From NCBI GenBank assembly GCA_025363655.1, contig JANYDK010000064.1, positions 1 to 64,000 on the forward strand: DNA of 64,000 bases, given 5' to 3'. The notes under the pieces are model-generated. The model worked only from the letters and a program-made list of their open reading frames with translations. It was not told where the DNA came from and searched no databases. This document shows, piece after piece, positions 1 to 64,000 of this stretch. A program made the position numbers and the translations under genes. How positions within the stretch are numbered: position 1 is the first letter of the stretch; each line of letters starts with the position of its first letter. This DNA is from Deltaproteobacteria bacterium. Lineage in GTDB: Bacteria > Myxococcota_A > Polyangia > Polyangiales > JADJMO01.

Positions 1-756
1 GAAGGTACGCCGCACTCGTTCGTCAACGGCCGCATCGTCAACGGCGCGGTGCCCTACGAGAAGTTCAAGAAGATCATCGACCAAGAGCTGGTGAAGGCCG
101 AAGCCAAAGTGAAGGGCGGTACCAAGCTCGAGGACGTCTACGCCGAGACCGTGAAGGGTGGAAAAGGCGGGCCCTTGCCGCCGCTCGCCATCCCCGCGAC
201 CGCGCCGTGGAAGGGGGGCCGCGACGCCAAGGTCGTGATCCAAATCTTCAGCGATTTCCAGTGCCCGTTCTGCAAGCGCGCCGAAGTGCCGATGCCGGGA
301 CAAGACGGCAAGATCGATCCCAACGGGGCCGGTCTCGCGGCGGCGATCACCAAGTACGGCGACAAGATCAAGATCGTCTGGCGCAACTTCCCGCTCGGCT
401 TCCACAACCGCGCAGAGCCCGTCGCCGAGTTCGCCGTCGAGGCGTTCAAGCAGAAGGGCAGCGACGGCTTCTGGAAGGCGCACGACGCTCTCTTCGACTC
501 GCAGCCGAAGCTGGAAGACGCCGATCTCCAGGCGATCGCGACCAAGATCGGGATCGACTGGGCGAAGGCCAAGGACGCCATCGACAGCCACAAGTACAAG
601 GCCGAGATCGACAGCGATCAAAAAGAGGGCGGCTCGGTCGGCGTGACCGGCACGCCTGGCTTCTTCATCAGCCCCATCGGCAAGCCCGGCAAGCTGCTCG
701 TCGGTGCGCAACCGGCCGACGCGTTCTACGCGGCGATCGACGCGGCGTTGAAGTGA
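1..756 (+). CDS. DsbA-family multi-thioredoxin protein, 3' part (truncated by window start)
   Basis: The frame is open from base 1, so the start and the N-terminal domains lie outside the window. The visible 251 residues hold the end of one DsbA-like domain (GTPHSFVNG, the cis-Pro region) and one complete domain with FSDFQCPFCKR (Cys88-Pro-Phe-Cys91 of the visible part) and GTPGFFISP as the cis-Pro loop. The family forms, breaks or shuffles disulfides outside the cytoplasm. The sequence is almost identical to the C-terminal third of the next gene, so the two are tandem duplicates. This copy ends at a Lys, three residues short of its twin. Whether its unseen first domain also carries UGA at the active site cannot be told from here. 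The domain call is firm; the partner substrate is unknown. Confidence 0.85.
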   Translation, partial: EGTPHSFVNGRIVNGAVPYEKFKKIIDQELVKAEAKVKGGTKLEDVYAETVKGGKGGPLPPLAIPATAPWKGGRDAKVVIQIFSDFQCPFCKRAEVPMPGQDGKIDPNGAGLAAAITKYGDKIKIVWRNFPLGFHNRAEPVAEFAVEAFKQKGSDGFWKAHDALFDSQPKLEDADLQAIATKIGIDWAKAKDAIDSHKYKAEIDSDQKEGGSVGVTGTPGFFISPIGKPGKLLVGAQPADAFYAAIDAALK

Positions 757-772
757 CGTAACCGGTCGAAGA

Positions 773-793
773 CGAGGCTCTTTCGGGGCCTCG
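773..793 (+). terminator. possible transcription terminator hairpin
   Basis: CGAGGC (773-778) and GCCTCG (788-793) can pair over a 9-base loop, 17 bases after the stop of the first gene. The following bases (CCTTCGTTCC) are only moderately T-rich, so this is a weak intrinsic terminator at best. Confidence 0.4.
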
Positions 794-919
794 CCTTCGT
801 TCCGGTGTGGAAAGCCGCCCATGTCCCGGGGCCCGCCTCGACGGCGTGGGCGTTTTTCATTAGGTAGTGATGTGTGTGATGTGTCTCTCGCGAGGGAGAC
901 GAGAAAAAGGAGACTCGAG

Positions 920-2965
920 ATGAGCAACGTGATGAACAAGGGGACAGCCATCGTCGGCTTCGTCCTCGCCTTCGTCACGGGAGCCGGCTTCATGTATGCC
1001 GTCGACCGTGGCAATGTACCGAAGGACGACGTCGCAGCCGCCGACAAGGCGAAGGCTGCAGGCGCTGGTCTCTCCGGTGACTGGAAGCAAGATGGTCCGA
1101 TCCCGCTGAGCGCCGCCGACCCCGTCGAGGGTCCGGTCGACGCGCCGGTGACGATCATCGAATTCAGCGACTATCAGTGACCGTTTTGTTCGAGGGTCGG
1201 TCCGACTCTCAAGCAGTTGATGACGGATTACGCGGGTAAGATTCGTATCGTTTGGAAGGATTTGCCGCTCGATTTTCACAAGAATGCGATGCCAGCGGCG
1301 GTGGCGTCCCGGGTCGTCTTCCTCGCGAAGGGCAGTGAAGCCTTCTGGAAGATGAACGAGAAGATCTTCGCCGGGCAGTCGCAGCTCTCCGACGAGAGCT
1401 ACAAGAAGTGGGCAGCGGAGCTCGGGGTCACCAGCGCCGATTTCGACAAATTCAAGGTCGAGGCGGAGAAGAAGGTCACCGCCAACCTCGAGGACTCGAA
1501 GAAGTACGGCATCCAAGGGACGCCCAACTTCCTCATCGACGGTGAGCCGCTCACGGGCGCGCAACCGGTCGACAAATTCAAGGCGGTCATCGACGCGCAC
1601 TTGAAGAAGGCCGAAGAGCTCAAGGGCAAGGGCATCGCGGCGAACATGATGTACGTCGAGATGACCAAGGCGTACTTCAACGCGCCGAAGGCTCCCGAGC
1701 CGACCGCCAAGGGCGACGACAAGCCCCCCGCGGAAGAGCCGGACGATCCGACGGTGTGGAAGGTCGACATCGCGGGCTCGCCGATCAAGGTCGGCATGGG
1801 CACCGACTGGAAGAAGAAGGCGGCGCTCGTCACGATCGTCACCTACAGCGACTTCCAATGCCCCTTCTGCAAGCGCATCGAACCGGCGCTGGCGCAGGTG
1901 GCCAAGGAGTACGGCGACAAGGTCGCGTTCGTCTGGAAGAACTTCCCCCTCGGCTTCCACAACCGCGCGATGCCGGCGGCGATGGTCGCGCTCGAGGCCC
2001 GGAAAGAGAAGGGCGACGAGGGCTTCTGGAAGGCCCACGACAAGCTCTTCGACATCCAGCCGAAGCTCGAAGACGCCGATCTCGAAGGCGCAGGCAAAGA
2101 CCTCGGTCTCGACGCCGCCAAGGTGTCGGCCGCGATCAAGGGCCTGATGTACAAGGACGACATCCAAAAGGACATGGACCAGGGTGGTGACCTTCACGTC
2201 GAAGGTACGCCGCACTCGTTCGTCAACGGCCGCATCGTCAACGGCGCGGTGCCCTACGAGAAGTTCAAGAAGATCATCGACCAAGAGCTGGTGAAGGCCG
2301 AAGCCAAAGTGAAGGGCGGCACCAAGCTCGAGGACGTCTACGCCGAGACCGTGAAGGGTGGAAAAGGTGGGCCTCTGCCGCCGCTCGCCATCCCCGCGAC
2401 CGCGCCGTGGAAGGGGGGTCGCGACGCCAAGGTCGTGATCCAGGTCTTCAGCGACTTCCAGTGCCCGTTCTGCAAGCGCGCCGAAGTGGCGATGCCCGGA
2501 CAAGACGGCAAGATCGATCCCAACGGGGCCGGCCTCGCCGCAGCGATCGCCAAGTACGGCGACCAGCTGAAGATCGTCTGGCGCAACTTCCCGCTCGGCT
2601 TCCACAACCGCGCAGAGCCCGTCGCCGAGTTCGCCGTCGAGGCGTTCAAGCAAAAGGGCAACGACGGCTTCTGGAAGGCGCACGACGCGCTCTTCGACAC
2701 GCAGCCGAAGCTGGAAGACGCCGACCTCCAAGCCATCGCGACCAAGCTCGGGATGGACTGGGCGAAGGCCAAGGACGCGATCGACAGCCACAAGTACAAG
2801 GCCGAGATCGACAGCGATCAAAAAGAGGGCGGCTCGGTCGGCGTGACCGGTACGCCTGGCTTCTTCATCAGCCCCGTCGGGAAACCCGGGAAGCTTCTTG
2901 TCGGCGCGCAGCCGGCAGACGCTTTCTACGCGGCGATCGACGCGGCCTTGAAGGGCGCGAAGTAG
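920..2965 (+). CDS. Membrane-anchored triple DsbA-domain thiol-disulfide oxidoreductase, probable selenoprotein (UGA = Sec87)
   Basis: This is a 681-residue protein if UGA at 1178-1180 is read through. The start ATG follows AAGGAG (907-912) by 7 bases. Residues 9-27 are a hydrophobic anchor, so the domains should sit in the periplasm. Three thioredoxin/DsbA-like domains follow. Domain 1 has FSDYQ-UGA-PFC (position 87, partner Cys90), domain 2 CPFC at 314-317, and domain 3 CPFC at 515-518. Each has its own GTPxF cis-Pro loop. Frame, homology and codon structure continue unbroken on both sides of the UGA, and the missing residue is exactly the nucleophilic cysteine. A SECIS-like hairpin follows directly. 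Codons just after the UGA (about 1181-1300) use T at third positions (TTT, TGT, GAT, ATT) far more than the other two domains. The alternative is a nonsense mutation (TGC to TGA); the hairpin argues against it. Confidence 0.82.
1178..1210 (+). promoter_or_regulatory. Selenocysteine UGA codon with bacterial SECIS-like hairpin
   Basis: After the in-frame UGA (1178-1180), GAGGGTCG (1192-1199) pairs with CGACTCTC (1203-1210), including one G-U pair. If the top G-C pair opens, the loop region reads GGUCC. Counting U of UGA as base 1, GGUC occupies bases 22-25, the same place as the SelB-binding GGUC of the E. coli fdhF SECIS. The bulged U17 of fdhF is not present (G here). The element lies inside the coding sequence, as bacterial SECIS elements do. 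Confidence 0.75.
2201..2945 (+). repeat. Second copy of a ~745-base tandem direct duplication
   Basis: This stretch repeats bases 1-745 with few differences; the first ~170 bases are nearly base-for-base identical. Protein differences are mostly conservative (for example IQIF/IQVF, SDGFW/NDGFW, KIGIDW/KLGMDW). It covers the end of domain 2 and all of domain 3. The unit length implies that the whole gene, about 2.2 kb with its leader, was duplicated in tandem. Confidence 0.9.
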
Positions 2966-3021
2966 CTCGAAGTCGGTCGTCGTAGCTCACGACGAGCGCC
3001 CACGACGAGCGAGAAAAGCGG

Positions 3022-3056
3022 GGGTGGGAGGGCATCGGCTCTCCCACCCTTTTTTT
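3022..3056 (+). terminator. Rho-independent terminator
   Basis: GGGTGGGAG (3022-3030) pairs perfectly with CTCCCACCC (3041-3049) and is followed by seven T (3050-3056). It ends the transcript of the DsbA-family selenoprotein gene and separates it from the MFS gene. Confidence 0.92.
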
Positions 3057-3123
3057 CGACGACCACTGTCCCTCTGTCTGCATCTCTATCTCTCGCTGCC
3101 AGCTCCGGCGGCTCCCGACTCCC

Positions 3124-4626
3124 ATGGCAGATCGTCGCAACCGCCCGCTCATCGTCGCCGCGCTCATGCTCGCCCTCTTCACCGCGGCGCTCGAGGCGAC
3201 CGTGGTCTCGACAGCGATGCCGACGGTCGTGCGCGAGCTCGGCGGGCTCTCGCTCTACGCGTGGGTGTTCAGCGCCTACACGCTCGCCTCGACGGTGATG
3301 GTGCCGCTCTTCGGCAAGCTCTCCGACGTCTACGGTCGCAAGCCGGTGATGCTCTTCGGCATCGCGCTCTTCCTCGTCGGCTCGATGCTGAGCGGGCAGG
3401 CGGCGACGATGAATCAGCTCATCGTCTTCCGCGTCGTCCAAGGCCTCGGCGCCGGTGCGATGCAGCCGATGGCGATGACCATCGTCGGCGACATCTTCGA
3501 TCTCTCCGAACGCGGCAAAATGCAGGGTTATTTTGGCGCGGTTTGGGGCCTCGCCGGGCTCGTCGGGCCCTTCGTCGGCGCGCTCATCGTCCGCGTCGCC
3601 TCATGGCGATGGATCTTCTACATCAACGTCCCCTTCGGCGTCGCCTCCGCGGTCATCTTGATGGCGGCGTTCCACGAAAAGGTCGAGCGCCGCAAACGCA
3701 CGCTCGATCTCGCGGGAGCGATGGTCCTGACGGGCGCGATCGTCGCGCTCCTGCTCGGGACGCAGGGGCTCCATCCGGCGCCGCTGATCGCGCTCGCCTG
3801 CGTCCTGACGGCGCTCTTCATCTACATCGAGAGCCGCGCCGTCGAGCCGATCCTTCCGCTCGGGCTCTTCAAGAGCCGCGTCATCGCCGTCTCCAGCATC
3901 ACCAGCGCGCTCGCCGGCGCGGCGATGTTCGCCACCATCACGTTCGTGCCGCTCCACGTGCAGGGCGTCCTCGGCGGGAGTCCGAGCGACGCCGGCGCCG
4001 CCATCGGTCCGATGGTCGTGGCGTGGCCGATTTGCAGCGCGATCGGCGGCCGTCTCCTCGTCCGCGTCGGCTACCGGCCGATCATCCGCTTCGGAATGCT
4101 GCTCGTGGCGCTCTCGGCGATCGCGCTCCCTTTGCTCCTGCGGCCCGGCACGCCGGTGATGGTCGCGCGCCTCGTCTCCATCGGCTTCGGCGCCGGGCTC
4201 GGCTTCTCGCAGACCGCGGTGATGATCGCCGTGCAGACGAGCGTCGGCTGGGAGCAGCGCGGCGTCGCCACCGCGAGCACGCTCTTCTTCCGCAGCATCG
4301 GCAGCACCCTCGGCGTCGGCGCGCTCGGCGCGGTGCTCGCGGCCACGTTTCGCCGTTCGATGAGCAGCGTTTCCGAGGAGACGGTCAACCGCATGCTCGG
4401 CCCCGAGCGCTCGCAGATCGACCCGGCCGTCCTCCACTCGCTCGGCACCACGCTGCAAGAGGGGCTCACCACCATCTTTTGGGCGGTCGCCGCGATCGGG
4501 GTCGCTGGCTTCGTTGCAGGCCTATTTTTCCCGTCGATTTCGCTTCGACCTGCCGCTGCGCCCGCGCCACCCACGGCGGCCGACGACAAGGTCGGGAGCG
4601 AAGCACCGACCGCGCCGGCGTCCTGA
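3124..4626 (+). CDS. MFS efflux transporter, DHA2 (EmrB/QacA-like) family
   Basis: This 500-residue inner-membrane protein has about 14 hydrophobic segments, the usual size and topology of the 14-helix drug:H+ antiporter family. Near residues 62-75 it has the loop 2-3 signature (FGKLSDVYGRKP, motif A). A Gly/Pro-rich helix (GLAGLVGPFVGAL) matches motif C, typical of exporters. The N-terminus LEATVVSTAMPTV is also classic for EmrB/QacA members. No MarR- or TetR-type regulator lies beside it, so substrate and control are unknown. The ATG start is used because the first helix begins right after it. Confidence 0.88.
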   Translation: MADRRNRPLIVAALMLALFTAALEATVVSTAMPTVVRELGGLSLYAWVFSAYTLASTVMVPLFGKLSDVYGRKPVMLFGIALFLVGSMLSGQAATMNQLIVFRVVQGLGAGAMQPMAMTIVGDIFDLSERGKMQGYFGAVWGLAGLVGPFVGALIVRVASWRWIFYINVPFGVASAVILMAAFHEKVERRKRTLDLAGAMVLTGAIVALLLGTQGLHPAPLIALACVLTALFIYIESRAVEPILPLGLFKSRVIAVSSITSALAGAAMFATITFVPLHVQGVLGGSPSDAGAAIGPMVVAWPICSAIGGRLLVRVGYRPIIRFGMLLVALSAIALPLLLRPGTPVMVARLVSIGFGAGLGFSQTAVMIAVQTSVGWEQRGVATASTLFFRSIGSTLGVGALGAVLAATFRRSMSSVSEETVNRMLGPERSQIDPAVLHSLGTTLQEGLTTIFWAVAAIGVAGFVAGLFFPSISLRPAAAPAPPTAADDKVGSEAPTAPAS

Positions 4627-4680
4627 CGCTCTCCGCGCGCCCTCTGCGCGGACGTGCGGACGTGATATGAACGGCGGCGA

Positions 4681-5385
4681 ATGGCGCGCGCTCGACTCGT
4701 CTCGCTCACGGTCTCCTCGATGCACGCCGTGGCACTCGCACTCGCCGTCGCGATGGCCGCGGGCTGCGCGGGCTCGGTGCAGAGCAACCCTCGCACCGTC
4801 CTCCGCGCCTACGCCGAGGCGCTCGGTGATGGTCGCGCCGACGATGCCTACGCGCTCCTCTCCGACGACGCCAAGCGCAGCATCTCCCCGGAAGCGTTTC
4901 GGACGCTGGTGAAGCAGAACAAGGCCGAGGCGCTCGAGCTCGGAAAGTCGCTCTCCCGTCCGACCGACGATCCGTACGTCACTGCGCAAGTGCCGCTCGC
5001 CACCGGCGAAACCCTGACGATGGTGCTCGAAGATGGCCGTTGGCGCATCGATGGCGCCGCCCTCGACTTCTACTCGCAGGCGACCCCGAAGCAGGCAGTG
5101 CTCGGCTTTCTCCGTGCCTTCGGTCGTCGCCGTTGGGACGTGCTCCTTCGCTACACGCCCGACGCGCGCAAAGAAGGCCTCACCGAAGAGCGACTCAAGG
5201 CCGCGTGGGGGGAGGGCAAGCCCGAGGGCAAGCGCATCGAAGAGGCGGTCGAAGCCATTCGTCAGTCGATCGCCACTGCGGTCTTCGAAGAGACGGGCGA
5301 TCGCGCGACGATGAGCTACGGCTCGGCCGGCGTGGTCCTCTTCCTCCGAGAGCGCGGCGCCTGGAAAATCGAAGACCTTCGCTGA
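4681..5385 (+). CDS. Lipoprotein with two NTF2-like repeats, function unknown
   Basis: A 234-residue protein with a signal peptide ending in a lipobox (MAAG-Cys29). An internal ATG at codon 14 would give a more standard signal length. After the Cys come two copies of the same alpha/beta pattern. The first (about residues 35-125) runs from NPRTVLRAYAEAL to DGRWRIDG. The second (130-230) runs from TPKQAVLGFLRAF to RGAWKIEDL. These resemble NTF2-like/DUF4878-type lumen domains seen in many lipoproteins. Active residues are not evident. It lies 54 bases after the MFS gene and 13 bases before the next gene, so co-transcription is possible. Confidence 0.72.
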   Translation: MARARLVSLTVSSMHAVALALAVAMAAGCAGSVQSNPRTVLRAYAEALGDGRADDAYALLSDDAKRSISPEAFRTLVKQNKAEALELGKSLSRPTDDPYVTAQVPLATGETLTMVLEDGRWRIDGAALDFYSQATPKQAVLGFLRAFGRRRWDVLLRYTPDARKEGLTEERLKAAWGEGKPEGKRIEEAVEAIRQSIATAVFEETGDRATMSYGSAGVVLFLRERGAWKIEDLR

Positions 5386-5398
5386 GCCGCCGGGCCCG

Positions 5399-6073
5399 AT
5401 GTCAGTTGCCCGCCTGATCGCTTCGCTGACGTGTCTCGCGCTCGTCGTCTCGGCGAGCACGTTCTCCGCTTCGGCACGTGCGGGCGAGGGCACGGAGGCC
5501 GTCGTGCCCAGGCCGAGGTTCGGCGCGCGCGGCCCCGCGATCGTCTCGATCGAGAACGTCTTCGGGTACAGCACGCAGGAGTTCCACGCGACGAACGCCA
5601 GCGGAACGCGAAGCATCGACCACGTCGGCTTCACGCCCGGCGGCATCGTCGGACTCTCCCTCGGAATCCACGGCGTCACCTCCCACTTCACCTACGGCGC
5701 CACCTTCGGCTACTGGGGCGCGCATTCGACGAACGACGACGGCAGCGCGAAGACGGCGAAGATCTTCCACCTCGGTCCGCGCCTTGGCTACGCCTTCGCC
5801 GTCAACGACAACGTCGGATTCTGGCTGCGTGGAGGCCCCACCCTCTACGTCTTCGACCAGTACCTCGTCGACGGCACCATCACAGCGTTCGACGTCTCGC
5901 TCGACGCCTATTTCGTCTACTCGCCGACGCCGCATTTCGGCGTGATGATCGGCCCGAGCTTCGACTTCAGCGTCCTCGGCCACGTCCACGAGAACGGTCC
6001 TCGTGGCGGGAGCTCCGACGACATTCGCTTCAAGACGCTCAGCCTCGACGTCGGGCTCCTCTCGGATTTCTGA
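5399..6073 (+). CDS. Secreted outer-membrane-like beta protein, paralogue of next gene
   Basis: A 224-residue protein with an N-terminal signal peptide (hydrophobic residues 5-27, cleavage near SARAGE). The rest alternates polar and hydrophobic residues with many Gly and aromatic residues, as in small 8-stranded beta-barrels, and ends near a Phe (LLSDF). It has phrases in common with the next gene: IVSIENVFGY/IFSIENVGGF, LGPRLGYAFAV/LAPRVGYVAPL, LWLRGG and FGVMIG/FGVMLG. It starts 13 bases after the preceding lipoprotein. No specific function can be assigned. Confidence 0.65.
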   Translation: MSVARLIASLTCLALVVSASTFSASARAGEGTEAVVPRPRFGARGPAIVSIENVFGYSTQEFHATNASGTRSIDHVGFTPGGIVGLSLGIHGVTSHFTYGATFGYWGAHSTNDDGSAKTAKIFHLGPRLGYAFAVNDNVGFWLRGGPTLYVFDQYLVDGTITAFDVSLDAYFVYSPTPHFGVMIGPSFDFSVLGHVHENGPRGGSSDDIRFKTLSLDVGLLSDF

Positions 6074-6735
6074 TGCCCTCGCGATCGCCGCCTTCGCCGC
6101 TCTTCGCGCTCGCACTCGTGCTCGCAGTCGCGCTCGTGACCAGCACGTCGATGGCGCAGACCACCGAGACCACCGAGGCCACTCCCCGTCCGTTCGGCGA
6201 GCGTCATCGCACCATTTTCTCGATCGAGAACGTCGGCGGCTTCCTCCATGTCCAGGAGCGTTTGCCCGACCAATCTCTCTCGAGTGGCGTCAACCACTTC
6301 GGGACCTTCGTGGTCGCGCCGACCAGCCGCGTCGGCATCCATCGAGTGGTCGGCAAAGGCTTCACGCTCGGCACCGGCTTCACGCTCGGCGATTTCACCG
6401 ATCACGGGACCAACGCCTCGCTGACGATTTGGGCACTCGCGCCGCGCGTCGGCTACGTCGCGCCCCTCGGCACCCACGCTTCGCTCTGGTTGCGCGGCGG
6501 GCTCACGTACTTCCACGCCTCTGCCCGCAGCGCCGACTATTGGCAGGTCGCCCCGGCGGCCGAGGTGTTCCTCGTGCTCACTCCGTTCGATCACTTCGGC
6601 GTCATGCTCGGCCTCGTCGCCGAGGTCGGCGTCGCAGGGAAACGGGAGCTCCCCGGCTCGTACCCGTCGATGTCGGCGTCGGAGTACCGCTACTCGACGT
6701 ACGGCCTCTCGCTCGGCTTCCTCTTCGACTTGTGA
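6073..6735 (+). CDS. Secreted outer-membrane-like beta protein, second paralogue
   Basis: A 220-residue protein whose ATG overlaps the previous stop by one base (TGATG), so translation is probably coupled. A signal peptide (hydrophobic residues 9-28, cleavage after SMAQ) is followed by a Gly/aromatic-rich beta pattern. It shares the SIENVxGF, LAPRVGY, SLWLRGG and HFGVMLG signatures with its neighbour, so the pair arose by tandem duplication. The C-terminus LGFLFDL has the aromatic near-terminal position common in outer-membrane proteins. Function unknown. Confidence 0.65.
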   Translation: MPSRSPPSPLFALALVLAVALVTSTSMAQTTETTEATPRPFGERHRTIFSIENVGGFLHVQERLPDQSLSSGVNHFGTFVVAPTSRVGIHRVVGKGFTLGTGFTLGDFTDHGTNASLTIWALAPRVGYVAPLGTHASLWLRGGLTYFHASARSADYWQVAPAAEVFLVLTPFDHFGVMLGLVAEVGVAGKRELPGSYPSMSASEYRYSTYGLSLGFLFDL

Positions 6736-6749
6736 GCGACCGGTAGCTG

Positions 6750-7238
6750 CTACGGCTTCGACAACTGAAGAATGATCTCGCTCTTGCGCACGAGGCCGAG
6801 CTCGGTGCGCGCGACGTGCTCGACGGCGCCGATGTCGTCCTTCAACTGATGCACCTGCCCGCGCAAACGTCCGATTTCTCGCTCGAGGGCGAGGTTTTCG
6901 CCTTCGACCTGTTCGAGGTCGCGCTCGAGGGAGCGGAGGCGCGGCAGGCCCTGGGGCTCGAAGACGAGGACCGGGACGCCGACGACGGCGATCGCGAGGA
7001 TGAGCAGCGGCAATGCGTCACGGCTGGCCGAGGCGAGCCGCGTGCGCAAAGGAACGCCCGAGCCGCGCCGCTCGCGCCCAGTGAAGGCGATCGACAACTG
7101 CGAGGACGTCGAGGACTCGTCCTTGTCCCTCGCGCGCGGGCGCGGGGCTCCGCGTGCATTGGCGGGGAGCGGTGGCATCGCTTCGGACCATGCCACGTCG
7201 CGGCGTTTTCGGCGTAATTCTCGGGCGAGATCGTCCAA
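6750..7238 (-). CDS. FtsB/DivIC-like septum formation protein
   Basis: A 162-residue bitopic protein: a Pro/Arg-rich cytoplasmic part (1-70), one membrane helix (about 76-93), a coiled coil (100-135, RDLEQVEGENLALEREIGRL) and a C-terminal motif ending EHVARTELGLVRKSEIILQL. This order is that of the FtsB/DivIC family, which links FtsL and FtsQ in the divisome. The cytoplasmic extension is longer than in E. coli FtsB, where it is nearly absent. It starts 26 bases after pxpC on the same strand, so it may be expressed from the oxoprolinase operon. Confidence 0.8.
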   Translation of the reverse strand: MDDLARELRRKRRDVAWSEAMPPLPANARGAPRPRARDKDESSTSSQLSIAFTGRERRGSGVPLRTRLASASRDALPLLILAIAVVGVPVLVFEPQGLPRLRSLERDLEQVEGENLALEREIGRLRGQVHQLKDDIGAVEHVARTELGLVRKSEIILQLSKP

Positions 7239-7264
7239 AATGCACGAAGCACTTCGGGGAGCAC

Positions 7265-8101
7265 TTACGGAAGTGACGCGAGCCGGAACGTGACGACGTC
7301 GCCTGGACGCCTCCGCGCGAGGAGGTCACAGGCGGCTCGTTCGAGGACGGCGACGACTGGATATCCACCGACCGTCGGACCATCGGGCCCGAGGACGATC
7401 GGTCGGCCATCGGGAGGAAGCTGGATGGCGCCTCGAAGCGTCGGTCGTGATCGCGGGGAGCCCTGACGGAGCGTCTCGGCGAGTCGCTTCAGCGGCAACG
7501 AGTCCGCGTGGAGCCGCGTCCCGACGCGATCAGACCGAGAATCGACGGTGAAACGCTGCTCGATGAGCTCGAGGCCGAGGCCGAGCTCGCGAGACCCGCG
7601 TGCCGTCGGGATGCAGTTGAGCGGCTCGTCCAGGTGCGCGGGAATGTCTTCGCGACAACCACCCAGCGGGCGAGAGGTCGAACCGATGGCGAGCACGTCC
7701 CCGCGACGAAGCGCGCGCCCTTCGAACCCACCGAATCGACCGGGCAAGCACGTTCCCCGTGCGCCGAGCACCATGGGTAGGTCGAGGCCGCCTCGTATCG
7801 CGAGATAGCGCACCGCGCGCGTACCGACAGGCAAAGACCAACTCTCGCCGTCGACGAGCGAGACCGGCGATGCGCCATCGAGCGAGATCATGACGTCACC
7901 GTGCGCGCGAAAACGAGCGCCGTAGAGCGGGAGCTCGATCACCGCATCGTCGTCTTCGCCACCGACCGCAGAGAGCGCCGCGCGCATCGCCTCTCGATCC
8001 GCCGCCCCCGACGCCGGCACGCCGAGTGACGCCAGCCCCTCGCGCGGCGCGCTCTGCGCGGTCACCGACGGACCGATGGCGAGCACCTCGAGAGCGCTCA
8101 T
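7265..8101 (-). CDS. pxpC: 5-oxoprolinase subunit C (biotin-dependent carboxyltransferase family)
   Basis: The 278-residue product matches the PxpC/KipA (AHS2) family: an N-terminal phrase AREGLASLGVPASGAADREAM, a central LPGRFGGFEGRAL (usually GRxGG-G-GR), and the end GRPIVLGPDGPTVGGYPVVAVL. With PxpA and PxpB it makes ATP-dependent 5-oxoprolinase, which recycles damaged glutamine (pyroglutamate) to glutamate. The ATG start overlaps the end of pxpB by four bases, which suggests coupled translation. A much longer frame upstream is out-of-frame shadow of pxpB. Confidence 0.9.
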   Translation of the reverse strand: MSALEVLAIGPSVTAQSAPREGLASLGVPASGAADREAMRAALSAVGGEDDDAVIELPLYGARFRAHGDVMISLDGASPVSLVDGESWSLPVGTRAVRYLAIRGGLDLPMVLGARGTCLPGRFGGFEGRALRRGDVLAIGSTSRPLGGCREDIPAHLDEPLNCIPTARGSRELGLGLELIEQRFTVDSRSDRVGTRLHADSLPLKRLAETLRQGSPRSRPTLRGAIQLPPDGRPIVLGPDGPTVGGYPVVAVLERAACDLLARRRPGDVVTFRLASLP

Positions 8102-8754
8102 CGTCGGCGCACGAAGCGAACGCGATCGCCCGACAAAAATAGGCTCGGCGGCGATCGCCCGGCATCGAAGGGTCGAACGTCCATCGCGCGGCCGAGGAGG
8201 TGCCACCCGCCCGGCGACTCCATCGGATAGATCGCCGTCATGTCCTCGGCGATGGCCACGCTCCCCGCCGGCACGCGCACCCGAGGCGTCGCCCGCCGCG
8301 GCAATCGCAACCTCGGTTCGACCGACTGGAGATAGGCGAACCCCGGAAGAAATCCGACCATCGCCACCACGTAGGTGGTGTCTGCGTGCAGTCGAATCAC
8401 CTCGTCGACGGAGAGCCCGCAGGCCGAAGCAACCTCGACGAGATCGGGCCCGTCGTAGTGAACGAGCACCTCGTGCAAGCGGACGGAGATCTCGGCGTCG
8501 CGTGGCGCACCACCTTTCGCCAGCTCTTCTCGTACGAGCTCCGTGATCCGCGTGCGCATCCTCGCGTGGGTGCTCGCGTGGGTGCTCGCGAGGTGGACGA
8601 GCACCGTCTCCCAACCGGCCACGCAGTCGAGGATCGCGGGCTCGCGCATCGCCCGAAGGCGTCGCGCGAGGTGCTGCGCCCATTGCAGATCGGGCCGCGG
8701 GAGAAGCACTTCGAGCGCGCGATCGCCATAGGGGACTACCGCGTCCGCGCTCAT
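8098..8754 (-). CDS. pxpB: 5-oxoprolinase subunit B
   Basis: A 218-residue PxpB/KipI (AHS1) protein. It begins VVPYGDRALEVLLP and carries the strongly conserved block VAMVGFLPGFAYL and, later, PRVRVPAGSVAIAEDMTAIYPMESPGGWHLLGR. In the oxoprolinase complex it pairs with PxpC. The start overlaps the pxpA stop (TGATG at 8752-8756), and the end overlaps pxpC, so the three genes form a tight operon. Confidence 0.92.
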   Translation of the reverse strand: MSADAVVPYGDRALEVLLPRPDLQWAQHLARRLRAMREPAILDCVAGWETVLVHLASTHASTHARMRTRITELVREELAKGGAPRDAEISVRLHEVLVHYDGPDLVEVASACGLSVDEVIRLHADTTYVVAMVGFLPGFAYLQSVEPRLRLPRRATPRVRVPAGSVAIAEDMTAIYPMESPGGWHLLGRAMDVRPFDAGRSPPSLFLSGDRVRFVRRR

Positions 8755-9467
8755 CACTGCAACGCACCTTCCTCGCGCATCACCTCTCGCACCGCTCGCG
8801 CGATCTCCACCGCATTGGGCGTGTCGCCGTGCACGCACAGCGTCTGATAGCGCGACCGTCGAAGCAACGTTCGCGCTTGTTTTGCTGCCTCTTTCGGATC
8901 TTCGAGCACCGCCCCCGGGCGCCCGCGGGGACGGAGCACGTCGCCGTCGTAGGCACGGTCGGCGAAGCCCTCGACGAGGTAGTGCGACGATGCGAGCTGG
9001 TAGAGGGCGCCGCGGTCCTCGCCGACGAAGGCGATGTCGCCAAAAACGGTGCGGGAGACCTCGACGAGGACGCGGGCTCGCGCTTCGTCGGTGCGGACGT
9101 CGTGATAGAGCGCTCCGTGCGGTTTGAGGGCCACGACGCTGGCTCCGAGCTCCGTCGCGATCGCCTGGAGCGCTCGGCACTGCGCGAGGAGGCTCGTGCG
9201 CAAAGCTTCGTCGTCGAGCTCGTCGAGGTTCATCGACGTGCGCCCGAAGCCTGCCCGATCGGGATAGCTCGGATGCGCCGCGAGCCGACAGCCGGAAGCC
9301 AAGGCCAAGGCACAGGCCCTGCGCATGCTCGCTTCGTCTCCCGCGTGACCACCGCAGGCGACGTTGGCCAGGGTCGCCAGTCGATAGAGCTCGATGGGCT
9401 CGTCCGGCAGCTCGCCCAGATCGACATTGAGGCTGACGTTCAGGGGTTGCACGTTTCCGCGGGACAT
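8754..9467 (-). CDS. pxpA: 5-oxoprolinase subunit A (LamB/YcsF family)
   Basis: A 237-residue LamB/YcsF-family protein. It has LNVDLGE at the start, ANVACGGHAGD, AHPSYPDRAGFGR, VKPHGALYH (as ALKPHGALYH) and CVHGDTPNAVEIA near the end, all conserved family blocks holding the metal and substrate residues. The ATG at 9467 is chosen because GGAG lies about 10 bases upstream and the family motif starts soon after; the frame is open further upstream but without family similarity. It is the first gene of pxpABC and divergent from the small basic protein gene, with 52 bases between them. Confidence 0.93.
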   Translation of the reverse strand: MSRGNVQPLNVSLNVDLGELPDEPIELYRLATLANVACGGHAGDEASMRRACALALASGCRLAAHPSYPDRAGFGRTSMNLDELDDEALRTSLLAQCRALQAIATELGASVVALKPHGALYHDVRTDEARARVLVEVSRTVFGDIAFVGEDRGALYQLASSHYLVEGFADRAYDGDVLRPRGRPGAVLEDPKEAAKQARTLLRRSRYQTLCVHGDTPNAVEIARAVREVMREEGALQ

Positions 9468-9519
9468 ACTACTAACTCCGCCCTCATCCGCCGACCGGCC
9501 GACACTGAGAAAGACTCCG

Positions 9520-9633
9520 ATGTACATCACCCTCTCCAAGAAGCCCCGCAAGACCAACCGCACCAAGACGAAGCGCTATCGCGCCAAGCTCGCCCGCAAG
9601 CAGGTCAAGCGCCTCGCGCGTATGGCGAAGTAG
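9520..9633 (+). CDS. 37-residue, very basic protein, possible ribosome-associated peptide
   Basis: The reading frame MYITLSKKPRKTNRTK...ARMAK has 18 Lys/Arg among 37 residues and no acidic residue. It has GAGAAAG upstream of the ATG, its own short divergent leader, and a strong terminator 82 bases downstream. That layout suits an expressed small gene. The composition resembles tiny ribosomal proteins (such as bTHX or the AURKAIP1/COX24-type bS22 group), but I cannot align it to a named family. Confidence 0.6.
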   Translation: MYITLSKKPRKTNRTKTKRYRAKLARKQVKRLARMAK

Positions 9634-9652
9634 TCTCACCCCGGCGGTCTCA

Positions 9653-9670
9653 CCCCGCCTATGGGCGGGG
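9653..9670 (+). terminator. GC hairpin downstream of the basic protein gene
   Basis: CCCCGCC (9653-9659) and GGCGGGG (9664-9670) pair around a TATG loop 20 bases after the stop. There is no T run, so it is an RNA 3'-end stabiliser or pause rather than a full terminator; the stronger one follows at 9715. Confidence 0.4.
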
Positions 9671-9714
9671 CCCTCAAGCTGGGGCGGACCGACAGTCAGT
9701 TCGACGTTGGATGA

Positions 9715-11293
<1,579 letters not shown>

Positions 11294-11387
11294 CGGCCTC
11301 GACGGCTTCGCGCGAACGCGAAGTCGATGATGAAAGAGCCAAGATCTTCTCTCCGGTTGGGTCGTAAGATGCCGCCCGGGGGGATTC

Positions 11388-12962
11388 ATGAAGCGAGGAC
11401 TCGCCATCGGGTTGGCTGCGGGTGTGATGTTGCTCACGGCGCCGCGGCAGTCGCAGGCGTTCTGCGGTTTCTACGTCGCGCCGACCGACGCGCCGCTGGT
11501 GGCCGATGCGACGATGGTCTCGCTCATGCGCCAGGGCTCGCGCACCGCGATCACGATGTCGAACAACTACAAGGGGCCAGCGGCCGACTTCGCGATGGTC
11601 GTGCCGGTGCCGGTTGTGCTGCAGAAAGAAATGGTGAAGACGCTCCCTCCGGACGTCTTCCAGAAGCTCGAAGCGCTCTCGGCCCCGCGCCTCGTCGAAT
11701 ATTGGGAGCAGGATCCCTGCTACGAGCCGCCGCAGACCGAGGGAAAACACGCCTCCAAGAAGAAGTCGGACGCGCCTGGCTCCGGCGGGTCGGCGCAGAA
11801 CACGGCCGCGGTGAAGATCGAGGCGCAGTTCGCGGTCGGTGAGTACGAGGTCGTCGTCCTCTCGGCGACCGAGTCGGATGCCCTGGAAAAGTGGCTGATC
11901 GACAACAAGTACAATATCCCCAAGGGTGCCTCGTCGGCCCTCGCGCCGTACATCAAAGAGCAGCAGAAGTTCTTCGTCGCCAAGATCGACATCACCAAGG
12001 TGAAGCTCGACGACAAGGGCGTGGCGGTGCTCTCGCCGCTGCGTTTTCACTACGAATCGTCGGACTTTCGGCTGCCGGTGCGGCTCGGACTCCTCAATGC
12101 GCAGGGCAAGCAAGACCTCATCGTCTACGTCCTCGCGACGAACCAGCGCTACGAGGTCGCCAACTATCCGAACGTCACCGCGCCGACCAACATCGACGTC
12201 AGCGACGAGACGCGCAACTCGTTCAACTCGTTCTATGCGGCGCTCTTCGACGCCACGGTCGAGAAGTCGGGAGGCAAGGCGATCGTCACCGAGTACGCAT
12301 GGATGAGCAACTCCTGCGATCCGTGCCCGACGCCTCCGCTCGGCGACCGCGAGATCTCTCTCCTCGGCGGCGACGCGCTCCTCGGCATGGCGAGCGCGGA
12401 TGGCGACGCCGGGGCAGGCGTCATCACCGGGAACCCGGGCGGGGGTTACTACGGTGGCGGTTCGTCGATCGTGCTGACACGCCTCCACGCGCGCTACGAC
12501 GCGACCACGCTCACCGAAGATCTCGTCTTCCGCGCCGCCCAACCGATCGTCGGTGGGCGCGAGTTCGTCGTCGATCAAGCCACCGGCGCGCTCGAAAAGG
12601 GCGCGCAGGGGAGCTCGATGAACAACTTCCAAGCGCGCTACGCCATTCGACATCCGTGGTCCGGAGCGATCGCCTGCGCCAAGCCGCGACGCGGCGTTTG
12701 GGGCGGCAAACCTGGTGGATATGCGCCACCGCTCCCTCCCGCGACGGGGCTCGCGGCGGCCAAGCGCGACGTCCAACTCAGCTCCTACATCGTCAGCAGT
12801 GCGGCCGATCTCGGCATCAAGCTCGACGCTCCGCCGGCCGGCGCGAAGCCCCCTCCGCCTCCACCTGCGCCGTTCCCCTGGGGGTGGCTGGCGGTCGCCG
12901 GAGCGCTCGTCGTCGTCATCAGCGGCGCCGCCTACGCGGCCTCACGAAAATACCAAGTGTAA
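11388..12962 (+). CDS. DUF2330 secreted protein 1 (membrane-anchored C-terminus)
   Basis: A 524-residue protein, the first of four tandem DUF2330 paralogues. A signal peptide ends at QSQA and the mature protein starts FCGFYVAP. Shared blocks follow: SNNYKGPAADFAMVVPVPVV, ALSAPRLVEYWEQDPC, the loop ALAPYIKEQQKFFVAKIDI, LRLGLLNAQGKQDLIVY-like beta motifs, and a CxxC at 310-313 (SCDPCPTPPL). Unlike its three paralogues it lacks a CxC motif near its end. Instead a Pro-rich linker leads to one C-terminal helix (PWGWLAVAGALVVVI). DUF2330 has no known activity; the CxxC and other conserved Cys suggest disulfides or a redox/metal site on the surface. Confidence 0.85.
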   Translation: MKRGLAIGLAAGVMLLTAPRQSQAFCGFYVAPTDAPLVADATMVSLMRQGSRTAITMSNNYKGPAADFAMVVPVPVVLQKEMVKTLPPDVFQKLEALSAPRLVEYWEQDPCYEPPQTEGKHASKKKSDAPGSGGSAQNTAAVKIEAQFAVGEYEVVVLSATESDALEKWLIDNKYNIPKGASSALAPYIKEQQKFFVAKIDITKVKLDDKGVAVLSPLRFHYESSDFRLPVRLGLLNAQGKQDLIVYVLATNQRYEVANYPNVTAPTNIDVSDETRNSFNSFYAALFDATVEKSGGKAIVTEYAWMSNSCDPCPTPPLGDREISLLGGDALLGMASADGDAGAGVITGNPGGGYYGGGSSIVLTRLHARYDATTLTEDLVFRAAQPIVGGREFVVDQATGALEKGAQGSSMNNFQARYAIRHPWSGAIACAKPRRGVWGGKPGGYAPPLPPATGLAAAKRDVQLSSYIVSSAADLGIKLDAPPAGAKPPPPPPAPFPWGWLAVAGALVVVISGAAYAASRKYQV

Positions 12963-13184
12963 GAATCGGCCCGCACGCGCCGTTTTCCGGCTCGTGGACA
13001 GATCGTTTCGCCGCGCGACGCGTACGTCTTCGCATCGTCGCGACATTGCGTCCCAGTTCGTGTCCCAATTCACGGCCCGTGTCGCGTTTCAATTCGACAG
13101 AGAAATCCATGGAAAACGTCATCGACGACAGCACCCTATTCGAGTGACCATGCACCCTCGGGTGAGGAACACGAGGAGGGGCAC

Positions 13185-14927
13185 GTGAAGATTGCCAAGC
13201 TCGCGCGGATGTCGCTGCTCGGTTTGCTCGGTGTGACCGCGGCAGGGCTCGTCGCCCCACGTGAGGCGCAGGCCTTCTGCGGCTTCTACGTCTCGCCCGG
13301 CGATCAGCCGCTGGTCAACGACGCGACGATGGTGGCGCTGATGCGTGACGGAACGCGCACCGTCATCAGCATGTCGAACAACTACAAGGGCCCGGCGAGC
13401 GACTTCGCGATGGTCGTGCCGGTGCCGGTGGTGTTGTCGAAAGAGACGGTGAAGACGCTCGACAAGGGCATCTTCCAAAAGCTCGAGCGTCTCTCGGCCC
13501 CGCGCCTCGTCGAGTACTGGGAGCAAGACCCATGTGCCCCGATGCTCGAGTACGACAAGGCGAGCGGCGGCGGTGGCGGCTTCGGCAAGAAGTACAAGAA
13601 GGGCGCCAAGGACGACGACGGCGCCGAGCTCGGCGTCAAGATCGAGGCGCAGTTCACCGTCGGCGAGTACGAGGTGCTGATCCTCAGCGCCACCCAGAGC
13701 GACGGCCTCGAGAAGTGGCTGATCGAGCACAAATACAACATCCCGAAGGGTGCAGCACTCGCGCTCGCGCCGTACATCAAAGAGCAGCAGAAGTTCTTCG
13801 TCGCCAAGGTCGACATCAAGAAGGTGGCGATGGATTCGAAGGGCGCGGCGATCCTCTCGCCGCTCCGCTTCAACTACGAAACGCCCGATTTTCGCCTCCC
13901 GGTGCGCCTCGGGCTCCTCAACGCCGGCGGCAAGCAAGACCTCATCGTCTACGTCCTCGCGAAGGACAAGCGCTACGAGGTCGCCAACTATCCGAACGCC
14001 TTCATCCCCACCAACCTCGAGGTGGCCGACGCCACGCGCGAGTCGTTCGGGCCCTTCTACGCCACGCTCTTCGACGCCGCGCTCGCCAAGTCGGGAGGCA
14101 AGGCGGTGATCACCGAGTACTCGTGGTCGGCCGGCTCGTGCGATCCGTGTCCGGTGCCGCCGCTCGAAGACAACGACGTGGCGACGCTCGGAGGCGACGT
14201 CCTTTTCAAGATGACCACCACCGGCGCCAACGCCGATGGCGACGACAAGGGCGGATACTACGGAGGAACGACGAGCAACGTCGTCCTCACGCGCCTGCAC
14301 GCCCGCTACGACGCGGCCACGTTGACCGATGATCTCGTCTTCCGCGCGGCCGACGGCGTCGTCGGAGGGCGGGAATTCGTGGTCGATCCGGCGACGGGCG
14401 CGCTCGAGAAGGGGGCCGTGAAGTCGAGCGAGAACAACTTCCAAGGCCGCTACATCATCCGCCACGCGTGGACGGGGAAGATCGAGTGCGACGCGCCGAG
14501 GCGACACATCTGGGGCGGTCCACCGGGGAACCCCGATGGTCCTCCGCAGACGAAGGCAGCGACCGACCTCGCGGCGACTCCGCGCGGTGCGGTGCAGCTG
14601 GCGAGCCTCGTCGTCTCTGGCCTCGACGATCCGAAGAGCTGGGACGTCGCCGCCGGTGGCAAGGCCGCGCCGAGCCCAAGCGCGAATCCGAGCACGAATT
14701 CCAGTGCCAATTCGAGCGCCAAGCCGAGCGCCAATGCGGGCCCGAGCAGCTCGTCGCCGCCAGGTAGCCTCGCCGGACCGGCTGCGCCGCCCGAGAAGAA
14801 AGCATGTGGTTGCAGCGTCGTCGGCGCGCGCGATGGGCTCGACGTCGCCATCGGCTTCGGCGGCGTCGTCTTCGGCATCGGCATCTTCGCGCGCCGTCGA
14901 TTCAGGTCACGAAAGCCGCGCACGTAG
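13185..14927 (+). CDS. DUF2330 secreted protein 2 with MYXO-CTERM-type anchor
   Basis: A 580-residue paralogue of the preceding gene. The GTG start follows a strong GAGGAGGGG. A signal peptide ends EAQA|FCGFYVSP. It shares the NNYKGPASDFAMVVPVPVV, VEYWEQDPC, IKEQQKFFVAKVDI and CDPC (319-322) blocks. A Ser/Asn/Pro-rich linker with repeated NPS/NSS steps (about residues 505-530) precedes ACGCSVVG, a membrane helix and RRRFRSRKPRT. That ending is a MYXO-CTERM-type sorting signal, so the protein is probably shown on the cell surface. 222 bases without a recognisable gene separate it from copy 1, so it likely has its own promoter. Confidence 0.86.
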   Translation: MKIAKLARMSLLGLLGVTAAGLVAPREAQAFCGFYVSPGDQPLVNDATMVALMRDGTRTVISMSNNYKGPASDFAMVVPVPVVLSKETVKTLDKGIFQKLERLSAPRLVEYWEQDPCAPMLEYDKASGGGGGFGKKYKKGAKDDDGAELGVKIEAQFTVGEYEVLILSATQSDGLEKWLIEHKYNIPKGAALALAPYIKEQQKFFVAKVDIKKVAMDSKGAAILSPLRFNYETPDFRLPVRLGLLNAGGKQDLIVYVLAKDKRYEVANYPNAFIPTNLEVADATRESFGPFYATLFDAALAKSGGKAVITEYSWSAGSCDPCPVPPLEDNDVATLGGDVLFKMTTTGANADGDDKGGYYGGTTSNVVLTRLHARYDAATLTDDLVFRAADGVVGGREFVVDPATGALEKGAVKSSENNFQGRYIIRHAWTGKIECDAPRRHIWGGPPGNPDGPPQTKAATDLAATPRGAVQLASLVVSGLDDPKSWDVAAGGKAAPSPSANPSTNSSANSSAKPSANAGPSSSSPPGSLAGPAAPPEKKACGCSVVGARDGLDVAIGFGGVVFGIGIFARRRFRSRKPRT

Positions 14928-15013
14928 CTACGTGGATGTGAAGAACGAGTCGTGACGAATTCTGACCGAGGTCGTGGGCGCATCCGTCGATGCGCGAGAG
15001 GGTAGGAAGAACC

Positions 15014-16678
15014 ATGCGTACTTTAGCTGGATCCGGGGCTCGACTCGGAGGCAAGTTGGCTCTCTCGGCGCTCGCGCTGCTCGCCGTCACGGCGTCGGCT
15101 CCGCGTGATGCCGATGCGTTCTGCGGCTTCTACGTCGCACCTGGCGACGGCCCTCTGTACAGCGATGCGACGATGGTGGCGCTGATGCGCGAAGGCACGC
15201 GCACCGTCATCAGCATGTCGAACAACTACAAGGGCCCGGCGAGCGACTTCGCGATGGTCGTGCCGGTGCCGGTGGTGTTGCAGAAGGAGAACGTGAAGAC
15301 ACTCCCGGTCGACATCTTCCAGAAGCTCGAGGCGCTCTCGGCGCCGCGGCTCGTCGAGTACTGGGAGCAGGATCCGTGCATGCAGATGGGCTACGAGGAC
15401 GACATGAAGGCGAGCGCGGGCGGCGCCGCGCCCATGGCCGCCGCCGAGAGCGCGGGTCCCAACAAGAAAGATTACGGCGTCAAAATCGAGGCGAGATTCT
15501 CGGTCGGCGAGTACGACATCCTCGTCCTCAGCGCCAAAGAGAGCGATGGTCTCGAGAGCTGGCTTCGCGACAACAAGTACAGCATTCCCGCCGGCGCCTC
15601 GGCCGCGCTCGCGCCGTACATCAAAGAGCAGCAGAAGTTCTTCGTCGCCAAGGTCGACATCAAGAAGGTGCGGATGGATCAGCAGGGCGTGGCGGTGCTC
15701 TCGCCGCTGCGCTTCAACTACGAGACGCAAGACTTCCGTCTGCCGGTGCGGCTCGGCCTCCTCAACGCCAAGGCCAAGCAAGACCTCATCGTCTTCGTCC
15801 TCGCGCAAGGCAAACGCTACGAGACGGCGAACTATCCGAACGTCTTCATCCCCACCAACATCGACGTCACCGAGGCGACGCGCAACGCCTTCGGGCCCTT
15901 CTACGCGACGCTCTTCGACGCCACCATCGCCAAGGCCGGCGGCAAGGCGATCGTCACCGAGTACGCGTGGGAGAGCAGCTCGTGCGATCCGTGCCCGACG
16001 CCTCCGCTCGAAGATCCCGAGATCGCCACGCTCGGCGGTGACGTGCTCTACGGCATGGGCGCGCCGCAGCCGATGCCCGGCGGACCGATGGGACCGGGCG
16101 GGCCCAACGGCGGACCGATGGGCGGCTACTACGGCGGCGGCGGCAGCGGCGTCGTCCTCACGCGCCTTCACGCGCGCTACGATCAGAACACGCTCACCGA
16201 CGACATCGTCTTCCGCGCGGCCGAGCCGGTGGTCGGCGGTCGCGAGTTCATGACCGATGGCAAGGAGCTGGAGAAGGGCGCGAAGACCGACTCCTACAAC
16301 AACTTCCAAGGTCGCTACGCCATTCGTCACCCGTGGACGGGGCCGATCAACTGCTCGAACCCGCAACGCGGAATTTGGGGCGGTCCGCCCAACGGCAACG
16401 GCAACATGACGCCGGTGCCGGCGACCAACTTGGCGGCGGCGCCTCGCGGAGATCTCAAGCTCGCCGACCACGTCACGCGCGGCCTCGACGACGTCGACTC
16501 CTACGACCAAGCCGTCAAGTACGCCTACTCGGGCGGGCAGGGCGCGCCGCCTCCGCTGAAGAGCCGCGCGTGCGGTTGCACCCTCCCCGGCGGTGACACC
16601 TCGTGGACTCTCGGCGCCGGGCTCGGGAGCGTTGCGCTCGTCGCCGCCGCACTCCGTCGCCGTCGCCGTCGTCACTGA
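15014..16678 (+). CDS. DUF2330 secreted protein 3 with MYXO-CTERM-type anchor
   Basis: A 554-residue paralogue. The ATG at 15014 is preferred over an in-frame ATG 24 bases upstream because AGGAAG lies just before it and the signal peptide then has normal length. The mature part begins FCGFYVAPGDGPLY. CDPCPTPPL occurs at 324 onward, followed by a Gly/Pro/Met-rich insert (PMPGGPMGPGGPNGGPMG) before the second half. The end, RACGCTLPG, a hydrophobic helix and RRRRRRH, is a textbook MYXO-CTERM layout. It lies 86 bases after copy 2. Confidence 0.87.
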   Translation: MRTLAGSGARLGGKLALSALALLAVTASAPRDADAFCGFYVAPGDGPLYSDATMVALMREGTRTVISMSNNYKGPASDFAMVVPVPVVLQKENVKTLPVDIFQKLEALSAPRLVEYWEQDPCMQMGYEDDMKASAGGAAPMAAAESAGPNKKDYGVKIEARFSVGEYDILVLSAKESDGLESWLRDNKYSIPAGASAALAPYIKEQQKFFVAKVDIKKVRMDQQGVAVLSPLRFNYETQDFRLPVRLGLLNAKAKQDLIVFVLAQGKRYETANYPNVFIPTNIDVTEATRNAFGPFYATLFDATIAKAGGKAIVTEYAWESSSCDPCPTPPLEDPEIATLGGDVLYGMGAPQPMPGGPMGPGGPNGGPMGGYYGGGGSGVVLTRLHARYDQNTLTDDIVFRAAEPVVGGREFMTDGKELEKGAKTDSYNNFQGRYAIRHPWTGPINCSNPQRGIWGGPPNGNGNMTPVPATNLAAAPRGDLKLADHVTRGLDDVDSYDQAVKYAYSGGQGAPPPLKSRACGCTLPGGDTSWTLGAGLGSVALVAAALRRRRRRH

Positions 16679-16735
16679 GCGCGCGTGCGCCGGTCGGGTC
16701 TCGAGATCTCGAAGAACACATCACGAGGTAATGTC

Positions 16736-18616
16736 ATGCGTCGCACTGGAAAATTCGGTCTCTTCGCCCTCGCCGCGGCTGCCTTCGTGCTCGGCACCAC
16801 CGCCGAAGAGAAGCGCGCCGAAGCCTTCTGCGGCTTCTACGTCTCGCCGGGCGACAAGCCGCTCTACAACGATGCCTCGATGGTGGCGCTGATGCGCGAC
16901 GGCACCCGCACCGTCATCAGCATGTCGAACAACTACAAGGGCCCTGCGACCGACTTCGCGATGGTCGTGCCGGTGCCGGTCGTGTTGCAGAAAGAGAACG
17001 TGAAGACCCTCACCAAGGACATCTTCACGCGTCTCGAGCAGCTCTCGGCGCCGCGGCTCGTCGAGTACTGGGAACAAGATCCCTGTCCCAAGCCGTACAA
17101 CGGTCCGTACCCGACGATGGCGCCTCCGCCGATGGCCAAGAGCGCCGGCGCGCCCAAGCCGACCACCGTCGACAAGGCGAAGGACTACGGCGTCAAGATC
17201 GAGGCCCAGTTCAGCGTCGGTGAATACGAGATCTTGATGCTCAGCGCCAAGCAGAGCGACGGGCTCGAGAGCTGGCTGCACGACAACAAGTACAACATCC
17301 CGCAAGGCGCCTCGTCGGCCCTCGCGCCGTACATCAAAGAGCAGCAGAAGTTCTTCGTCGCCAAGGTCGACATCAAGAAGGTGCAGCTCGACGCGCAGGG
17401 CGTGGCCGTCCTCTCGCCGCTCCGTTTTTCGTACGAGACACCTGATTTTCGCCTGCCGGTGCGGCTCGGGCTCCTCAACGCCAAGGGCAAGCAAGACTTG
17501 ATCGTCTTCACGCTCTCGCGCTCGCTCCGCTACGAGGCGGCGAACTATCCGGCGGTGTTCATTCCCACGAACCTCGAGGTCACCAACGAGACGCGCGAGA
17601 AGTTCGCGCCGTTCTACGCGACGCTCTTCGACGAGGCGGTGGCCAAGGGCAATGGCAAGGGCATCGTCACCGAGTATTCGTGGATATCCAACGGTTGCGA
17701 TCCTTGTCCGACGCCTCCGCTGCAAGACAACGACATCGCGACGCTCGGCGGTGACGTGCTCTTCGGGATGGGCGCTCCGCCTCCTCCTCCTCCTCCTCCT
17801 CCTCCGCCCGCGCCCGGTCCCGGTGGAGGACCGATGCCGAGCCCGAAGCCGGGGCCGATGCCTCCGATGAAAGGGCCGATGGGCAAGCCTGGTCCGTGGG
17901 GTGGGGGTGGCTTCTTCGGGGGCAGCACGCCGATGGTGCTGACGCGCCTGCACGCGCGCTACGACAACACGTCGCTCTCCGACGACATCGTCTTCAAGGC
18001 GGCCGAAGCCGTGGTCGGTGGGCGTGAGTTCGTCATCGGCGACAAGGGAGAGCTCGAGAAGGGCGCGCAGCCGTCGGGGCAGAACAACTTCCAAGCGCGG
18101 TACATCATCCGCCACCCTTGGACGGGGCCGATTCTCTGCAAAAATCCGGTGCGCGGCGTGTGGGGTGGACCGCCTGCGGGCGTGAACGGTTCGACCGCGC
18201 CGAAGCCAGCGACCAACCTCGCCTCCGCGGCGCGGAACATTTCGCTGCCCAAGCACCTCAAAGCCGGCATGCCCGAGTTCCAGGTGCGGGCTGCCGAGCA
18301 AGTGTTGCCTGCGATCGGCGGGGTCGTGCCTCCGGGTGAAGACGCTGGGCTCGCGGTCGACGACGCCACCTCGGCCGACGACGCGAGCGCGGTCGACGCG
18401 TCGTTCGGTGGTGGAGTTCCCGCCGTCGAACCTTCGTCGCGTGGTTGTGGTTGTGACGTGCCCGGAAAGGGCGGAGGCAACGATCTGTTCGCCTTCGGCC
18501 TCGGCGGCGCGGCGCTCGCTCTCGGTGCGATCTCCCGCCTCGGCAAGAGTCAGCGCAGCGCGAAATCAGCGAAAAAACGCGGCCAAAACGAAGAGATTGA
18601 GAAGAGCGGGAAGTAG
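16736..18616 (+). CDS. DUF2330 secreted protein 4 with Pro-rich insert and MYXO-CTERM-type anchor
   Basis: A 626-residue paralogue, the longest of the four. The ATG at 16736 follows GAGG (16725-16728) by 7 bases. The mature N-terminus is FCGFYVSPGDKPLY and the CxxC is at 321-324 (GCDPCPTPPL). A proline run of 11, then a Pro/Gly/Met tract, sits at about residues 345-395. An Asp/Ala-rich linker leads to RGCGCDVPG, a helix and a basic tail. The stop lies only 2 bases before the pentaheme cytochrome gene, so these two are almost surely co-translated. Confidence 0.87.
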   Translation: MRRTGKFGLFALAAAAFVLGTTAEEKRAEAFCGFYVSPGDKPLYNDASMVALMRDGTRTVISMSNNYKGPATDFAMVVPVPVVLQKENVKTLTKDIFTRLEQLSAPRLVEYWEQDPCPKPYNGPYPTMAPPPMAKSAGAPKPTTVDKAKDYGVKIEAQFSVGEYEILMLSAKQSDGLESWLHDNKYNIPQGASSALAPYIKEQQKFFVAKVDIKKVQLDAQGVAVLSPLRFSYETPDFRLPVRLGLLNAKGKQDLIVFTLSRSLRYEAANYPAVFIPTNLEVTNETREKFAPFYATLFDEAVAKGNGKGIVTEYSWISNGCDPCPTPPLQDNDIATLGGDVLFGMGAPPPPPPPPPPPAPGPGGGPMPSPKPGPMPPMKGPMGKPGPWGGGGFFGGSTPMVLTRLHARYDNTSLSDDIVFKAAEAVVGGREFVIGDKGELEKGAQPSGQNNFQARYIIRHPWTGPILCKNPVRGVWGGPPAGVNGSTAPKPATNLASAARNISLPKHLKAGMPEFQVRAAEQVLPAIGGVVPPGEDAGLAVDDATSADDASAVDASFGGGVPAVEPSSRGCGCDVPGKGGGNDLFAFGLGGAALALGAISRLGKSQRSAKSAKKRGQNEEIEKSGK

Positions 18617-18618
18617 CG

Positions 18619-20892
18619 ATGAAGGTCGACACGCGCACGGCCATTTGGTCTCTCGTCGCCGTCACGACGGTGGGCGCACTCCTCGGCGCCTGCAGCACGC
18701 GTCGAGGCGGAGGTGCGGTCGCGGCGGCGTCGGCGCCACCTCCTCCGCCGCCGCACGCGGTGCCGCTCCTCGTGAACGACTCGCCGCTCGCGCCTTCGTT
18801 CGTCCACGTCGACGAGTCGCACGGCAAGGTCGACGTCGGGGCGATGGGCGACGCCGTGCAGTGCCAGAGCTGTCACGCCGACATCGTCGCGCAATGGGAC
18901 GGCTCGGCGCACCACGGCTCGTCGTTCACCAATCGCTTCTATGCTTCGTCGGTCGATCTCACGCGCAAGGAGAAGTCGAAGGGCGCCTCGCGTTTCTGCG
19001 CCGGATGCCACGATCCGTCGCTGCTCCTCAACGGCTCGATCGACGCCGATGTGGTCGAGGCCAATCCGCGCGCGGGCGATGGCGTCGCGTGCCTCGTCTG
19101 TCACTCGATCACCAAGTCGTCGCGCCTCGGCGGCGGCGGCTACACGCTGGCGCTCCAGCCCTTCGTCGAGCCGAAGGTGAAGGACCCGACCTCGGTCGCC
19201 GCGCACAAGACGGCGATGAAGACGCCGCAGATGAGCGAGGGTGAGTTCTGCGCCAGCTGTCACAAGGTGTCGCTCGGCGAAGAGGTCAACGGCAAGCGCT
19301 GGTACCGCGGCCAGAATGATTTCGACCCTTGGGAGCAAGGTCCATACGGCCTCGGCGGCGACAAAGCTGCGGGCGCCATCTACGCACCCGACGTCGCCAA
19401 ATCGACCTGCCAGGACTGCCACATGGCGCACGAAACTGCGACGGACGATCTCGCCGCCAAGGTGGTCCCGGGAGATCCCGGCGAGAAGACCGAGAAGAAG
19501 GTCCGTTCGCACCGCTTCCTCGCCGCCAACACGATGCTGCCGGTGTTCGCCAAAGATCCGGCGCTGGTCGAGAAGAAGGCCGAGTTCCTTCGGGACACCG
19601 TGCGCGTCGACGTCATCGCGGTGCGCGCGGCGTCGAGCCCGATGAAGGCGATCACCATCCCCGACGCCAAGATCGAATCGCAGCTCGCCGCCGGCACGCC
19701 GTACCTCGTCGACGTCGTCGTCGAGAACACCAAGGTCGGTCACAAGTTCCCCACCGGCACCGCCGATTCGAACGAAATTTGGCTCGAATTCGAGGTCCGC
19801 GACGCCACCGGCAAGCTCGTCGCCGACAGCGGGTACCTGACGCCGCAGAAGCCGACCAAGGGCACGCTCGCGCTCGTCGCACCCGGTGGCGAGCTCGACA
19901 GCGAGGCGCACACCTTCAACGTCCTCCAGCTCGACTCCTCGGGGAAGCCGGCCAAGTTGCGCGACGCTCATCGCTTCGCCGCGAGCGGCTTCGACAACAC
20001 CATCGGTCCGCGTGACGCCAAGGTGGTGCGCTTCGCGCTCACCCTCCCGACCGACGTCGGCGCAGGAAAAAAAGCTTCGATCACGATGCCGCTGTCGGTG
20101 CGCGCGCGCGTCCTCTACCGCAAGTTCGCTCCCAGCTACACGACGTTCGCTTGCAACTCGAAGGCGGCCAGCCTCCCGCCGCCGAAGGAGTGCCCAGAGA
20201 TTCCGATCGTCGAGGTCGCGCGTGACGAGGTCGTGCTCGGTGCGCCCGAGGCGGCAGGCAAGCTGAAGACGCCGATGTGGAAGCGCCTCGACGCCTACGC
20301 GCGGGGGCTCCTCAATGCGCTTCAAGAGGAGGTCGGCGACGCCGAACCGGTCCTGGCGCAGGTCATCGCCGAGGCACCCGAGCACGCCGAAGGTCTCGTC
20401 GATCTCGCGCGGCTCTACATCCGGCAAGGTCGCACGAAGGATGCGCTCGCGGCCCTCGATCGCGCGATGAAGATCGACGGGAAAACGCCGGTCATTCCTT
20501 ATCTGCGAGGGCTCGCGCACTACGAGGTCTATCGCCTCGGCGACGCGGTCGAGCCGCTCGAGCTCGCGGTCGCCGGTGCGCCGAAGAACCTGATGTCGTT
20601 CGAGCTCCTCGCCGAAGGCCTCGAGCTCAAGGGCGACGATCGCAAGGCGCTCGACGTCGCGCTGCAGGGGCTGCTCATCGATCCCGAGGACGCGCAGCTC
20701 CACCACCTCGAGGCGCTCGCCTTCGACAAGCTCAATCTCCCCGCCGACGCCGACATCGCTCGGGTCTCGTATCTGCGCTATCGCCGTGACGACGACACGC
20801 CGCGGCTTCGCACGATATGCAAGAACACCGTGCCGGGCTGCGCGCGGGAGGCCAATCCGCTGCACAAGCACGAGCTCCGGCTGCATCTCTAG
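18619..20892 (+). CDS. Pentaheme c-type cytochrome lipoprotein with C-terminal TPR domain
   Basis: A 757-residue protein with a lipobox (LLGA-Cys25) and a Pro-rich linker. Five heme-binding CxxCH motifs follow: CQSCH (82), CAGCH (127), CLVCH (158), CASCH (211) and CQDCH (264). The first is followed by HADIVAQWDGSAHHGSSF, like cytochrome c554-type multiheme proteins. A beta-rich domain (about 330-520) contains VVVENTKVGHKFPTGT, and tetratricopeptide repeats lie at about 575-720. It probably carries electrons in the periplasm or at the outer membrane, with the TPR part binding a partner. It directly follows the fourth DUF2330 gene, which makes those surface proteins candidate partners. Which terminal reaction it serves is not visible. 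Confidence 0.85.
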   Translation: MKVDTRTAIWSLVAVTTVGALLGACSTRRGGGAVAAASAPPPPPPHAVPLLVNDSPLAPSFVHVDESHGKVDVGAMGDAVQCQSCHADIVAQWDGSAHHGSSFTNRFYASSVDLTRKEKSKGASRFCAGCHDPSLLLNGSIDADVVEANPRAGDGVACLVCHSITKSSRLGGGGYTLALQPFVEPKVKDPTSVAAHKTAMKTPQMSEGEFCASCHKVSLGEEVNGKRWYRGQNDFDPWEQGPYGLGGDKAAGAIYAPDVAKSTCQDCHMAHETATDDLAAKVVPGDPGEKTEKKVRSHRFLAANTMLPVFAKDPALVEKKAEFLRDTVRVDVIAVRAASSPMKAITIPDAKIESQLAAGTPYLVDVVVENTKVGHKFPTGTADSNEIWLEFEVRDATGKLVADSGYLTPQKPTKGTLALVAPGGELDSEAHTFNVLQLDSSGKPAKLRDAHRFAASGFDNTIGPRDAKVVRFALTLPTDVGAGKKASITMPLSVRARVLYRKFAPSYTTFACNSKAASLPPPKECPEIPIVEVARDEVVLGAPEAAGKLKTPMWKRLDAYARGLLNALQEEVGDAEPVLAQVIAEAPEHAEGLVDLARLYIRQGRTKDALAALDRAMKIDGKTPVIPYLRGLAHYEVYRLGDAVEPLELAVAGAPKNLMSFELLAEGLELKGDDRKALDVALQGLLIDPEDAQLHHLEALAFDKLNLPADADIARVSYLRYRRDDDTPRLRTICKNTVPGCAREANPLHKHELRLHL

Positions 20893-20977
20893 AGATTGCA
20901 GCTCTGCCCGGCTGCGTCATTCCAAAATGCAAGAGGGCGGCGTGACGCGCGCGCCCGATTGTGCGACTTGGCGCCGG

Positions 20978-22555
20978 ATGTTCACCACCTCGCCCCACAC
21001 CCGCTCCAAGCTCGCCACGGTCTCCACCTTCAGCGCCCTTGCGCTCGTCCTCGCCGCCTGCGGCAGCAGCAGCAGCGACCCGGGGGGAACCGTCGACACC
21101 GGCACGCCGAGCGGCGATTCGAGTGGCGTCGACACGACGGTCCCCGAGGGTGGTGCTGACACCGGCACCAAGAGCGATGCCGTGACGGACACGAAGAAGG
21201 AAGGCGGCACGACCGACACCGCGCCTGCCGACACCGCGCCCCCTCCGGGCACCAAGCTCGGCGCAGGTGACTACTCGGTCATCGGAGTCACCGACGACGA
21301 CTACGCCGTCGCCCTCGACAACTCGTCCGGTGCACTCGTCGCGATCGCCCTCGCCGGCGGCGCTCCGGCGACGATCGACGCCGCCAGCGACGCGTCGTTC
21401 GTCATCGGCAAGGTCGTCTTCTCGTGGAGCGGCGTCGACGCCACCAGCGGCGTCGGCAAGCTCACGGTCTGGACGCACGACGGCGGCGCCAAGAGCCCGT
21501 CGACCGCGTCGATCGCCTACGTCGGCGGCGCCTCCCCGGACGGCGCGTACATCATGTACACCTCGGCCGCGACCTCGGCTCCCAAGGCCGACGTGGTCTT
21601 CTCGACGCTCGACGGCGCGACCAAGAAGACGATCGCCAACGCCGACGCGTCGGGGAGCTGCGGCGTCGGCATCACATACAAGGGCTCGCGCTTCGTCACT
21701 TCGTACTGCACTGACGCTACCGGTAGCGCCACGGTCGCTTCGATCGACAATACCGGCGCGGCGACGACGCTCCTCGCGGGAGCGCTCTTCATCGGCGTTG
21801 AGGGCGCGGTCGACAGTGCCGGCACCAAGGTTTTCGTGATCTCCAGCGGCAACGCTGCGTCTGTCGTTCCTATCGCAGGCGGCGCAGCCACCGCGATTGA
21901 CACCGGCGTCGCCTATGGCGCAATGGCCAGTGACGGCAGCCGTGTTGTCTACCGCACCACAACGGAGGGAATGAAAAGCTCGCCGCTCGCCGGCGTCTCG
22001 CCAATTGTACTTGTCACCACCGGCGCGAAGATCTTCGGCGGCGTGTCTCCCGACGGCAAGTACGCGCTGTATAGCAATGCCTCGGACGCTACGAGCGGCC
22101 TCACTGACCTCTTCATGGTCGCGACGACCGCTGCCGCCGCCACGCCGGTCACGCTGAACTCGAAGACCGACACCGATCTCGCCGACTTCGCCACCGCCTG
22201 GACCGCCGACAGCAGCCACGTGCTCTTCTCGACGGCCGTCGACGGCTCGACGCTCACCGGCCAGATGAACGCGCAAGCGGTCACCGGCACGACGGCGACC
22301 TCGCTCGGCAAGGACGTCTGGCAGATCTTCCAGCTCACCGGCGCGAAGATCATCATCAACGACGGCTTCACCGACGACGGCAGCACCAAGCGCGCCGACA
22401 TCCGCGTCGGTGACACCGCCACCGCCACCGCCCCGGCCCTCCTCGTCGGGCAGGCGGGCGTCGCCATGATGCTCAACAAGGCCAAGACCAAGGTCGTCTA
22501 CGACTTCAACATCGCCGCCTCGACGGCCGGTTTGTACGTCCTCGCTCTTCCGTGA
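20978..22555 (+). CDS. Lipoprotein with beta-propeller-like (TolB/WD-type) repeats
   Basis: A 525-residue lipoprotein: signal peptide FSALALVLAA-Cys, a Ser/Asp/Thr-rich linker to about residue 90, then repeated strands with the pattern seen in TolB-like propellers. Examples are YVGGASPDGAYIMYTS, ITYKGSRFVTSYC, GGVSPDGKYALYSN and WTADSSHVLFS. Such domains bind proteins or sugars. The ATG at 20978 gives a standard signal peptide; earlier in-frame starts add residues without signal character. It begins 85 bases after the cytochrome gene on the same strand. Function unknown. Confidence 0.7.
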   Translation: MFTTSPHTRSKLATVSTFSALALVLAACGSSSSDPGGTVDTGTPSGDSSGVDTTVPEGGADTGTKSDAVTDTKKEGGTTDTAPADTAPPPGTKLGAGDYSVIGVTDDDYAVALDNSSGALVAIALAGGAPATIDAASDASFVIGKVVFSWSGVDATSGVGKLTVWTHDGGAKSPSTASIAYVGGASPDGAYIMYTSAATSAPKADVVFSTLDGATKKTIANADASGSCGVGITYKGSRFVTSYCTDATGSATVASIDNTGAATTLLAGALFIGVEGAVDSAGTKVFVISSGNAASVVPIAGGAATAIDTGVAYGAMASDGSRVVYRTTTEGMKSSPLAGVSPIVLVTTGAKIFGGVSPDGKYALYSNASDATSGLTDLFMVATTAAAATPVTLNSKTDTDLADFATAWTADSSHVLFSTAVDGSTLTGQMNAQAVTGTTATSLGKDVWQIFQLTGAKIIINDGFTDDGSTKRADIRVGDTATATAPALLVGQAGVAMMLNKAKTKVVYDFNIAASTAGLYVLALP

Positions 22556-22602
22556 TTGGCCCGTGACTCAGGCGTGAATCGCGCCTGAAAACGCGCGATC
22601 GG

Positions 22603-22647
22603 AGCCGGCGCTCCTCCTTCTTGGAGATCGCCGGCTTCGCTATTTTT
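22603..22647 (+). terminator. Rho-independent terminator
   Basis: AGCCGGCG (22603-22610) pairs with CGCCGGCT (22629-22636), with inner CTCC/GGAG (22611-22614 and 22623-22626), followed by TCGCTATTTTTG. It ends the preceding plus-strand lipoprotein gene, just before the convergent minus-strand gene. Confidence 0.85.
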
Positions 22648-22663
22648 GTCGGCATCTCTCGAG

Positions 22664-24556
22664 CTACCAACCGACGTTGCCGGCGCCACGCGTGATGACG
22701 AACGCCCCGCCGGCCGCGTTCTTCGAGCCGCCGCTGGCCGCACCGGTGACGACGACGTTGGTCGCAGTCGCGGTGCCGTGCGCATCTCCGTCGATGAAGA
22801 CGCCGAAGGTTCCGGCGCCGCCGATGTTGACGTTCTCGAGCGTGAGGCCGTCGATCGCGTCCTTGCCTTGCAGGTGGATGCCCGAGAACGTGGCGTCGAC
22901 GATGTCGACGTCGCGCACCGAGAAGCCGCGCATCGAGGTGTCGAAGGCCTGCAATTTGAGCGCGCCGTGCTGCTGTCCGTACATCGGTCCGCCGGCGCGG
23001 GTGAGGGTGACGCGCGCCACGCTGGTGGTCCCCGCGAACGCGTGCGAGCCGAACTGTTGCGCGAGCAAGACGCCGGGATACTCGACCACGTCGGCGCAGG
23101 TGCTGTCCTCGATGCGGTTGTCTTGTCCGCCGTAGATCGCGTAGCAGTTGGCGCGCCAGGGCAATTGCACCGTGTTCCAGCGGAAGACGTTGCCGACGTT
23201 GACTCCACCCGAGCTGGTCGGTGACCACGAGGCGAAGGCATCGTCGCCGGTGTTGCGCGCGTGCGACTCCTCGACGATCGAGTGGCTGGCGCCGTTGCAG
23301 AGGTTGACCCCGTCGGCGAAGAGATCGCGAAATCGACAGCCGTGAATGAGGAGGCCGTCGGTGGGCGAGTCGCCGACCCAGTAGCCGGTCTTCTCGTGCT
23401 CGACCCAGATGTTGGTGAGGCTCGAACCGGTGCCGGCGCCGCCGAGGAACGCGCTCTCGGGCGAGCCGTCGTCGCGCAAGGTGGTCTCGCCGGTGACCGC
23501 GAAATCGCGATAGCGGCAGCCATTTCCCGTGCAACGAAAGCGCGCGAAGAAGCCGCGTAGCTCCGAGTACCACATGCCGGCACCGCCGATGCTCACGCCT
23601 TGGACGTCGATCGCGCCCGACGTGCTCTCGAACGTGCCGCTGGGGATGAAGACGCTCTTGCCCGCGCCGCGCGCAGCGACGATGCACTTCTCGATCGCCG
23701 GTCCATCATCGGCCCCGTCGCCGGCCTTCGCGCCATAGTCGACGATGGAGAACGCATCGGCGGGCATCGCCAATGCCGGCGCGACCTCCTCGAGATCGAC
23801 GAGGTCGACCACGATGAACTCCGAGGTGTCCTTCGCCTCTTTCCGCAGCTCGACCGTCGCGCCAGCAGGGATCTCGCCAACCAGCGCGCGGCTCTCGTCG
23901 TAGAAGTGGTGGGCGCCGCCGGTCTTCGGATCGTTCGACGACGAGCCCGACTCTCCGCCGTAAATCCATGCGTATTTCGAGGTCAACGCGAGATCGGTGC
24001 GATGGACGCCGTCGACGTAGATCGCGAGGCTGCCGGAGAGCCCGCCGCCTCCCGGTGCATCGGGGATGGCGTAGCGGACGACGATCGAGTTGGCGACGTG
24101 CTTGCTCGTGAAGTGGAGCGCGTTGCCGCTGCTCGTGAGCTTCACGGCGCGCCTCCCCGAGGCTTCGGTGGCGAGATCACCGAACACGCGGCTCGGCCCG
24201 AGGAGCGTCCCCGTCGTCGTCGCGCTCTCGGCTTCGTATTCGTCGTAGGGCAGGGCGGCGCCGCGCGCAGGATGCGGAGCCGGACCGGCGTCGATCGATG
24301 GCCCCGTGTCGCCGCCCGGCGACTTCGTGTCGGCGCCATCGGGGGTGACCGCGTCGATGGGGCTTGGAGCACCATCGGGGAGACGCCCTGCGTCGAGATC
24401 GCCGACGCTCGTCTCGAGTCCGACGTCCGAAGTGGGCGCCGCGTCGTCATGTCCCTCGCTCGGCCCATCACCTTCGACGCTTCCGTCGCCACATGCGAGC
24501 AGACCCGCGAGCGCCAGGCACGAGAGGCCAACCACCAGAGTTCGTCGAAGCTCCAC
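22664..24556 (-). CDS. Secreted GH87-like (alpha-1,3-glucanase/mycodextranase type) beta-helix lipoprotein
   Basis: About 630 residues. GTG at 24556 is taken as start because it gives a clean lipoprotein signal (TLVVGLSCLALAGLLA-Cys); the open frame reaches 24706 but would overlap the divergent neighbour. An Asp/Gly/Pro-rich linker is followed by a carbohydrate-binding-like domain (YEAESATTTG, LAIYVDGVHRTDLALTSKYAW, HHFYDESRAL). A right-handed beta-helix follows (FSIVDYGAKAGDGADDGPAIEKCI, VFIPSGTFE, then repeated short strands with DNRIED, IHLQG, GVFIDG). The combination and the HHFYDE block recall GH87 glucanases, which attack alpha-1,3-glucans of fungal walls. Catalytic Asp residues cannot be placed confidently, so the enzymatic call is tentative. 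Confidence 0.62.
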   Translation of the reverse strand: MELRRTLVVGLSCLALAGLLACGDGSVEGDGPSEGHDDAAPTSDVGLETSVGDLDAGRLPDGAPSPIDAVTPDGADTKSPGGDTGPSIDAGPAPHPARGAALPYDEYEAESATTTGTLLGPSRVFGDLATEASGRRAVKLTSSGNALHFTSKHVANSIVVRYAIPDAPGGGGLSGSLAIYVDGVHRTDLALTSKYAWIYGGESGSSSNDPKTGGAHHFYDESRALVGEIPAGATVELRKEAKDTSEFIVVDLVDLEEVAPALAMPADAFSIVDYGAKAGDGADDGPAIEKCIVAARGAGKSVFIPSGTFESTSGAIDVQGVSIGGAGMWYSELRGFFARFRCTGNGCRYRDFAVTGETTLRDDGSPESAFLGGAGTGSSLTNIWVEHEKTGYWVGDSPTDGLLIHGCRFRDLFADGVNLCNGASHSIVEESHARNTGDDAFASWSPTSSGGVNVGNVFRWNTVQLPWRANCYAIYGGQDNRIEDSTCADVVEYPGVLLAQQFGSHAFAGTTSVARVTLTRAGGPMYGQQHGALKLQAFDTSMRGFSVRDVDIVDATFSGIHLQGKDAIDGLTLENVNIGGAGTFGVFIDGDAHGTATATNVVVTGAASGGSKNAAGGAFVITRGAGNVGW

Positions 24557-24704
24557 GGAGGACGTGCATCGCACTGCGCATGCCAGGCACGAAACTGCGC
24601 AATTTCCGCCATTCGCTGCACGCGCTGCGTCACCTGGAAGAGACGAGGTGGGGGACGAATCCCCCTCGTCGCGCCCCATCGGATTTCGTACTAATTCCGC
24701 CCCC

Positions 24705-27176
24705 ATGTCTCAACCGGTCTTGCCGAGTCGCGCGCGCGTGGTGGTCATCGGCGGTGGAATCATCGGCACCTCGGTCGCGTACCACCTCGCGAAGATGGGT
24801 TGGAAGGACGTCGTCCTCCTCGAGCGCGATCGACTCACCGCCGGCACCACCTGGCACGCCGCGGGGCTCATCGTCACCTTCGGCTCGACCTCCGAGACGT
24901 CGACCGAGATGCGCAAGTACACGCGTCGACTGTGGGAGACGCTGGAGGACGAAACGGGGCTCTCCACCGGGTTCAAGGCGGTCGGCTTCATCGAGATCGC
25001 CACCGAGCCCGATCGCCTCGAGGAGTATCGACGCGTCTCCGCCTTCAACCGTCACTGTGGCGTCGACGTCCATGAAATCTCGGGCTCCGAGGTGCGCAAC
25101 CTCTTCCCCTTGGCGAAGACCGACGACATCCTCGCCGGCTTCTACGTGAAGGAAGACGGTCGCGCGAACCCCGTCGACATCACGATGGCCCTCGCCAAGG
25201 GCGCGCGCATGCAGGGCGTGAAAATCTTCGAAGGCGTCGCCGCCACCGGCATCAAGCAGAAGGGGCGCGTCGTCACCGGCGTCTCCACCGAGCACGGCGA
25301 CATCGAGGCCGAGTACGTCGTCAACTGCACGGGAATTTGGGCGCGGCAGCTCGGACAGCGACACGGCGTCAACGTCCCGCTCCAAGCAGCCGAGCACTAC
25401 TACCTCATCACCGACAAGGTGCCGGGGCTCGACGCGTCGTTCCCCGTCCTCGAAGATCCGGCGTCGCACGGGTACTTCCGCGAGGAGGTCGGCGGGCTCA
25501 TGGTCGGCCTCTTCGAACCCATCTGCGCGCCGTGGAAGGTCGAGGGAATCCCCGAAGATTTCGCCTTCGGCGAGATCGCTCCCGACTGGGAGCGGATGGG
25601 CCCGTACGTCGAGAAGGCGATGTCGCGCATCCCGATCTCGATGGAGGTGGGCATCCGCAAATTCTTCTGCGGCCCCGAGAGCTTCACGCCCGATCTCGCG
25701 CCGGTCGTCGGCGAGGCGCCCGAGCTGAAGAACTACTTCGTCGCCGCCGGCCTCAACTCGATCGGCATCCTCACGGGCGGCGGCCTCGGTCGCGTGCTCG
25801 CGCATTGGATCGTGAGCGGCAAGCCCGACGTCGACGTCACCGGCTTCCACATCGATCGCCTGCACACCTACCAGGCGAACCCCGAGTACCGGCGCACGCG
25901 CACCGTCGAGTCGCTCGGCATGGTCTACCAGTGTCACTACCCGACGCGCTCGATGCAGAGCGCACGCGGCGCCAAGCGCTCGGCGATCCACGATCGTCTG
26001 GTGGAGAAGGGCGCGTACTTCCGCGACGTCAGCGGTTGGGAGGGCGCCGATTGGTTCGCGCCGGCGGGCACGGAGCCGAACCCCGGGCCGCTCTCGTGGG
26101 GTCGTCAAAGCTGGTTTCCGCAGTGGAAGGAAGAGCACGAGGCCGCACGCAACGGCGTCATCCTCATGGACATGTCGTTCATGGCGAAGTTCTTGGTCCA
26201 AGGGCGTGACGCCGGCCGCTTGCTCGATTGGATCTCCGCCGGCGACGTCGATGGTCGCCCTGGCTTCGTCACCTACACGCAGTGGCTCGACGACAGCGGG
26301 AAATTGCAAGCCGATCTCACGGTCACCAAGCTCGACGACGAACGCTATTGGGTCGTCGCCTCCGACACCGCGCATCGCCACGTCGAGACCTGGATGCGCC
26401 GCAACGTGCCGGAAGACGCGCACGCGTTCGTCACCGACGTCACCTCCGGCTGGGCGCAGCTCAACGTGCAGGGCCCGCGTTCGCGCGAGCTTCTCCAGGC
26501 GCTGACCACCCACGACATGGGCAACGAGGCCTTTCCCTTCCGCGCCGCGCGAGAGATCGACGTCGGCTTCGCGCGCGTCCTCTGCCTTCGCATCACCTAT
26601 CTCGGCGAGCTCGGCTACGAGCTCTACATCCCGACCGAGCAAGCGATGCACGTGTACGAGCGCCTGGTGCGTGAGGGCGAGCGCTTCGGCCTCCGCCACG
26701 CCGGCCTCAAGGCGCTCGCCAGCTTGCGCATGGAGAAGGGCTATCGCGACTACGGGCACGACATCGACAACACCGACTCCATTCTCGAGGTCGGCCTCGG
26801 CTTCGCCATCGATCCGAAGAAGCTGGCGAGCGAGCGTGGCTTCCTCGGTCGCGACGCGGTGGTGGCGAAGAAGGCGCAGGGGCCGCTGAAGAAGCGCCTC
26901 GTGCAGGTGCTCTTGAAGGATCCGCAGCCGATGCTCTTCCACGCCGAGATCGTCCATCGCGACGGCAAGGCTGTCGGCTACGTGCGCGCCGCTTCGTACG
27001 GCCACACGCTCGGCGCCGCGGTCGGTCTCGCGATGGTCGACGGTGGCGACGAAGTGGTCGACGCCGCGTGGCTCTCCAAGGGCAAGTGGGAGGTCGACGT
27101 CGCCGGCACACGCGTGCCCGCCATCGCTTCGATGAAGCCCTTCTACGATCCGACGAACGAACGCATCAAATCCTAG
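24705..27176 (+). CDS. FAD-dependent dimethylglycine/sarcosine dehydrogenase-like oxidoreductase
   Basis: An 823-residue, two-part enzyme. Residues 1-400 are a DAO-type flavoprotein with the dinucleotide motif VVVIGGGIIGTSVAYHL (GxGxxG) and AGTTWHAAGL, which in this family bears the flavin-linking His. A linker domain (about 400-450) leads to a folate-binding GcvT-like half (460-823) with GWAQLNVQGPRSRELL, YLGELGYELYIP and the end domain KRLVQVLLKD...GYVRAASYGHTLGAAVGLA. Such proteins demethylate dimethylglycine or sarcosine and pass the one-carbon unit to tetrahydrofolate. The exact substrate is open. The 3' end overlaps the convergent receiver gene by 11 bases. Confidence 0.88.
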   Translation: MSQPVLPSRARVVVIGGGIIGTSVAYHLAKMGWKDVVLLERDRLTAGTTWHAAGLIVTFGSTSETSTEMRKYTRRLWETLEDETGLSTGFKAVGFIEIATEPDRLEEYRRVSAFNRHCGVDVHEISGSEVRNLFPLAKTDDILAGFYVKEDGRANPVDITMALAKGARMQGVKIFEGVAATGIKQKGRVVTGVSTEHGDIEAEYVVNCTGIWARQLGQRHGVNVPLQAAEHYYLITDKVPGLDASFPVLEDPASHGYFREEVGGLMVGLFEPICAPWKVEGIPEDFAFGEIAPDWERMGPYVEKAMSRIPISMEVGIRKFFCGPESFTPDLAPVVGEAPELKNYFVAAGLNSIGILTGGGLGRVLAHWIVSGKPDVDVTGFHIDRLHTYQANPEYRRTRTVESLGMVYQCHYPTRSMQSARGAKRSAIHDRLVEKGAYFRDVSGWEGADWFAPAGTEPNPGPLSWGRQSWFPQWKEEHEAARNGVILMDMSFMAKFLVQGRDAGRLLDWISAGDVDGRPGFVTYTQWLDDSGKLQADLTVTKLDDERYWVVASDTAHRHVETWMRRNVPEDAHAFVTDVTSGWAQLNVQGPRSRELLQALTTHDMGNEAFPFRAAREIDVGFARVLCLRITYLGELGYELYIPTEQAMHVYERLVREGERFGLRHAGLKALASLRMEKGYRDYGHDIDNTDSILEVGLGFAIDPKKLASERGFLGRDAVVAKKAQGPLKKRLVQVLLKDPQPMLFHAEIVHRDGKAVGYVRAASYGHTLGAAVGLAMVDGGDEVVDAAWLSKGKWEVDVAGTRVPAIASMKPFYDPTNERIKS

Positions 27177-27648
27177 GGGCGCGCGACGGGGGACGTTCGG
27201 GCCTCGTCGGTGGCGCGGTCGTCGGCGGTGCAGTCGAGGGCGAAGGTGGCGGAGGACGCTCGGTGTCGGCGGTGGCTCGCTCGGCGATCACCTTCTTCAC
27301 GAGCGCGGTCACCAGCGTCATGCTCACTGGTTTGAGCAGACACGGACGGCGCATCTCTTCGAGCTGCTGTTGGGCCTTCTGCGTCAGCGCTCCGCCCGTG
27401 AGGAAGACGAGCCTCTGCTTTTGACTGGCCGTGAGCCGCCCGGCGAACTCGTTGCCCATCATCTCGGGCATGAAAAAGTCGCAGAGGATGGCGTCGAAGC
27501 GCGCGCCCTCTTCGAGGAGCGCGATCGCGGCCCGCGGCGAGGTGAGCGTCGTCACGTGATCGAAGTGTCGCGACAGCCCTCGCTGCAGCGCGCTGCAGAT
27601 GATCGCTTCGTCGTCCACGACGAGCACATGGGTGGCCTTGACCGTCAT
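27166..27648 (-). CDS. Stand-alone response-regulator receiver protein
   Basis: A 160-residue protein: one CheY-like receiver (VLVVDDEAI; DAILCDFFMPEM with the phospho-acceptor Asp; FLTGGA; CLLKP with the conserved Lys) plus a Pro/Thr/Arg-rich tail of about 35 residues and no output domain. The ATG at 27648 follows GGAGAG. It is divergent from the kinase-FGE gene 108 bases away, and the shared AT-richer gap probably holds both promoters. No histidine kinase lies nearby, so its partner is unknown. Confidence 0.83.
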   Translation of the reverse strand: MTVKATHVLVVDDEAIICSALQRGLSRHFDHVTTLTSPRAAIALLEEGARFDAILCDFFMPEMMGNEFAGRLTASQKQRLVFLTGGALTQKAQQQLEEMRRPCLLKPVSMTLVTALVKKVIAERATADTERPPPPSPSTAPPTTAPPTRPERPPSRAPRI

Positions 27649-27756
27649 TCTCTCCAGTTTGCGATATTTGGGATTATCCGACAACCCGGCGGGCAACTTG
27701 GCGATCGGAAAGACAAAATACGTGAACAGACAATCACGGCGTGAGCATTCCCGCGC

Positions 27757-29781
27757 ATGGGCTTTGTCCTTCGCGTCTGCGATGATCGCGAGGTGACAGA
27801 TCTCGCGCACCTCGCCGGACGGCTGATCGCCGGGCGCTACCAAGTGCGACGGCTCGTCGCTTCGGGTGGAATGGGTGCGGTCTACGAGGGCGTGCACAAG
27901 GACACCCTCCGTCGCGTCGCCATCAAGCTGATGCACGGCGAGATCGTGCAGGACGCAGAGGCGCGCGCGCGCTTCGCACAAGAGGCGCAGGTCGCTTCGG
28001 TCATCGACAGCCCGTACATCGTCGACGTGCTCGATGCCGGCGTCGAAGACGGCATGCCCTACCTGGTGATGGAGTTCCTCATCGGCGAAGAGCTGGGCGA
28101 TCTCCTCGAGCGTCGAGGTCGTCTGCCGGCGCGGGAAGCCGTGCCGATGCTGGTGCTCGTGGGGCGTGCGCTCGATCGCGCCCATGCGAGTGGCGTCGTC
28201 CATCGCGATCTCTAGCCGGAGAACCTCTTCGTCGCCGTGCGTGAAGGCGAGAAGCCGACGGTGAAGATCCTCGACTTCGGCATCGCCAAGATGCTCCAAG
28301 CCGCGGCCACCACCGGGAGCACGCGCGCCACCGGCACCCCGCTCTACATGGCGCCCGAGCAGACCGCGCGCTCGTCGAACATCGGCGCGCACACGGACGT
28401 CTGGGCGCTCGGCCTCATCGCCTACACGTGCCTCGTCGGGAAGCCCTATTGGGAAGGGCGCGACGTGCACCAGCTCTTCGCCGAGATCTTGATGTCCGAG
28501 CTCGAGTCGCCGATCGCGCGGGCAGGGCGCCACGGTGTCGCCTTGCCTCCCGACTTCGACGCCTGGTTCTTCGGCTGCGTTTGTCGCGAGCCCACCGGAC
28601 GCTATCGCACGGCTGGCGAGGCGATGACCAACCTCGCCTACATCTTCGGTTTGACGCCCACGTCGATCGAAATTCCCGATCTCGACCTGCGCGCGGTGGC
28701 CCCACCGCCGGTCGCGGCGATCGCTCCGACAGAGATGATCGCGCCGGCGACGACGCTCGCCTCGCAGGGGAGCTCGCAGGCAACCCCTGCTGCGATCAGC
28801 TACACGCCGCCCACCGCGCCGACGCCGAATGGCTCCTTTCCGCCGATGCCGCCGATGCCGCCGATGCCGCCGGTCTCGCCGATGTCGCCGGGCCCGCCCA
28901 ATGTCACGCCGTGGCAAGCAGGGTATCAGCCGATCCAATCGCCGCCGCCTGCCCAGCACTCGTCTCCACGATCGGGTGGCACCACCGCCAGCATCATCGG
29001 CGCCGCGGTGATCGTCGCCGCCTCTCTCATCGGCGTCGCCTTCTATCTCAAGCCCGGAGTAGGCAAGAAGGTCGACAAGCCGACGGAGGTCGCGAAAGAG
29101 AAAGAGAAAGAAAAAACAGACGGCAAGCAGAAGGCTGCCGATGCCGTCTCGCCGGCGCAGATGAAGAAGCAACTCGCGATCGTCAATCCATTCCGCGAGA
29201 CCGCCGGCATCTCCTTGCACGAGCACGAAGTGACGGTCGACGAGTACGCCACGTTCCTCCGCACGCTCGCCGAGCCGGCGCGCAAGAAGGCCCGCCCGCT
29301 CTCGGAGTGGACCGGCGAAAAGGTGAGCCCCGGCGCCGCCAAGAAGCCGGTGGTGTGGGTGACATGGGAGCAAGCGAGCGCGTATTGCAAGGCGATCGAC
29401 GCGCGCTTGCCGACCAGCGTCGAGTGGGGCGCTGCCGTCGGCAACGTCTATCCGTGGGGCGACGCGTGGGCGACCAAGTCGCAGCTCGAGGGCGTGGCGC
29501 TCGGCAAAGGCGAAGGCGCGAAGCTGGTCGAGGTCGAGACGTCGTCGATCGATCGCACCGAGGACGGGGTCTACGATCTCGCCGGCAACGTCCAAGAGTG
29601 GACGTCGAACGTCGAAGGTGGGCTCGCGACGATTCGCGGCGGCGCCATCCACATGAAGTCCGACGAGGCGATGCCGGCGATCAGCAGCGGGGCCTCCAAG
29701 TTCACCGAAGCGGGGGCCGGCGAGGGCGCCAAGCCAGAGGCCATCGCCAGCCCGCACCTCGGTTTTCGCTGCGCCAAGTGA
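27757..29781 (+). pseudogene. Ser/Thr protein kinase-FGE-like fusion, interrupted by amber codon at the catalytic loop
   Basis: The gene covers 674 codons with one in-frame TAG (28213-28215, codon 153). Before it are the Gly loop (SGGMGAVYEG), the VAIK lysine and HRDL. After it, in the same frame, come PENLF, LDFGIAK, MAPEQ and the rest of the kinase. Then follow a Pro/Met-rich linker with MPP repeats (about 355-380), a membrane helix (about 411-430) and a formylglycine-enzyme-like domain (WVTWEQASAYCKAI, RLPTSVEWGAA, YPWGD, DLAGNVQEWTS, GFRCAK). The TAG replaces the nearly invariant Lys of HRDLKPEN and needs only AAG to TAG. TAG is a common ordinary stop in this window, so pyrrolysine is unlikely. 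Either the gene is broken, or the base is an error, or a suppressor acts. Confidence 0.8.
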
Positions 29782-29864
29782 GATGCGACACGATGCGCAT
29801 GGCGCGCTCGTGGGAGGACGCTCGTCAGGTGGCCGCGACGGCGGTACCTTGAAGACAGTCAGCC

Positions 29865-30845
29865 ATGCGAAGAATTTTCTCGATGCGCCCTCGCTTCACT
29901 TTCCCGCTCTTCTCTCTTCGCGCCTTCGCGCTCCTCGCCTGCGTGCTCGCAGCTTCGGCCGGTACGGCTCCGGCCGACGCCGCCGAGAGCTTCGCCTGCG
30001 GCCCCGGTGGCAAGGCCAACGCCAAGACGGGTAAGTGCGATTGCCCCGCCGGCAAGGTCGAGAAGACGGTCGGCAGCACCTCGAAGTGCACCGATGTCGC
30101 CGTCGTCCCGAAGGTGACCGCGACGCCGACGGCCACCGTCGTGCCGAAGCCCACCGCCACGACCGCGCTGGTGAAGCCCGGAAAGTGTCCCGCAGGCATG
30201 GCCTTCATTCCCGGCGGCACGTTCACGCAGGCCGGAGTCCCGCAGACGTTGACGGGCTTCTGCATGGACGTGAACGAGGTCACCGTCGGCGCCTACGCTG
30301 CCTGCGCCGTCTCGGGGAGCTGCATTCCGGCCTGGAAGACCTGCGTCTATCCGCTGTGGACCGAAGCGCAGCTGACGGGTTGCGCGACCACCTGCAACAC
30401 GGGCAAGGCCGACAAGCTGAACCACCCGCAGAACTGCGTCGATTGGAACCAGGCGGCGACGTACTGCGCGGCGATGGGCAAGCGTCTTCCCGAGCACGCC
30501 GAGTGGGAGTGGACTGCGCGCGGCGAGGCGAAGGCGCACACGTATCCGTGGGGCAACGACGAGCCGAACGGCCAGCTCTGTTGGTCGGGTCTCACCACGC
30601 AGCCGACGACGTGCCCAGTCGGCGCCTATCCGAGCGGTGACAATCCGCAGGGCATCCACGACCTGGCCGGCAATCTCCAAGAGTGGACCTCGACGCCGTG
30701 GCCGAGCGCCGATCCGCTGCGCATCACCAAGGGCGGCACCTGGGCGGCCACCGACGGCAAGCCCCTCGCCGCGAAGAACGTCAACGCCGATCCGCCGCTC
30801 AACCGACACAACGCGCTCGGATTCCGCTGCGCCAAGACCTTGTGA
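29865..30845 (+). CDS. Secreted formylglycine-enzyme-like (FGE/SUMF1 fold) protein
   Basis: A 326-residue protein with a signal peptide (about 1-40), a Cys-rich patch ([21 protein letters not shown]), a Thr/Pro linker and an FGE-fold domain from about 108: [75 protein letters not shown]. The paired Cys that does chemistry in true formylglycine-generating enzymes (CxxxxC before the final Arg/Gly block) is missing, since the region reads [17 protein letters not shown]. It is therefore probably a binding or structural relative. Three disulfide-compatible Cys pairs suit an exported protein. It sits 83 bases after the kinase-FGE gene. Confidence 0.82.
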
Positions 30846-32353
30846 CCTTCGCGGGGCAGCTCGCGCGCCTGAGCGCCGCTTCGCTCGCCCTCGCGAGCCT
30901 TGCGCCCGCCGACGCGTTCGCCGGCGACACCTGGTCGACGCCTTACGACGGCGTTCGGCACCTCCATCGGACGACGACGGGGCCAAGCCAGAACATCCAC
31001 GCGCTGGTGATCGATCGCACCGTGCCGGGCGTGCGCTTCGAGGCGACGACGTCGAGTCAGCGAAAGAAGACGCCCTCCGCGTTCGGCAAGCTGCTCGGCG
31101 CGCAGGCGGCCATCAACGGCGATTTTTTCTCGTACACCGACTACTCCGTCAGCGGGCTCGCGGTCGGCGGCAATGCGGCCTGGAGCGACAGCCCCGACAC
31201 CACCACCGAAGGCAACGTCGCGTTCTCGAAAGACGCCGCACGATTCGAAATCGTCAAGCCGCCGACGGTGCTCGCGTTCGACAAAACGTGGATGGAGGGC
31301 GTCGTGTCCGGCAAGCCGCTGCTCGTCGACGCCGGGGTCATCCCTGCGTTCAGCGGCGTCTTTTGCACCGGGAGAAATCCGCGCACCGCGGTCGGGCTCT
31401 CGAAGGACGGCAACACCGTCTACCTGGCAGTCGCCGATGGTCGCACGACGGCGGCCGTCGGCATGTCATGCCTCGAGCTGGCGACGCTGATGAAGGGACT
31501 CGGCTCCGCGATTGCGATCAACCTCGATGGCGGCGGTTCGAGCGCGATGTATCTCGCCGGCACCGGCGTGGTCAACGTGCCGAGCGACGGGAGCGAACGC
31601 GTCGTCGGCAACCACCTCGCGCTCTTCGCCCCCAAATCAGGCACCGTCGGGACGATCAAGGGTTCCATCTACGAGCTGCCGACGCCGGCGAAGAAGCTGG
31701 TCGGCGCTGCGGTCTCGATCAAAGGCGTCGGCAGCGACGTCAGCGACGCCACGGGTGCCTACGAAATCCTCGTCCCTCCCGGCACGTACACGCTCACCGC
31801 GACGAAGTCGGGATACGTCGCCGGCACCGCGACGAAGGCGGTCGTTGCCGGCGCCACCGTCGTCGTCGACATCGGCCTGGCGGTCTCGACGGTGCCGACC
31901 GATCTCGACGGCGACGGCGTGCCCGACGACAAGGACAATTGTGTCGACGTTGCCAATCCCGATCAAAAAGACACGGACAAAGATGGCCTCGGCGACGTCT
32001 GCGATCCCGACGACGACAACGACGGCGTCTTCGACGAAGACGACGACTGTCCCCTCGTCGCCAACGCCGATCAGAAAGACAGCGACGGCGACGGCGTCGG
32101 GGATGCTTGCCAAGGTGACGCGGCTCCACTCGTCGACGGCGGCGCGCACGACGGTGGCGGCACCGGTGCGGACGCGGGTATCGGTGATGCGGGTGGCGAT
32201 GCAGGAACCGAGTCTGGCGACGCGGCGGGCGCCTGTTCGTGCAACGTCCTCGGCGCCGATCGTTCCCATCGACGCTCGCTCTTCCCCAGTCTCTCTCTCG
32301 TCGCGCTGGTCGGACTCGTCACCCATCGTGCTGCGCGGCGTCGGCGACGCTGA
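30842..32353 (+). CDS. Surface phosphodiester glycosidase-family protein (NAGPA/DUF2233) with thrombospondin-3 repeats and MYXO-CTERM-type end
   Basis: The 503-residue product starts at GTG, overlapping the previous stop (GTGA), so the two are coupled. After a signal peptide, residues 25-260 form an NAGPA-like domain ([24 protein letters not shown]). A carboxypeptidase-regulatory-like beta sandwich (about 270-345, [21 protein letters not shown]) follows. Calcium-binding thrombospondin type 3 repeats come next ([44 protein letters not shown]), then a Gly/Asp/Ala linker. The end CSCNVLG, a helix and ARRRRR is a MYXO-CTERM-type anchor. The animal NAGPA enzyme uncovers mannose-6-phosphate; the bacterial substrate is unknown. 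Confidence 0.85.
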
Positions 32354-32383
32354 CGGATGAACGTGCTAGGCATCTCTCGCAGT

Positions 32384-32492
32384 CGCTAGGGGTGCCCGTC
32401 GATTTTCCTCGATCTTCGTCGGGCTGAGAGGATGAGCCTTCATCCGACCCTTGGAACCTGACCCGGGTCATGCCGGCGGAGGGAAGCGGCGG
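32384..32492 (+). promoter_or_regulatory. TPP riboswitch (Thi-box) in the thiC leader
   Basis: The leader has the conserved aptamer pieces in order: AGGGGTGCCCG near 32389, GGCTGAGAGG at 32421-32431, ACCCTTGGAACCTGA at 32447-32461, then GGGTCATGCCGGCGGAGGGAAG up to 32486. This is the thiamine-pyrophosphate sensor. It sits 93 bases before thiC and should repress it when TPP is plentiful. Confidence 0.93.
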
Positions 32493-32525
32493 CCTGCGAG
32501 AGTGCTCGCTCGTCCGCTTTTCTTC
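32485..32525 (+). terminator. Possible riboswitch expression platform (attenuator)
   Basis: AGCGG (32485-32489) can pair with CCGCT (32514-32518), enclosing GCGAG/CTCGC (32496-32500 and 32505-32509). A TTTTCTTCTTCTC tract follows. It overlaps the 3' edge of the TPP aptamer, as an alternative terminator would. Confidence 0.5.
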
Positions 32526-32548
32526 TTCTCGTTCATGACCACTCATGA

Positions 32549-34474
<1,926 letters not shown>

Positions 34475-34661
34475 GGTCGGCACGAGCGCGGGTCGGGAGC
34501 TTCTCGTTTCGCCAAAGATGGCTCCGCAGCTTCTTTGGGAATTTCCAGGGCCTCGCGACAAACACCCTCAGGACCTGACTTCGGCATCAGCTAGGCCCGC
34601 GCGCGGGGCCATGCGATGACCCGAGTTGAATACGACTTTGCCGTCCCGCAACGGAGGCTCC

Positions 34662-35543
34662 GTGGCCCGCTCCCTTCTTCATCGCACCCGCTTCATTTCC
34701 TCGTCTGCCGTGGCCTTCGCGGCGCTCGCCACCACCCTCGCGGTGGCTGGCTGCGGAGGTCGCGTCATCGGCGATCTCTCCGACGAAACGGGCGTCGACC
34801 TCGACGGCGCTCTCGATGCCAGCACCGACGGCGGGCTCGACGGCGGAATCGACGCCTCGCCGGGCTTCGACAGCGGCATCGAAGAGGCGAGTTTCGACAG
34901 CGGCGTGACCTTCGACAGCGGCGTGACCTTCGACACCGGCGTGACGCCCGACGGCATCTTCGTCGACGTCGTCCCGACCGACGGCACGCCGTTCGATGCA
35001 TTGCCGATTGACAGCGGCATCACCGACGGCTTCGACCCCGACACCGGCATCATCGACACCGCCGATCCCGACACCGGTCTCATCGACACCGGCCTCATCG
35101 ACACCGGCCTCATCGACAGCGCCGATCCCGACACTGGCATCATCGACGTCGGACCTTTCGACTCGGGCGTCGATGTCGGGCCTTTCGACACCGGCGTCAT
35201 CGACGGTGGACCGACCGATTCGGGCGTCGACGTCGGGCCGGTCGATGGCGGCGTCAAATGCGGCGCGACGGCGGTCTGCAATCCGGCCGCGCAGGTCTGC
35301 TGCGCCACCACTGCCGGCACCAGCTGCGTCGCCATCGGAACTTGCACTGGCGCGCCCCTCGACTGCACCAGCGCCGCGACGTGCGCGACCGGTCAAGTCT
35401 GCTGCGCCTCCGGCGGCCCTGGCGGTGCTTCGGCGACGTGCTCGAAGACCTGCGGCGGAATCCAGCTCTGCGCGGTCGACGCCGAGTGCACCGGCGGTCG
35501 ACGGTGCCGCCCAGGTTTCGGCGGTTTCCGCTTCTGCCGCTGA
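34662..35543 (+). CDS. Aspartate-rich repeat lipoprotein with Cys-rich C-terminus
   Basis: The GTG start has GGAGG four bases upstream; an earlier in-frame TTG lacks a site. A signal peptide ends LAVAG-Cys (lipobox). Residues about 40-205 are a low-complexity tract of Asp-x-Gly steps (SGVTFDSGVTFDTG, DTGLIDTGLIDTGLIDS, DVGPFDSGVDVGPFDTG). At the DNA level this is a run of near-identical 15-mers around 35080-35115. The last ~90 residues hold 16 Cys, including QVCCA twice, as in small disulfide-knotted surface modules. The acidic tract probably acts as an extended, possibly calcium-binding stalk. Family and function are not recognised. Confidence 0.7.
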   Translation: MARSLLHRTRFISSSAVAFAALATTLAVAGCGGRVIGDLSDETGVDLDGALDASTDGGLDGGIDASPGFDSGIEEASFDSGVTFDSGVTFDTGVTPDGIFVDVVPTDGTPFDALPIDSGITDGFDPDTGIIDTADPDTGLIDTGLIDTGLIDSADPDTGIIDVGPFDSGVDVGPFDTGVIDGGPTDSGVDVGPVDGGVKCGATAVCNPAAQVCCATTAGTSCVAIGTCTGAPLDCTSAATCATGQVCCASGGPGGASATCSKTCGGIQLCAVDAECTGGRRCRPGFGGFRFCR

Positions 35544-35599
35544 GCGCTCTGCCTGCTACGCTCCCTTCCGAGACTCCAAGACCGTGATGGAGGGGGGCG

Positions 35600-36037
35600 G
35601 TGACGGGGATGGAGGGGGAACGTGACAGCATTCGGCTCTATCGACCTGGCGCCTCGACCGTGGGCGCCGACATCGTGGGGCCGAAATCCGACCTCGCGCG
35701 CGTCGAGAAAGAGCTCCTCGCCATCGAAGAGCGCATCCAACGCGAGGGGAGCCGGGTCACCACGGTGCTTTTCCGCATCCGTGACGTCAGCGCGATCTTC
35801 GGCGGTCCGGCCTTCGTCCGCTTTGCGCGCGCCTACATCGATCGAACACCGACGTTCGTCCGCTGCGCGGTCTTCGTCGAGCGCTCGTTCGTCGTTCGCA
35901 CCGTCGTCGACCCCATCGCCCTCCTCGCCCCGCGCGTCACGATTCGCACGTTCGGCACGCTCGAGCCGGCCGGCGGTTGGCTGAAAGAGGTCGACCCGAC
36001 CTTCCAGACGCCGACCTATCCCACCGGGCAGGGTTGA
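35600..36037 (+). CDS. Conserved-looking cytosolic protein of unknown function
   Basis: A 145-residue protein without signal or membrane helix. GTG at 35600 is preferred because GGAGG (35589-35593) lies six bases upstream; ATG at 35609 is the alternative. An N-terminal coiled segment (DLARVEKELLAIEERI) leads to an alternating alpha/beta region (TTVLFRIRDVSAIFGG, FVRCAVFVERSFVVRTVVDPIALL, VTIRTFGTLEPAGGWL). The pattern slightly resembles STAS or roadblock-type domains, but no diagnostic motif is visible. Codon use is typical of the window, so it is probably a real gene. Confidence 0.55.
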   Translation: MTGMEGERDSIRLYRPGASTVGADIVGPKSDLARVEKELLAIEERIQREGSRVTTVLFRIRDVSAIFGGPAFVRFARAYIDRTPTFVRCAVFVERSFVVRTVVDPIALLAPRVTIRTFGTLEPAGGWLKEVDPTFQTPTYPTGQG

Positions 36038-36071
36038 CGCAAACGGCGGGCCGCTGGAAAACCCTGCGATC

Positions 36072-36560
36072 GTGCCCCAACCTCCGAAGACGACCATCAG
36101 CGCCGGCGCGCGCCGAGGGAGACAGTTGGGGCAACTCGTCTTCTTCACGGCCCTCCTCTGGGTCTCTGGCGGCGGCGCGTTCAACGTCTTGCGAGAGGTT
36201 CTCTTCCTCCCCAAGGTCCCGCGCAGCGCCGAGCAGTGTCGCGCCGAGCTCGACACGCTTCGTGCTCGCCTCCGCGAGGCGCGCGTCGTCGCACCGGCCG
36301 ACGACTCCGAGCTGGCGATGGTCCGCGCCTTCCGTGCAGCCCTCGGAGACTTTCAAGGACGGGACTGGGACATTCGGGTCCTCGCCCTCGTCGACGGCTG
36401 CCCGGCGCCAGAATCTGCCGCTGCCTACTCCCTCGCCCGGCTCCGCGCTGCCGACGAGGCCATGCTCCGTCTCGACGCACTCGAGGGCGCTCCTGCCCGT
36501 CGAGCCGACGCCCGCGCCCTTCGCGAGCTCGGCGTCACCGCTCCCCCGAAGACTCCTTAG
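36072..36560 (+). CDS. Small single-pass membrane protein of unknown function
   Basis: A 162-residue protein with a short basic N-terminus, one membrane helix (about 21-40, LVFFTALLWVSGGGAFNVL) and a helical, Ala/Arg/Glu-rich C-terminal part with two Cys (EQCRAELDTL, VDGCPAPES). It lies 34 bases after the previous gene and 15 before the helicase gene on the same strand, so the three may be co-transcribed. No known domain recognised. Confidence 0.55.
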   Translation: MPQPPKTTISAGARRGRQLGQLVFFTALLWVSGGGAFNVLREVLFLPKVPRSAEQCRAELDTLRARLREARVVAPADDSELAMVRAFRAALGDFQGRDWDIRVLALVDGCPAPESAAAYSLARLRAADEAMLRLDALEGAPARRADARALRELGVTAPPKTP

Positions 36561-36575
36561 ATCTCGCAATCTCGT

Positions 36576-38797
<2,222 letters not shown>

Positions 38798-38798
<1 letters not shown>

Positions 38799-39391
38799 TG
38801 CTCGGGCGCCGCGACATCGCCGTCGCGGCTCTCTCCCTCGCTGCCTTCTCGGCGGCGTGCAAGCGCACGCCACCGCCTACCCCATCGGCTGAAGGCACGA
38901 GTGAAGGGACGACTGGCACGACGGGGACGTCGACCGTCGCGCCGGTCGATACGAACGGCGGCGGTTCACCCGCGCCAGGGTCGACCGCGACGACCGTGTA
39001 CGATCCGTTCGGCAAATACGACAGCGTCCCGCTCCCAGACGCCGAAGCACCGACCGAGAACATCGACATTCCGACGGGCGTGATCGTCACGCCGGGCACG
39101 CCAGGGACTCCGGTCAAGGCGGCGCCGGTCGATCCGTTCGACGCGGCCATCGCCGAGACGCAAACGTCGGCATTTCCATGCTTCTCCTCGCTCCCTTCGG
39201 CCGAGTACGCCGCGACGCTGGTGGTGTCGGTGACGCCGAGCGGACGCGTCACGCGCGTCGAAGTCGAGCCAGGCAACGTCACCGACGCGTCCGTCCTCGC
39301 GTGCCTGCGCGCGGCGGCCGAGCAGAAGACCTTCCCCACGAGCAGCGGTCGCACGCTTCGCATCGAGGTTCGCGTCACCCCGAAGACGTAG
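38798..39391 (+). CDS. Lipoprotein with TonB/AgmX-type C-terminal domain
   Basis: The ATG overlaps the helicase stop (TGATG). The 197-residue product has a lipobox (SLAAFSAA-Cys), a Thr/Pro/Gly linker (about 25-105) and a C-terminal domain (about 115-195): TLVVSVTPSGRVTRVEVEPGNVTDASVLACLRAAAEQKTF. That pattern is shared by TonB C-terminal and myxobacterial AgmX/PglI end domains. Cys residues at FPCF and LACL may form a disulfide. It may be a periplasmic adaptor; no role in gliding can be shown from this window. Confidence 0.7.
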
Positions 39392-39403
39392 CGCCGCGTC
39401 GCC

Positions 39404-41230
39404 TCAGAGCTTCGCTTGTGCGTGCGGTGGCGAGCCCGTGAACGCGCTCCAATCGACGTGGAGGCTGCGCGGTGCAGTCTTTCCCGCGATCACCATCAGA
39501 TCGACCGGCAAGGCGCAGGGGAGGCCCTGCATCGAAGCCGGATCGGCGGCGAGCCAAATCGTCGCGCCGTTGGGAGTGCTGGTGATCTTCAACGTGCCAC
39601 GTGGGCCTTTGCCCATCGTGCCCATCGCGCCTGCTGCACCCGAGAGCGGCGCCGGCCAGCTGGTGTCGGGACCGGCGTCGATCGTCGCGGGGAGATCGAG
39701 GTGCGCGCCCGTCGGTCCGTCGATCCAAGGAGCGCTGACGTCGACGTGGACCCGACGAGGCGGCATTCCGGCGATCACCGCGACGAGATCGAGGGGCTCG
39801 CGCGCCGGGACCATCGCCGAGAGCGGCGCGACGCCGAGGCGACGAACGACTTCGGCCCCGGCCGGCACGCCGGTCAGCGTCAGCGAAGCTTCGCAAATCG
39901 AGGACGGAAGAGCCTTCGGCGCCGCAGCGGCGGTGATCGGCGTCTTCGGGCTCGGCGGCGCTTGCACGTCCCCTGGAGGAGCCGAGGTCGTCAGCATCGA
40001 GCGGAAGGCAGCGCGTCCCTTGGCGGTTCCGGCGACGACGGCGCACGCGAGCATGCCACCGAGCGCGACGAAACAGAGCACGCGAGCTCCACGTCGTCGC
40101 GGGCGAGGAGGCTCGTCGTCGAAGGTCGACGAGGGCTCGTCGGCCTCTGCCATCGAGGTCGATTCGTCGGCGAGCTCGGCGCGCGGCACCTCGAAGGAGA
40201 CCTGCGGAGGCGGTGACGTCTCGACGCCGACCATCTCTTTCAAGTCCCTCGAGAGACCTCGATCGTCACGGACGCGCGAGACTTGAAAACCTTCGACCAG
40301 CGCGCGGACACGCTCGGCCTTCTCGGCTTGGTCGGCGTCTGACCGCACGGGCGCCGCGCCGAGACCGGGGATCGTCGACGACTTCTCCTGCGACGTCAGC
40401 GGCGCATAGGCCGGCGGCGCACTGGTGACGATCGGCGGGAGATTCGAGACGATTTCGAACCCTTCGTCGCCTCCGTCGCCAGGTCCGTCGCCGAAGCTGG
40501 CGAAAGGATCGTCCGAGGCGACGGCCGGCGGCGCGCCCGTCGGGTGAATCCAGCCGCCTTGGGGAACGTACGGCGTCTGCTCTTCCGCAGGAGGTGGCGG
40601 CGACATCTCGTCGTAGGCCGCAGCGGCCATCGGTGCCGACGGCGTCACCTCTCGCGGCGGCTCGACCTTCGGCGCGACCGAGGCCTTCGCGACCACCTTC
40701 CGCGTGGAGACCCGCGCCGGCATCACCACCGGCGGCGGATCGGAGGGCGAGGCTTCGGTGCTCGATCCACCCTCGAGAAGGCCACGATTTCGTGCGTCGA
40801 AGGTCTCTTTGGCGATGCGGGCGACGCCTCGCCGGCTGGCTGCACGGTTGAGCGGTACGAGCGCGCCCTGCAGCTCGCGGATCAACATCGCAAGGCTCGT
40901 CACCTCGCGACGACGCGCGCAGAGACGGAGCGAGGGAGTCGACGACGTCGCGACGTCGAGCAGCTCACGCAACCGACAGCGCAGCTCGGCGACGCAGCAG
41001 GCCTCATCGGCGCGCTTCGGCGGCGCTGCGAGATGCAGCTGACCACCCGCATCGAGCGCGATCTCCGAGGCGCTGACCACCCCGCCGCCGACCTCGCGAA
41101 GCCGGAGCGCGGCCTCGAGGACGACGAACCCGGCGAACTCGGGCCCGAGCGGCGCATAGCCGCGCTCGGCGGCCAACGTCACGTCGGTCAAACGGACGTG
41201 TTGTGCGGAGTGGGCTGATTCGCTGTGCAT
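39404..41230 (-). CDS. Large bitopic membrane protein of unknown function
   Basis: A 608-residue protein (ATG 41230; GTG 41242 also possible). Residues 5-145 are a cytoplasmic domain ([48 protein letters not shown]) that recalls regulatory heads of myxobacterial kinase-like proteins but lacks kinase motifs. A long Pro/Ser/Ala-rich disordered stretch follows to about 375, then a basic patch (PRPRRRGAR), one membrane helix ([18 protein letters not shown]) and an extracytoplasmic part. The latter has two PEGA-like beta repeats ([53 protein letters not shown]). PEGA-type repeats often bind cell-surface polymers. It converges on the preceding lipoprotein gene. Confidence 0.68.
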
Positions 41231-41300
41231 CCGAGGTTCCACGGCGATCGCAGAGGCGCGGACGGTGGGCCAACTTTCTCTACTCTGCTATGGAGCCGAC

Positions 41301-42098
41301 ATGCTCGCGCGGCGCATCATCCCCTGCCTCGACGTGAAGGACGGTCGGGTGGTCAAGGGAGTGAACTTCGTCGGCCTCCGCGACGCGGGCGATCCGGTCG
41401 AGCAAGCACGGCGCTACGACGCCGAGGGCGCCGACGAAATCTGCTTCCTCGACATCACCGCGACCTCCGACGCGCGGCCGATTCTCCTCGAGGTGGTGCG
41501 AGCCGCCGCAGCTGCCATCTACGTTCCGCTCACCGTCGGCGGTGGCGTCCGGTCGCTCGACGATGCACACGCATTGCTCCGCGCCGGCGCCGACAAGGTC
41601 GCGATCAACTCTGCGGCGGTCGCAAATCCCGCGCTCGTCCGAGAAATCACCGACGTGTACGGCAGCCAGGCGGTGGTCGTCGCCATCGACGCGCGCGCGC
41701 GCGCGGAGGGAGCAGGTGCGCAGGGAGTCGGAGACGGCGAGGGCTGGGAGGTCTTCACCCGCGGCGGACGCACCGCCACCGGCCTCGACGTCATCGCGTG
41801 GGCACGAGAGGTCGTCTCGCTCGGCGCCGGAGAGCTCCTCGTCACGAGCATGGATCGCGACGGCACCCAGTCCGGGTACGACCTCGCGCTCACCCGTGCC
41901 GTCGCCGACGCCGTCTCCGTGCCGGTGATCGCTTCGGGGGGTGTCGGCACGCTCGAGCACCTCGTCGAAGGTCTCACGATCGGCCGGGCCGACGCCGCGC
42001 TCGCCGCCTCCATCTTCCACGACAGCATCCACGCCGTCGGCGACGCCAAGCGCTACCTCGCCTCGCGCGGCGTTCCGGTGCGGCTCGACGAGTCCTGA
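41301..42098 (+). CDS. hisF: Imidazole glycerol phosphate synthase, cyclase subunit
   Basis: A 265-residue TIM barrel. It begins [23 protein letters not shown], with catalytic Asp in CLDVKDG and the second in [18 protein letters not shown] and [11 protein letters not shown] are the phosphate loops. A short insert ([13 protein letters not shown]) lies after the second Asp. With HisH it makes imidazole-glycerol phosphate and AICAR, linking histidine and purine synthesis. It stands apart from other his genes here. The ATG at 41301 matches the family start; the open extension upstream is ignored. Confidence 0.96.
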
Positions 42099-42137
42099 GA
42101 GCACCTCGTCGCAGGCTCCGTGGTAGAAACCGAAAAC

Positions 42138-42866
42138 ATGCGCGTCCTCGCCATCGACACCTCGCACGCCACCGCGTCCGTCGCAGTGGTCGAGGTCGGC
42201 GCGTCGCCGTGGTCGGCAGCGGTGCTCTCGTCGGCGAGCGCTCGTGCCAGCAATGCACACGGCGAATCCCTCATCCCCATCGTCGAAGGCGTCCTTCGCG
42301 CCGCCAGCCTCACGCTCGTCGACGTCGATCTCGTCGCCGTCGGCATCGGCCCGGGCTCGTTCACCGGCACCCGTGTCGGCGTCGCCACCGCCAAAGGCAT
42401 CGCGCTCGGCGGCGGCAAACCGCTCGCGGGCGTCGAAGGCTTCGAGGCGCTCGCAGCGGCAGCGCACGGCGTTGGCTCGGAAGAAATCGCCGTCGCCATC
42501 GATGCGCGGAAAGGCGAGGTCTATCTCGCGGCTGTGCGGGTCGACGACGACGATGCCCGCCGCGTCGGCGAAGCACTGCACGCACCGCCGAGCGTCGCTT
42601 GGAGCCGCAGCGGCCACACGCACGTCCCTCGTCTCGCGTGTGGCGATGGCGCTCGTCTCGTGCCCGAGTTGGCGACGCGCTTCGCACGCACCGTCGGCGA
42701 ACAGGCCCCGAGCGCAGCCGTCATCGCCGCCCTCGCCGGTGCGCGCCGGGTCCGCGCCGGCGCCGAGGCCGTCGACGAGCTCGATACCCTCGAGCCCTTC
42801 TACGTTCGCCCGCCCGACATCACCGTTCCCAAGAGCCCTCCCGGACTCCCGCGCGATTCCCGGTAA
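42138..42866 (+). CDS. tsaB: tRNA threonylcarbamoyladenosine (t6A) modification protein TsaB
   Basis: A 242-residue ASKHA-fold protein: VLAIDTSHATASVAVVE at the N-terminus and the family signature VGIGPGSFTGTRVGVATAKGIALG at about residues 70-95. TsaB supports TsaD and TsaE in making the t6A base next to the anticodon of ANN-decoding tRNAs. It lies 39 bases after hisF on the same strand and probably shares its transcript. Confidence 0.92.
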   Translation: MRVLAIDTSHATASVAVVEVGASPWSAAVLSSASARASNAHGESLIPIVEGVLRAASLTLVDVDLVAVGIGPGSFTGTRVGVATAKGIALGGGKPLAGVEGFEALAAAAHGVGSEEIAVAIDARKGEVYLAAVRVDDDDARRVGEALHAPPSVAWSRSGHTHVPRLACGDGARLVPELATRFARTVGEQAPSAAVIAALAGARRVRAGAEAVDELDTLEPFYVRPPDITVPKSPPGLPRDSR

Positions 42867-42964
42867 ATACGGGTTGGTCAACAAAATGACGCGCCAAGAC
42901 AACGTCGTGCAACGAATTACAAGTCCATGACATTTGGGCTCGGGTCGCTTGCTAAGAGTCGGCT

Positions 42965-44590
42965 GTGACCACGATCTCCGCTCTCGCTTTCAAGCTGTCC
43001 GCCCTGATCGAGCATACCGCCGCCGCCGCAGTGACCGGTGGTGACGCGCTCACCGGCGCAGAGGCCAGCCCGCTGCAGCCCGCCCTCGCGCACAGCACCT
43101 GGGGCCTCGCCATCTGGGCGCTCGTCGGCGTTTACGCAGCCGTCGTCCTCGTGCTCGCGTTCTACGGCATCCACCGCGGGATTCTCGTCCTCACCTGCGT
43201 GCGCAAGCGCGAGCAGCTGCGGAAAATCGAGCACACCATCGTCGTCGCCGACGAAGATCTCCCGCGCGTGACGGTCCAGCTGCCGCTCTTCAACGAGGCC
43301 ACCGTCGCCCAGCGGCTCATCGAGCAGTGCGCCAAAATCGACTACCCGGCGCACCTCCTCGAGCTGCAAATCCTCGACGACTCGACCGACGAGACCACGT
43401 CGATCGCCAAGCAAGCGGTCGATCGCATCCGCGCGCAAGGCGTCGATGCCGTCTACATCCACCGCGTCGATCGCACGGGTTACAAGGCGGGTGCGCTCGC
43501 TGCGGGTCTCGCCGTCGCCAAGGGTGAGCTCGTCGCCGTCTTCGACGCCGACTTCCTCCCGCAGCCCGATTTTCTCCGCGCCGTCGTCGGTCACTTCATC
43601 GACCCGAAGGTCGGCTGCGTGCAGGCTCGCTGGGGCCACATGAACCGCGAGCACTCGCTGCTCACGCGCGTGCAGGCCCTCATGCTCGACGGCCATCACC
43701 TCGTCGAGAACCGCGCCCGTTTCGCCAACAATCTTCTCTTCAACTTCAGCGGCACCGGCGGCATCTGGCGCGCCGCGGCCATCGGCGACGCCGGCGGCTG
43801 GGCGCACGACACGCTCACCGAAGATCTCGACCTCAGCTACCGCGCGCAAATGAGGGGCTGGAAGTTCATCTACCGCCCCGACGTCGTCACCCCGAGCGAG
43901 CTCCCCGAGGAGCTGAGCGCCTTCCGCGCACAGCAATTCCGCTGGGCCAAGGGCACCGTGCAGACGGCACGCAAGCTGATGAAGACGGTGTGGGCCTCCG
44001 AGGCGCTCACGTTCGGCCAGAAGGTCGAAGCGAGCTACCACCTGACGCCGCACTTCACCTGGCCGCTGATGCTCGTGCTCTCGATTCTTCTCTTCCCGAT
44101 GCTCGCGGTGCTCCCGGGTTCCGACGTGCGGACGATGTTCATCATCGACCTGCCGCTCGCGCTCGCCACCACCGGCTCGCTCGCGACCTTCTACATGCAC
44201 GCCGAGTCGGCCCAGGGCCGCTCGCCGCTCTCCGCGCTCCGTCGTCTTCCGGCGCTGATGGCGCTCGGCACCGGCATGGCGCCTTGGGTGACCAAGGCCG
44301 TCGCCGAGGGCATGCGCTCGATGGCTGGCGAGTTCGTCCGCACGCCGAAGAAGGGCACCGACATGGGCGTGCGCTACCAGTCGAAGGTCAAGTTGCCGAT
44401 CGTCGAGTTCGCGCTCGCGCTCCTCTCGCTCGCCAGCACCGTCGCTGCGCTCGAGAACGGGCACTGGTTCGCCGCTCCCTTCGCCGCGCTGTTCACCTTC
44501 GGCTACGCTTACGTCGCCACGTTGCTCACCGCCGAACAGCTCGAGCGTCGTCGCGCGGCGCGCAGCTCGCTCGTCCCCACGGCGATGTGA
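42965..44590 (+). CDS. Processive family 2 glycosyltransferase (cellulose synthase-like), inner membrane
   Basis: A 541-residue enzyme with a GTG start. One or two N-terminal helices (about 47-75) are followed by a cytosolic GT-A domain with the processive-synthase residues: PLFNEA, DDSTDE, VFDADF (DxD), FSGTGGIW, TEDLDLSYR and QQFRWAKG (QxxRW). At least five further helices (from about 360) form the export channel. No PilZ tail or BcsB-like partner is nearby. The phrase set is closest to the CslA/mannan-glucomannan synthase-like group, so the product is a beta-linked polysaccharide of unknown sugar. Confidence 0.9.
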   Translation: MTTISALAFKLSALIEHTAAAAVTGGDALTGAEASPLQPALAHSTWGLAIWALVGVYAAVVLVLAFYGIHRGILVLTCVRKREQLRKIEHTIVVADEDLPRVTVQLPLFNEATVAQRLIEQCAKIDYPAHLLELQILDDSTDETTSIAKQAVDRIRAQGVDAVYIHRVDRTGYKAGALAAGLAVAKGELVAVFDADFLPQPDFLRAVVGHFIDPKVGCVQARWGHMNREHSLLTRVQALMLDGHHLVENRARFANNLLFNFSGTGGIWRAAAIGDAGGWAHDTLTEDLDLSYRAQMRGWKFIYRPDVVTPSELPEELSAFRAQQFRWAKGTVQTARKLMKTVWASEALTFGQKVEASYHLTPHFTWPLMLVLSILLFPMLAVLPGSDVRTMFIIDLPLALATTGSLATFYMHAESAQGRSPLSALRRLPALMALGTGMAPWVTKAVAEGMRSMAGEFVRTPKKGTDMGVRYQSKVKLPIVEFALALLSLASTVAALENGHWFAAPFAALFTFGYAYVATLLTAEQLERRRAARSSLVPTAM

Positions 44591-44607
44591 GTCGTCCCCC
44601 AAACTAC

Positions 44608-44650
44608 GAGGCGCCCATCGTCCAGGCGATGCGGCGCCTCGCTTCTTTTT
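44608..44650 (+). terminator. Rho-independent terminator
   Basis: GAGGCGCC (44608-44615) pairs with GGCGCCTC (44633-44640), and CATCG/CGATG pair inside (44616-44620 and 44627-44631). GCTTCTTTTTG follows. It ends the glycosyltransferase transcript before the convergent methyltransferase gene. Confidence 0.92.
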
Positions 44651-44675
44651 GTGCTTCGTTTTGCTGCGCCCGGCC

Positions 44676-45524
44676 TCAGCGACGAACCGCCGTCACCAGT
44701 CGTTCGAGCGTCCAGGGCTGCTCGCGACCGAGGTAGCGGCGGGTCCACTCGGGGTCGCCTTCGTCGGCGGTGACGTCGAAACCGCCTTCGGCGAAGAGCG
44801 CGGCGATCTCACGCGGGGTCATCGTCGTCGTCACTGGCTCGCTCACCTGCGCGAGGAGCCAACGAAGGGCCTGGCCGTCGACCATCTCGTCGATCTTGAG
44901 GAAGTACGTCGCGAGCACGATCGAGCCGACCGCCGCGCGCGCCGCGATGCCGCGCACCGCCATCGCCACCGCGTCTGGCGAGAGGTACATCGTCACGCCT
45001 TCCCAGATGTAGACGCTCTTCTGGGAGGCATCGAAGCCGGCCTCGTCGAGGCGGGTCGCCAGGTCTTCGCGCTCGAAATCGCTGGCGACGAAGCGCAGCT
45101 CGCGCGCACAGGGTGTGAGTGTGGCGATGCGTGGCCGCTTGTACGCCTGCATCGTCGGGTGATCGACCTCGTAGACCACGGTGTCGCGCAGCTCCGGAAG
45201 ACGGAAGGCGCGCGCATCGAGGCCAGCCCCGAGGACGACGAGCTGCCGGGCACCGTCGCTCACCGCCGCGAGGAGGGCGTCGTCGATCGCACGTGTGCGC
45301 AACGGAAGATGTGCCGAGCGTCCACGCGTCGCCCAGTCGGCGAACTGGTGCAGCCTGGTGATGAAACCGGGATAGCGACGCGCAGCGCCGACCAGTTGCC
45401 GGTAGGGGGAGGGGAGCAGCTTCTCGGCGATGCGATCGTCGATGATCGCGCCGTCGACGTGCGTGGCGAGCCCGCGGAGCCCAGCGACCCACGCCGCAGT
45501 CGTGCTCGGGCGTCCCTCCTTCAT
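44676..45524 (-). CDS. Class I SAM-dependent methyltransferase, LCMT/TIGR00027-like family
   Basis: A 282-residue enzyme. The SAM site is LVVLGAGLDARAFRLP, with VVYEVDHPTMQAYK as the acidic motif II and a conserved VYIWEGVTMYLSPDAV. These mark the leucine-carboxyl-methyltransferase-like family common in actinobacteria and myxobacteria, whose substrates are small molecules or polyketides. The ATG at 45524 starts a normal family N-terminus (STTAAWVAGLRGLA). It stands alone between a convergent and a tandem gene; the substrate cannot be inferred. Confidence 0.87.
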   Translation of the reverse strand: MKEGRPSTTAAWVAGLRGLATHVDGAIIDDRIAEKLLPSPYRQLVGAARRYPGFITRLHQFADWATRGRSAHLPLRTRAIDDALLAAVSDGARQLVVLGAGLDARAFRLPELRDTVVYEVDHPTMQAYKRPRIATLTPCARELRFVASDFEREDLATRLDEAGFDASQKSVYIWEGVTMYLSPDAVAMAVRGIAARAAVGSIVLATYFLKIDEMVDGQALRWLLAQVSEPVTTTMTPREIAALFAEGGFDVTADEGDPEWTRRYLGREQPWTLERLVTAVRR

Positions 45525-45570
45525 CCGCGAGCGCTTCCGCGAACCTTCATCCGCGGAAAGGATACACAAT

Positions 45571-46656
45571 CTATGCGTCGGACGATACGCGACGATGACC
45601 TTGGCGACCGACCAAGAGGACGAGGAAGAGCGGACCTCCGAGGAGGGCGGTGATGGCTCCGACCGGCGGCTCGGTGTGCGCCCATCGGAAAATCAAGCGT
45701 GCGCCGGCATCGCAGAGCACGAGCATGGCCGCCCCTGCGATGAGCGACGTCGGCACCACGACGCGTTGATCGGCGCTGCGCGTCAGACGACGCACCACGT
45801 GCGGCACCAAGAGCCCGACGAAGCCGATCATCCCGCAGCTGGCGACGACGGCGCCGACGACGAGCGAGCTGCCGATGAAGAGACGCCGCTCGAGCCGCCG
45901 CACGTCGACGCCGAGGTGCCCCGCATGATCGTCGCCGAGCGCGAGGAGATTGAGCCGCGGCGCCTCACGCAGGAGGACGATCGAACCGAGGGCGACGCAC
46001 GTCGCGACGACCGCGAGAGGACCTGGCGCCGGTACGTCGAGGAAGCCTGCGAGCCAGAAAAGAAGCTGCCTGGCGACATCTCCAGGTACGAGCGTCTTGA
46101 CGAAGGTGATGGCGGCGGCGGCGATGGCGTTGACGATCACGCCCGCGAGCAGCGTCGTCGTCGCCGAGCCGCGTCCTTCGCCACCTTCGCGAGAAGCGCG
46201 CGAGCTCGCTCCGTAGACGACCGCGGTGGCGAGGAGGCCGAAGGTGGCCGCAGCGAGCGCCGTGAGGCTACTGCCGAACACCGCCACGAGGCTCGCGGCG
46301 CCGAGCGCGAGAGCCAGCGTGGCCCCGAGCGCCGCGCCGCCTGCGACGCCGAGCACGTACGGCTCGGCGAGCGGATTGCGCAAGAGCGCTTGGAAGCAGG
46401 CACCGGTGATCGCGAGTCCGCCGCCGGCGATGACGCCGAGGAGCACGCGCGGCAGCCGGGCATGGAGCAAGATGGCGCGATCGAGCGACGCCGGGTCTCG
46501 CAGCGCGCGGCCGAAGGAAATGGGCTCGCCGATTTGCAGCGCCAATCCGCAAGCGAGGACGAGCGCGAGGGTCGCCACGAGAAGCGCAGGTGCGAGCGTC
46601 TTCTGGCGTGGGTGCGCCGGCGCCGCGGTCGCGCCGTCGGACGCCCGCGCGGTCAT
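45571..46656 (-). CDS. FecCD-family ABC transporter permease (iron-siderophore/cobalamin type)
   Basis: A 361-residue polytopic protein with about nine to ten helices. Family blocks are RLPRVLLGVIAGGGLAITGACFQALLRNPLAEPYVLG, LLAGVIVNAIAAA, ARQLLFWLAG, LNLLALGDDHAGHLGVDV and GMIGFVGLLVPHVVRRL. It would move Fe-siderophore, heme or vitamin B12 inward with a BtuD/FecE-like ATPase and a binding protein. Neither is seen within the window, so it is an orphan half of a transporter. Its ATG overlaps the rlmN stop by four bases. Confidence 0.88.
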   Translation of the reverse strand: MTARASDGATAAPAHPRQKTLAPALLVATLALVLACGLALQIGEPISFGRALRDPASLDRAILLHARLPRVLLGVIAGGGLAITGACFQALLRNPLAEPYVLGVAGGAALGATLALALGAASLVAVFGSSLTALAAATFGLLATAVVYGASSRASREGGEGRGSATTTLLAGVIVNAIAAAAITFVKTLVPGDVARQLLFWLAGFLDVPAPGPLAVVATCVALGSIVLLREAPRLNLLALGDDHAGHLGVDVRRLERRLFIGSSLVVGAVVASCGMIGFVGLLVPHVVRRLTRSADQRVVVPTSLIAGAAMLVLCDAGARLIFRWAHTEPPVGAITALLGGPLFLVLLVGRQGHRRVSSDA

Positions 46657-47915
46657 GCCTCGGGTTTTCCGGGCCCGTTCGTCGGCGCTTGTTCTTCGTG
46701 CCTCTCGCGCCCCTCGCGCGCGTCGCCCTCTTCGCGTGCGAACGCACGGCGCTTGCGCGGTGACGCGCCGAGGAGCGCCAGTTGTCCGCACGCGGCGTCG
46801 ACGTCGTCGCCCCGCCTTCGGCGGATGAAGCACGAGTAGCCGGCGTCGAGGAGCACGCGTTGGAACGCGAGCACCGACGAGTCACGCGGCGGCCCGAGCA
46901 CCGATGCCTGAATCGGGTTCATCGGGATGAGATTGACCTTCACCGGGATGTTGCGAAGGAGCGCGACCAGCGCACGCGCCTCGCTCTCGCCGTCGTTCTG
47001 TCCTGCGACGAGCGTGTACTCGATGGTGAAGCGACGTCGCTTGGGGAGCGGATATCGACGAAGGGCGGCCAAGAGCTCGCCGATCGGATACTTCTTGTTG
47101 ATCGGCATCAGCGCCGAACGACGCTCGTCGGTGGTCGCGTGAAGCGAAATCGCCAACGTGATTTGGCCCTGAAAATCACGGCCCAGCCGCTCGATTTCGG
47201 GGACCAGTCCAGACGTCGAGACGGTGACTCGGCGGCTCGAGAGGCCGATGCCGTCGGGGCGAGTGAGGAGGCCGAGCACGCGCGCGGTCGCGTCGTAGTT
47301 GTGAAGCGGCTCACCCATGCCCATCAGCACGACGTTGCGGAGCTGTTCGCCCTCGTCGAGCATCGACCGGCCCGTCAGCACCTGCGCGAGAATTTCTTGC
47401 GGCGCGAGGTGACGCTTGAGGCCGGCCACGCCCGAAGCGCAGAAGACGCAGCCCATCGCGCAGCCGACCTGGGTCGAGATGCACTGGGTGACGCGACGGA
47501 CGGGCACCGGCCCCGCGTCCTCCTCTGGGTCGTCGACGTCGGCGCTGGCTGCGTCGGCGTCCAACGTCCCGTCCTGCAAATCCGAGGACTGTTTTCCTGG
47601 ACCGCTGACGGCCGGAATGAGCACCGTCTCGACCGTCGCCCCGTCGGCGAAACCGACGAGGAGCTTCCGGGTGTCGTCGAGCGAGCGGCGCACCGTGTTC
47701 ACCGACAGCGGCGAGCTCAGCCCTTCTTCGACCAATTTGTCGCGGAGGCTCACCGGCAAATCGGTCATCGTCCGCGCGTCGAGCACGTTTTTCCGATGGA
47801 TCCACTGAAAGACCTGCATCGCGCGGAAGGGCCGTTCGCCGAGGCGCGAGAGCGCGCTCCGCCATTCTTCGGGCGTGCGCACGAGCGGGTGGGGGACGGA
47901 CTCCTCGGATGCCAC
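46653..47915 (-). CDS. rlmN: 23S rRNA (adenine-2503-C2)/tRNA (A37) methyltransferase
   Basis: About 420 residues (GTG 47915; start not certain). The radical-SAM cluster motif is GCAMGCVFC, just after CISTQVG, which carries one of the two extra catalytic Cys. The other is in RRRRGDDVDAACGQL. RPFRAMQVFQWIHRK, MGMGEPLHNYDA, SLHATTDERRSALMPINKKYP and MNPIQASVLGPP are all family blocks. It methylates A2503 in the ribosome exit tunnel. An acidic insert of about 35 residues (SSDLQDGTLDADAASADVDD) before the cluster is unusual, as is a charged 40-residue tail. Confidence 0.94.
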   Translation of the reverse strand: MASEESVPHPLVRTPEEWRSALSRLGERPFRAMQVFQWIHRKNVLDARTMTDLPVSLRDKLVEEGLSSPLSVNTVRRSLDDTRKLLVGFADGATVETVLIPAVSGPGKQSSDLQDGTLDADAASADVDDPEEDAGPVPVRRVTQCISTQVGCAMGCVFCASGVAGLKRHLAPQEILAQVLTGRSMLDEGEQLRNVVLMGMGEPLHNYDATARVLGLLTRPDGIGLSSRRVTVSTSGLVPEIERLGRDFQGQITLAISLHATTDERRSALMPINKKYPIGELLAALRRYPLPKRRRFTIEYTLVAGQNDGESEARALVALLRNIPVKVNLIPMNPIQASVLGPPRDSSVLAFQRVLLDAGYSCFIRRRRGDDVDAACGQLALLGASPRKRRAFAREEGDAREGRERHEEQAPTNGPGKPEA

Positions 47916-48007
47916 TCCGTCATCTGTACTGTCGCGGGGGGCCGTTGGCCAGCGAGGGCCGAGTCGACCAAGTTGCGAGGCATCCTTGGGCGAATCAAGA
48001 TGCTCGC

Positions 48008-48334
48008 GTGTCGCTGGACGCTGCTTTGGCCGTGCGTGACCACGAGGGTGGTGTGCGGCTGTCGGTCCGTGCACAGCCGCGGGCCTCGCGGAACGAGCTC
48101 GTGGGGCTGATCGAGGACGGGCGCGGGAGAGTCTCGCTCAAGGTCAGCATCACCGCGCCGCCGGTGGAGGGCGAGGCCAACGCAGCGATCGTCCAGCTCC
48201 TCGCCAAGGTCCTCGGCGTGCCTCGTCGCGACGTCAGCATCGTCTCCGGAGAGGGCGGACGTGCCAAGGTGGTCGACGTTCGGGGGCTCGGCAGCGTCGA
48301 GGCCCTCTCACGGATCCGGCCGAGCGTCGGTTGA
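48008..48334 (+). CDS. YggU/DUF167 family protein
   Basis: A 108-residue protein with the complete YggU fold signature: VRLSVRAQPRASRNELVG, then VSLKVSITAPPVEGEANAAIVQLLAKVLGVPRRDVSIVSGEGGRAKVVDV. The GTG at 48008 is the start nearest the domain. Family members are small cytosolic proteins of unknown function. It is divergent from rlmN and lies 16 bases before dapF, so the two are probably co-transcribed. Confidence 0.85.
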   Translation: MSLDAALAVRDHEGGVRLSVRAQPRASRNELVGLIEDGRGRVSLKVSITAPPVEGEANAAIVQLLAKVLGVPRRDVSIVSGEGGRAKVVDVRGLGSVEALSRIRPSVG

Positions 48335-48350
48335 GCTATCGTAGGGCCCC

Positions 48351-49268
48351 GTGCCTCTGCGCCCTTTTTGGAAATACGAGGGTACGGCCAACGATTTCGT
48401 CGTCGTCGAGGCCGACTCGCCGGATGCCGATCTCGATCCGACGCTCGTCGAGGGGCTCTGCGATCGACACCGCGGCGTCGGCGCCGATGGTTTTCTCCTC
48501 GTCACGCCGTCGCCCGCAGAGGCCGATCCGCCCTCGGCCGCATCCAAACGTGTGCGCATGGTGATCCGCAATGCCGACGGTTCGCGTCCCGAGATGTGCG
48601 GCAACGGCGTGCGCTGCGTGGTGCTGCATCTGGCCTTGCGGGCGCAGGCGCAGGCGCAGGTGGGTGGACAAGAGCCGACCGGCGCGGTGATCATCGACTC
48701 CGACGCCGGGCCGCGCGCCTGCACCTACGTGCTCGGGCCCGAGCCCATGACGGCCGTCGTCGAGGTCGGGATGGGGCGCATCGTCGTCGGCGAGGTCGTC
48801 TCGGTCGAGCACGGAGGCCGGCGTTTCTCGATCCAACGCGCCGCCGCCGGAAATCCGCACGCCGTCTACTTCGCCGAAAATGGCGAAGACATGGACGACG
48901 CCACGCTCGACGCGCTCGGCGCTCGGTTGCAACGGAGCGAGCTCTTCCCCGAAGGCGTCAACCTCGAGCGCGTGCGCGGTCTCTTTCCGGGGGCTGGCGG
49001 ACGACTGGTCGTCGACGTCTTCGAGCGCGGCGTCGGACGCACGCTCGCCTGTGGAACCGGCGCCTGCGCCGTCGCGGCGGTCGCCCTCGCGCGTGGACAC
49101 GGAAGGGTCGGCACGTCCACTTTGGTCGAGCTGCCCGGCGGCGTCCTCGCGATCACCATTTGCGAAGGCGACGGCGGGTCGATCGCTTCGATGCGCGGTC
49201 CCGCTCGACGGGTCTTCTCCGGAAGCCTCGCCGACGAGGGTGGTTTGGTTCGCGCGGGTGGCGCGTGA
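48351..49268 (+). CDS. dapF: Diaminopimelate epimerase
   Basis: A 305-residue enzyme with a GTG start. The two catalytic Cys lie in the classic motifs EMCGNGVRC and ACGTGACA; FWKYEGTANDFVVV is the N-terminal substrate block (usually K-x-G-x-GNDF, with Ala for Gly here). AAAGNPHAVYF is also conserved. It converts LL- to meso-diaminopimelate for peptidoglycan and lysine. It sits between a YggU gene and the degenerate receiver-GGDEF gene, whose GTG overlaps its stop. Confidence 0.96.
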   Translation: MPLRPFWKYEGTANDFVVVEADSPDADLDPTLVEGLCDRHRGVGADGFLLVTPSPAEADPPSAASKRVRMVIRNADGSRPEMCGNGVRCVVLHLALRAQAQAQVGGQEPTGAVIIDSDAGPRACTYVLGPEPMTAVVEVGMGRIVVGEVVSVEHGGRRFSIQRAAAGNPHAVYFAENGEDMDDATLDALGARLQRSELFPEGVNLERVRGLFPGAGGRLVVDVFERGVGRTLACGTGACAVAAVALARGHGRVGTSTLVELPGGVLAITICEGDGGSIASMRGPARRVFSGSLADEGGLVRAGGA

Positions 49269-50917
49269 CGACCTCGCCGCGCGCGAGCGCTCAAATCGCC
49301 GTCCTCGTGGTGTCGCCCCGCGCCGCCACTTTCGACACGATTTCCCGCGCGCTCGCGCTGCTAGGTGAGCGCGATGCCGCCGCGGTGCGCCTCGTCTCCG
49401 CCACCGACGCCGAGTCGGCCCTGAGCCTCGCCGAGACCGAGCAGCCCGCCGTCGCCTTCCTCGACGTGTCGATCGGCGCGCAGGCCGGCCTCGGTCTCGT
49501 GCACTTCCTTCCCGCGGCGTCTCCCGGGCTGGTCGTCGTCGCCATCGTGCCCGAAGAGCCAGGACGCGGCGTCGATTTGCGCCTCGCCGAGCAAGCGGCC
49601 TCGCTCGGTGCGTCGCACGTGCTCCTCGGCGAGCTGACCGGTGACGACATCCTCCGCGCCTTTGCCAAGGTCGCGCCGATCTTCATTCCGCAGCGCGAAG
49701 CGACGCCGTCGGCGAAATCGATCGCGCGCGGCATCGGCGCGGCGCGCTCCTTCGACGATCTCGAGGTCCGGCTCTCGACGCTGATGAGCTCGCTGCCCGT
49801 GTCCGACACTCGCGCGCCGCTCATCGGTGAGCTCCGGCACGCGCTCTCCGAGTGCATGCACGCCGAACGCGCCCGCCGCGCGCCGATGCAGGATGAGGCC
49901 ACTTCGGCCTATTCTTTCGCCTATTTCGTCGATTTGGCCGGACGCGAAATCGATCTCGCACGTCGTCACGGCCGACGCTTCGCGCTGGCCACGGTCGAGA
50001 TCGAAGAGGGGAGCACCATCGACGCGCGCGCCGCCGTCGAGCTCGTCCTCGGCGCCGTCCGCGACACCGACATCGTCGCGCGGGCCGACGAGCGCGAGCT
50101 GCTCATTCTCCTTCCCGAGACCGGCACCAAGGGAGCACGCACGCTTCGTCGCCGCGTGATCGAGCGCGCAGAGCCGCATGCGCGCCTCGATGGTGGTGGT
50201 CTCCCGCTCCGCGTCGGGCTCGCCAGCTTTCCCCAGGACGGCGAAGATCTCTCCCGTCTCCTTCGCATCGCGCGTCGCCGCGCCGAACGTTGGTCGCTGC
50301 AAGAGGGACCCGTGGCGGCGCATGCGTCCCTCGATCGCGCCACGCAATGGCTCGGCGAAGGGGCAGGCTCCGAGATCCCGCCGCCGTCGTCGATGGTGCC
50401 GCTCGACGTGCCCCTGCGCGATGCCTGGTCACTCTTCGACTTCCTCGTGCGCGAGGCGACGCGCGGCGGCGATACGCTGATCGGCCTCCACGCGCCGATC
50501 GAATCGGAGGCGCCGCTCGGCCTCTCGCAGGCCATTCGCGCGGCCACCGTCGAAGCGTTCGGCCCACTTTCCGGAGGCGTCCCTTCCGCTGGTCGCGTCG
50601 CCATCGACGCCAAGGCCTCGATCGTCGTCGTCAGCGGCACGTCACGACTCGCCGACCTAGCGGCCTTCGGTGGGCTCGAGATCGTCGGCATCCTCTCCGA
50701 GCACGCGAGCTATGGGCTCGTCGGTCGCATCGTCGACGGTCATTTGCGAGCCTTGCAGACGTTCGACTTGCCGCTGGTCGAAGCGCTCGTGCAAGGCCTC
50801 GAGCAGCCGATTCTCCGGCGCGGCTCGCTCCAGTCCTCCGCTGCCCCGGGCAACCTCGGCTCGGCCGCCCCCGTCTCCAACCCGCGATCGCGCAGCGATC
50901 CCTACTCCTTCCGTTGA
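49265..50917 (+). CDS. Degenerate receiver-GGDEF-like regulatory protein
   Basis: The 550-residue product starts at GTG overlapping the dapF stop (GTGA). An N-terminal receiver-like domain (about 10-135) keeps a central Asp (VAFLDVSIG) but lacks the acidic pair (VSPRAA instead of VDDxx). The middle domain (about 215-350) has the GGDEF-domain frame (LGAVRDTDIVARADERELLILLPET). In it, ADERE replaces the GGDEF signature, so diguanylate cyclase activity is not expected. The last ~170 residues have no recognised family. It is probably a sensor or scaffold that has lost enzymatic function. Confidence 0.75.
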   Translation: MTTSPRASAQIAVLVVSPRAATFDTISRALALLGERDAAAVRLVSATDAESALSLAETEQPAVAFLDVSIGAQAGLGLVHFLPAASPGLVVVAIVPEEPGRGVDLRLAEQAASLGASHVLLGELTGDDILRAFAKVAPIFIPQREATPSAKSIARGIGAARSFDDLEVRLSTLMSSLPVSDTRAPLIGELRHALSECMHAERARRAPMQDEATSAYSFAYFVDLAGREIDLARRHGRRFALATVEIEEGSTIDARAAVELVLGAVRDTDIVARADERELLILLPETGTKGARTLRRRVIERAEPHARLDGGGLPLRVGLASFPQDGEDLSRLLRIARRRAERWSLQEGPVAAHASLDRATQWLGEGAGSEIPPPSSMVPLDVPLRDAWSLFDFLVREATRGGDTLIGLHAPIESEAPLGLSQAIRAATVEAFGPLSGGVPSAGRVAIDAKASIVVVSGTSRLADLAAFGGLEIVGILSEHASYGLVGRIVDGHLRALQTFDLPLVEALVQGLEQPILRRGSLQSSAAPGNLGSAAPVSNPRSRSDPYSFR

Positions 50918-50927
50918 TGGTGATCCG

Positions 50928-51737
50928 ATGAGCGACCCCAGCGAGACGCATACGGCCCCGGGCGAAGTCGTGATCAAGTTCGCCGGCGTGAAGAAGCGCT
51001 TCGGCCCGAAAGTCATCTACGACACGCTCGATCTCGAGGTGCGTCGCGGCGAGACGCTCACCATCCTCGGCGGCTCGGGCGTCGGCAAGAGCGTCATGCT
51101 CAAGCTCCTCATCGGTCTTCTCCGCGCCGACGCCGGCTCGATCGTCTTCGACGGCACCGAGCTCACCACTCTCGGTGATCGTCAATACGGCGAGATTCGT
51201 CGTCGCATCGGCATGCTCTTCCAAGGCGCCGCGCTCTTCGACTCGCAGACGGTCGGAGAAAACGTCGGGTACGGCCTCCGCGAGCACTTCTGGAAGAAGA
51301 TGACCGACGCGGAGATTCGCCAGCGTGTCGCGCTCAGCCTCGAGCTCGTCGGATTGCCCGGCATCGAAGAAATGGTCCCCTCCGACCTCTCCGGAGGCAT
51401 GAAGAAGCGCGTGGGGCTCGCGCGGACCATCGCGCTCCAACCCGAGGTCATCCTCTACGACGAGCCGACCACCGGCCTCGATCCAGTCAACACCGCGCGC
51501 ATCAATCACATGATCAAGGGCATCAGCGAGGCGCTCCACGTCACCTCGATCGTCGTCACCCACGACATGGGGACGGCCTTCGAAGTCTCCGATCGTCTCG
51601 CCTTCATTTACAAGGGCAGGGTGCTCCTCCACGGCACCCCCGATCAATTCAACGCCAGCCGTGACCCGCGCGTGAGCAACTTCATCAAAGGCATCGCCCC
51701 CAAGGGCGAAGACGTGGCGACCTTGCTGCAGAACTAG
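50928..51737 (+). CDS. MlaF-type ABC transporter ATP-binding protein
   Basis: A 269-residue ATPase: Walker A GGSGVGKS, Q-loop MLFQGAALFDSQTVGEN, signature LSGGMKKRVGLAR, Walker B VILYDEPTTGLDPV and switch VVTHDMGTA. The segment between Q-loop and signature is the type found with MCE/Mla phospholipid transporters. The MlaD gene follows by 37 bases, but no MlaE-type permease is seen in the window. It should power lipid movement between inner and outer membrane. Confidence 0.92.
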   Translation: MSDPSETHTAPGEVVIKFAGVKKRFGPKVIYDTLDLEVRRGETLTILGGSGVGKSVMLKLLIGLLRADAGSIVFDGTELTTLGDRQYGEIRRRIGMLFQGAALFDSQTVGENVGYGLREHFWKKMTDAEIRQRVALSLELVGLPGIEEMVPSDLSGGMKKRVGLARTIALQPEVILYDEPTTGLDPVNTARINHMIKGISEALHVTSIVVTHDMGTAFEVSDRLAFIYKGRVLLHGTPDQFNASRDPRVSNFIKGIAPKGEDVATLLQN

Positions 51738-51774
51738 CGCGCGCGTATGCAGCGCGAGACATGGAGAAGCGACG

Positions 51775-52902
51775 ATGGCGATGAAGCGCGAGCTCAAAGT
51801 CGGAATCTTCGTCATGTTCGGCCTGCTCGTGGCCGGCGCACTCATCTTCCTCATAGGTGACGAGCGACGCGTCTTCGATCGCCACTACGATCTCAACGCC
51901 GACTTCTCCGACGTCGTCGGTCTCAAGCCGGGCGCGCCGGTGCGCATGGGCGGCCTCGACATCGGTTCGGTGACGAAGGTCGGCTACGACGAGAAGAACC
52001 CGAAGGACAAGCTCCTCCACGTCCGCTTCAGCATCATCGTCGCCGCCCACGAGCGCATTCGGGAAGACTCGGTCGTCACCATCTCGAACAAGGGTCTGCT
52101 CGGCGACAAGATGCTCGAGATCACCCAAGGCTCGGAGGCCAAGCCGGTGATCGCCGACGGTGGGCACATCAAGTCGCAGCCCCCGGAAGATTTCGGCAAA
52201 TACCTCGCCAAGGCCGACGACCTCCTCGACGTCGCCAAGAGCACGCTCGAGAACCTCCGCACCGTCACCGGCACCGCAGCCGACAAAGACGTGCAGGCTG
52301 ATTTGAAGGCCTCGGTCTCGTCGATCCGCAAGCTCCTCGGTGACGCGGCCGCCAACGACGGCTTCGTCCATCGTCTCCTCACCGACAAGGCGATGGCCGA
52401 TCACCTCGACACCGTCTTCGTCGAGGCCGCCAACGCCGGGCGCAGCTTCGATCGGGTCGCCGCCGACATCCGCTATCTCTTGAAGCAAGCGAAAGACGGC
52501 CCTGGCCTCGCGCACACGCTCCTCTACAGCAAAGACGGCGACAAGGCGCTCGCCTCGTTCGTCGTCGTCGCCGACGAGCTGGCGAAGACGATGGAAGAGA
52601 TCCGCACTGGGAAAGGCGCCGTGCACGAGCTCGTCTACGGCGCGTCGGGGCAAGACGTCACCAAGAACCTCGCGCAGATGAGCGGCGATTTGAAAGACAT
52701 CGTCGCCGACGTGAAAGCCGGCAAGGGCACCATCGGCGCGCTCGTCGTCGACCCGTCGATCTACGAAGACGTGAAGAGCATCCTCGGCAACATCGATCGC
52801 AACGAAGTCCTACGCGCGCTCGTTCGCTACACCATCAAGCAGGACGAGACGAAGTCGTCGCCCGCGGTCACTGCGCCGCCTGCCGCCAGCAAGGCCCCGT
52901 GA
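51775..52902 (+). CDS. MlaD-family MCE-domain protein
   Basis: A 375-residue protein: one N-terminal helix (about 9-27), an MCE domain (about 35-125; YDLNADFSDVVGLKPGAPVRMGGLDIGSVTKV, ISNKGLLGDKMLEI) and a long helical C-terminal region with repeats that may form a coiled coil or tube (DLLDVAKSTLENLRTV, AKTMEEIRTGKGAVHEL, DIVADVKAGKGTIGAL). MCE proteins form hexameric lipid-binding rings in the periplasm. ATG is chosen because GGAG lies 10 bases upstream. It pairs with the MlaF-type gene. Confidence 0.9.
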   Translation: MAMKRELKVGIFVMFGLLVAGALIFLIGDERRVFDRHYDLNADFSDVVGLKPGAPVRMGGLDIGSVTKVGYDEKNPKDKLLHVRFSIIVAAHERIREDSVVTISNKGLLGDKMLEITQGSEAKPVIADGGHIKSQPPEDFGKYLAKADDLLDVAKSTLENLRTVTGTAADKDVQADLKASVSSIRKLLGDAAANDGFVHRLLTDKAMADHLDTVFVEAANAGRSFDRVAADIRYLLKQAKDGPGLAHTLLYSKDGDKALASFVVVADELAKTMEEIRTGKGAVHELVYGASGQDVTKNLAQMSGDLKDIVADVKAGKGTIGALVVDPSIYEDVKSILGNIDRNEVLRALVRYTIKQDETKSSPAVTAPPAASKAP

Positions 52903-53243
52903 CCATCGCCGGCCGTTTCCCCGAGCGCGGCGCGCGCGTCGCCCTCACCCTCGTCGCCGTCGACGACCTCCACGCTCACTATCGCGGCGAAATCCTCGCG
53001 CCCGAGCTCAGCCAGGCGATCGAGCTCGCGGTCGACGTCAAGACCGGCATCGCGCGCCTCGAGCTCGGCACGAAATCACCACGAATCGAAGGCGCCAACG
53101 TCGACGTCGTCATCGCCGACGAAGACCTCGCCTTCACCCGCCAACTCGGTCGCCAGCTCTGGAAGCTCGCGACGCAGACGGCACCCGATCAAGGCGGCGG
53201 CTCCTGGTCTCGCCGCGTCCAACGCTGGCGCGGCCCCAAATAG
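52899..53243 (+). CDS. Small protein of unknown function downstream of MlaD
   Basis: A 114-residue cytosolic protein; its GTG overlaps the mlaD-like stop (GTGA), so it is translationally coupled. It has beta-rich segments (RVALTLVAVDDLHAHYRGEIL, AIELAVDVKTGIARLEL, ANVDVVIADEDLAFTRQL) and a basic C-terminus (SRRVQRWRGPK). No membrane helix or signal is seen. Its position suggests a link to the MCE system, but no domain is recognised. Confidence 0.62.
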   Translation: MTIAGRFPERGARVALTLVAVDDLHAHYRGEILAPELSQAIELAVDVKTGIARLELGTKSPRIEGANVDVVIADEDLAFTRQLGRQLWKLATQTAPDQGGGSWSRRVQRWRGPK

Positions 53244-53247
53244 GAGT

Positions 53248-53709
53248 CTACTCCGGCCCTTTGACGTACTTTTCGAGGCTGAGCGCGTAGCGGGCCTCGC
53301 TGATGGTCTCGTCGAGGCTCGGGAAGACGCGGGCGAAGACGATTTCGTACCAGGTGTCGAGCGTCTTGGTCTTGTCGCCCGGGTCGGGCATGCGCTGTTC
53401 GCGGCGCTCGATTTCGGTGAACCCGTGCGCGAGCACCGTGCTCTCGGCGATGGCGCGGACCTTCTCGTAGAGAACGTCGGCCGCCTCACGAAGGAAGTCG
53501 CTGCGCTGGCAGCGCATCACCACGCGCACCTCGAGCGAGCCCTCGGGCGTCGCCGGCCGGATGGAGATGCCGGCATCGAGAATTTGGTTGTCGCGCGGCC
53601 GTTCGGCGAGGTGCACGGCATCGGGTCGCGTACGATAAATCTCCAAGCCGGCGGCAATGAGCGTCCGCTTCAGGTCTTGGATCGACGGTGGCTGCGAAGA
53701 GGTGGTCAT
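53248..53709 (-). CDS. Conserved-looking protein of unknown function
   Basis: A 153-residue cytosolic protein, convergent with the preceding gene (4 bases between stops). A helical start (SIQDLKRTLIAAGLEIYRT) is followed by beta strands (SLEVRVVMRCQRSDFLREAADVLYEKVRAIAE; TWYEIVFARVF). The C-terminal helix ends LSLEKYVKGPE. ATG 53709 is preferred to an in-frame ATG 15 bases upstream because the sequence becomes coherent there, but neither has a clear binding site. No family recognised. Confidence 0.58.
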   Translation of the reverse strand: MTTSSQPPSIQDLKRTLIAAGLEIYRTRPDAVHLAERPRDNQILDAGISIRPATPEGSLEVRVVMRCQRSDFLREAADVLYEKVRAIAESTVLAHGFTEIERREQRMPDPGDKTKTLDTWYEIVFARVFPSLDETISEARYALSLEKYVKGPE

Positions 53710-54053
53710 CGCGAAAAGGGGCACTCGCTGCGAACGGCGTGGCGGCGTGGCCGACGACGAAGCGCGTCAGCGAACTCCACGATCGAAGAGTAGGGGTATC
53801 TTCGTCAATGGGAAACAGCGACTCAGGGAGCATGTCACGAGAATCATCGAGCGCGCTCGACCTGGTTGCGATGCGCCGGAACTGAAAAAGTCACTCCACC
53901 TCATCTAGATAGCCGTCCCTGACGAATATTCTGTGATCGTAGAACCGGCGTTGAATCCAGCTTGGGCGGGGGCTACCGTTCCGTCACGCGGTTCCCATCG
54001 ATTCGCTGTCGCTTCGAGGAACCGGGCTCAACGAGCATTTTTTGGAGGTCAGG
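53710..54053. other. 344-base intergenic region, probably promoter-bearing
   Basis: No credible gene is seen between the minus-strand unknown gene and the aldehyde dehydrogenase. Base composition is more AT-rich than its surroundings, especially 53880-53950. A weak sigma-70-like pair TTGAAT (53951-53956) and TACCGT (53974-53979) with a 17-base spacer lies upstream of the dehydrogenase. GGAGG (54044-54048) is its ribosome binding site. Confidence 0.4.
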
Positions 54054-55625
54054 ATGGCGGCCCCGACGACGATCGCGAGCGAGCTCGAGCGCAAAGACAC
54101 GAAAGTCCCCACGCGTGAGCAGCTGGAGAGCCGCTCGCCGGTCGACGGCTCGCTCCTCGGCACGGTGCCGATCAGCACCAGCGCCGACGTGCACCGCGTG
54201 GTCGCGCGGGCGCGGCGTGCACAGGAAGCGTGGGGTCTCCTCCCCATCGCCGAGCGCTGCGAGCGCATCCTCCGTCTCCGCAACGCGATCGTCGAGCGCG
54301 CCGAGGAGCTGGTCGATCTGCTGACGCGCGAGTGCGGCAAGCCGCGGCACGAGTCGCTCGCCCACGAGGTCATCCCGGTCGCCGATCTCATCGGGTACTA
54401 CGCGGCGCGCGCCGAGAAGCTCCTCGCCCCGCGCGACATCGAGATGCACTTGATGAAGCACCGCCGCTCGTACGTGCACTACGCGCCGCGCGGGGTCGTC
54501 GGCATCATCAGCCCCTGGAATTTCCCGTTCAGCATCACCATGGGTGACGCCGTCACCGCGCTCGTCGCCGGCAACGCGGTGGTCGTAAAGCCGAGCGAAG
54601 TGACGCCGCTGATCATCGAGAAGGCGAAAGAGATTTGGGACGCCACCGGTCTCCCCGAAGACCTCTTCCAACTCGTCCACGGCTACGGCGCGGTCGGCGC
54701 GGCGCTGATCGAGGCAGGTGTCGACAAGGTGGTCTTCACCGGCGGCGTCGCCACCGGCAAGCGCGTCGCGCAGATGTGCGGCGAGCGCCTGATTCCCTGC
54801 ACCCTCGAGCTCGGTGGCAAGGCGCCCCTCATCGCCTGCGCCGACGCCGACCTCGAACGCACCGCGCGCGCGATCGTCTTCGGCGGCTTCGTCAACGCCG
54901 GACAAGTCTGCGTCTCGGTCGAACGAGTCTACGCGCACGCCGCCATCCACGATCAGCTCCTCGAGCGCGTCGTCGGCCTCGTCTCCGAGCTCAAACAAGG
55001 CGATCCGACGAAGGGCGACGTCGACGTCGGCGCCATCACCTTCGGCAAGCAAATCGACGTCGCCGAGAAGCACATCGCCGACGCGGTCGCCAAAGGCGCC
55101 ATCGTCCGTGCGGGCGGGCATCGTCGCGACGGCGGCGGGCAGTTCTTCCAGCCGACGGTGCTCGAGAAGTGCGATCACCGCATGACGGTGATGACCGAGG
55201 AAATCTTCGGCCCTGTCGTCCCCTTCATGAAGGTCGAAGACGAAGAAGAAGCCATCCGACTCGCCAACGACTCCCACCTAGGCCTCAACGCCTACGTCTT
55301 CACCAAAGACCGCGACAAGGGCTGCCGGATCGCCGAGCGCGTCGTCTCCGGCAGCGTCCTCGTCAACGACGTCCTGACGAACCACGCCATCCCCGAGACG
55401 CCCTTCGGTGGGGTGAAGCAGTCGGGCATCGGCCGCGTCCACGGCGAGGATGCGCTCCGTGACATGAGCCAGGCGCGTCACGTCAACGTCAACCGCTTCG
55501 GCACCACCGCCCGCGAGCCCATCTGGTACCCCTACACGCCCGAGACGTTCAAATGGCTGCTCAAGGGTGCGCGGGCCTTGTTCGGCGGCGGGAGCATCTT
55601 GCAGCGCATCGGCGAGCTGCTCTGA
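54054..55625 (+). CDS. NAD(P)+-dependent aldehyde dehydrogenase
   Basis: A 523-residue ALDH-superfamily enzyme. It has the cofactor blocks PWNFPFSITM and VFTGGVATGKRVAQ, the general base Glu in CTLELGGKAP, the nucleophile Cys286 in VNAGQVCVSVER, and EEIFGPVVPFMKV and FGGVKQSGIGRVHGEDA near the end. Compared with the ~480-residue soluble forms it has a longer C-terminus with a hydrophobic/amphipathic stretch (WLLKGARALFGGGSILQRIGELL), which may let it sit at membranes, as in fatty-aldehyde enzymes. The ATG follows GGAGG by 5 bases. Substrate unknown. Confidence 0.92.
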   Translation: MAAPTTIASELERKDTKVPTREQLESRSPVDGSLLGTVPISTSADVHRVVARARRAQEAWGLLPIAERCERILRLRNAIVERAEELVDLLTRECGKPRHESLAHEVIPVADLIGYYAARAEKLLAPRDIEMHLMKHRRSYVHYAPRGVVGIISPWNFPFSITMGDAVTALVAGNAVVVKPSEVTPLIIEKAKEIWDATGLPEDLFQLVHGYGAVGAALIEAGVDKVVFTGGVATGKRVAQMCGERLIPCTLELGGKAPLIACADADLERTARAIVFGGFVNAGQVCVSVERVYAHAAIHDQLLERVVGLVSELKQGDPTKGDVDVGAITFGKQIDVAEKHIADAVAKGAIVRAGGHRRDGGGQFFQPTVLEKCDHRMTVMTEEIFGPVVPFMKVEDEEEAIRLANDSHLGLNAYVFTKDRDKGCRIAERVVSGSVLVNDVLTNHAIPETPFGGVKQSGIGRVHGEDALRDMSQARHVNVNRFGTTAREPIWYPYTPETFKWLLKGARALFGGGSILQRIGELL

Positions 55626-55699
55626 ACGCGCGGCGTCCCGGGGCGGCTTTCGCATTTATTTTGTCCCCTTGCCCGAGGTCATGTCACCCCTCGGGCGCC

Positions 55700-56059
55700 A
55701 TGAACGATTCCGAGCACACCCTCGACTCCGAGAGCACCACCATCGCCGCCGCTCGGAAGGCCGAACGGCTCACCATCAACCAGGAATTCGAGTCCTTCGA
55801 CGCGTTCATCCATGAATACGTGACGAACATCAGCCGCACCGGCGTGTTCATCAAATCGAAGACGCCTCTTCCGGTCGGCACGCAGGTGAACCTTCGCTTC
55901 ACCCTCATCATGGACGACATCGAGACCATCGAGGGCACCGGTGAGGTGGTTCGCGTGGTCGACGATCCGTGCGGGATGGGAATCCTCTTCACCGAGCTCG
56001 CGGCGGAGTCGAAGGCGCTCATCGAACGCGTCCTCGCCAGCCGCGACGCCGCCGAATAA
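55700..56059 (+). CDS. PilZ-domain protein
   Basis: A 119-residue protein: N-terminal RKAERL (fits the RxxxR c-di-GMP arm), then YVTNISRTGVFIKSKTPLPVGTQVNLRFTLIMDD, GTGEVVRVVDDPCGMGILFTEL, the typical PilZ strands of the short myxobacterial type. In the usual consensus (D/N)xSxxG it reads NISRTG, so c-di-GMP binding is plausible. It stands alone between the aldehyde dehydrogenase and a TPR lipoprotein. Such proteins often act in motility or secretion control; no target is visible. Confidence 0.85.
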   Translation: MNDSEHTLDSESTTIAAARKAERLTINQEFESFDAFIHEYVTNISRTGVFIKSKTPLPVGTQVNLRFTLIMDDIETIEGTGEVVRVVDDPCGMGILFTELAAESKALIERVLASRDAAE

Positions 56060-56125
56060 TCCGAGTACACTCGCGCCTTCACGCGCCGGCCATTGCGCTC
56101 GCCGCGTCTCCAGCAAGGTTCGATC

Positions 56126-58327
56126 GTGCGATCATCTCGGCTTCCCCGCGGGCTCTCCGCCGTTCTCTCGCTCCTCTGCATGGTTCTGCCGCTCGCCGGT
56201 TCGGTGGGCTGTCACACGCCGCCGGTGGTGGCGCCGAAGTACGAAGTGAAGCCGAACGGGGTGGTCAGCGACGCCGACCTTCCGCTCGCGCTGACGCTCT
56301 ACGTCTTCTCGCCGCCCGCCTCGAAGGCCCGCCGGGAGCTGGCCAAGCCGCTCGCCGATCGATTCCTCCTCCGCAGCAAAGAGCTCTTCGCGCAAGGGCG
56401 CGAACGACACGGGCTCGCTGCCGTGCGCCTCGCGGCGATGCTCCTGCGCACCAACTCGGCCGCGCCTGCCGGTCTCTCCGATCCCGCCGTCGCCGCCCTC
56501 GAAGACGCGCTCAAAGGTCCGGCAGCGCGCGGTGACGAAGGCGCGTCGGTCGGTCTCTATCAACTCTGGGGCCTCGCGAGGCCGGCCGATCCGCGACCGA
56601 AGCAGCACCTCGATGCGCTCTCGGTCTGGACGGCTTCGAAGCAAGGCGTGCCTTCGCCGCTCGTCGATGCCGGTCGCAATGCGCTGCGTGAGGCCGACGC
56701 CTTCGCCTTCGCCATCAACCGCGACGGGCTCCCGCACATCGACACCGCGATGTACGAGTGGATGGATCGCATCGTCGCCTTCAAGGAAGGCGAGCGCGTC
56801 AAGGCACGCTACGAAGACGAGATTTACTGGGCGGTCTTCGGTTTTCACACGGTGGGCGATCGCCTCGTCGCCAGCCACCTCCGCGACGGCGACATCGGTG
56901 GGGCAATCGAAGCGACGACCAACCCGGCGACGCAGGGCTTCGTCTCCGAGCCGCTCCGACGCGCGCTCCTCGACGCAGGCTCCGAGCCCAACGTCGAGGG
57001 TTTCGAAACCCTCATCGCCGTGCTCGCTGCCGAGCTGAAGAAGGGCGAAGGGCTCGACGGGCCGATGACCGACAGCATCCTCGGCGTCGGCCTCGCGGCG
57101 ACCGCGGCCTATCCGCGCGAGCCCGTTCTCGCCGAGGTCATCGGGCGCACCATGCTCGGCGCCGGTGCCGGTGATGCGACGCCGGCCATCTACGCCTACT
57201 CGCTCCTCGGCACGCAGGACGATCCTCGCCGTCCCGCGGCGCGCGATCTCGGACGGGCACTCTCGCTGACCGCGAGCGCGGTGCGCGACTACGCAGATCG
57301 AGAAGACTACGAGGCCGCGAGGCGCACCTTCGGGGCCGCCATGCCGCTCCTCCAGGCCGCCGACGAGATCGGCGGAGTGTCGCCGTCGAGCGCGCAAATC
57401 AAGACGATCATGGCCCTGGTCGAAGGCGAAGCGGGAAACCCCGCGGTCTCGCTCTCGCTCTTCAACGCCGCGCTCGGCGACGGTTCGCTCCCCATCGCGC
57501 TCGCCGGTCGCGCGCGCATCGAAGCCTGGAATGGCGATCTCGCGGGTGCACGTGCGCACGTAGCGAAGGCGCTCTCTGGTAAGTGGTCGGAGTCCGATCC
57601 GCTCCTCTACGCCGACATCGAGGCGTTCTCCGGTGATCTCGCGCGGCGCGCCGGTGACGTCGACGGAGCACGCGCGGCCTACGAGGACGCGCTCCGATTG
57701 ATCACCCTCGCGCAGACGAAGAAGTTGGTCACGAGCGGCGAAGCGGCGGGCCGAATCGCCCGTATTTTGAGCCGTTTCGCCGACGCCGAGGCCAAGGAAG
57801 ACGACGCTGCGTCGCTCGCCGAAGCCACCGCCAACGACCCGCGCGTCCTCGTGACGTCGGTCACGCGACGCTTCCTCCGCGCCTTTCGCGGTCCCGATGC
57901 CCACCGCGCGCGCATCGTCTTCCACCGCGTCGACGACCTCAAGCTGCCGGCCGACGAGCTGGTCCAGGCGGCGGTGATCGCGCGCGCCATAGCCAAGCGT
58001 TCGGGCGCCGCGGTCGACGCCGACATCGGCAAGGCCCTCGCAGCTGCCTCCACCCGCGACGATCGCGCCGGTCGTCTCGCCCGCTTCGCGCTCGGTCAGC
58101 TTCCCGCCGCCGAGCTGCTCGAGAAGTCGAAGTCGCCGCGTCACCTCCTGCAAGCGAAGCTGGTGATCGCCATGACTCACTTCGGCGACGGTGGTCTCGC
58201 GGCCGCCAAGAGCGAGCTCGAGTTGGTCGCCCACGCCGACATCATCGGTTCGCTCGAAGCCGAGCTCGCGCTCGAGCTCCTCGAGCCCGATCACGCGGCG
58301 ATCATCGGCGCGCCGAAATCGCCCTGA
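56126..58327 (+). CDS. Large TPR-like lipoprotein of unknown function
   Basis: About 733 residues. GTG 56126 (CAAGG nearby) gives a standard signal (LSAVLSLLCMVLPLAGSVG-Cys); an open frame extends a little upstream. The rest is almost wholly alpha-helical with Ala/Leu/Glu patterns of tetratricopeptide-type repeats, for example EDYEAARRTFGAAMPLLQ, NPAVSLSLFNAALGDGSLPIALAGRARI and GDVDGARAAYEDALRLI. It is probably anchored to a membrane facing the periplasm and used as a protein-binding scaffold. No other domain was recognised. Confidence 0.7.
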   Translation: MRSSRLPRGLSAVLSLLCMVLPLAGSVGCHTPPVVAPKYEVKPNGVVSDADLPLALTLYVFSPPASKARRELAKPLADRFLLRSKELFAQGRERHGLAAVRLAAMLLRTNSAAPAGLSDPAVAALEDALKGPAARGDEGASVGLYQLWGLARPADPRPKQHLDALSVWTASKQGVPSPLVDAGRNALREADAFAFAINRDGLPHIDTAMYEWMDRIVAFKEGERVKARYEDEIYWAVFGFHTVGDRLVASHLRDGDIGGAIEATTNPATQGFVSEPLRRALLDAGSEPNVEGFETLIAVLAAELKKGEGLDGPMTDSILGVGLAATAAYPREPVLAEVIGRTMLGAGAGDATPAIYAYSLLGTQDDPRRPAARDLGRALSLTASAVRDYADREDYEAARRTFGAAMPLLQAADEIGGVSPSSAQIKTIMALVEGEAGNPAVSLSLFNAALGDGSLPIALAGRARIEAWNGDLAGARAHVAKALSGKWSESDPLLYADIEAFSGDLARRAGDVDGARAAYEDALRLITLAQTKKLVTSGEAAGRIARILSRFADAEAKEDDAASLAEATANDPRVLVTSVTRRFLRAFRGPDAHRARIVFHRVDDLKLPADELVQAAVIARAIAKRSGAAVDADIGKALAAASTRDDRAGRLARFALGQLPAAELLEKSKSPRHLLQAKLVIAMTHFGDGGLAAAKSELELVAHADIIGSLEAELALELLEPDHAAIIGAPKSP

Positions 58328-58343
58328 ATTTCCCTCGAACCGT

Positions 58344-58910
58344 TCAGGCGCGCACGAGTCGGTCGAGCGTGATCGCGCACGCGGCCCGTACGCTCAGGTG
58401 GTTGTAGGCGGTCGGCCCTTCGATCGGTGGCAGACGTGCGTCGCTGGCGTCGACGAGCGCTTGCGTCAGTCCCCACGACGTCCCGAAGACGACGAGCACC
58501 GCGCGTTGATCGTCGCCGCGAAGACGTGAGCGCGCCTCGTCGTAGGTCGCGATCATCGGCACCACGCCGGCATCTCGGCGCGCGGCGGTGGTCCAGATCT
58601 CGACGGCGCTGCGGCCGCCGAGTGTTTGCACGGCGTCTTCGAGGAGCGGCACCACCTCGACGATTCCGAGGGCGTCCTTGCGCGAGGGGATGCGCTCGCC
58701 GCTGGCGCCGGTCTTCCAGTGTCCGAGGATCGACTCGACGAGCGCACGTTGCGCAGCGATCGGCGAGGTGACGAACATCTTCTCGGCGCCGTACGTGCGG
58801 GCGCTGCGCGAGAGATCGTGGACGTCGAGGTTGGTGACGGCGCTGGTGACGACGGCCCCGGCGCGATCGAGGACGGGGTGGTGGACGAGGGCCACGGCGA
58901 GGCGACGCAT
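58344..58910 (-). CDS. SPOUT-class RNA methyltransferase (Tm1570/PF09936-like)
   Basis: A 188-residue protein with VALVHHPVLDRAGAVVTSAVTNLDVHDLSRSARTYGAEKMFVTSP at the start. The knot-forming end reads VLVVFGTSWGLTQALVD and IEGPTAYNHLSVRAACAITLDRL. This arrangement (TN-DIHD-ARSART, then FGTGWGL) defines a small SPOUT family often found next to trmD, although no trmD lies beside it here. Its RNA target is not established. The ATG at 58910 lies 43 bases from the 3' end of rnpB on the same strand. Confidence 0.85.
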   Translation of the reverse strand: MRRLAVALVHHPVLDRAGAVVTSAVTNLDVHDLSRSARTYGAEKMFVTSPIAAQRALVESILGHWKTGASGERIPSRKDALGIVEVVPLLEDAVQTLGGRSAVEIWTTAARRDAGVVPMIATYDEARSRLRGDDQRAVLVVFGTSWGLTQALVDASDARLPPIEGPTAYNHLSVRAACAITLDRLVRA

Positions 58911-58952
58911 GGGCCCTTTAAAGCACATCGGCCCCCCTCGCGGAGAGCCGAT

Positions 58953-59372
58953 GCGGTCGTAGTCGTTCGTACGCCGAGTTCTGTTCCGCGCCGAGGTCGC
59001 CCCCAGCGCGGTGATGATCATTCCTCTAGGACGCACGTTACCGTGCGCCTCCAGCAGCCTACCCAGGAGCCCCGGACGGGTCGTCCTTCCACGCCCACTT
59101 GCGCAGGCGTGTCGCTCCTCTACGTGGCCTTGCTCCGGATGGGGTTTGCCATGCCAGAAGCGTTACCGCCTCCGCGGTGGGCCCTTACCCCACCTTTTCA
59201 CCCTTACCGCGCGTCACGATGCCGAAGCTCCGCGAAGCGCGGCGGACTGTTCTCTGTTGCACTCTCCTCGCGGTCACCCGCACCGGGCGTTACCCGGCAC
59301 CCAACCCTGCGGAGCTCGGACGTTCCTCCCGCGGCTCACGCCGCCGGCGACCATCTGCCCAGCTACGACGCG
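58953..59372 (-). ncRNA. rnpB: RNase P RNA, bacterial type A
   Basis: Read on the minus strand, the hallmark pieces occur in order: GAGGAACGTCCGAGCTCC, GGGTGCCGGGTAACGCCCG, AGAGTGCAACAGAGAACAG, GGTAAGGGTGAAAAGGTG, GGTAAGGGCCCACC, GGCAAACCCC, GGAGCAAGGCCA, GGGTAGGCTGCT, AGAGGAATGATC and ACAGAACTCGGC. Helix P1 pairs GTCGTAG (59369-59363) with CTACGAC (58962-58956). The length of about 420 bases is normal for type A. It matures tRNA 5' ends. Exact ends are estimated from P1. Confidence 0.96.
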
Positions 59373-59378
59373 CGCACC

Positions 59379-59390
59379 CTAGCATGCTAG
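59379..59390. promoter_or_regulatory. Perfect 12-base palindrome between rnpB and the WYL regulator
   Basis: CTAGCATGCTAG reads the same on both strands and sits in the 30-base gap between the 5' end of rnpB and the ATG of the divergent WYL regulator. It is placed like an operator or a core promoter (TAGCAT resembles a -10) for rnpB. Role inferred only from position. Confidence 0.35.
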
Positions 59391-59402
59391 GCCGGAAGCT
59401 TC

Positions 59403-60524
59403 ATGGGCAAGGTCGGGCGTCCTGCCGGCGCATACACGCAGTACCGACGCCTCTCGCAGCTCCGCGAGATGCTCGAGAGCCATCCGAAAGGTCTGTCGCT
59501 CCCCGAGATTGCCGCGCGTCTTCGCGTCACCGATCGCTCGGTGCGTCGCTATCTGCGTGAGCTCGAGCGCGAGGTCGACGTCGAGCGTTCCTCACATCCG
59601 GATGGTCCCTTCGGCGTCGTCGTCAAGATCCCGAGCCGCGATCTTCCGCGTCGCGTGAAGCTCCATCGCACGCAAATTTACGGGCTCCTGATGGCCCGGC
59701 GCGTCTTCCAGATGCTCGACGGCACCGTCTTCGAGTCGGCGCTGCACGAGGCGGTCGATCAGCTCCTTTCGCACGTGCAGCGGCCGCCGCGTCGCGGGGC
59801 TTCGCTCGATCCCGACACGCGTTTGCACGAGCGTTTTCTCTACCTGCCGTCGACGCCGATGCGTCCGCTCTCGGAGACGCCGGACGTCGCCGAGGTCGTC
59901 GACACGATCATCGACGCCTGCGCGCAGCTGCGCGTCTGCGAGATTCGTTACAAGAAGGCCCCGCGCGGCGCCGCCAAAGACGTGGCCGAGGCGCTCACCA
60001 TCCATCCCTACGCCGTCGTCCTCTACAAGGACGCCATCTACTGCGTCGCCTTCGTCGAAGAGCGCAGCGCGGTGCGCACGCTGCGCGTCGATCGCATGGT
60101 CGACGCCGAGGCGAGCACCTCCAAGCACTTCACGCTCCCCGACGACTTCAGCGTCGACGCGCACTTCGAAGGTCAGTTCGGCGTGCACGCAGGAGAGACG
60201 CCGACCAAGGTCGTCATCGAGTTCCACGAGAGCGTCGCCGAGTACGTCCGCTCGCGACGATTTCCCGGCGAAGGCGGCGGCTCGGCGACGGTCGAGGAGC
60301 TCGCCGGCGGACGCGTGCGTCTCACCATGGTCGTCGGCGCCACCACCGAGGTCCGCTCGTGGGTCCTCTCTTTCGGCGACAAGGCGCGCGTCATCGAGCC
60401 CGCGCAGCTCGCAGAAGGTGTCATCGGCGAGCTCCGCGGCGCGCTCGCTGCCTATGCAGAGACGGCTCCGCTCACGGTCGAGCCCGCCGCGACGCCGCGA
60501 AAAGCATCGGTCAAACGCAAGTAG
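59403..60524 (+). CDS. WYL-domain transcriptional regulator
   Basis: A 373-residue protein: an N-terminal winged helix (about 14-75; RRLSQLREMLESHPKGLSLPEIAARLRVTDRSVRRYLRELE), a WYL domain (about 165-240, with AIYCVAFVEERSAVRTLRVDRM in place of the usual WYLVAY...) and a C-terminal WCX-like domain (about 255-350). WYL regulators bind ligands or nucleic acids and control DNA repair, phage defence or metabolism. No defence genes lie next to it. It starts only 30 bases from rnpB, so its promoter must lie inside the rnpB template. Confidence 0.86.
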   Translation: MGKVGRPAGAYTQYRRLSQLREMLESHPKGLSLPEIAARLRVTDRSVRRYLRELEREVDVERSSHPDGPFGVVVKIPSRDLPRRVKLHRTQIYGLLMARRVFQMLDGTVFESALHEAVDQLLSHVQRPPRRGASLDPDTRLHERFLYLPSTPMRPLSETPDVAEVVDTIIDACAQLRVCEIRYKKAPRGAAKDVAEALTIHPYAVVLYKDAIYCVAFVEERSAVRTLRVDRMVDAEASTSKHFTLPDDFSVDAHFEGQFGVHAGETPTKVVIEFHESVAEYVRSRRFPGEGGGSATVEELAGGRVRLTMVVGATTEVRSWVLSFGDKARVIEPAQLAEGVIGELRGALAAYAETAPLTVEPAATPRKASVKRK

Positions 60525-60772
60525 GACGGAAATTGACGCGGTCGCAATGTGGGTGGCTAGCGCACATCGTGGGAATCAGATAAGCCCCGCGACGCAAGCT
60601 AGGCCGTGAGCCTTCCGACGCTGGGCGTCGGCGGGTGAGCAGGTATCGACACGAGCGTTCATCGGTGGCGTCTGCGCCCTTCGCGGTTCCCCTCGACTCC
60701 TTCGAGTCAAAGAGTGGCCCCGGCGAAATGTCGCAGCCTCCGATCGACGTCTCGGAGGGGGAGATCTCGACC

Positions 60773-63565
60773 ATGTCCGCGTACACCCACTTCGTACCGC
60801 CTCCGCGCCGTCCGGCGCCCGCGTCATCCGTGCCCGTCGCGCCGAGCGAAACAGCTACAGTGAGTGAGGAGCAAGTGGTGGTGCGTTCGAGCGGAACGAT
60901 TCAACGAGGTCCCTTCTTCGGGCGGCAGATCGAGCTGCGTACCCTCGAAGAGGCGTACGGCGCCGTCACCAACGACGGTGGCATGCACATCGTCACGCTC
61001 GTCGGCGCTTCGGGCGTCGGCAAGTCGCGCCTCGTCGCCGAGTTCCTCGCGAACGCGCGCGAAATGACGGGTCGCACTGCGCCTCGCGCCCTTCGCACCG
61101 TCGCCCGTCAGAGCGGCGGCGCCTACGATCTGCTCTCGCGCCTCTTGCGCACGCGCTTCGAGATCCCGCACGGCATCGACGACGAGGTCGCGAAGGAGCG
61201 ACTACGCGAGCAGGTGAGCGATCTCCTCGGCGATCGTCGCGTCGGCGACGTCCTCTACTTCATCGGTGGCCTCCTCGATCTCAAGTACGAGCGCTCGCCG
61301 CTGATCGCTGCCGTCGAGGACGACGACACCGAGATGCGCCTCCTCCGTCGCGCGGTGCTGAAGCGGCTCCTCGAGGCCGACGCGCAAGGCAGCGCCCAGC
61401 GCGGCACGCTGGTCCTCGTGATGGAAGACCTCCACAACGCGCACGACGACACCATCGACATCCTCGGCTATCTCGCCAAGCACGTCGCCGCGCCAGTGCT
61501 CGTCCTCTGCACCGCGCGTCCCGAGCTCCTCGCGAGCTGCGCCGAGTGGACGTCGATCGGCGGCATGCGCCACCAAAAGCTCGATCTCGGGCCGCTCGCC
61601 GATCTCGACGCCGAGCGCATGCTCGAGCAGCTCCTCGCGCCGGTCACCGCCGGTGGTCACGAGCTGCCGCAAGAGCTCATCGACTCGGCGTGTGAGCTCG
61701 CCGGAGGAAATCCGCAGCTCCTCGAGCGCACGGTGCGCATCCTTCACGACTCGGGCGTGCTCACCGTCGAAGAGATCCCCACCGACGATCCCTTCATCGC
61801 CGAAGAGCGCTGGCACGTGAACCTCGAGCGTCTCAGCGAGGTCCGTTTGCCGATGACGGTGCAAGACGCCGTCGCCGCGCGCCTCGCCGCCCTCTCGCCT
61901 GTCGAGCGCGACGTGCTGGAAAAAGCCGCGGTGATGGGCTCGGTGTTCTGGTTCTCCGGGCTCGTCGCCCTCGCGCGCATCACCTCGCTCGCGCCCGAGC
62001 TCTGGGCGACGTCCGACGAGGGCGGGCCGAACGACGTGCACGAGCTGGTCGAGATCATCGGCGAGCTGGTCGCGCGTGATTACATCCTGCCCATGCCCGA
62101 CTCGACGTTTCCGGGCGAAATCGAATACGTCTTCAAGCACAACCTCGAGCGCGAGAGCCTCGAGCGACTGATCCCGGCGGCGGCGGCCAAGCGCTTCCAC
62201 CAGACCATCGCCGACTGGCTCGAGTTCCGCAGCGGCGTGCGCACGCACGAAGAGCACGTCGCGCAGCTCGCGTTCCATCGCGAGAAGGCCGGCTCGGTGG
62301 CGCGCTCGGCCCTCACCTGGATCGAAGCGGGGCACGTCGCGCGTTCGCGCTATGCGCACCAGAAGGCAGCCGAGTGTTACTCGCGCGGTCTCTCGCTCCT
62401 CGGCGACGACGACGCGCGCGTGCGCCTCGACGCGCTTCACCACTATGGCGACGTGCTCACGCTCAACGGCAAGTTCGACGAAGCGCTGGCGCAGTTCCAA
62501 GCGATGCAGGCGCTCGCGTTCGCCCTCGATTTGAAGGGTAAAGGCGGCGCGGCGCACAACCGCATCGGTCGGCTCTACCGCGAGACGGGACGCCTCGACG
62601 AAGCCGGTCGACACCTCGGCACCGCGCTCGCGCTCTTTTCCGCTGCCGGTGACGAGCGCGGCATCGCCTCTTCGGCCGACGACATCGGCAAGCTCCACTG
62701 GATGCGCGGCGACTACCCCAAGGCCCTCGAGGAGATGCGGCAAGCGCTCGCCACTCGCAAACGCCTCGGCGATCGGCGCTCCATCGCTCTCTCGCTCAAC
62801 AACCTCGGCCTCGTGCTCCAGGACAGCGGTCACTTCAAGGAGGCGCTCGAGGCCTTCGAGCAGTCGCTGCGCATCCGTCGCGAGATCGGCGATCTCCTCG
62901 GCGTCGTCATCACCCTGAACAACCTCGGCACCGTGGCGCAAGATCAGCGCGACGACGAGCGGGCGATGGCGCTCTTCGGCGAGGCGCTGCAAATCGCCCG
63001 CGAGATCGGCGATCGGCACAAAATCGTGCTCCTTCTCACCAACGTCGGCGAGACCCGTTATCGCATGGGTGACATCGCCGGCGCCCTCGCCACCCTCAAG
63101 GAGAGCGAGCAACTGGCCGAGGAGATCGGCGATCAAATGCTGCTCGCCGAAGCCGTACGTGGGCTCGGCAAGGCGTACCTGCTGAACGGCGATCTCGCGA
63201 AGGCCCGCGAGTACACGACGCGCGCGGTCCAGCTCTTCGAGCTCGTGCGCAGCAAGGTGCAAATCGGCGTCGCGCTCCGCACGCTCGGTGAGGTGACCGC
63301 GGCGGGTGGTTGGGGTCACGAGCACGTCGGCAAGGCGCGCGACTACTTCCTCCGCTCGATCACCCTCTTCGAGGAGGTCGGCAACGAGGTCGAGCTCATG
63401 CGCAGCTTCCGTGCGCTCGCCGAGTTCCTCGAGCGCATCCTCCAGACGGCGCCCGATCCCGAGGTCGCGAAGGAAGCGGCCGACTACGCGCGCCGTGCCG
63501 ACGACGTCTCGACCAAGCTGAAAATCTCGGCCATCGGCATCGATCCGGCCGCGTACTTCAGCTAG
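60773..63565 (+). CDS. STAND-like AAA ATPase with C-terminal TPR array
   Basis: About 930 residues from ATG 60773, chosen for the GGAGGGGGAG 9 bases upstream; GTG 60635 and ATG 60728 are in-frame alternatives without such a site. Residues 45-320 are an AAA/NACHT-like ATPase (FFGRQIELRTLEEAYGAV; Walker A GASGVGKSRLV; Walker B LVLVMEDLHNAHDDT; LCTARPELL). A winged-helix region follows (about 370-430, LSPVERDVLEKAAVMGSVFWF). From about 535 on there are many TPR units (RLYRETGRLDEAGRHLGTAL, LHWMRGDYPKALEEMRQAL, LNNLGLVLQDSGHFKEALEAF). This is the LuxR/AfsR/adenylate-cyclase-like signalling ATPase layout, here without an obvious output domain. Confidence 0.85.
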   Translation: MSAYTHFVPPPRRPAPASSVPVAPSETATVSEEQVVVRSSGTIQRGPFFGRQIELRTLEEAYGAVTNDGGMHIVTLVGASGVGKSRLVAEFLANAREMTGRTAPRALRTVARQSGGAYDLLSRLLRTRFEIPHGIDDEVAKERLREQVSDLLGDRRVGDVLYFIGGLLDLKYERSPLIAAVEDDDTEMRLLRRAVLKRLLEADAQGSAQRGTLVLVMEDLHNAHDDTIDILGYLAKHVAAPVLVLCTARPELLASCAEWTSIGGMRHQKLDLGPLADLDAERMLEQLLAPVTAGGHELPQELIDSACELAGGNPQLLERTVRILHDSGVLTVEEIPTDDPFIAEERWHVNLERLSEVRLPMTVQDAVAARLAALSPVERDVLEKAAVMGSVFWFSGLVALARITSLAPELWATSDEGGPNDVHELVEIIGELVARDYILPMPDSTFPGEIEYVFKHNLERESLERLIPAAAAKRFHQTIADWLEFRSGVRTHEEHVAQLAFHREKAGSVARSALTWIEAGHVARSRYAHQKAAECYSRGLSLLGDDDARVRLDALHHYGDVLTLNGKFDEALAQFQAMQALAFALDLKGKGGAAHNRIGRLYRETGRLDEAGRHLGTALALFSAAGDERGIASSADDIGKLHWMRGDYPKALEEMRQALATRKRLGDRRSIALSLNNLGLVLQDSGHFKEALEAFEQSLRIRREIGDLLGVVITLNNLGTVAQDQRDDERAMALFGEALQIAREIGDRHKIVLLLTNVGETRYRMGDIAGALATLKESEQLAEEIGDQMLLAEAVRGLGKAYLLNGDLAKAREYTTRAVQLFELVRSKVQIGVALRTLGEVTAAGGWGHEHVGKARDYFLRSITLFEEVGNEVELMRSFRALAEFLERILQTAPDPEVAKEAADYARRADDVSTKLKISAIGIDPAAYFS

Positions 63566-63577
63566 TCTCCGCCGAGC

Positions 63578-64000
63578 ATGTCGCTCGGCTTCCGCTTCCG
63601 CGAGACGATGTCCGGTAGCTACCTGCTCGACGCCGACCCCGATCACGAGAGGGCGATGTCCTTCTCCATCGGGGTGCGCGTCCACAGCTTGGCGCGCTTC
63701 GTCGTCGATCGCCGTGCCGAGATCCAAGGCGAGGTCTACTTGGAGGGCTTCGCCGCGCATCGCGCGCTCCGCGGCACGCTCGTCATCGATCCGCTCATCG
63801 GCAAGAAGCTGGTCTACGAGTTCGGCTTCACCGGCGACGACGGCAAGAGCTATCGCTTCGTCGGCCAGAAAGACGTCGAGCACCTGCGCCCGTTGCACAC
63901 GATGACGATGCTCCCGGGCGAGCTCGCGGACGACGTCGGTCGTCGGGTCGGCAGCGCGCGCTTGCGCTTCGATGCGCGCAGCGATCTCCCGAAATTTCTC
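63578..64000 (+). CDS. Unknown protein, 5' part (truncated by window end)
   Basis: The frame opens with ATG 12 bases after the ATPase-TPR stop and is still open after 141 codons at the window end. The visible part is beta-rich (FRFRETMSGSYLL, MSFSIGVRVHSLARFVVDRRAEIQGEVYLEGF, LRGTLVIDPLIGKKLVYEFGFTGDDGKSYRFVG). It resembles the beta domain that precedes or accompanies some GMC/cholesterol-oxidase-like proteins, but the family cannot be named from this half. Close spacing suggests the same transcript as the ATPase gene. Confidence 0.7.
   Translation, partial: MSLGFRFRETMSGSYLLDADPDHERAMSFSIGVRVHSLARFVVDRRAEIQGEVYLEGFAAHRALRGTLVIDPLIGKKLVYEFGFTGDDGKSYRFVGQKDVEHLRPLHTMTMLPGELADDVGRRVGSARLRFDARSDLPKFL

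Follow-up and report, generated by a model that had tools for sequence, protein, structure and literature searches.

A probable selenoprotein of the DsbA-like family with selenocysteine in the first of three linked domains

The window, a 64,000-nucleotide stretch of DNA from a draft genome of the order Polyangiales, carries on its forward strand an open reading frame (ORF) for a three-domain DsbA-like protein (920-2965), with an in-frame UGA at the position of the first active-site Cys of domain 1. Judged from sequence, the whole is best explained, with strong confidence, by an anchored three-domain DsbA-like protein in which the UGA at 1178-1180 is read as selenocysteine (Sec), at a site of most likely local Cys-to-Sec origin. 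That the UGA-containing ORF represents a genuine selenoprotein gene is highly probable; the suggestion of a probable selenoprotein, made in a first-pass annotation of this DNA, is well supported by (i) the Sec machinery of the genome, (ii) a predicted bacterial SECIS hairpin, and (iii) Sec-encoding homologues from other phyla that share this hairpin. Standard annotation would cut the gene at residue 86, and the Sec reading adds real protein.

Domain organization and active sites

The ORF starts with ATG, comprises 681 residues and ends with TAG at 2963-2965, with a Shine-Dalgarno-like AAGGAG (907-912) located seven bases 5' of the start codon; this and all other features of the window described here lie on the forward strand. 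Membership in the DsbA-like group is indicated by profile matches over the cut-off, each in several stretches (Pfam PF13462, 216.8 bits; PF01323, 202.9 bits), and by the presence of CxxC or UxxC motifs together with the cis-Pro. The N-terminus displays a motif common to the homologues, MNKGTAIVGF..F..G, and residues 9-28 (944-1003) form a hydrophobic helix in the predicted model, a putative membrane anchor.

Codon 87 (1178-1180) is the sole in-frame TGA upstream of the terminal TAG and reads FSDYQ-U-PFC, the frame, the translation and the homologue alignment placing Sec87 as the first residue of the U-P-F-C motif of domain 1, followed by the resolving Cys90 (1187-1189; translation and alignment). 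Thr201-Pro202 (1520-1525), within GTPNF, occupy invariant alignment columns, and we take them, from general knowledge of the fold, to be the cis-Pro position of domain 1. Sequence and alignment locate the active sites of domains 2 and 3, both CPFC, at residues 314-317 (1859-1870) and 515-518 (2462-2473), respectively. The first-pass annotation had read FSDFQCPFC in both sister domains, which is correct for domain 3 and one letter off for domain 2 (YSDFQCPFC).

The predicted structure of the 681-residue protein shows a mean pLDDT of 85 and a pTM of 0.50, with no confidence in the arrangement of the domains, and the single domains match the PDB structures of BdbD, ScsC and C. diphtheriae DsbA in sequence and fold. 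An intrinsic-terminator-like hairpin of 14 pairs followed by a T run stands 3' of the ORF (3020-3051), in a terminator scan that returned two such sites against 2.7 expected by chance.

Coding constraint on both sides of the UGA

The in-frame UGA noticed at the first active-site Cys is real. Alignment column 87 is occupied by Cys in 20/20 three-domain homologues, and the UGA falls on the one codon at which members of a known family carry Sec instead of Cys. The continuation of frame and homology on either side of the UGA, also noted at first pass, is borne out by comparison with a Cys copy of the gene in the same genome, which gives dN/dS values of 0.06 before the UGA, 0.17 after it, and 0.10 in domains 2 and 3. 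These ratios indicate that the sequence is coding under purifying selection on both sides of the UGA.

A predicted SECIS hairpin within the coding sequence

Immediately past the active-site codons, a 19-base hairpin, GAGGGUCG-GUC-CGACUCUC (1192-1210), is predicted as a bacterial SECIS element from folding, a recoding test and comparison with Sec homologues. It comprises an 8-bp stem and a 3-nt loop, GUC, starting with G, and folds at -13.4 kcal/mol (z -3.3 against shuffles), with the apical GU 20/21 nt past the UGA and a spacing of 19 nt from the UGA. The spacing and the GGUC apex also resemble those of E. coli fdhF. Published bSECIS criteria comprise a G within the first two positions of the loop, a loop of 3-9 nt, a stem of 4-16 bp, a distance of 16-37 nt from the UGA, and a minimum free energy of at most -7.5 (PMC13188914), and the hairpin falls within every one of these ranges.

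When the same peptide was recoded synonymously 20,000 times with the codon usage of the window, the same energy with GU at the apex was reached by 127 recodings (0.6%, p ~0.006); since the peptide itself favours a hairpin, finding one is in itself only moderately unexpected. Such a GU apex occurs in 0/34 Cys homologues. Within the hairpin, the Sec copy uses the rare codons AGG and ACT; compared with the Cys copy, its stem carries synonymous substitutions at R, P and T, together with one I/L difference. Third-position GC at 1150-1320 amounts to 0.60-0.80, compared with 0.80-0.95 in the Cys copy, a difference that extends past the hairpin.

A strict hairpin model with GU fixed at +20/21 passes 21 of 119 Sec loci, being too strict for other Sec groups, and a lenient model with a range near the published spacing passes 116 of 119; the latter is not taken as proof because, in GC-rich DNA, it would let through certain Cys homologues as well. 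About a dozen of the Sec homologues, among the matches listed, have the hairpin of the window almost letter for letter, the near-identical element standing 3' of the UGA in members of Acidobacteriota, Planctomycetota and Myxococcota. In two of the dozen, from Desulfuromonadales, one stem pair is exchanged on both strands of the stem.

The Sec decoding machinery

The genome, a 9.0 Mb draft in 150 contigs and 96% complete, encodes a tRNA-Sec with anticodon UCA (62.5 bits, cut-off 47), SelB (296 bits, over the cut-off) and SelD (340 bits). The selD gene (contig C90, locus positions 1480-2550) likewise contains an in-frame TGA, at codon 18 (GAG-U-ACK), which identifies it, from its reading frame, as a selenoprotein gene itself. 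The first-pass annotation would have abandoned its reading in a genome lacking selB or tRNA-Sec; both are present, so the reading passes that test, and the search for Sec genes that it proposed recovered selA solely as a fragment at a contig end.

Profile searches of the genome with TIGR00474 and PF03841 did not find selA, a gene present in 4/4 other genomes of the family. In a relative (G003), selA lies behind aroKB, a dehydrogenase gene and a gene for a Cys-rich exported protein. The genome of the window has aroKB and the Cys-rich exported protein at the end of contig C95, whose last ~150 bases (locus positions 3383-3529) encode a SelA-like N-terminus, a fragment only, 62% identical over 42 amino acids to SelA of G003. 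This shared gene order and the contig-end fragment attribute the profile misses to an assembly gap, and selA is most likely present, cut by the contig end. A tRNA-Sec is detectable in two of the four family relatives, which nonetheless have Cys at the site.

Sec relatives and known families

A degenerate search for F-x-D-[FY]-[QE]-U-P-[FY]-C over 84,980 species genomes returned at least 120 matching stretches, and the matches listed include Desulfobacterota, Acidobacteriota, Rokubacteria, Chloroflexota, Nitrospirota, Planctomycetota and Myxococcota. The literature counts UxxC selenoproteins of the DsbA-like and DsbG-like types among the known families (PMC13188914, PMC1794560, PMC1088965), and proteins of this sort are widespread. 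What is new is the combination of Sec in domain 1 only of a three-domain membrane-anchored protein, a position deep inside a Cys clade, and a Cys copy probably in tandem. Searches of the literature for selenoproteomes of myxobacteria or for triple DsbA proteins gave no relevant hit.

All three domains have their best family match in NF041057, the DsbG-like or Rcas_1661 thioredoxin-like (seleno)lipoprotein family, for which Sec and Cys members are known (PMC13188914) and whose UxxC stands in the same place as in the protein of the window. Domain 1 alone scores 87.5 bits, below the curated cut-off of 190, and the whole protein passes (193.8 bits) only because the three domains add up. In contrast to this lipoprotein family, the N-terminus MSNVMNKGTAIVGFVLAFVTGAGFMYAVDRG contains no Cys, and the protein is therefore without the lipoprotein Cys. 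The DsbA-like selenoprotein form 1 (PF01323, UxxC), a discovery of the Sargasso Sea survey (PMC1088965), likewise has Sec as the first active-site residue and the SECIS directly 3'. The collected Sec loci, among the matches listed, end at most ~225 residues past the Sec, leaving only one domain after the Sec site, whereas the protein of the window has two more Cys domains. A contig labelled Klebsiella pneumoniae with a Sec DsbA-like gene groups with a Binatota sequence (99/88) and probably stems from a metagenome bin that is mislabelled or contaminated.

The closest architecture is that of the three-domain DsbA-like proteins of the order (~650-700 amino acids, MNKGTAIVGF anchor; 41-66% full-length identity); in every one examined, each of the three active sites carries Cys, the copy in the window being the sole Sec one. 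Other TGA or TAG "stops inside" among the homologues were considered as further Sec sites and rejected, the active-site codon being Cys wherever it was read; most likely they simply terminate the reading frame where a domain ends. The structures that match single domains, BdbD (3eu3), ScsC (4gxz, 4xvw, 6mhh) and C. diphtheriae DsbA/TsdA (4pwo, 7unn), have no Sec and are separate chains, compared with three domains in one. ScsC of Proteus is a trimer of DsbA-like domains, and by analogy it may be a functional counterpart of the three linked domains.

The Cys copy and gene duplication

The nearest homologue, 88% identical in domain 1, is the Cys copy, which lies at the end of contig C81 of the same genome. 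The window itself opens with the 3' part of a paralogue (1-756; end of domain 2 and domain 3), 94.8% identical to the Sec copy at the nucleotide level and ending 163 bases 5' of the Sec ORF, from which the two copies are probably in tandem. Window positions 1-756 would then probably complete the Cys copy, the 5' part of which lies at the end of contig C81, the assembly probably having broken in the repeat between the two tandem copies. Between the copies, dS is ~0.8 in the 5' part and declines to 0.09 where the compared stretch ends, a pattern suggestive of gene conversion.

Origin of the Sec site and alternative readings

In a tree of 98 rows with the Sec column masked, domain 1 of the window is sister to the Cys copy of the same genome (100/99), within a family clade of six Cys rows and one Sec row (99/97) and, more broadly, a clade with 51 Cys rows and one Sec row (98/92). 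The AU test rejects a single clade for the Sec rows taken together (p 1.6e-66); as the constrained group includes other scattered Sec rows, more specific evidence comes from the nested branches. The Sec pattern occurs in 2/184 genomes of the order, one being that of the window; the second carrier (G079) has a one-domain Sec protein belonging to a separate Sec lineage. The nesting of the Sec domain deep in a Cys clade, beside a Cys copy, points to a local Cys-to-Sec switch, largely via synonymous hairpin-building changes, as the most likely origin. Local switches of this type are reported for many thiol-redox families (PMC1794560).

A true stop at the TGA, leaving the duplicate a pseudogene that yields an 86-residue fragment, is very improbable. 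The Cys copy of the same genome could cover for a lost copy, but the UGA sits exactly at the codon where a known family swaps Cys for Sec, a hairpin common to other Sec genes stands 3' of it, and the ORF remains intact for ~595 codons past it and constrained there, as the dN/dS values given above attest. Less credible still is a TGC misread as TGA by sequencing or assembly error: the TGA is known from one genome assembly, the draft is in 150 contigs and the contig opens within a repeat of this gene family, but the ~20% local difference from the Cys copy means that the region is no collapsed repeat, and an error would not also supply the SECIS codons AGG, GGT, CCG, ACT and CTC, the codon-frequency product for AGG-GTC-GGT-CCG-AC[CT]-CTC being ~7e-4.

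The alternative that accepts a real selenoprotein makes Sec ancestral in domain 1, the relatives and the neighbouring copy having gone back to Cys. Sec forms are widespread among single-domain relatives, the Cys copy retains part of the hairpin core (GTCGGTCC), and remnants of Sec-to-Cys change are known (PMC1794560); against this, a Sec nested in the Cys clades described above would need many losses where one gain suffices, and we regard ancestral Sec as unlikely. The retained hairpin core means that the Cys copy could be a reversion, and the neighbouring copy alone could have reverted after a gain in the common ancestor of the pair. We lean towards a recent switch after duplication, in which TGC became TGA, the SECIS arose by near-wholly synonymous changes in SRVGPTLKQ, the hairpin converged with those of other phyla, the adjacent copy stayed Cys, and gene conversion kept the 3' halves alike.

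Proposed mechanism and biological meaning

The Sec copy would have arisen in a duplicated Cys gene by local switch, with the Cys copy kept next door. SelB and Sec-tRNA(UCA) would bind the hairpin at 1192-1210, leading to insertion of Sec at residue 87 and to a product whose active site is U-P-F-C in domain 1 and C-P-F-C in each of the other two domains. The protein would be membrane-anchored and probably periplasmic, with three DsbA-like thioredoxin-fold domains. Sec is a stronger nucleophile than Cys, and domain 1 may act as the faster thiol/selenol exchange centre, its selenol being the attacking group. The predicted function is most likely that of an anchored, periplasm-facing disulfide reductase or isomerase, not a net oxidase.

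The first-pass annotation had further proposed a relay within one chain. In the three-domain homologues examined in the order, every domain carries Cys, so the architecture is independent of Sec; with all-Cys three-domain proteins as the norm and no confident domain arrangement in the predicted structure, a relay between the domains is unsupported.

The Sec and Cys versions, which probably adjoin one another in a genome equipped for Sec decoding, form a natural matched pair that lets one ask what selenium buys a disulfide-exchange enzyme. The gene pair also informs how a SECIS arises within coding sequence with little change in the protein.
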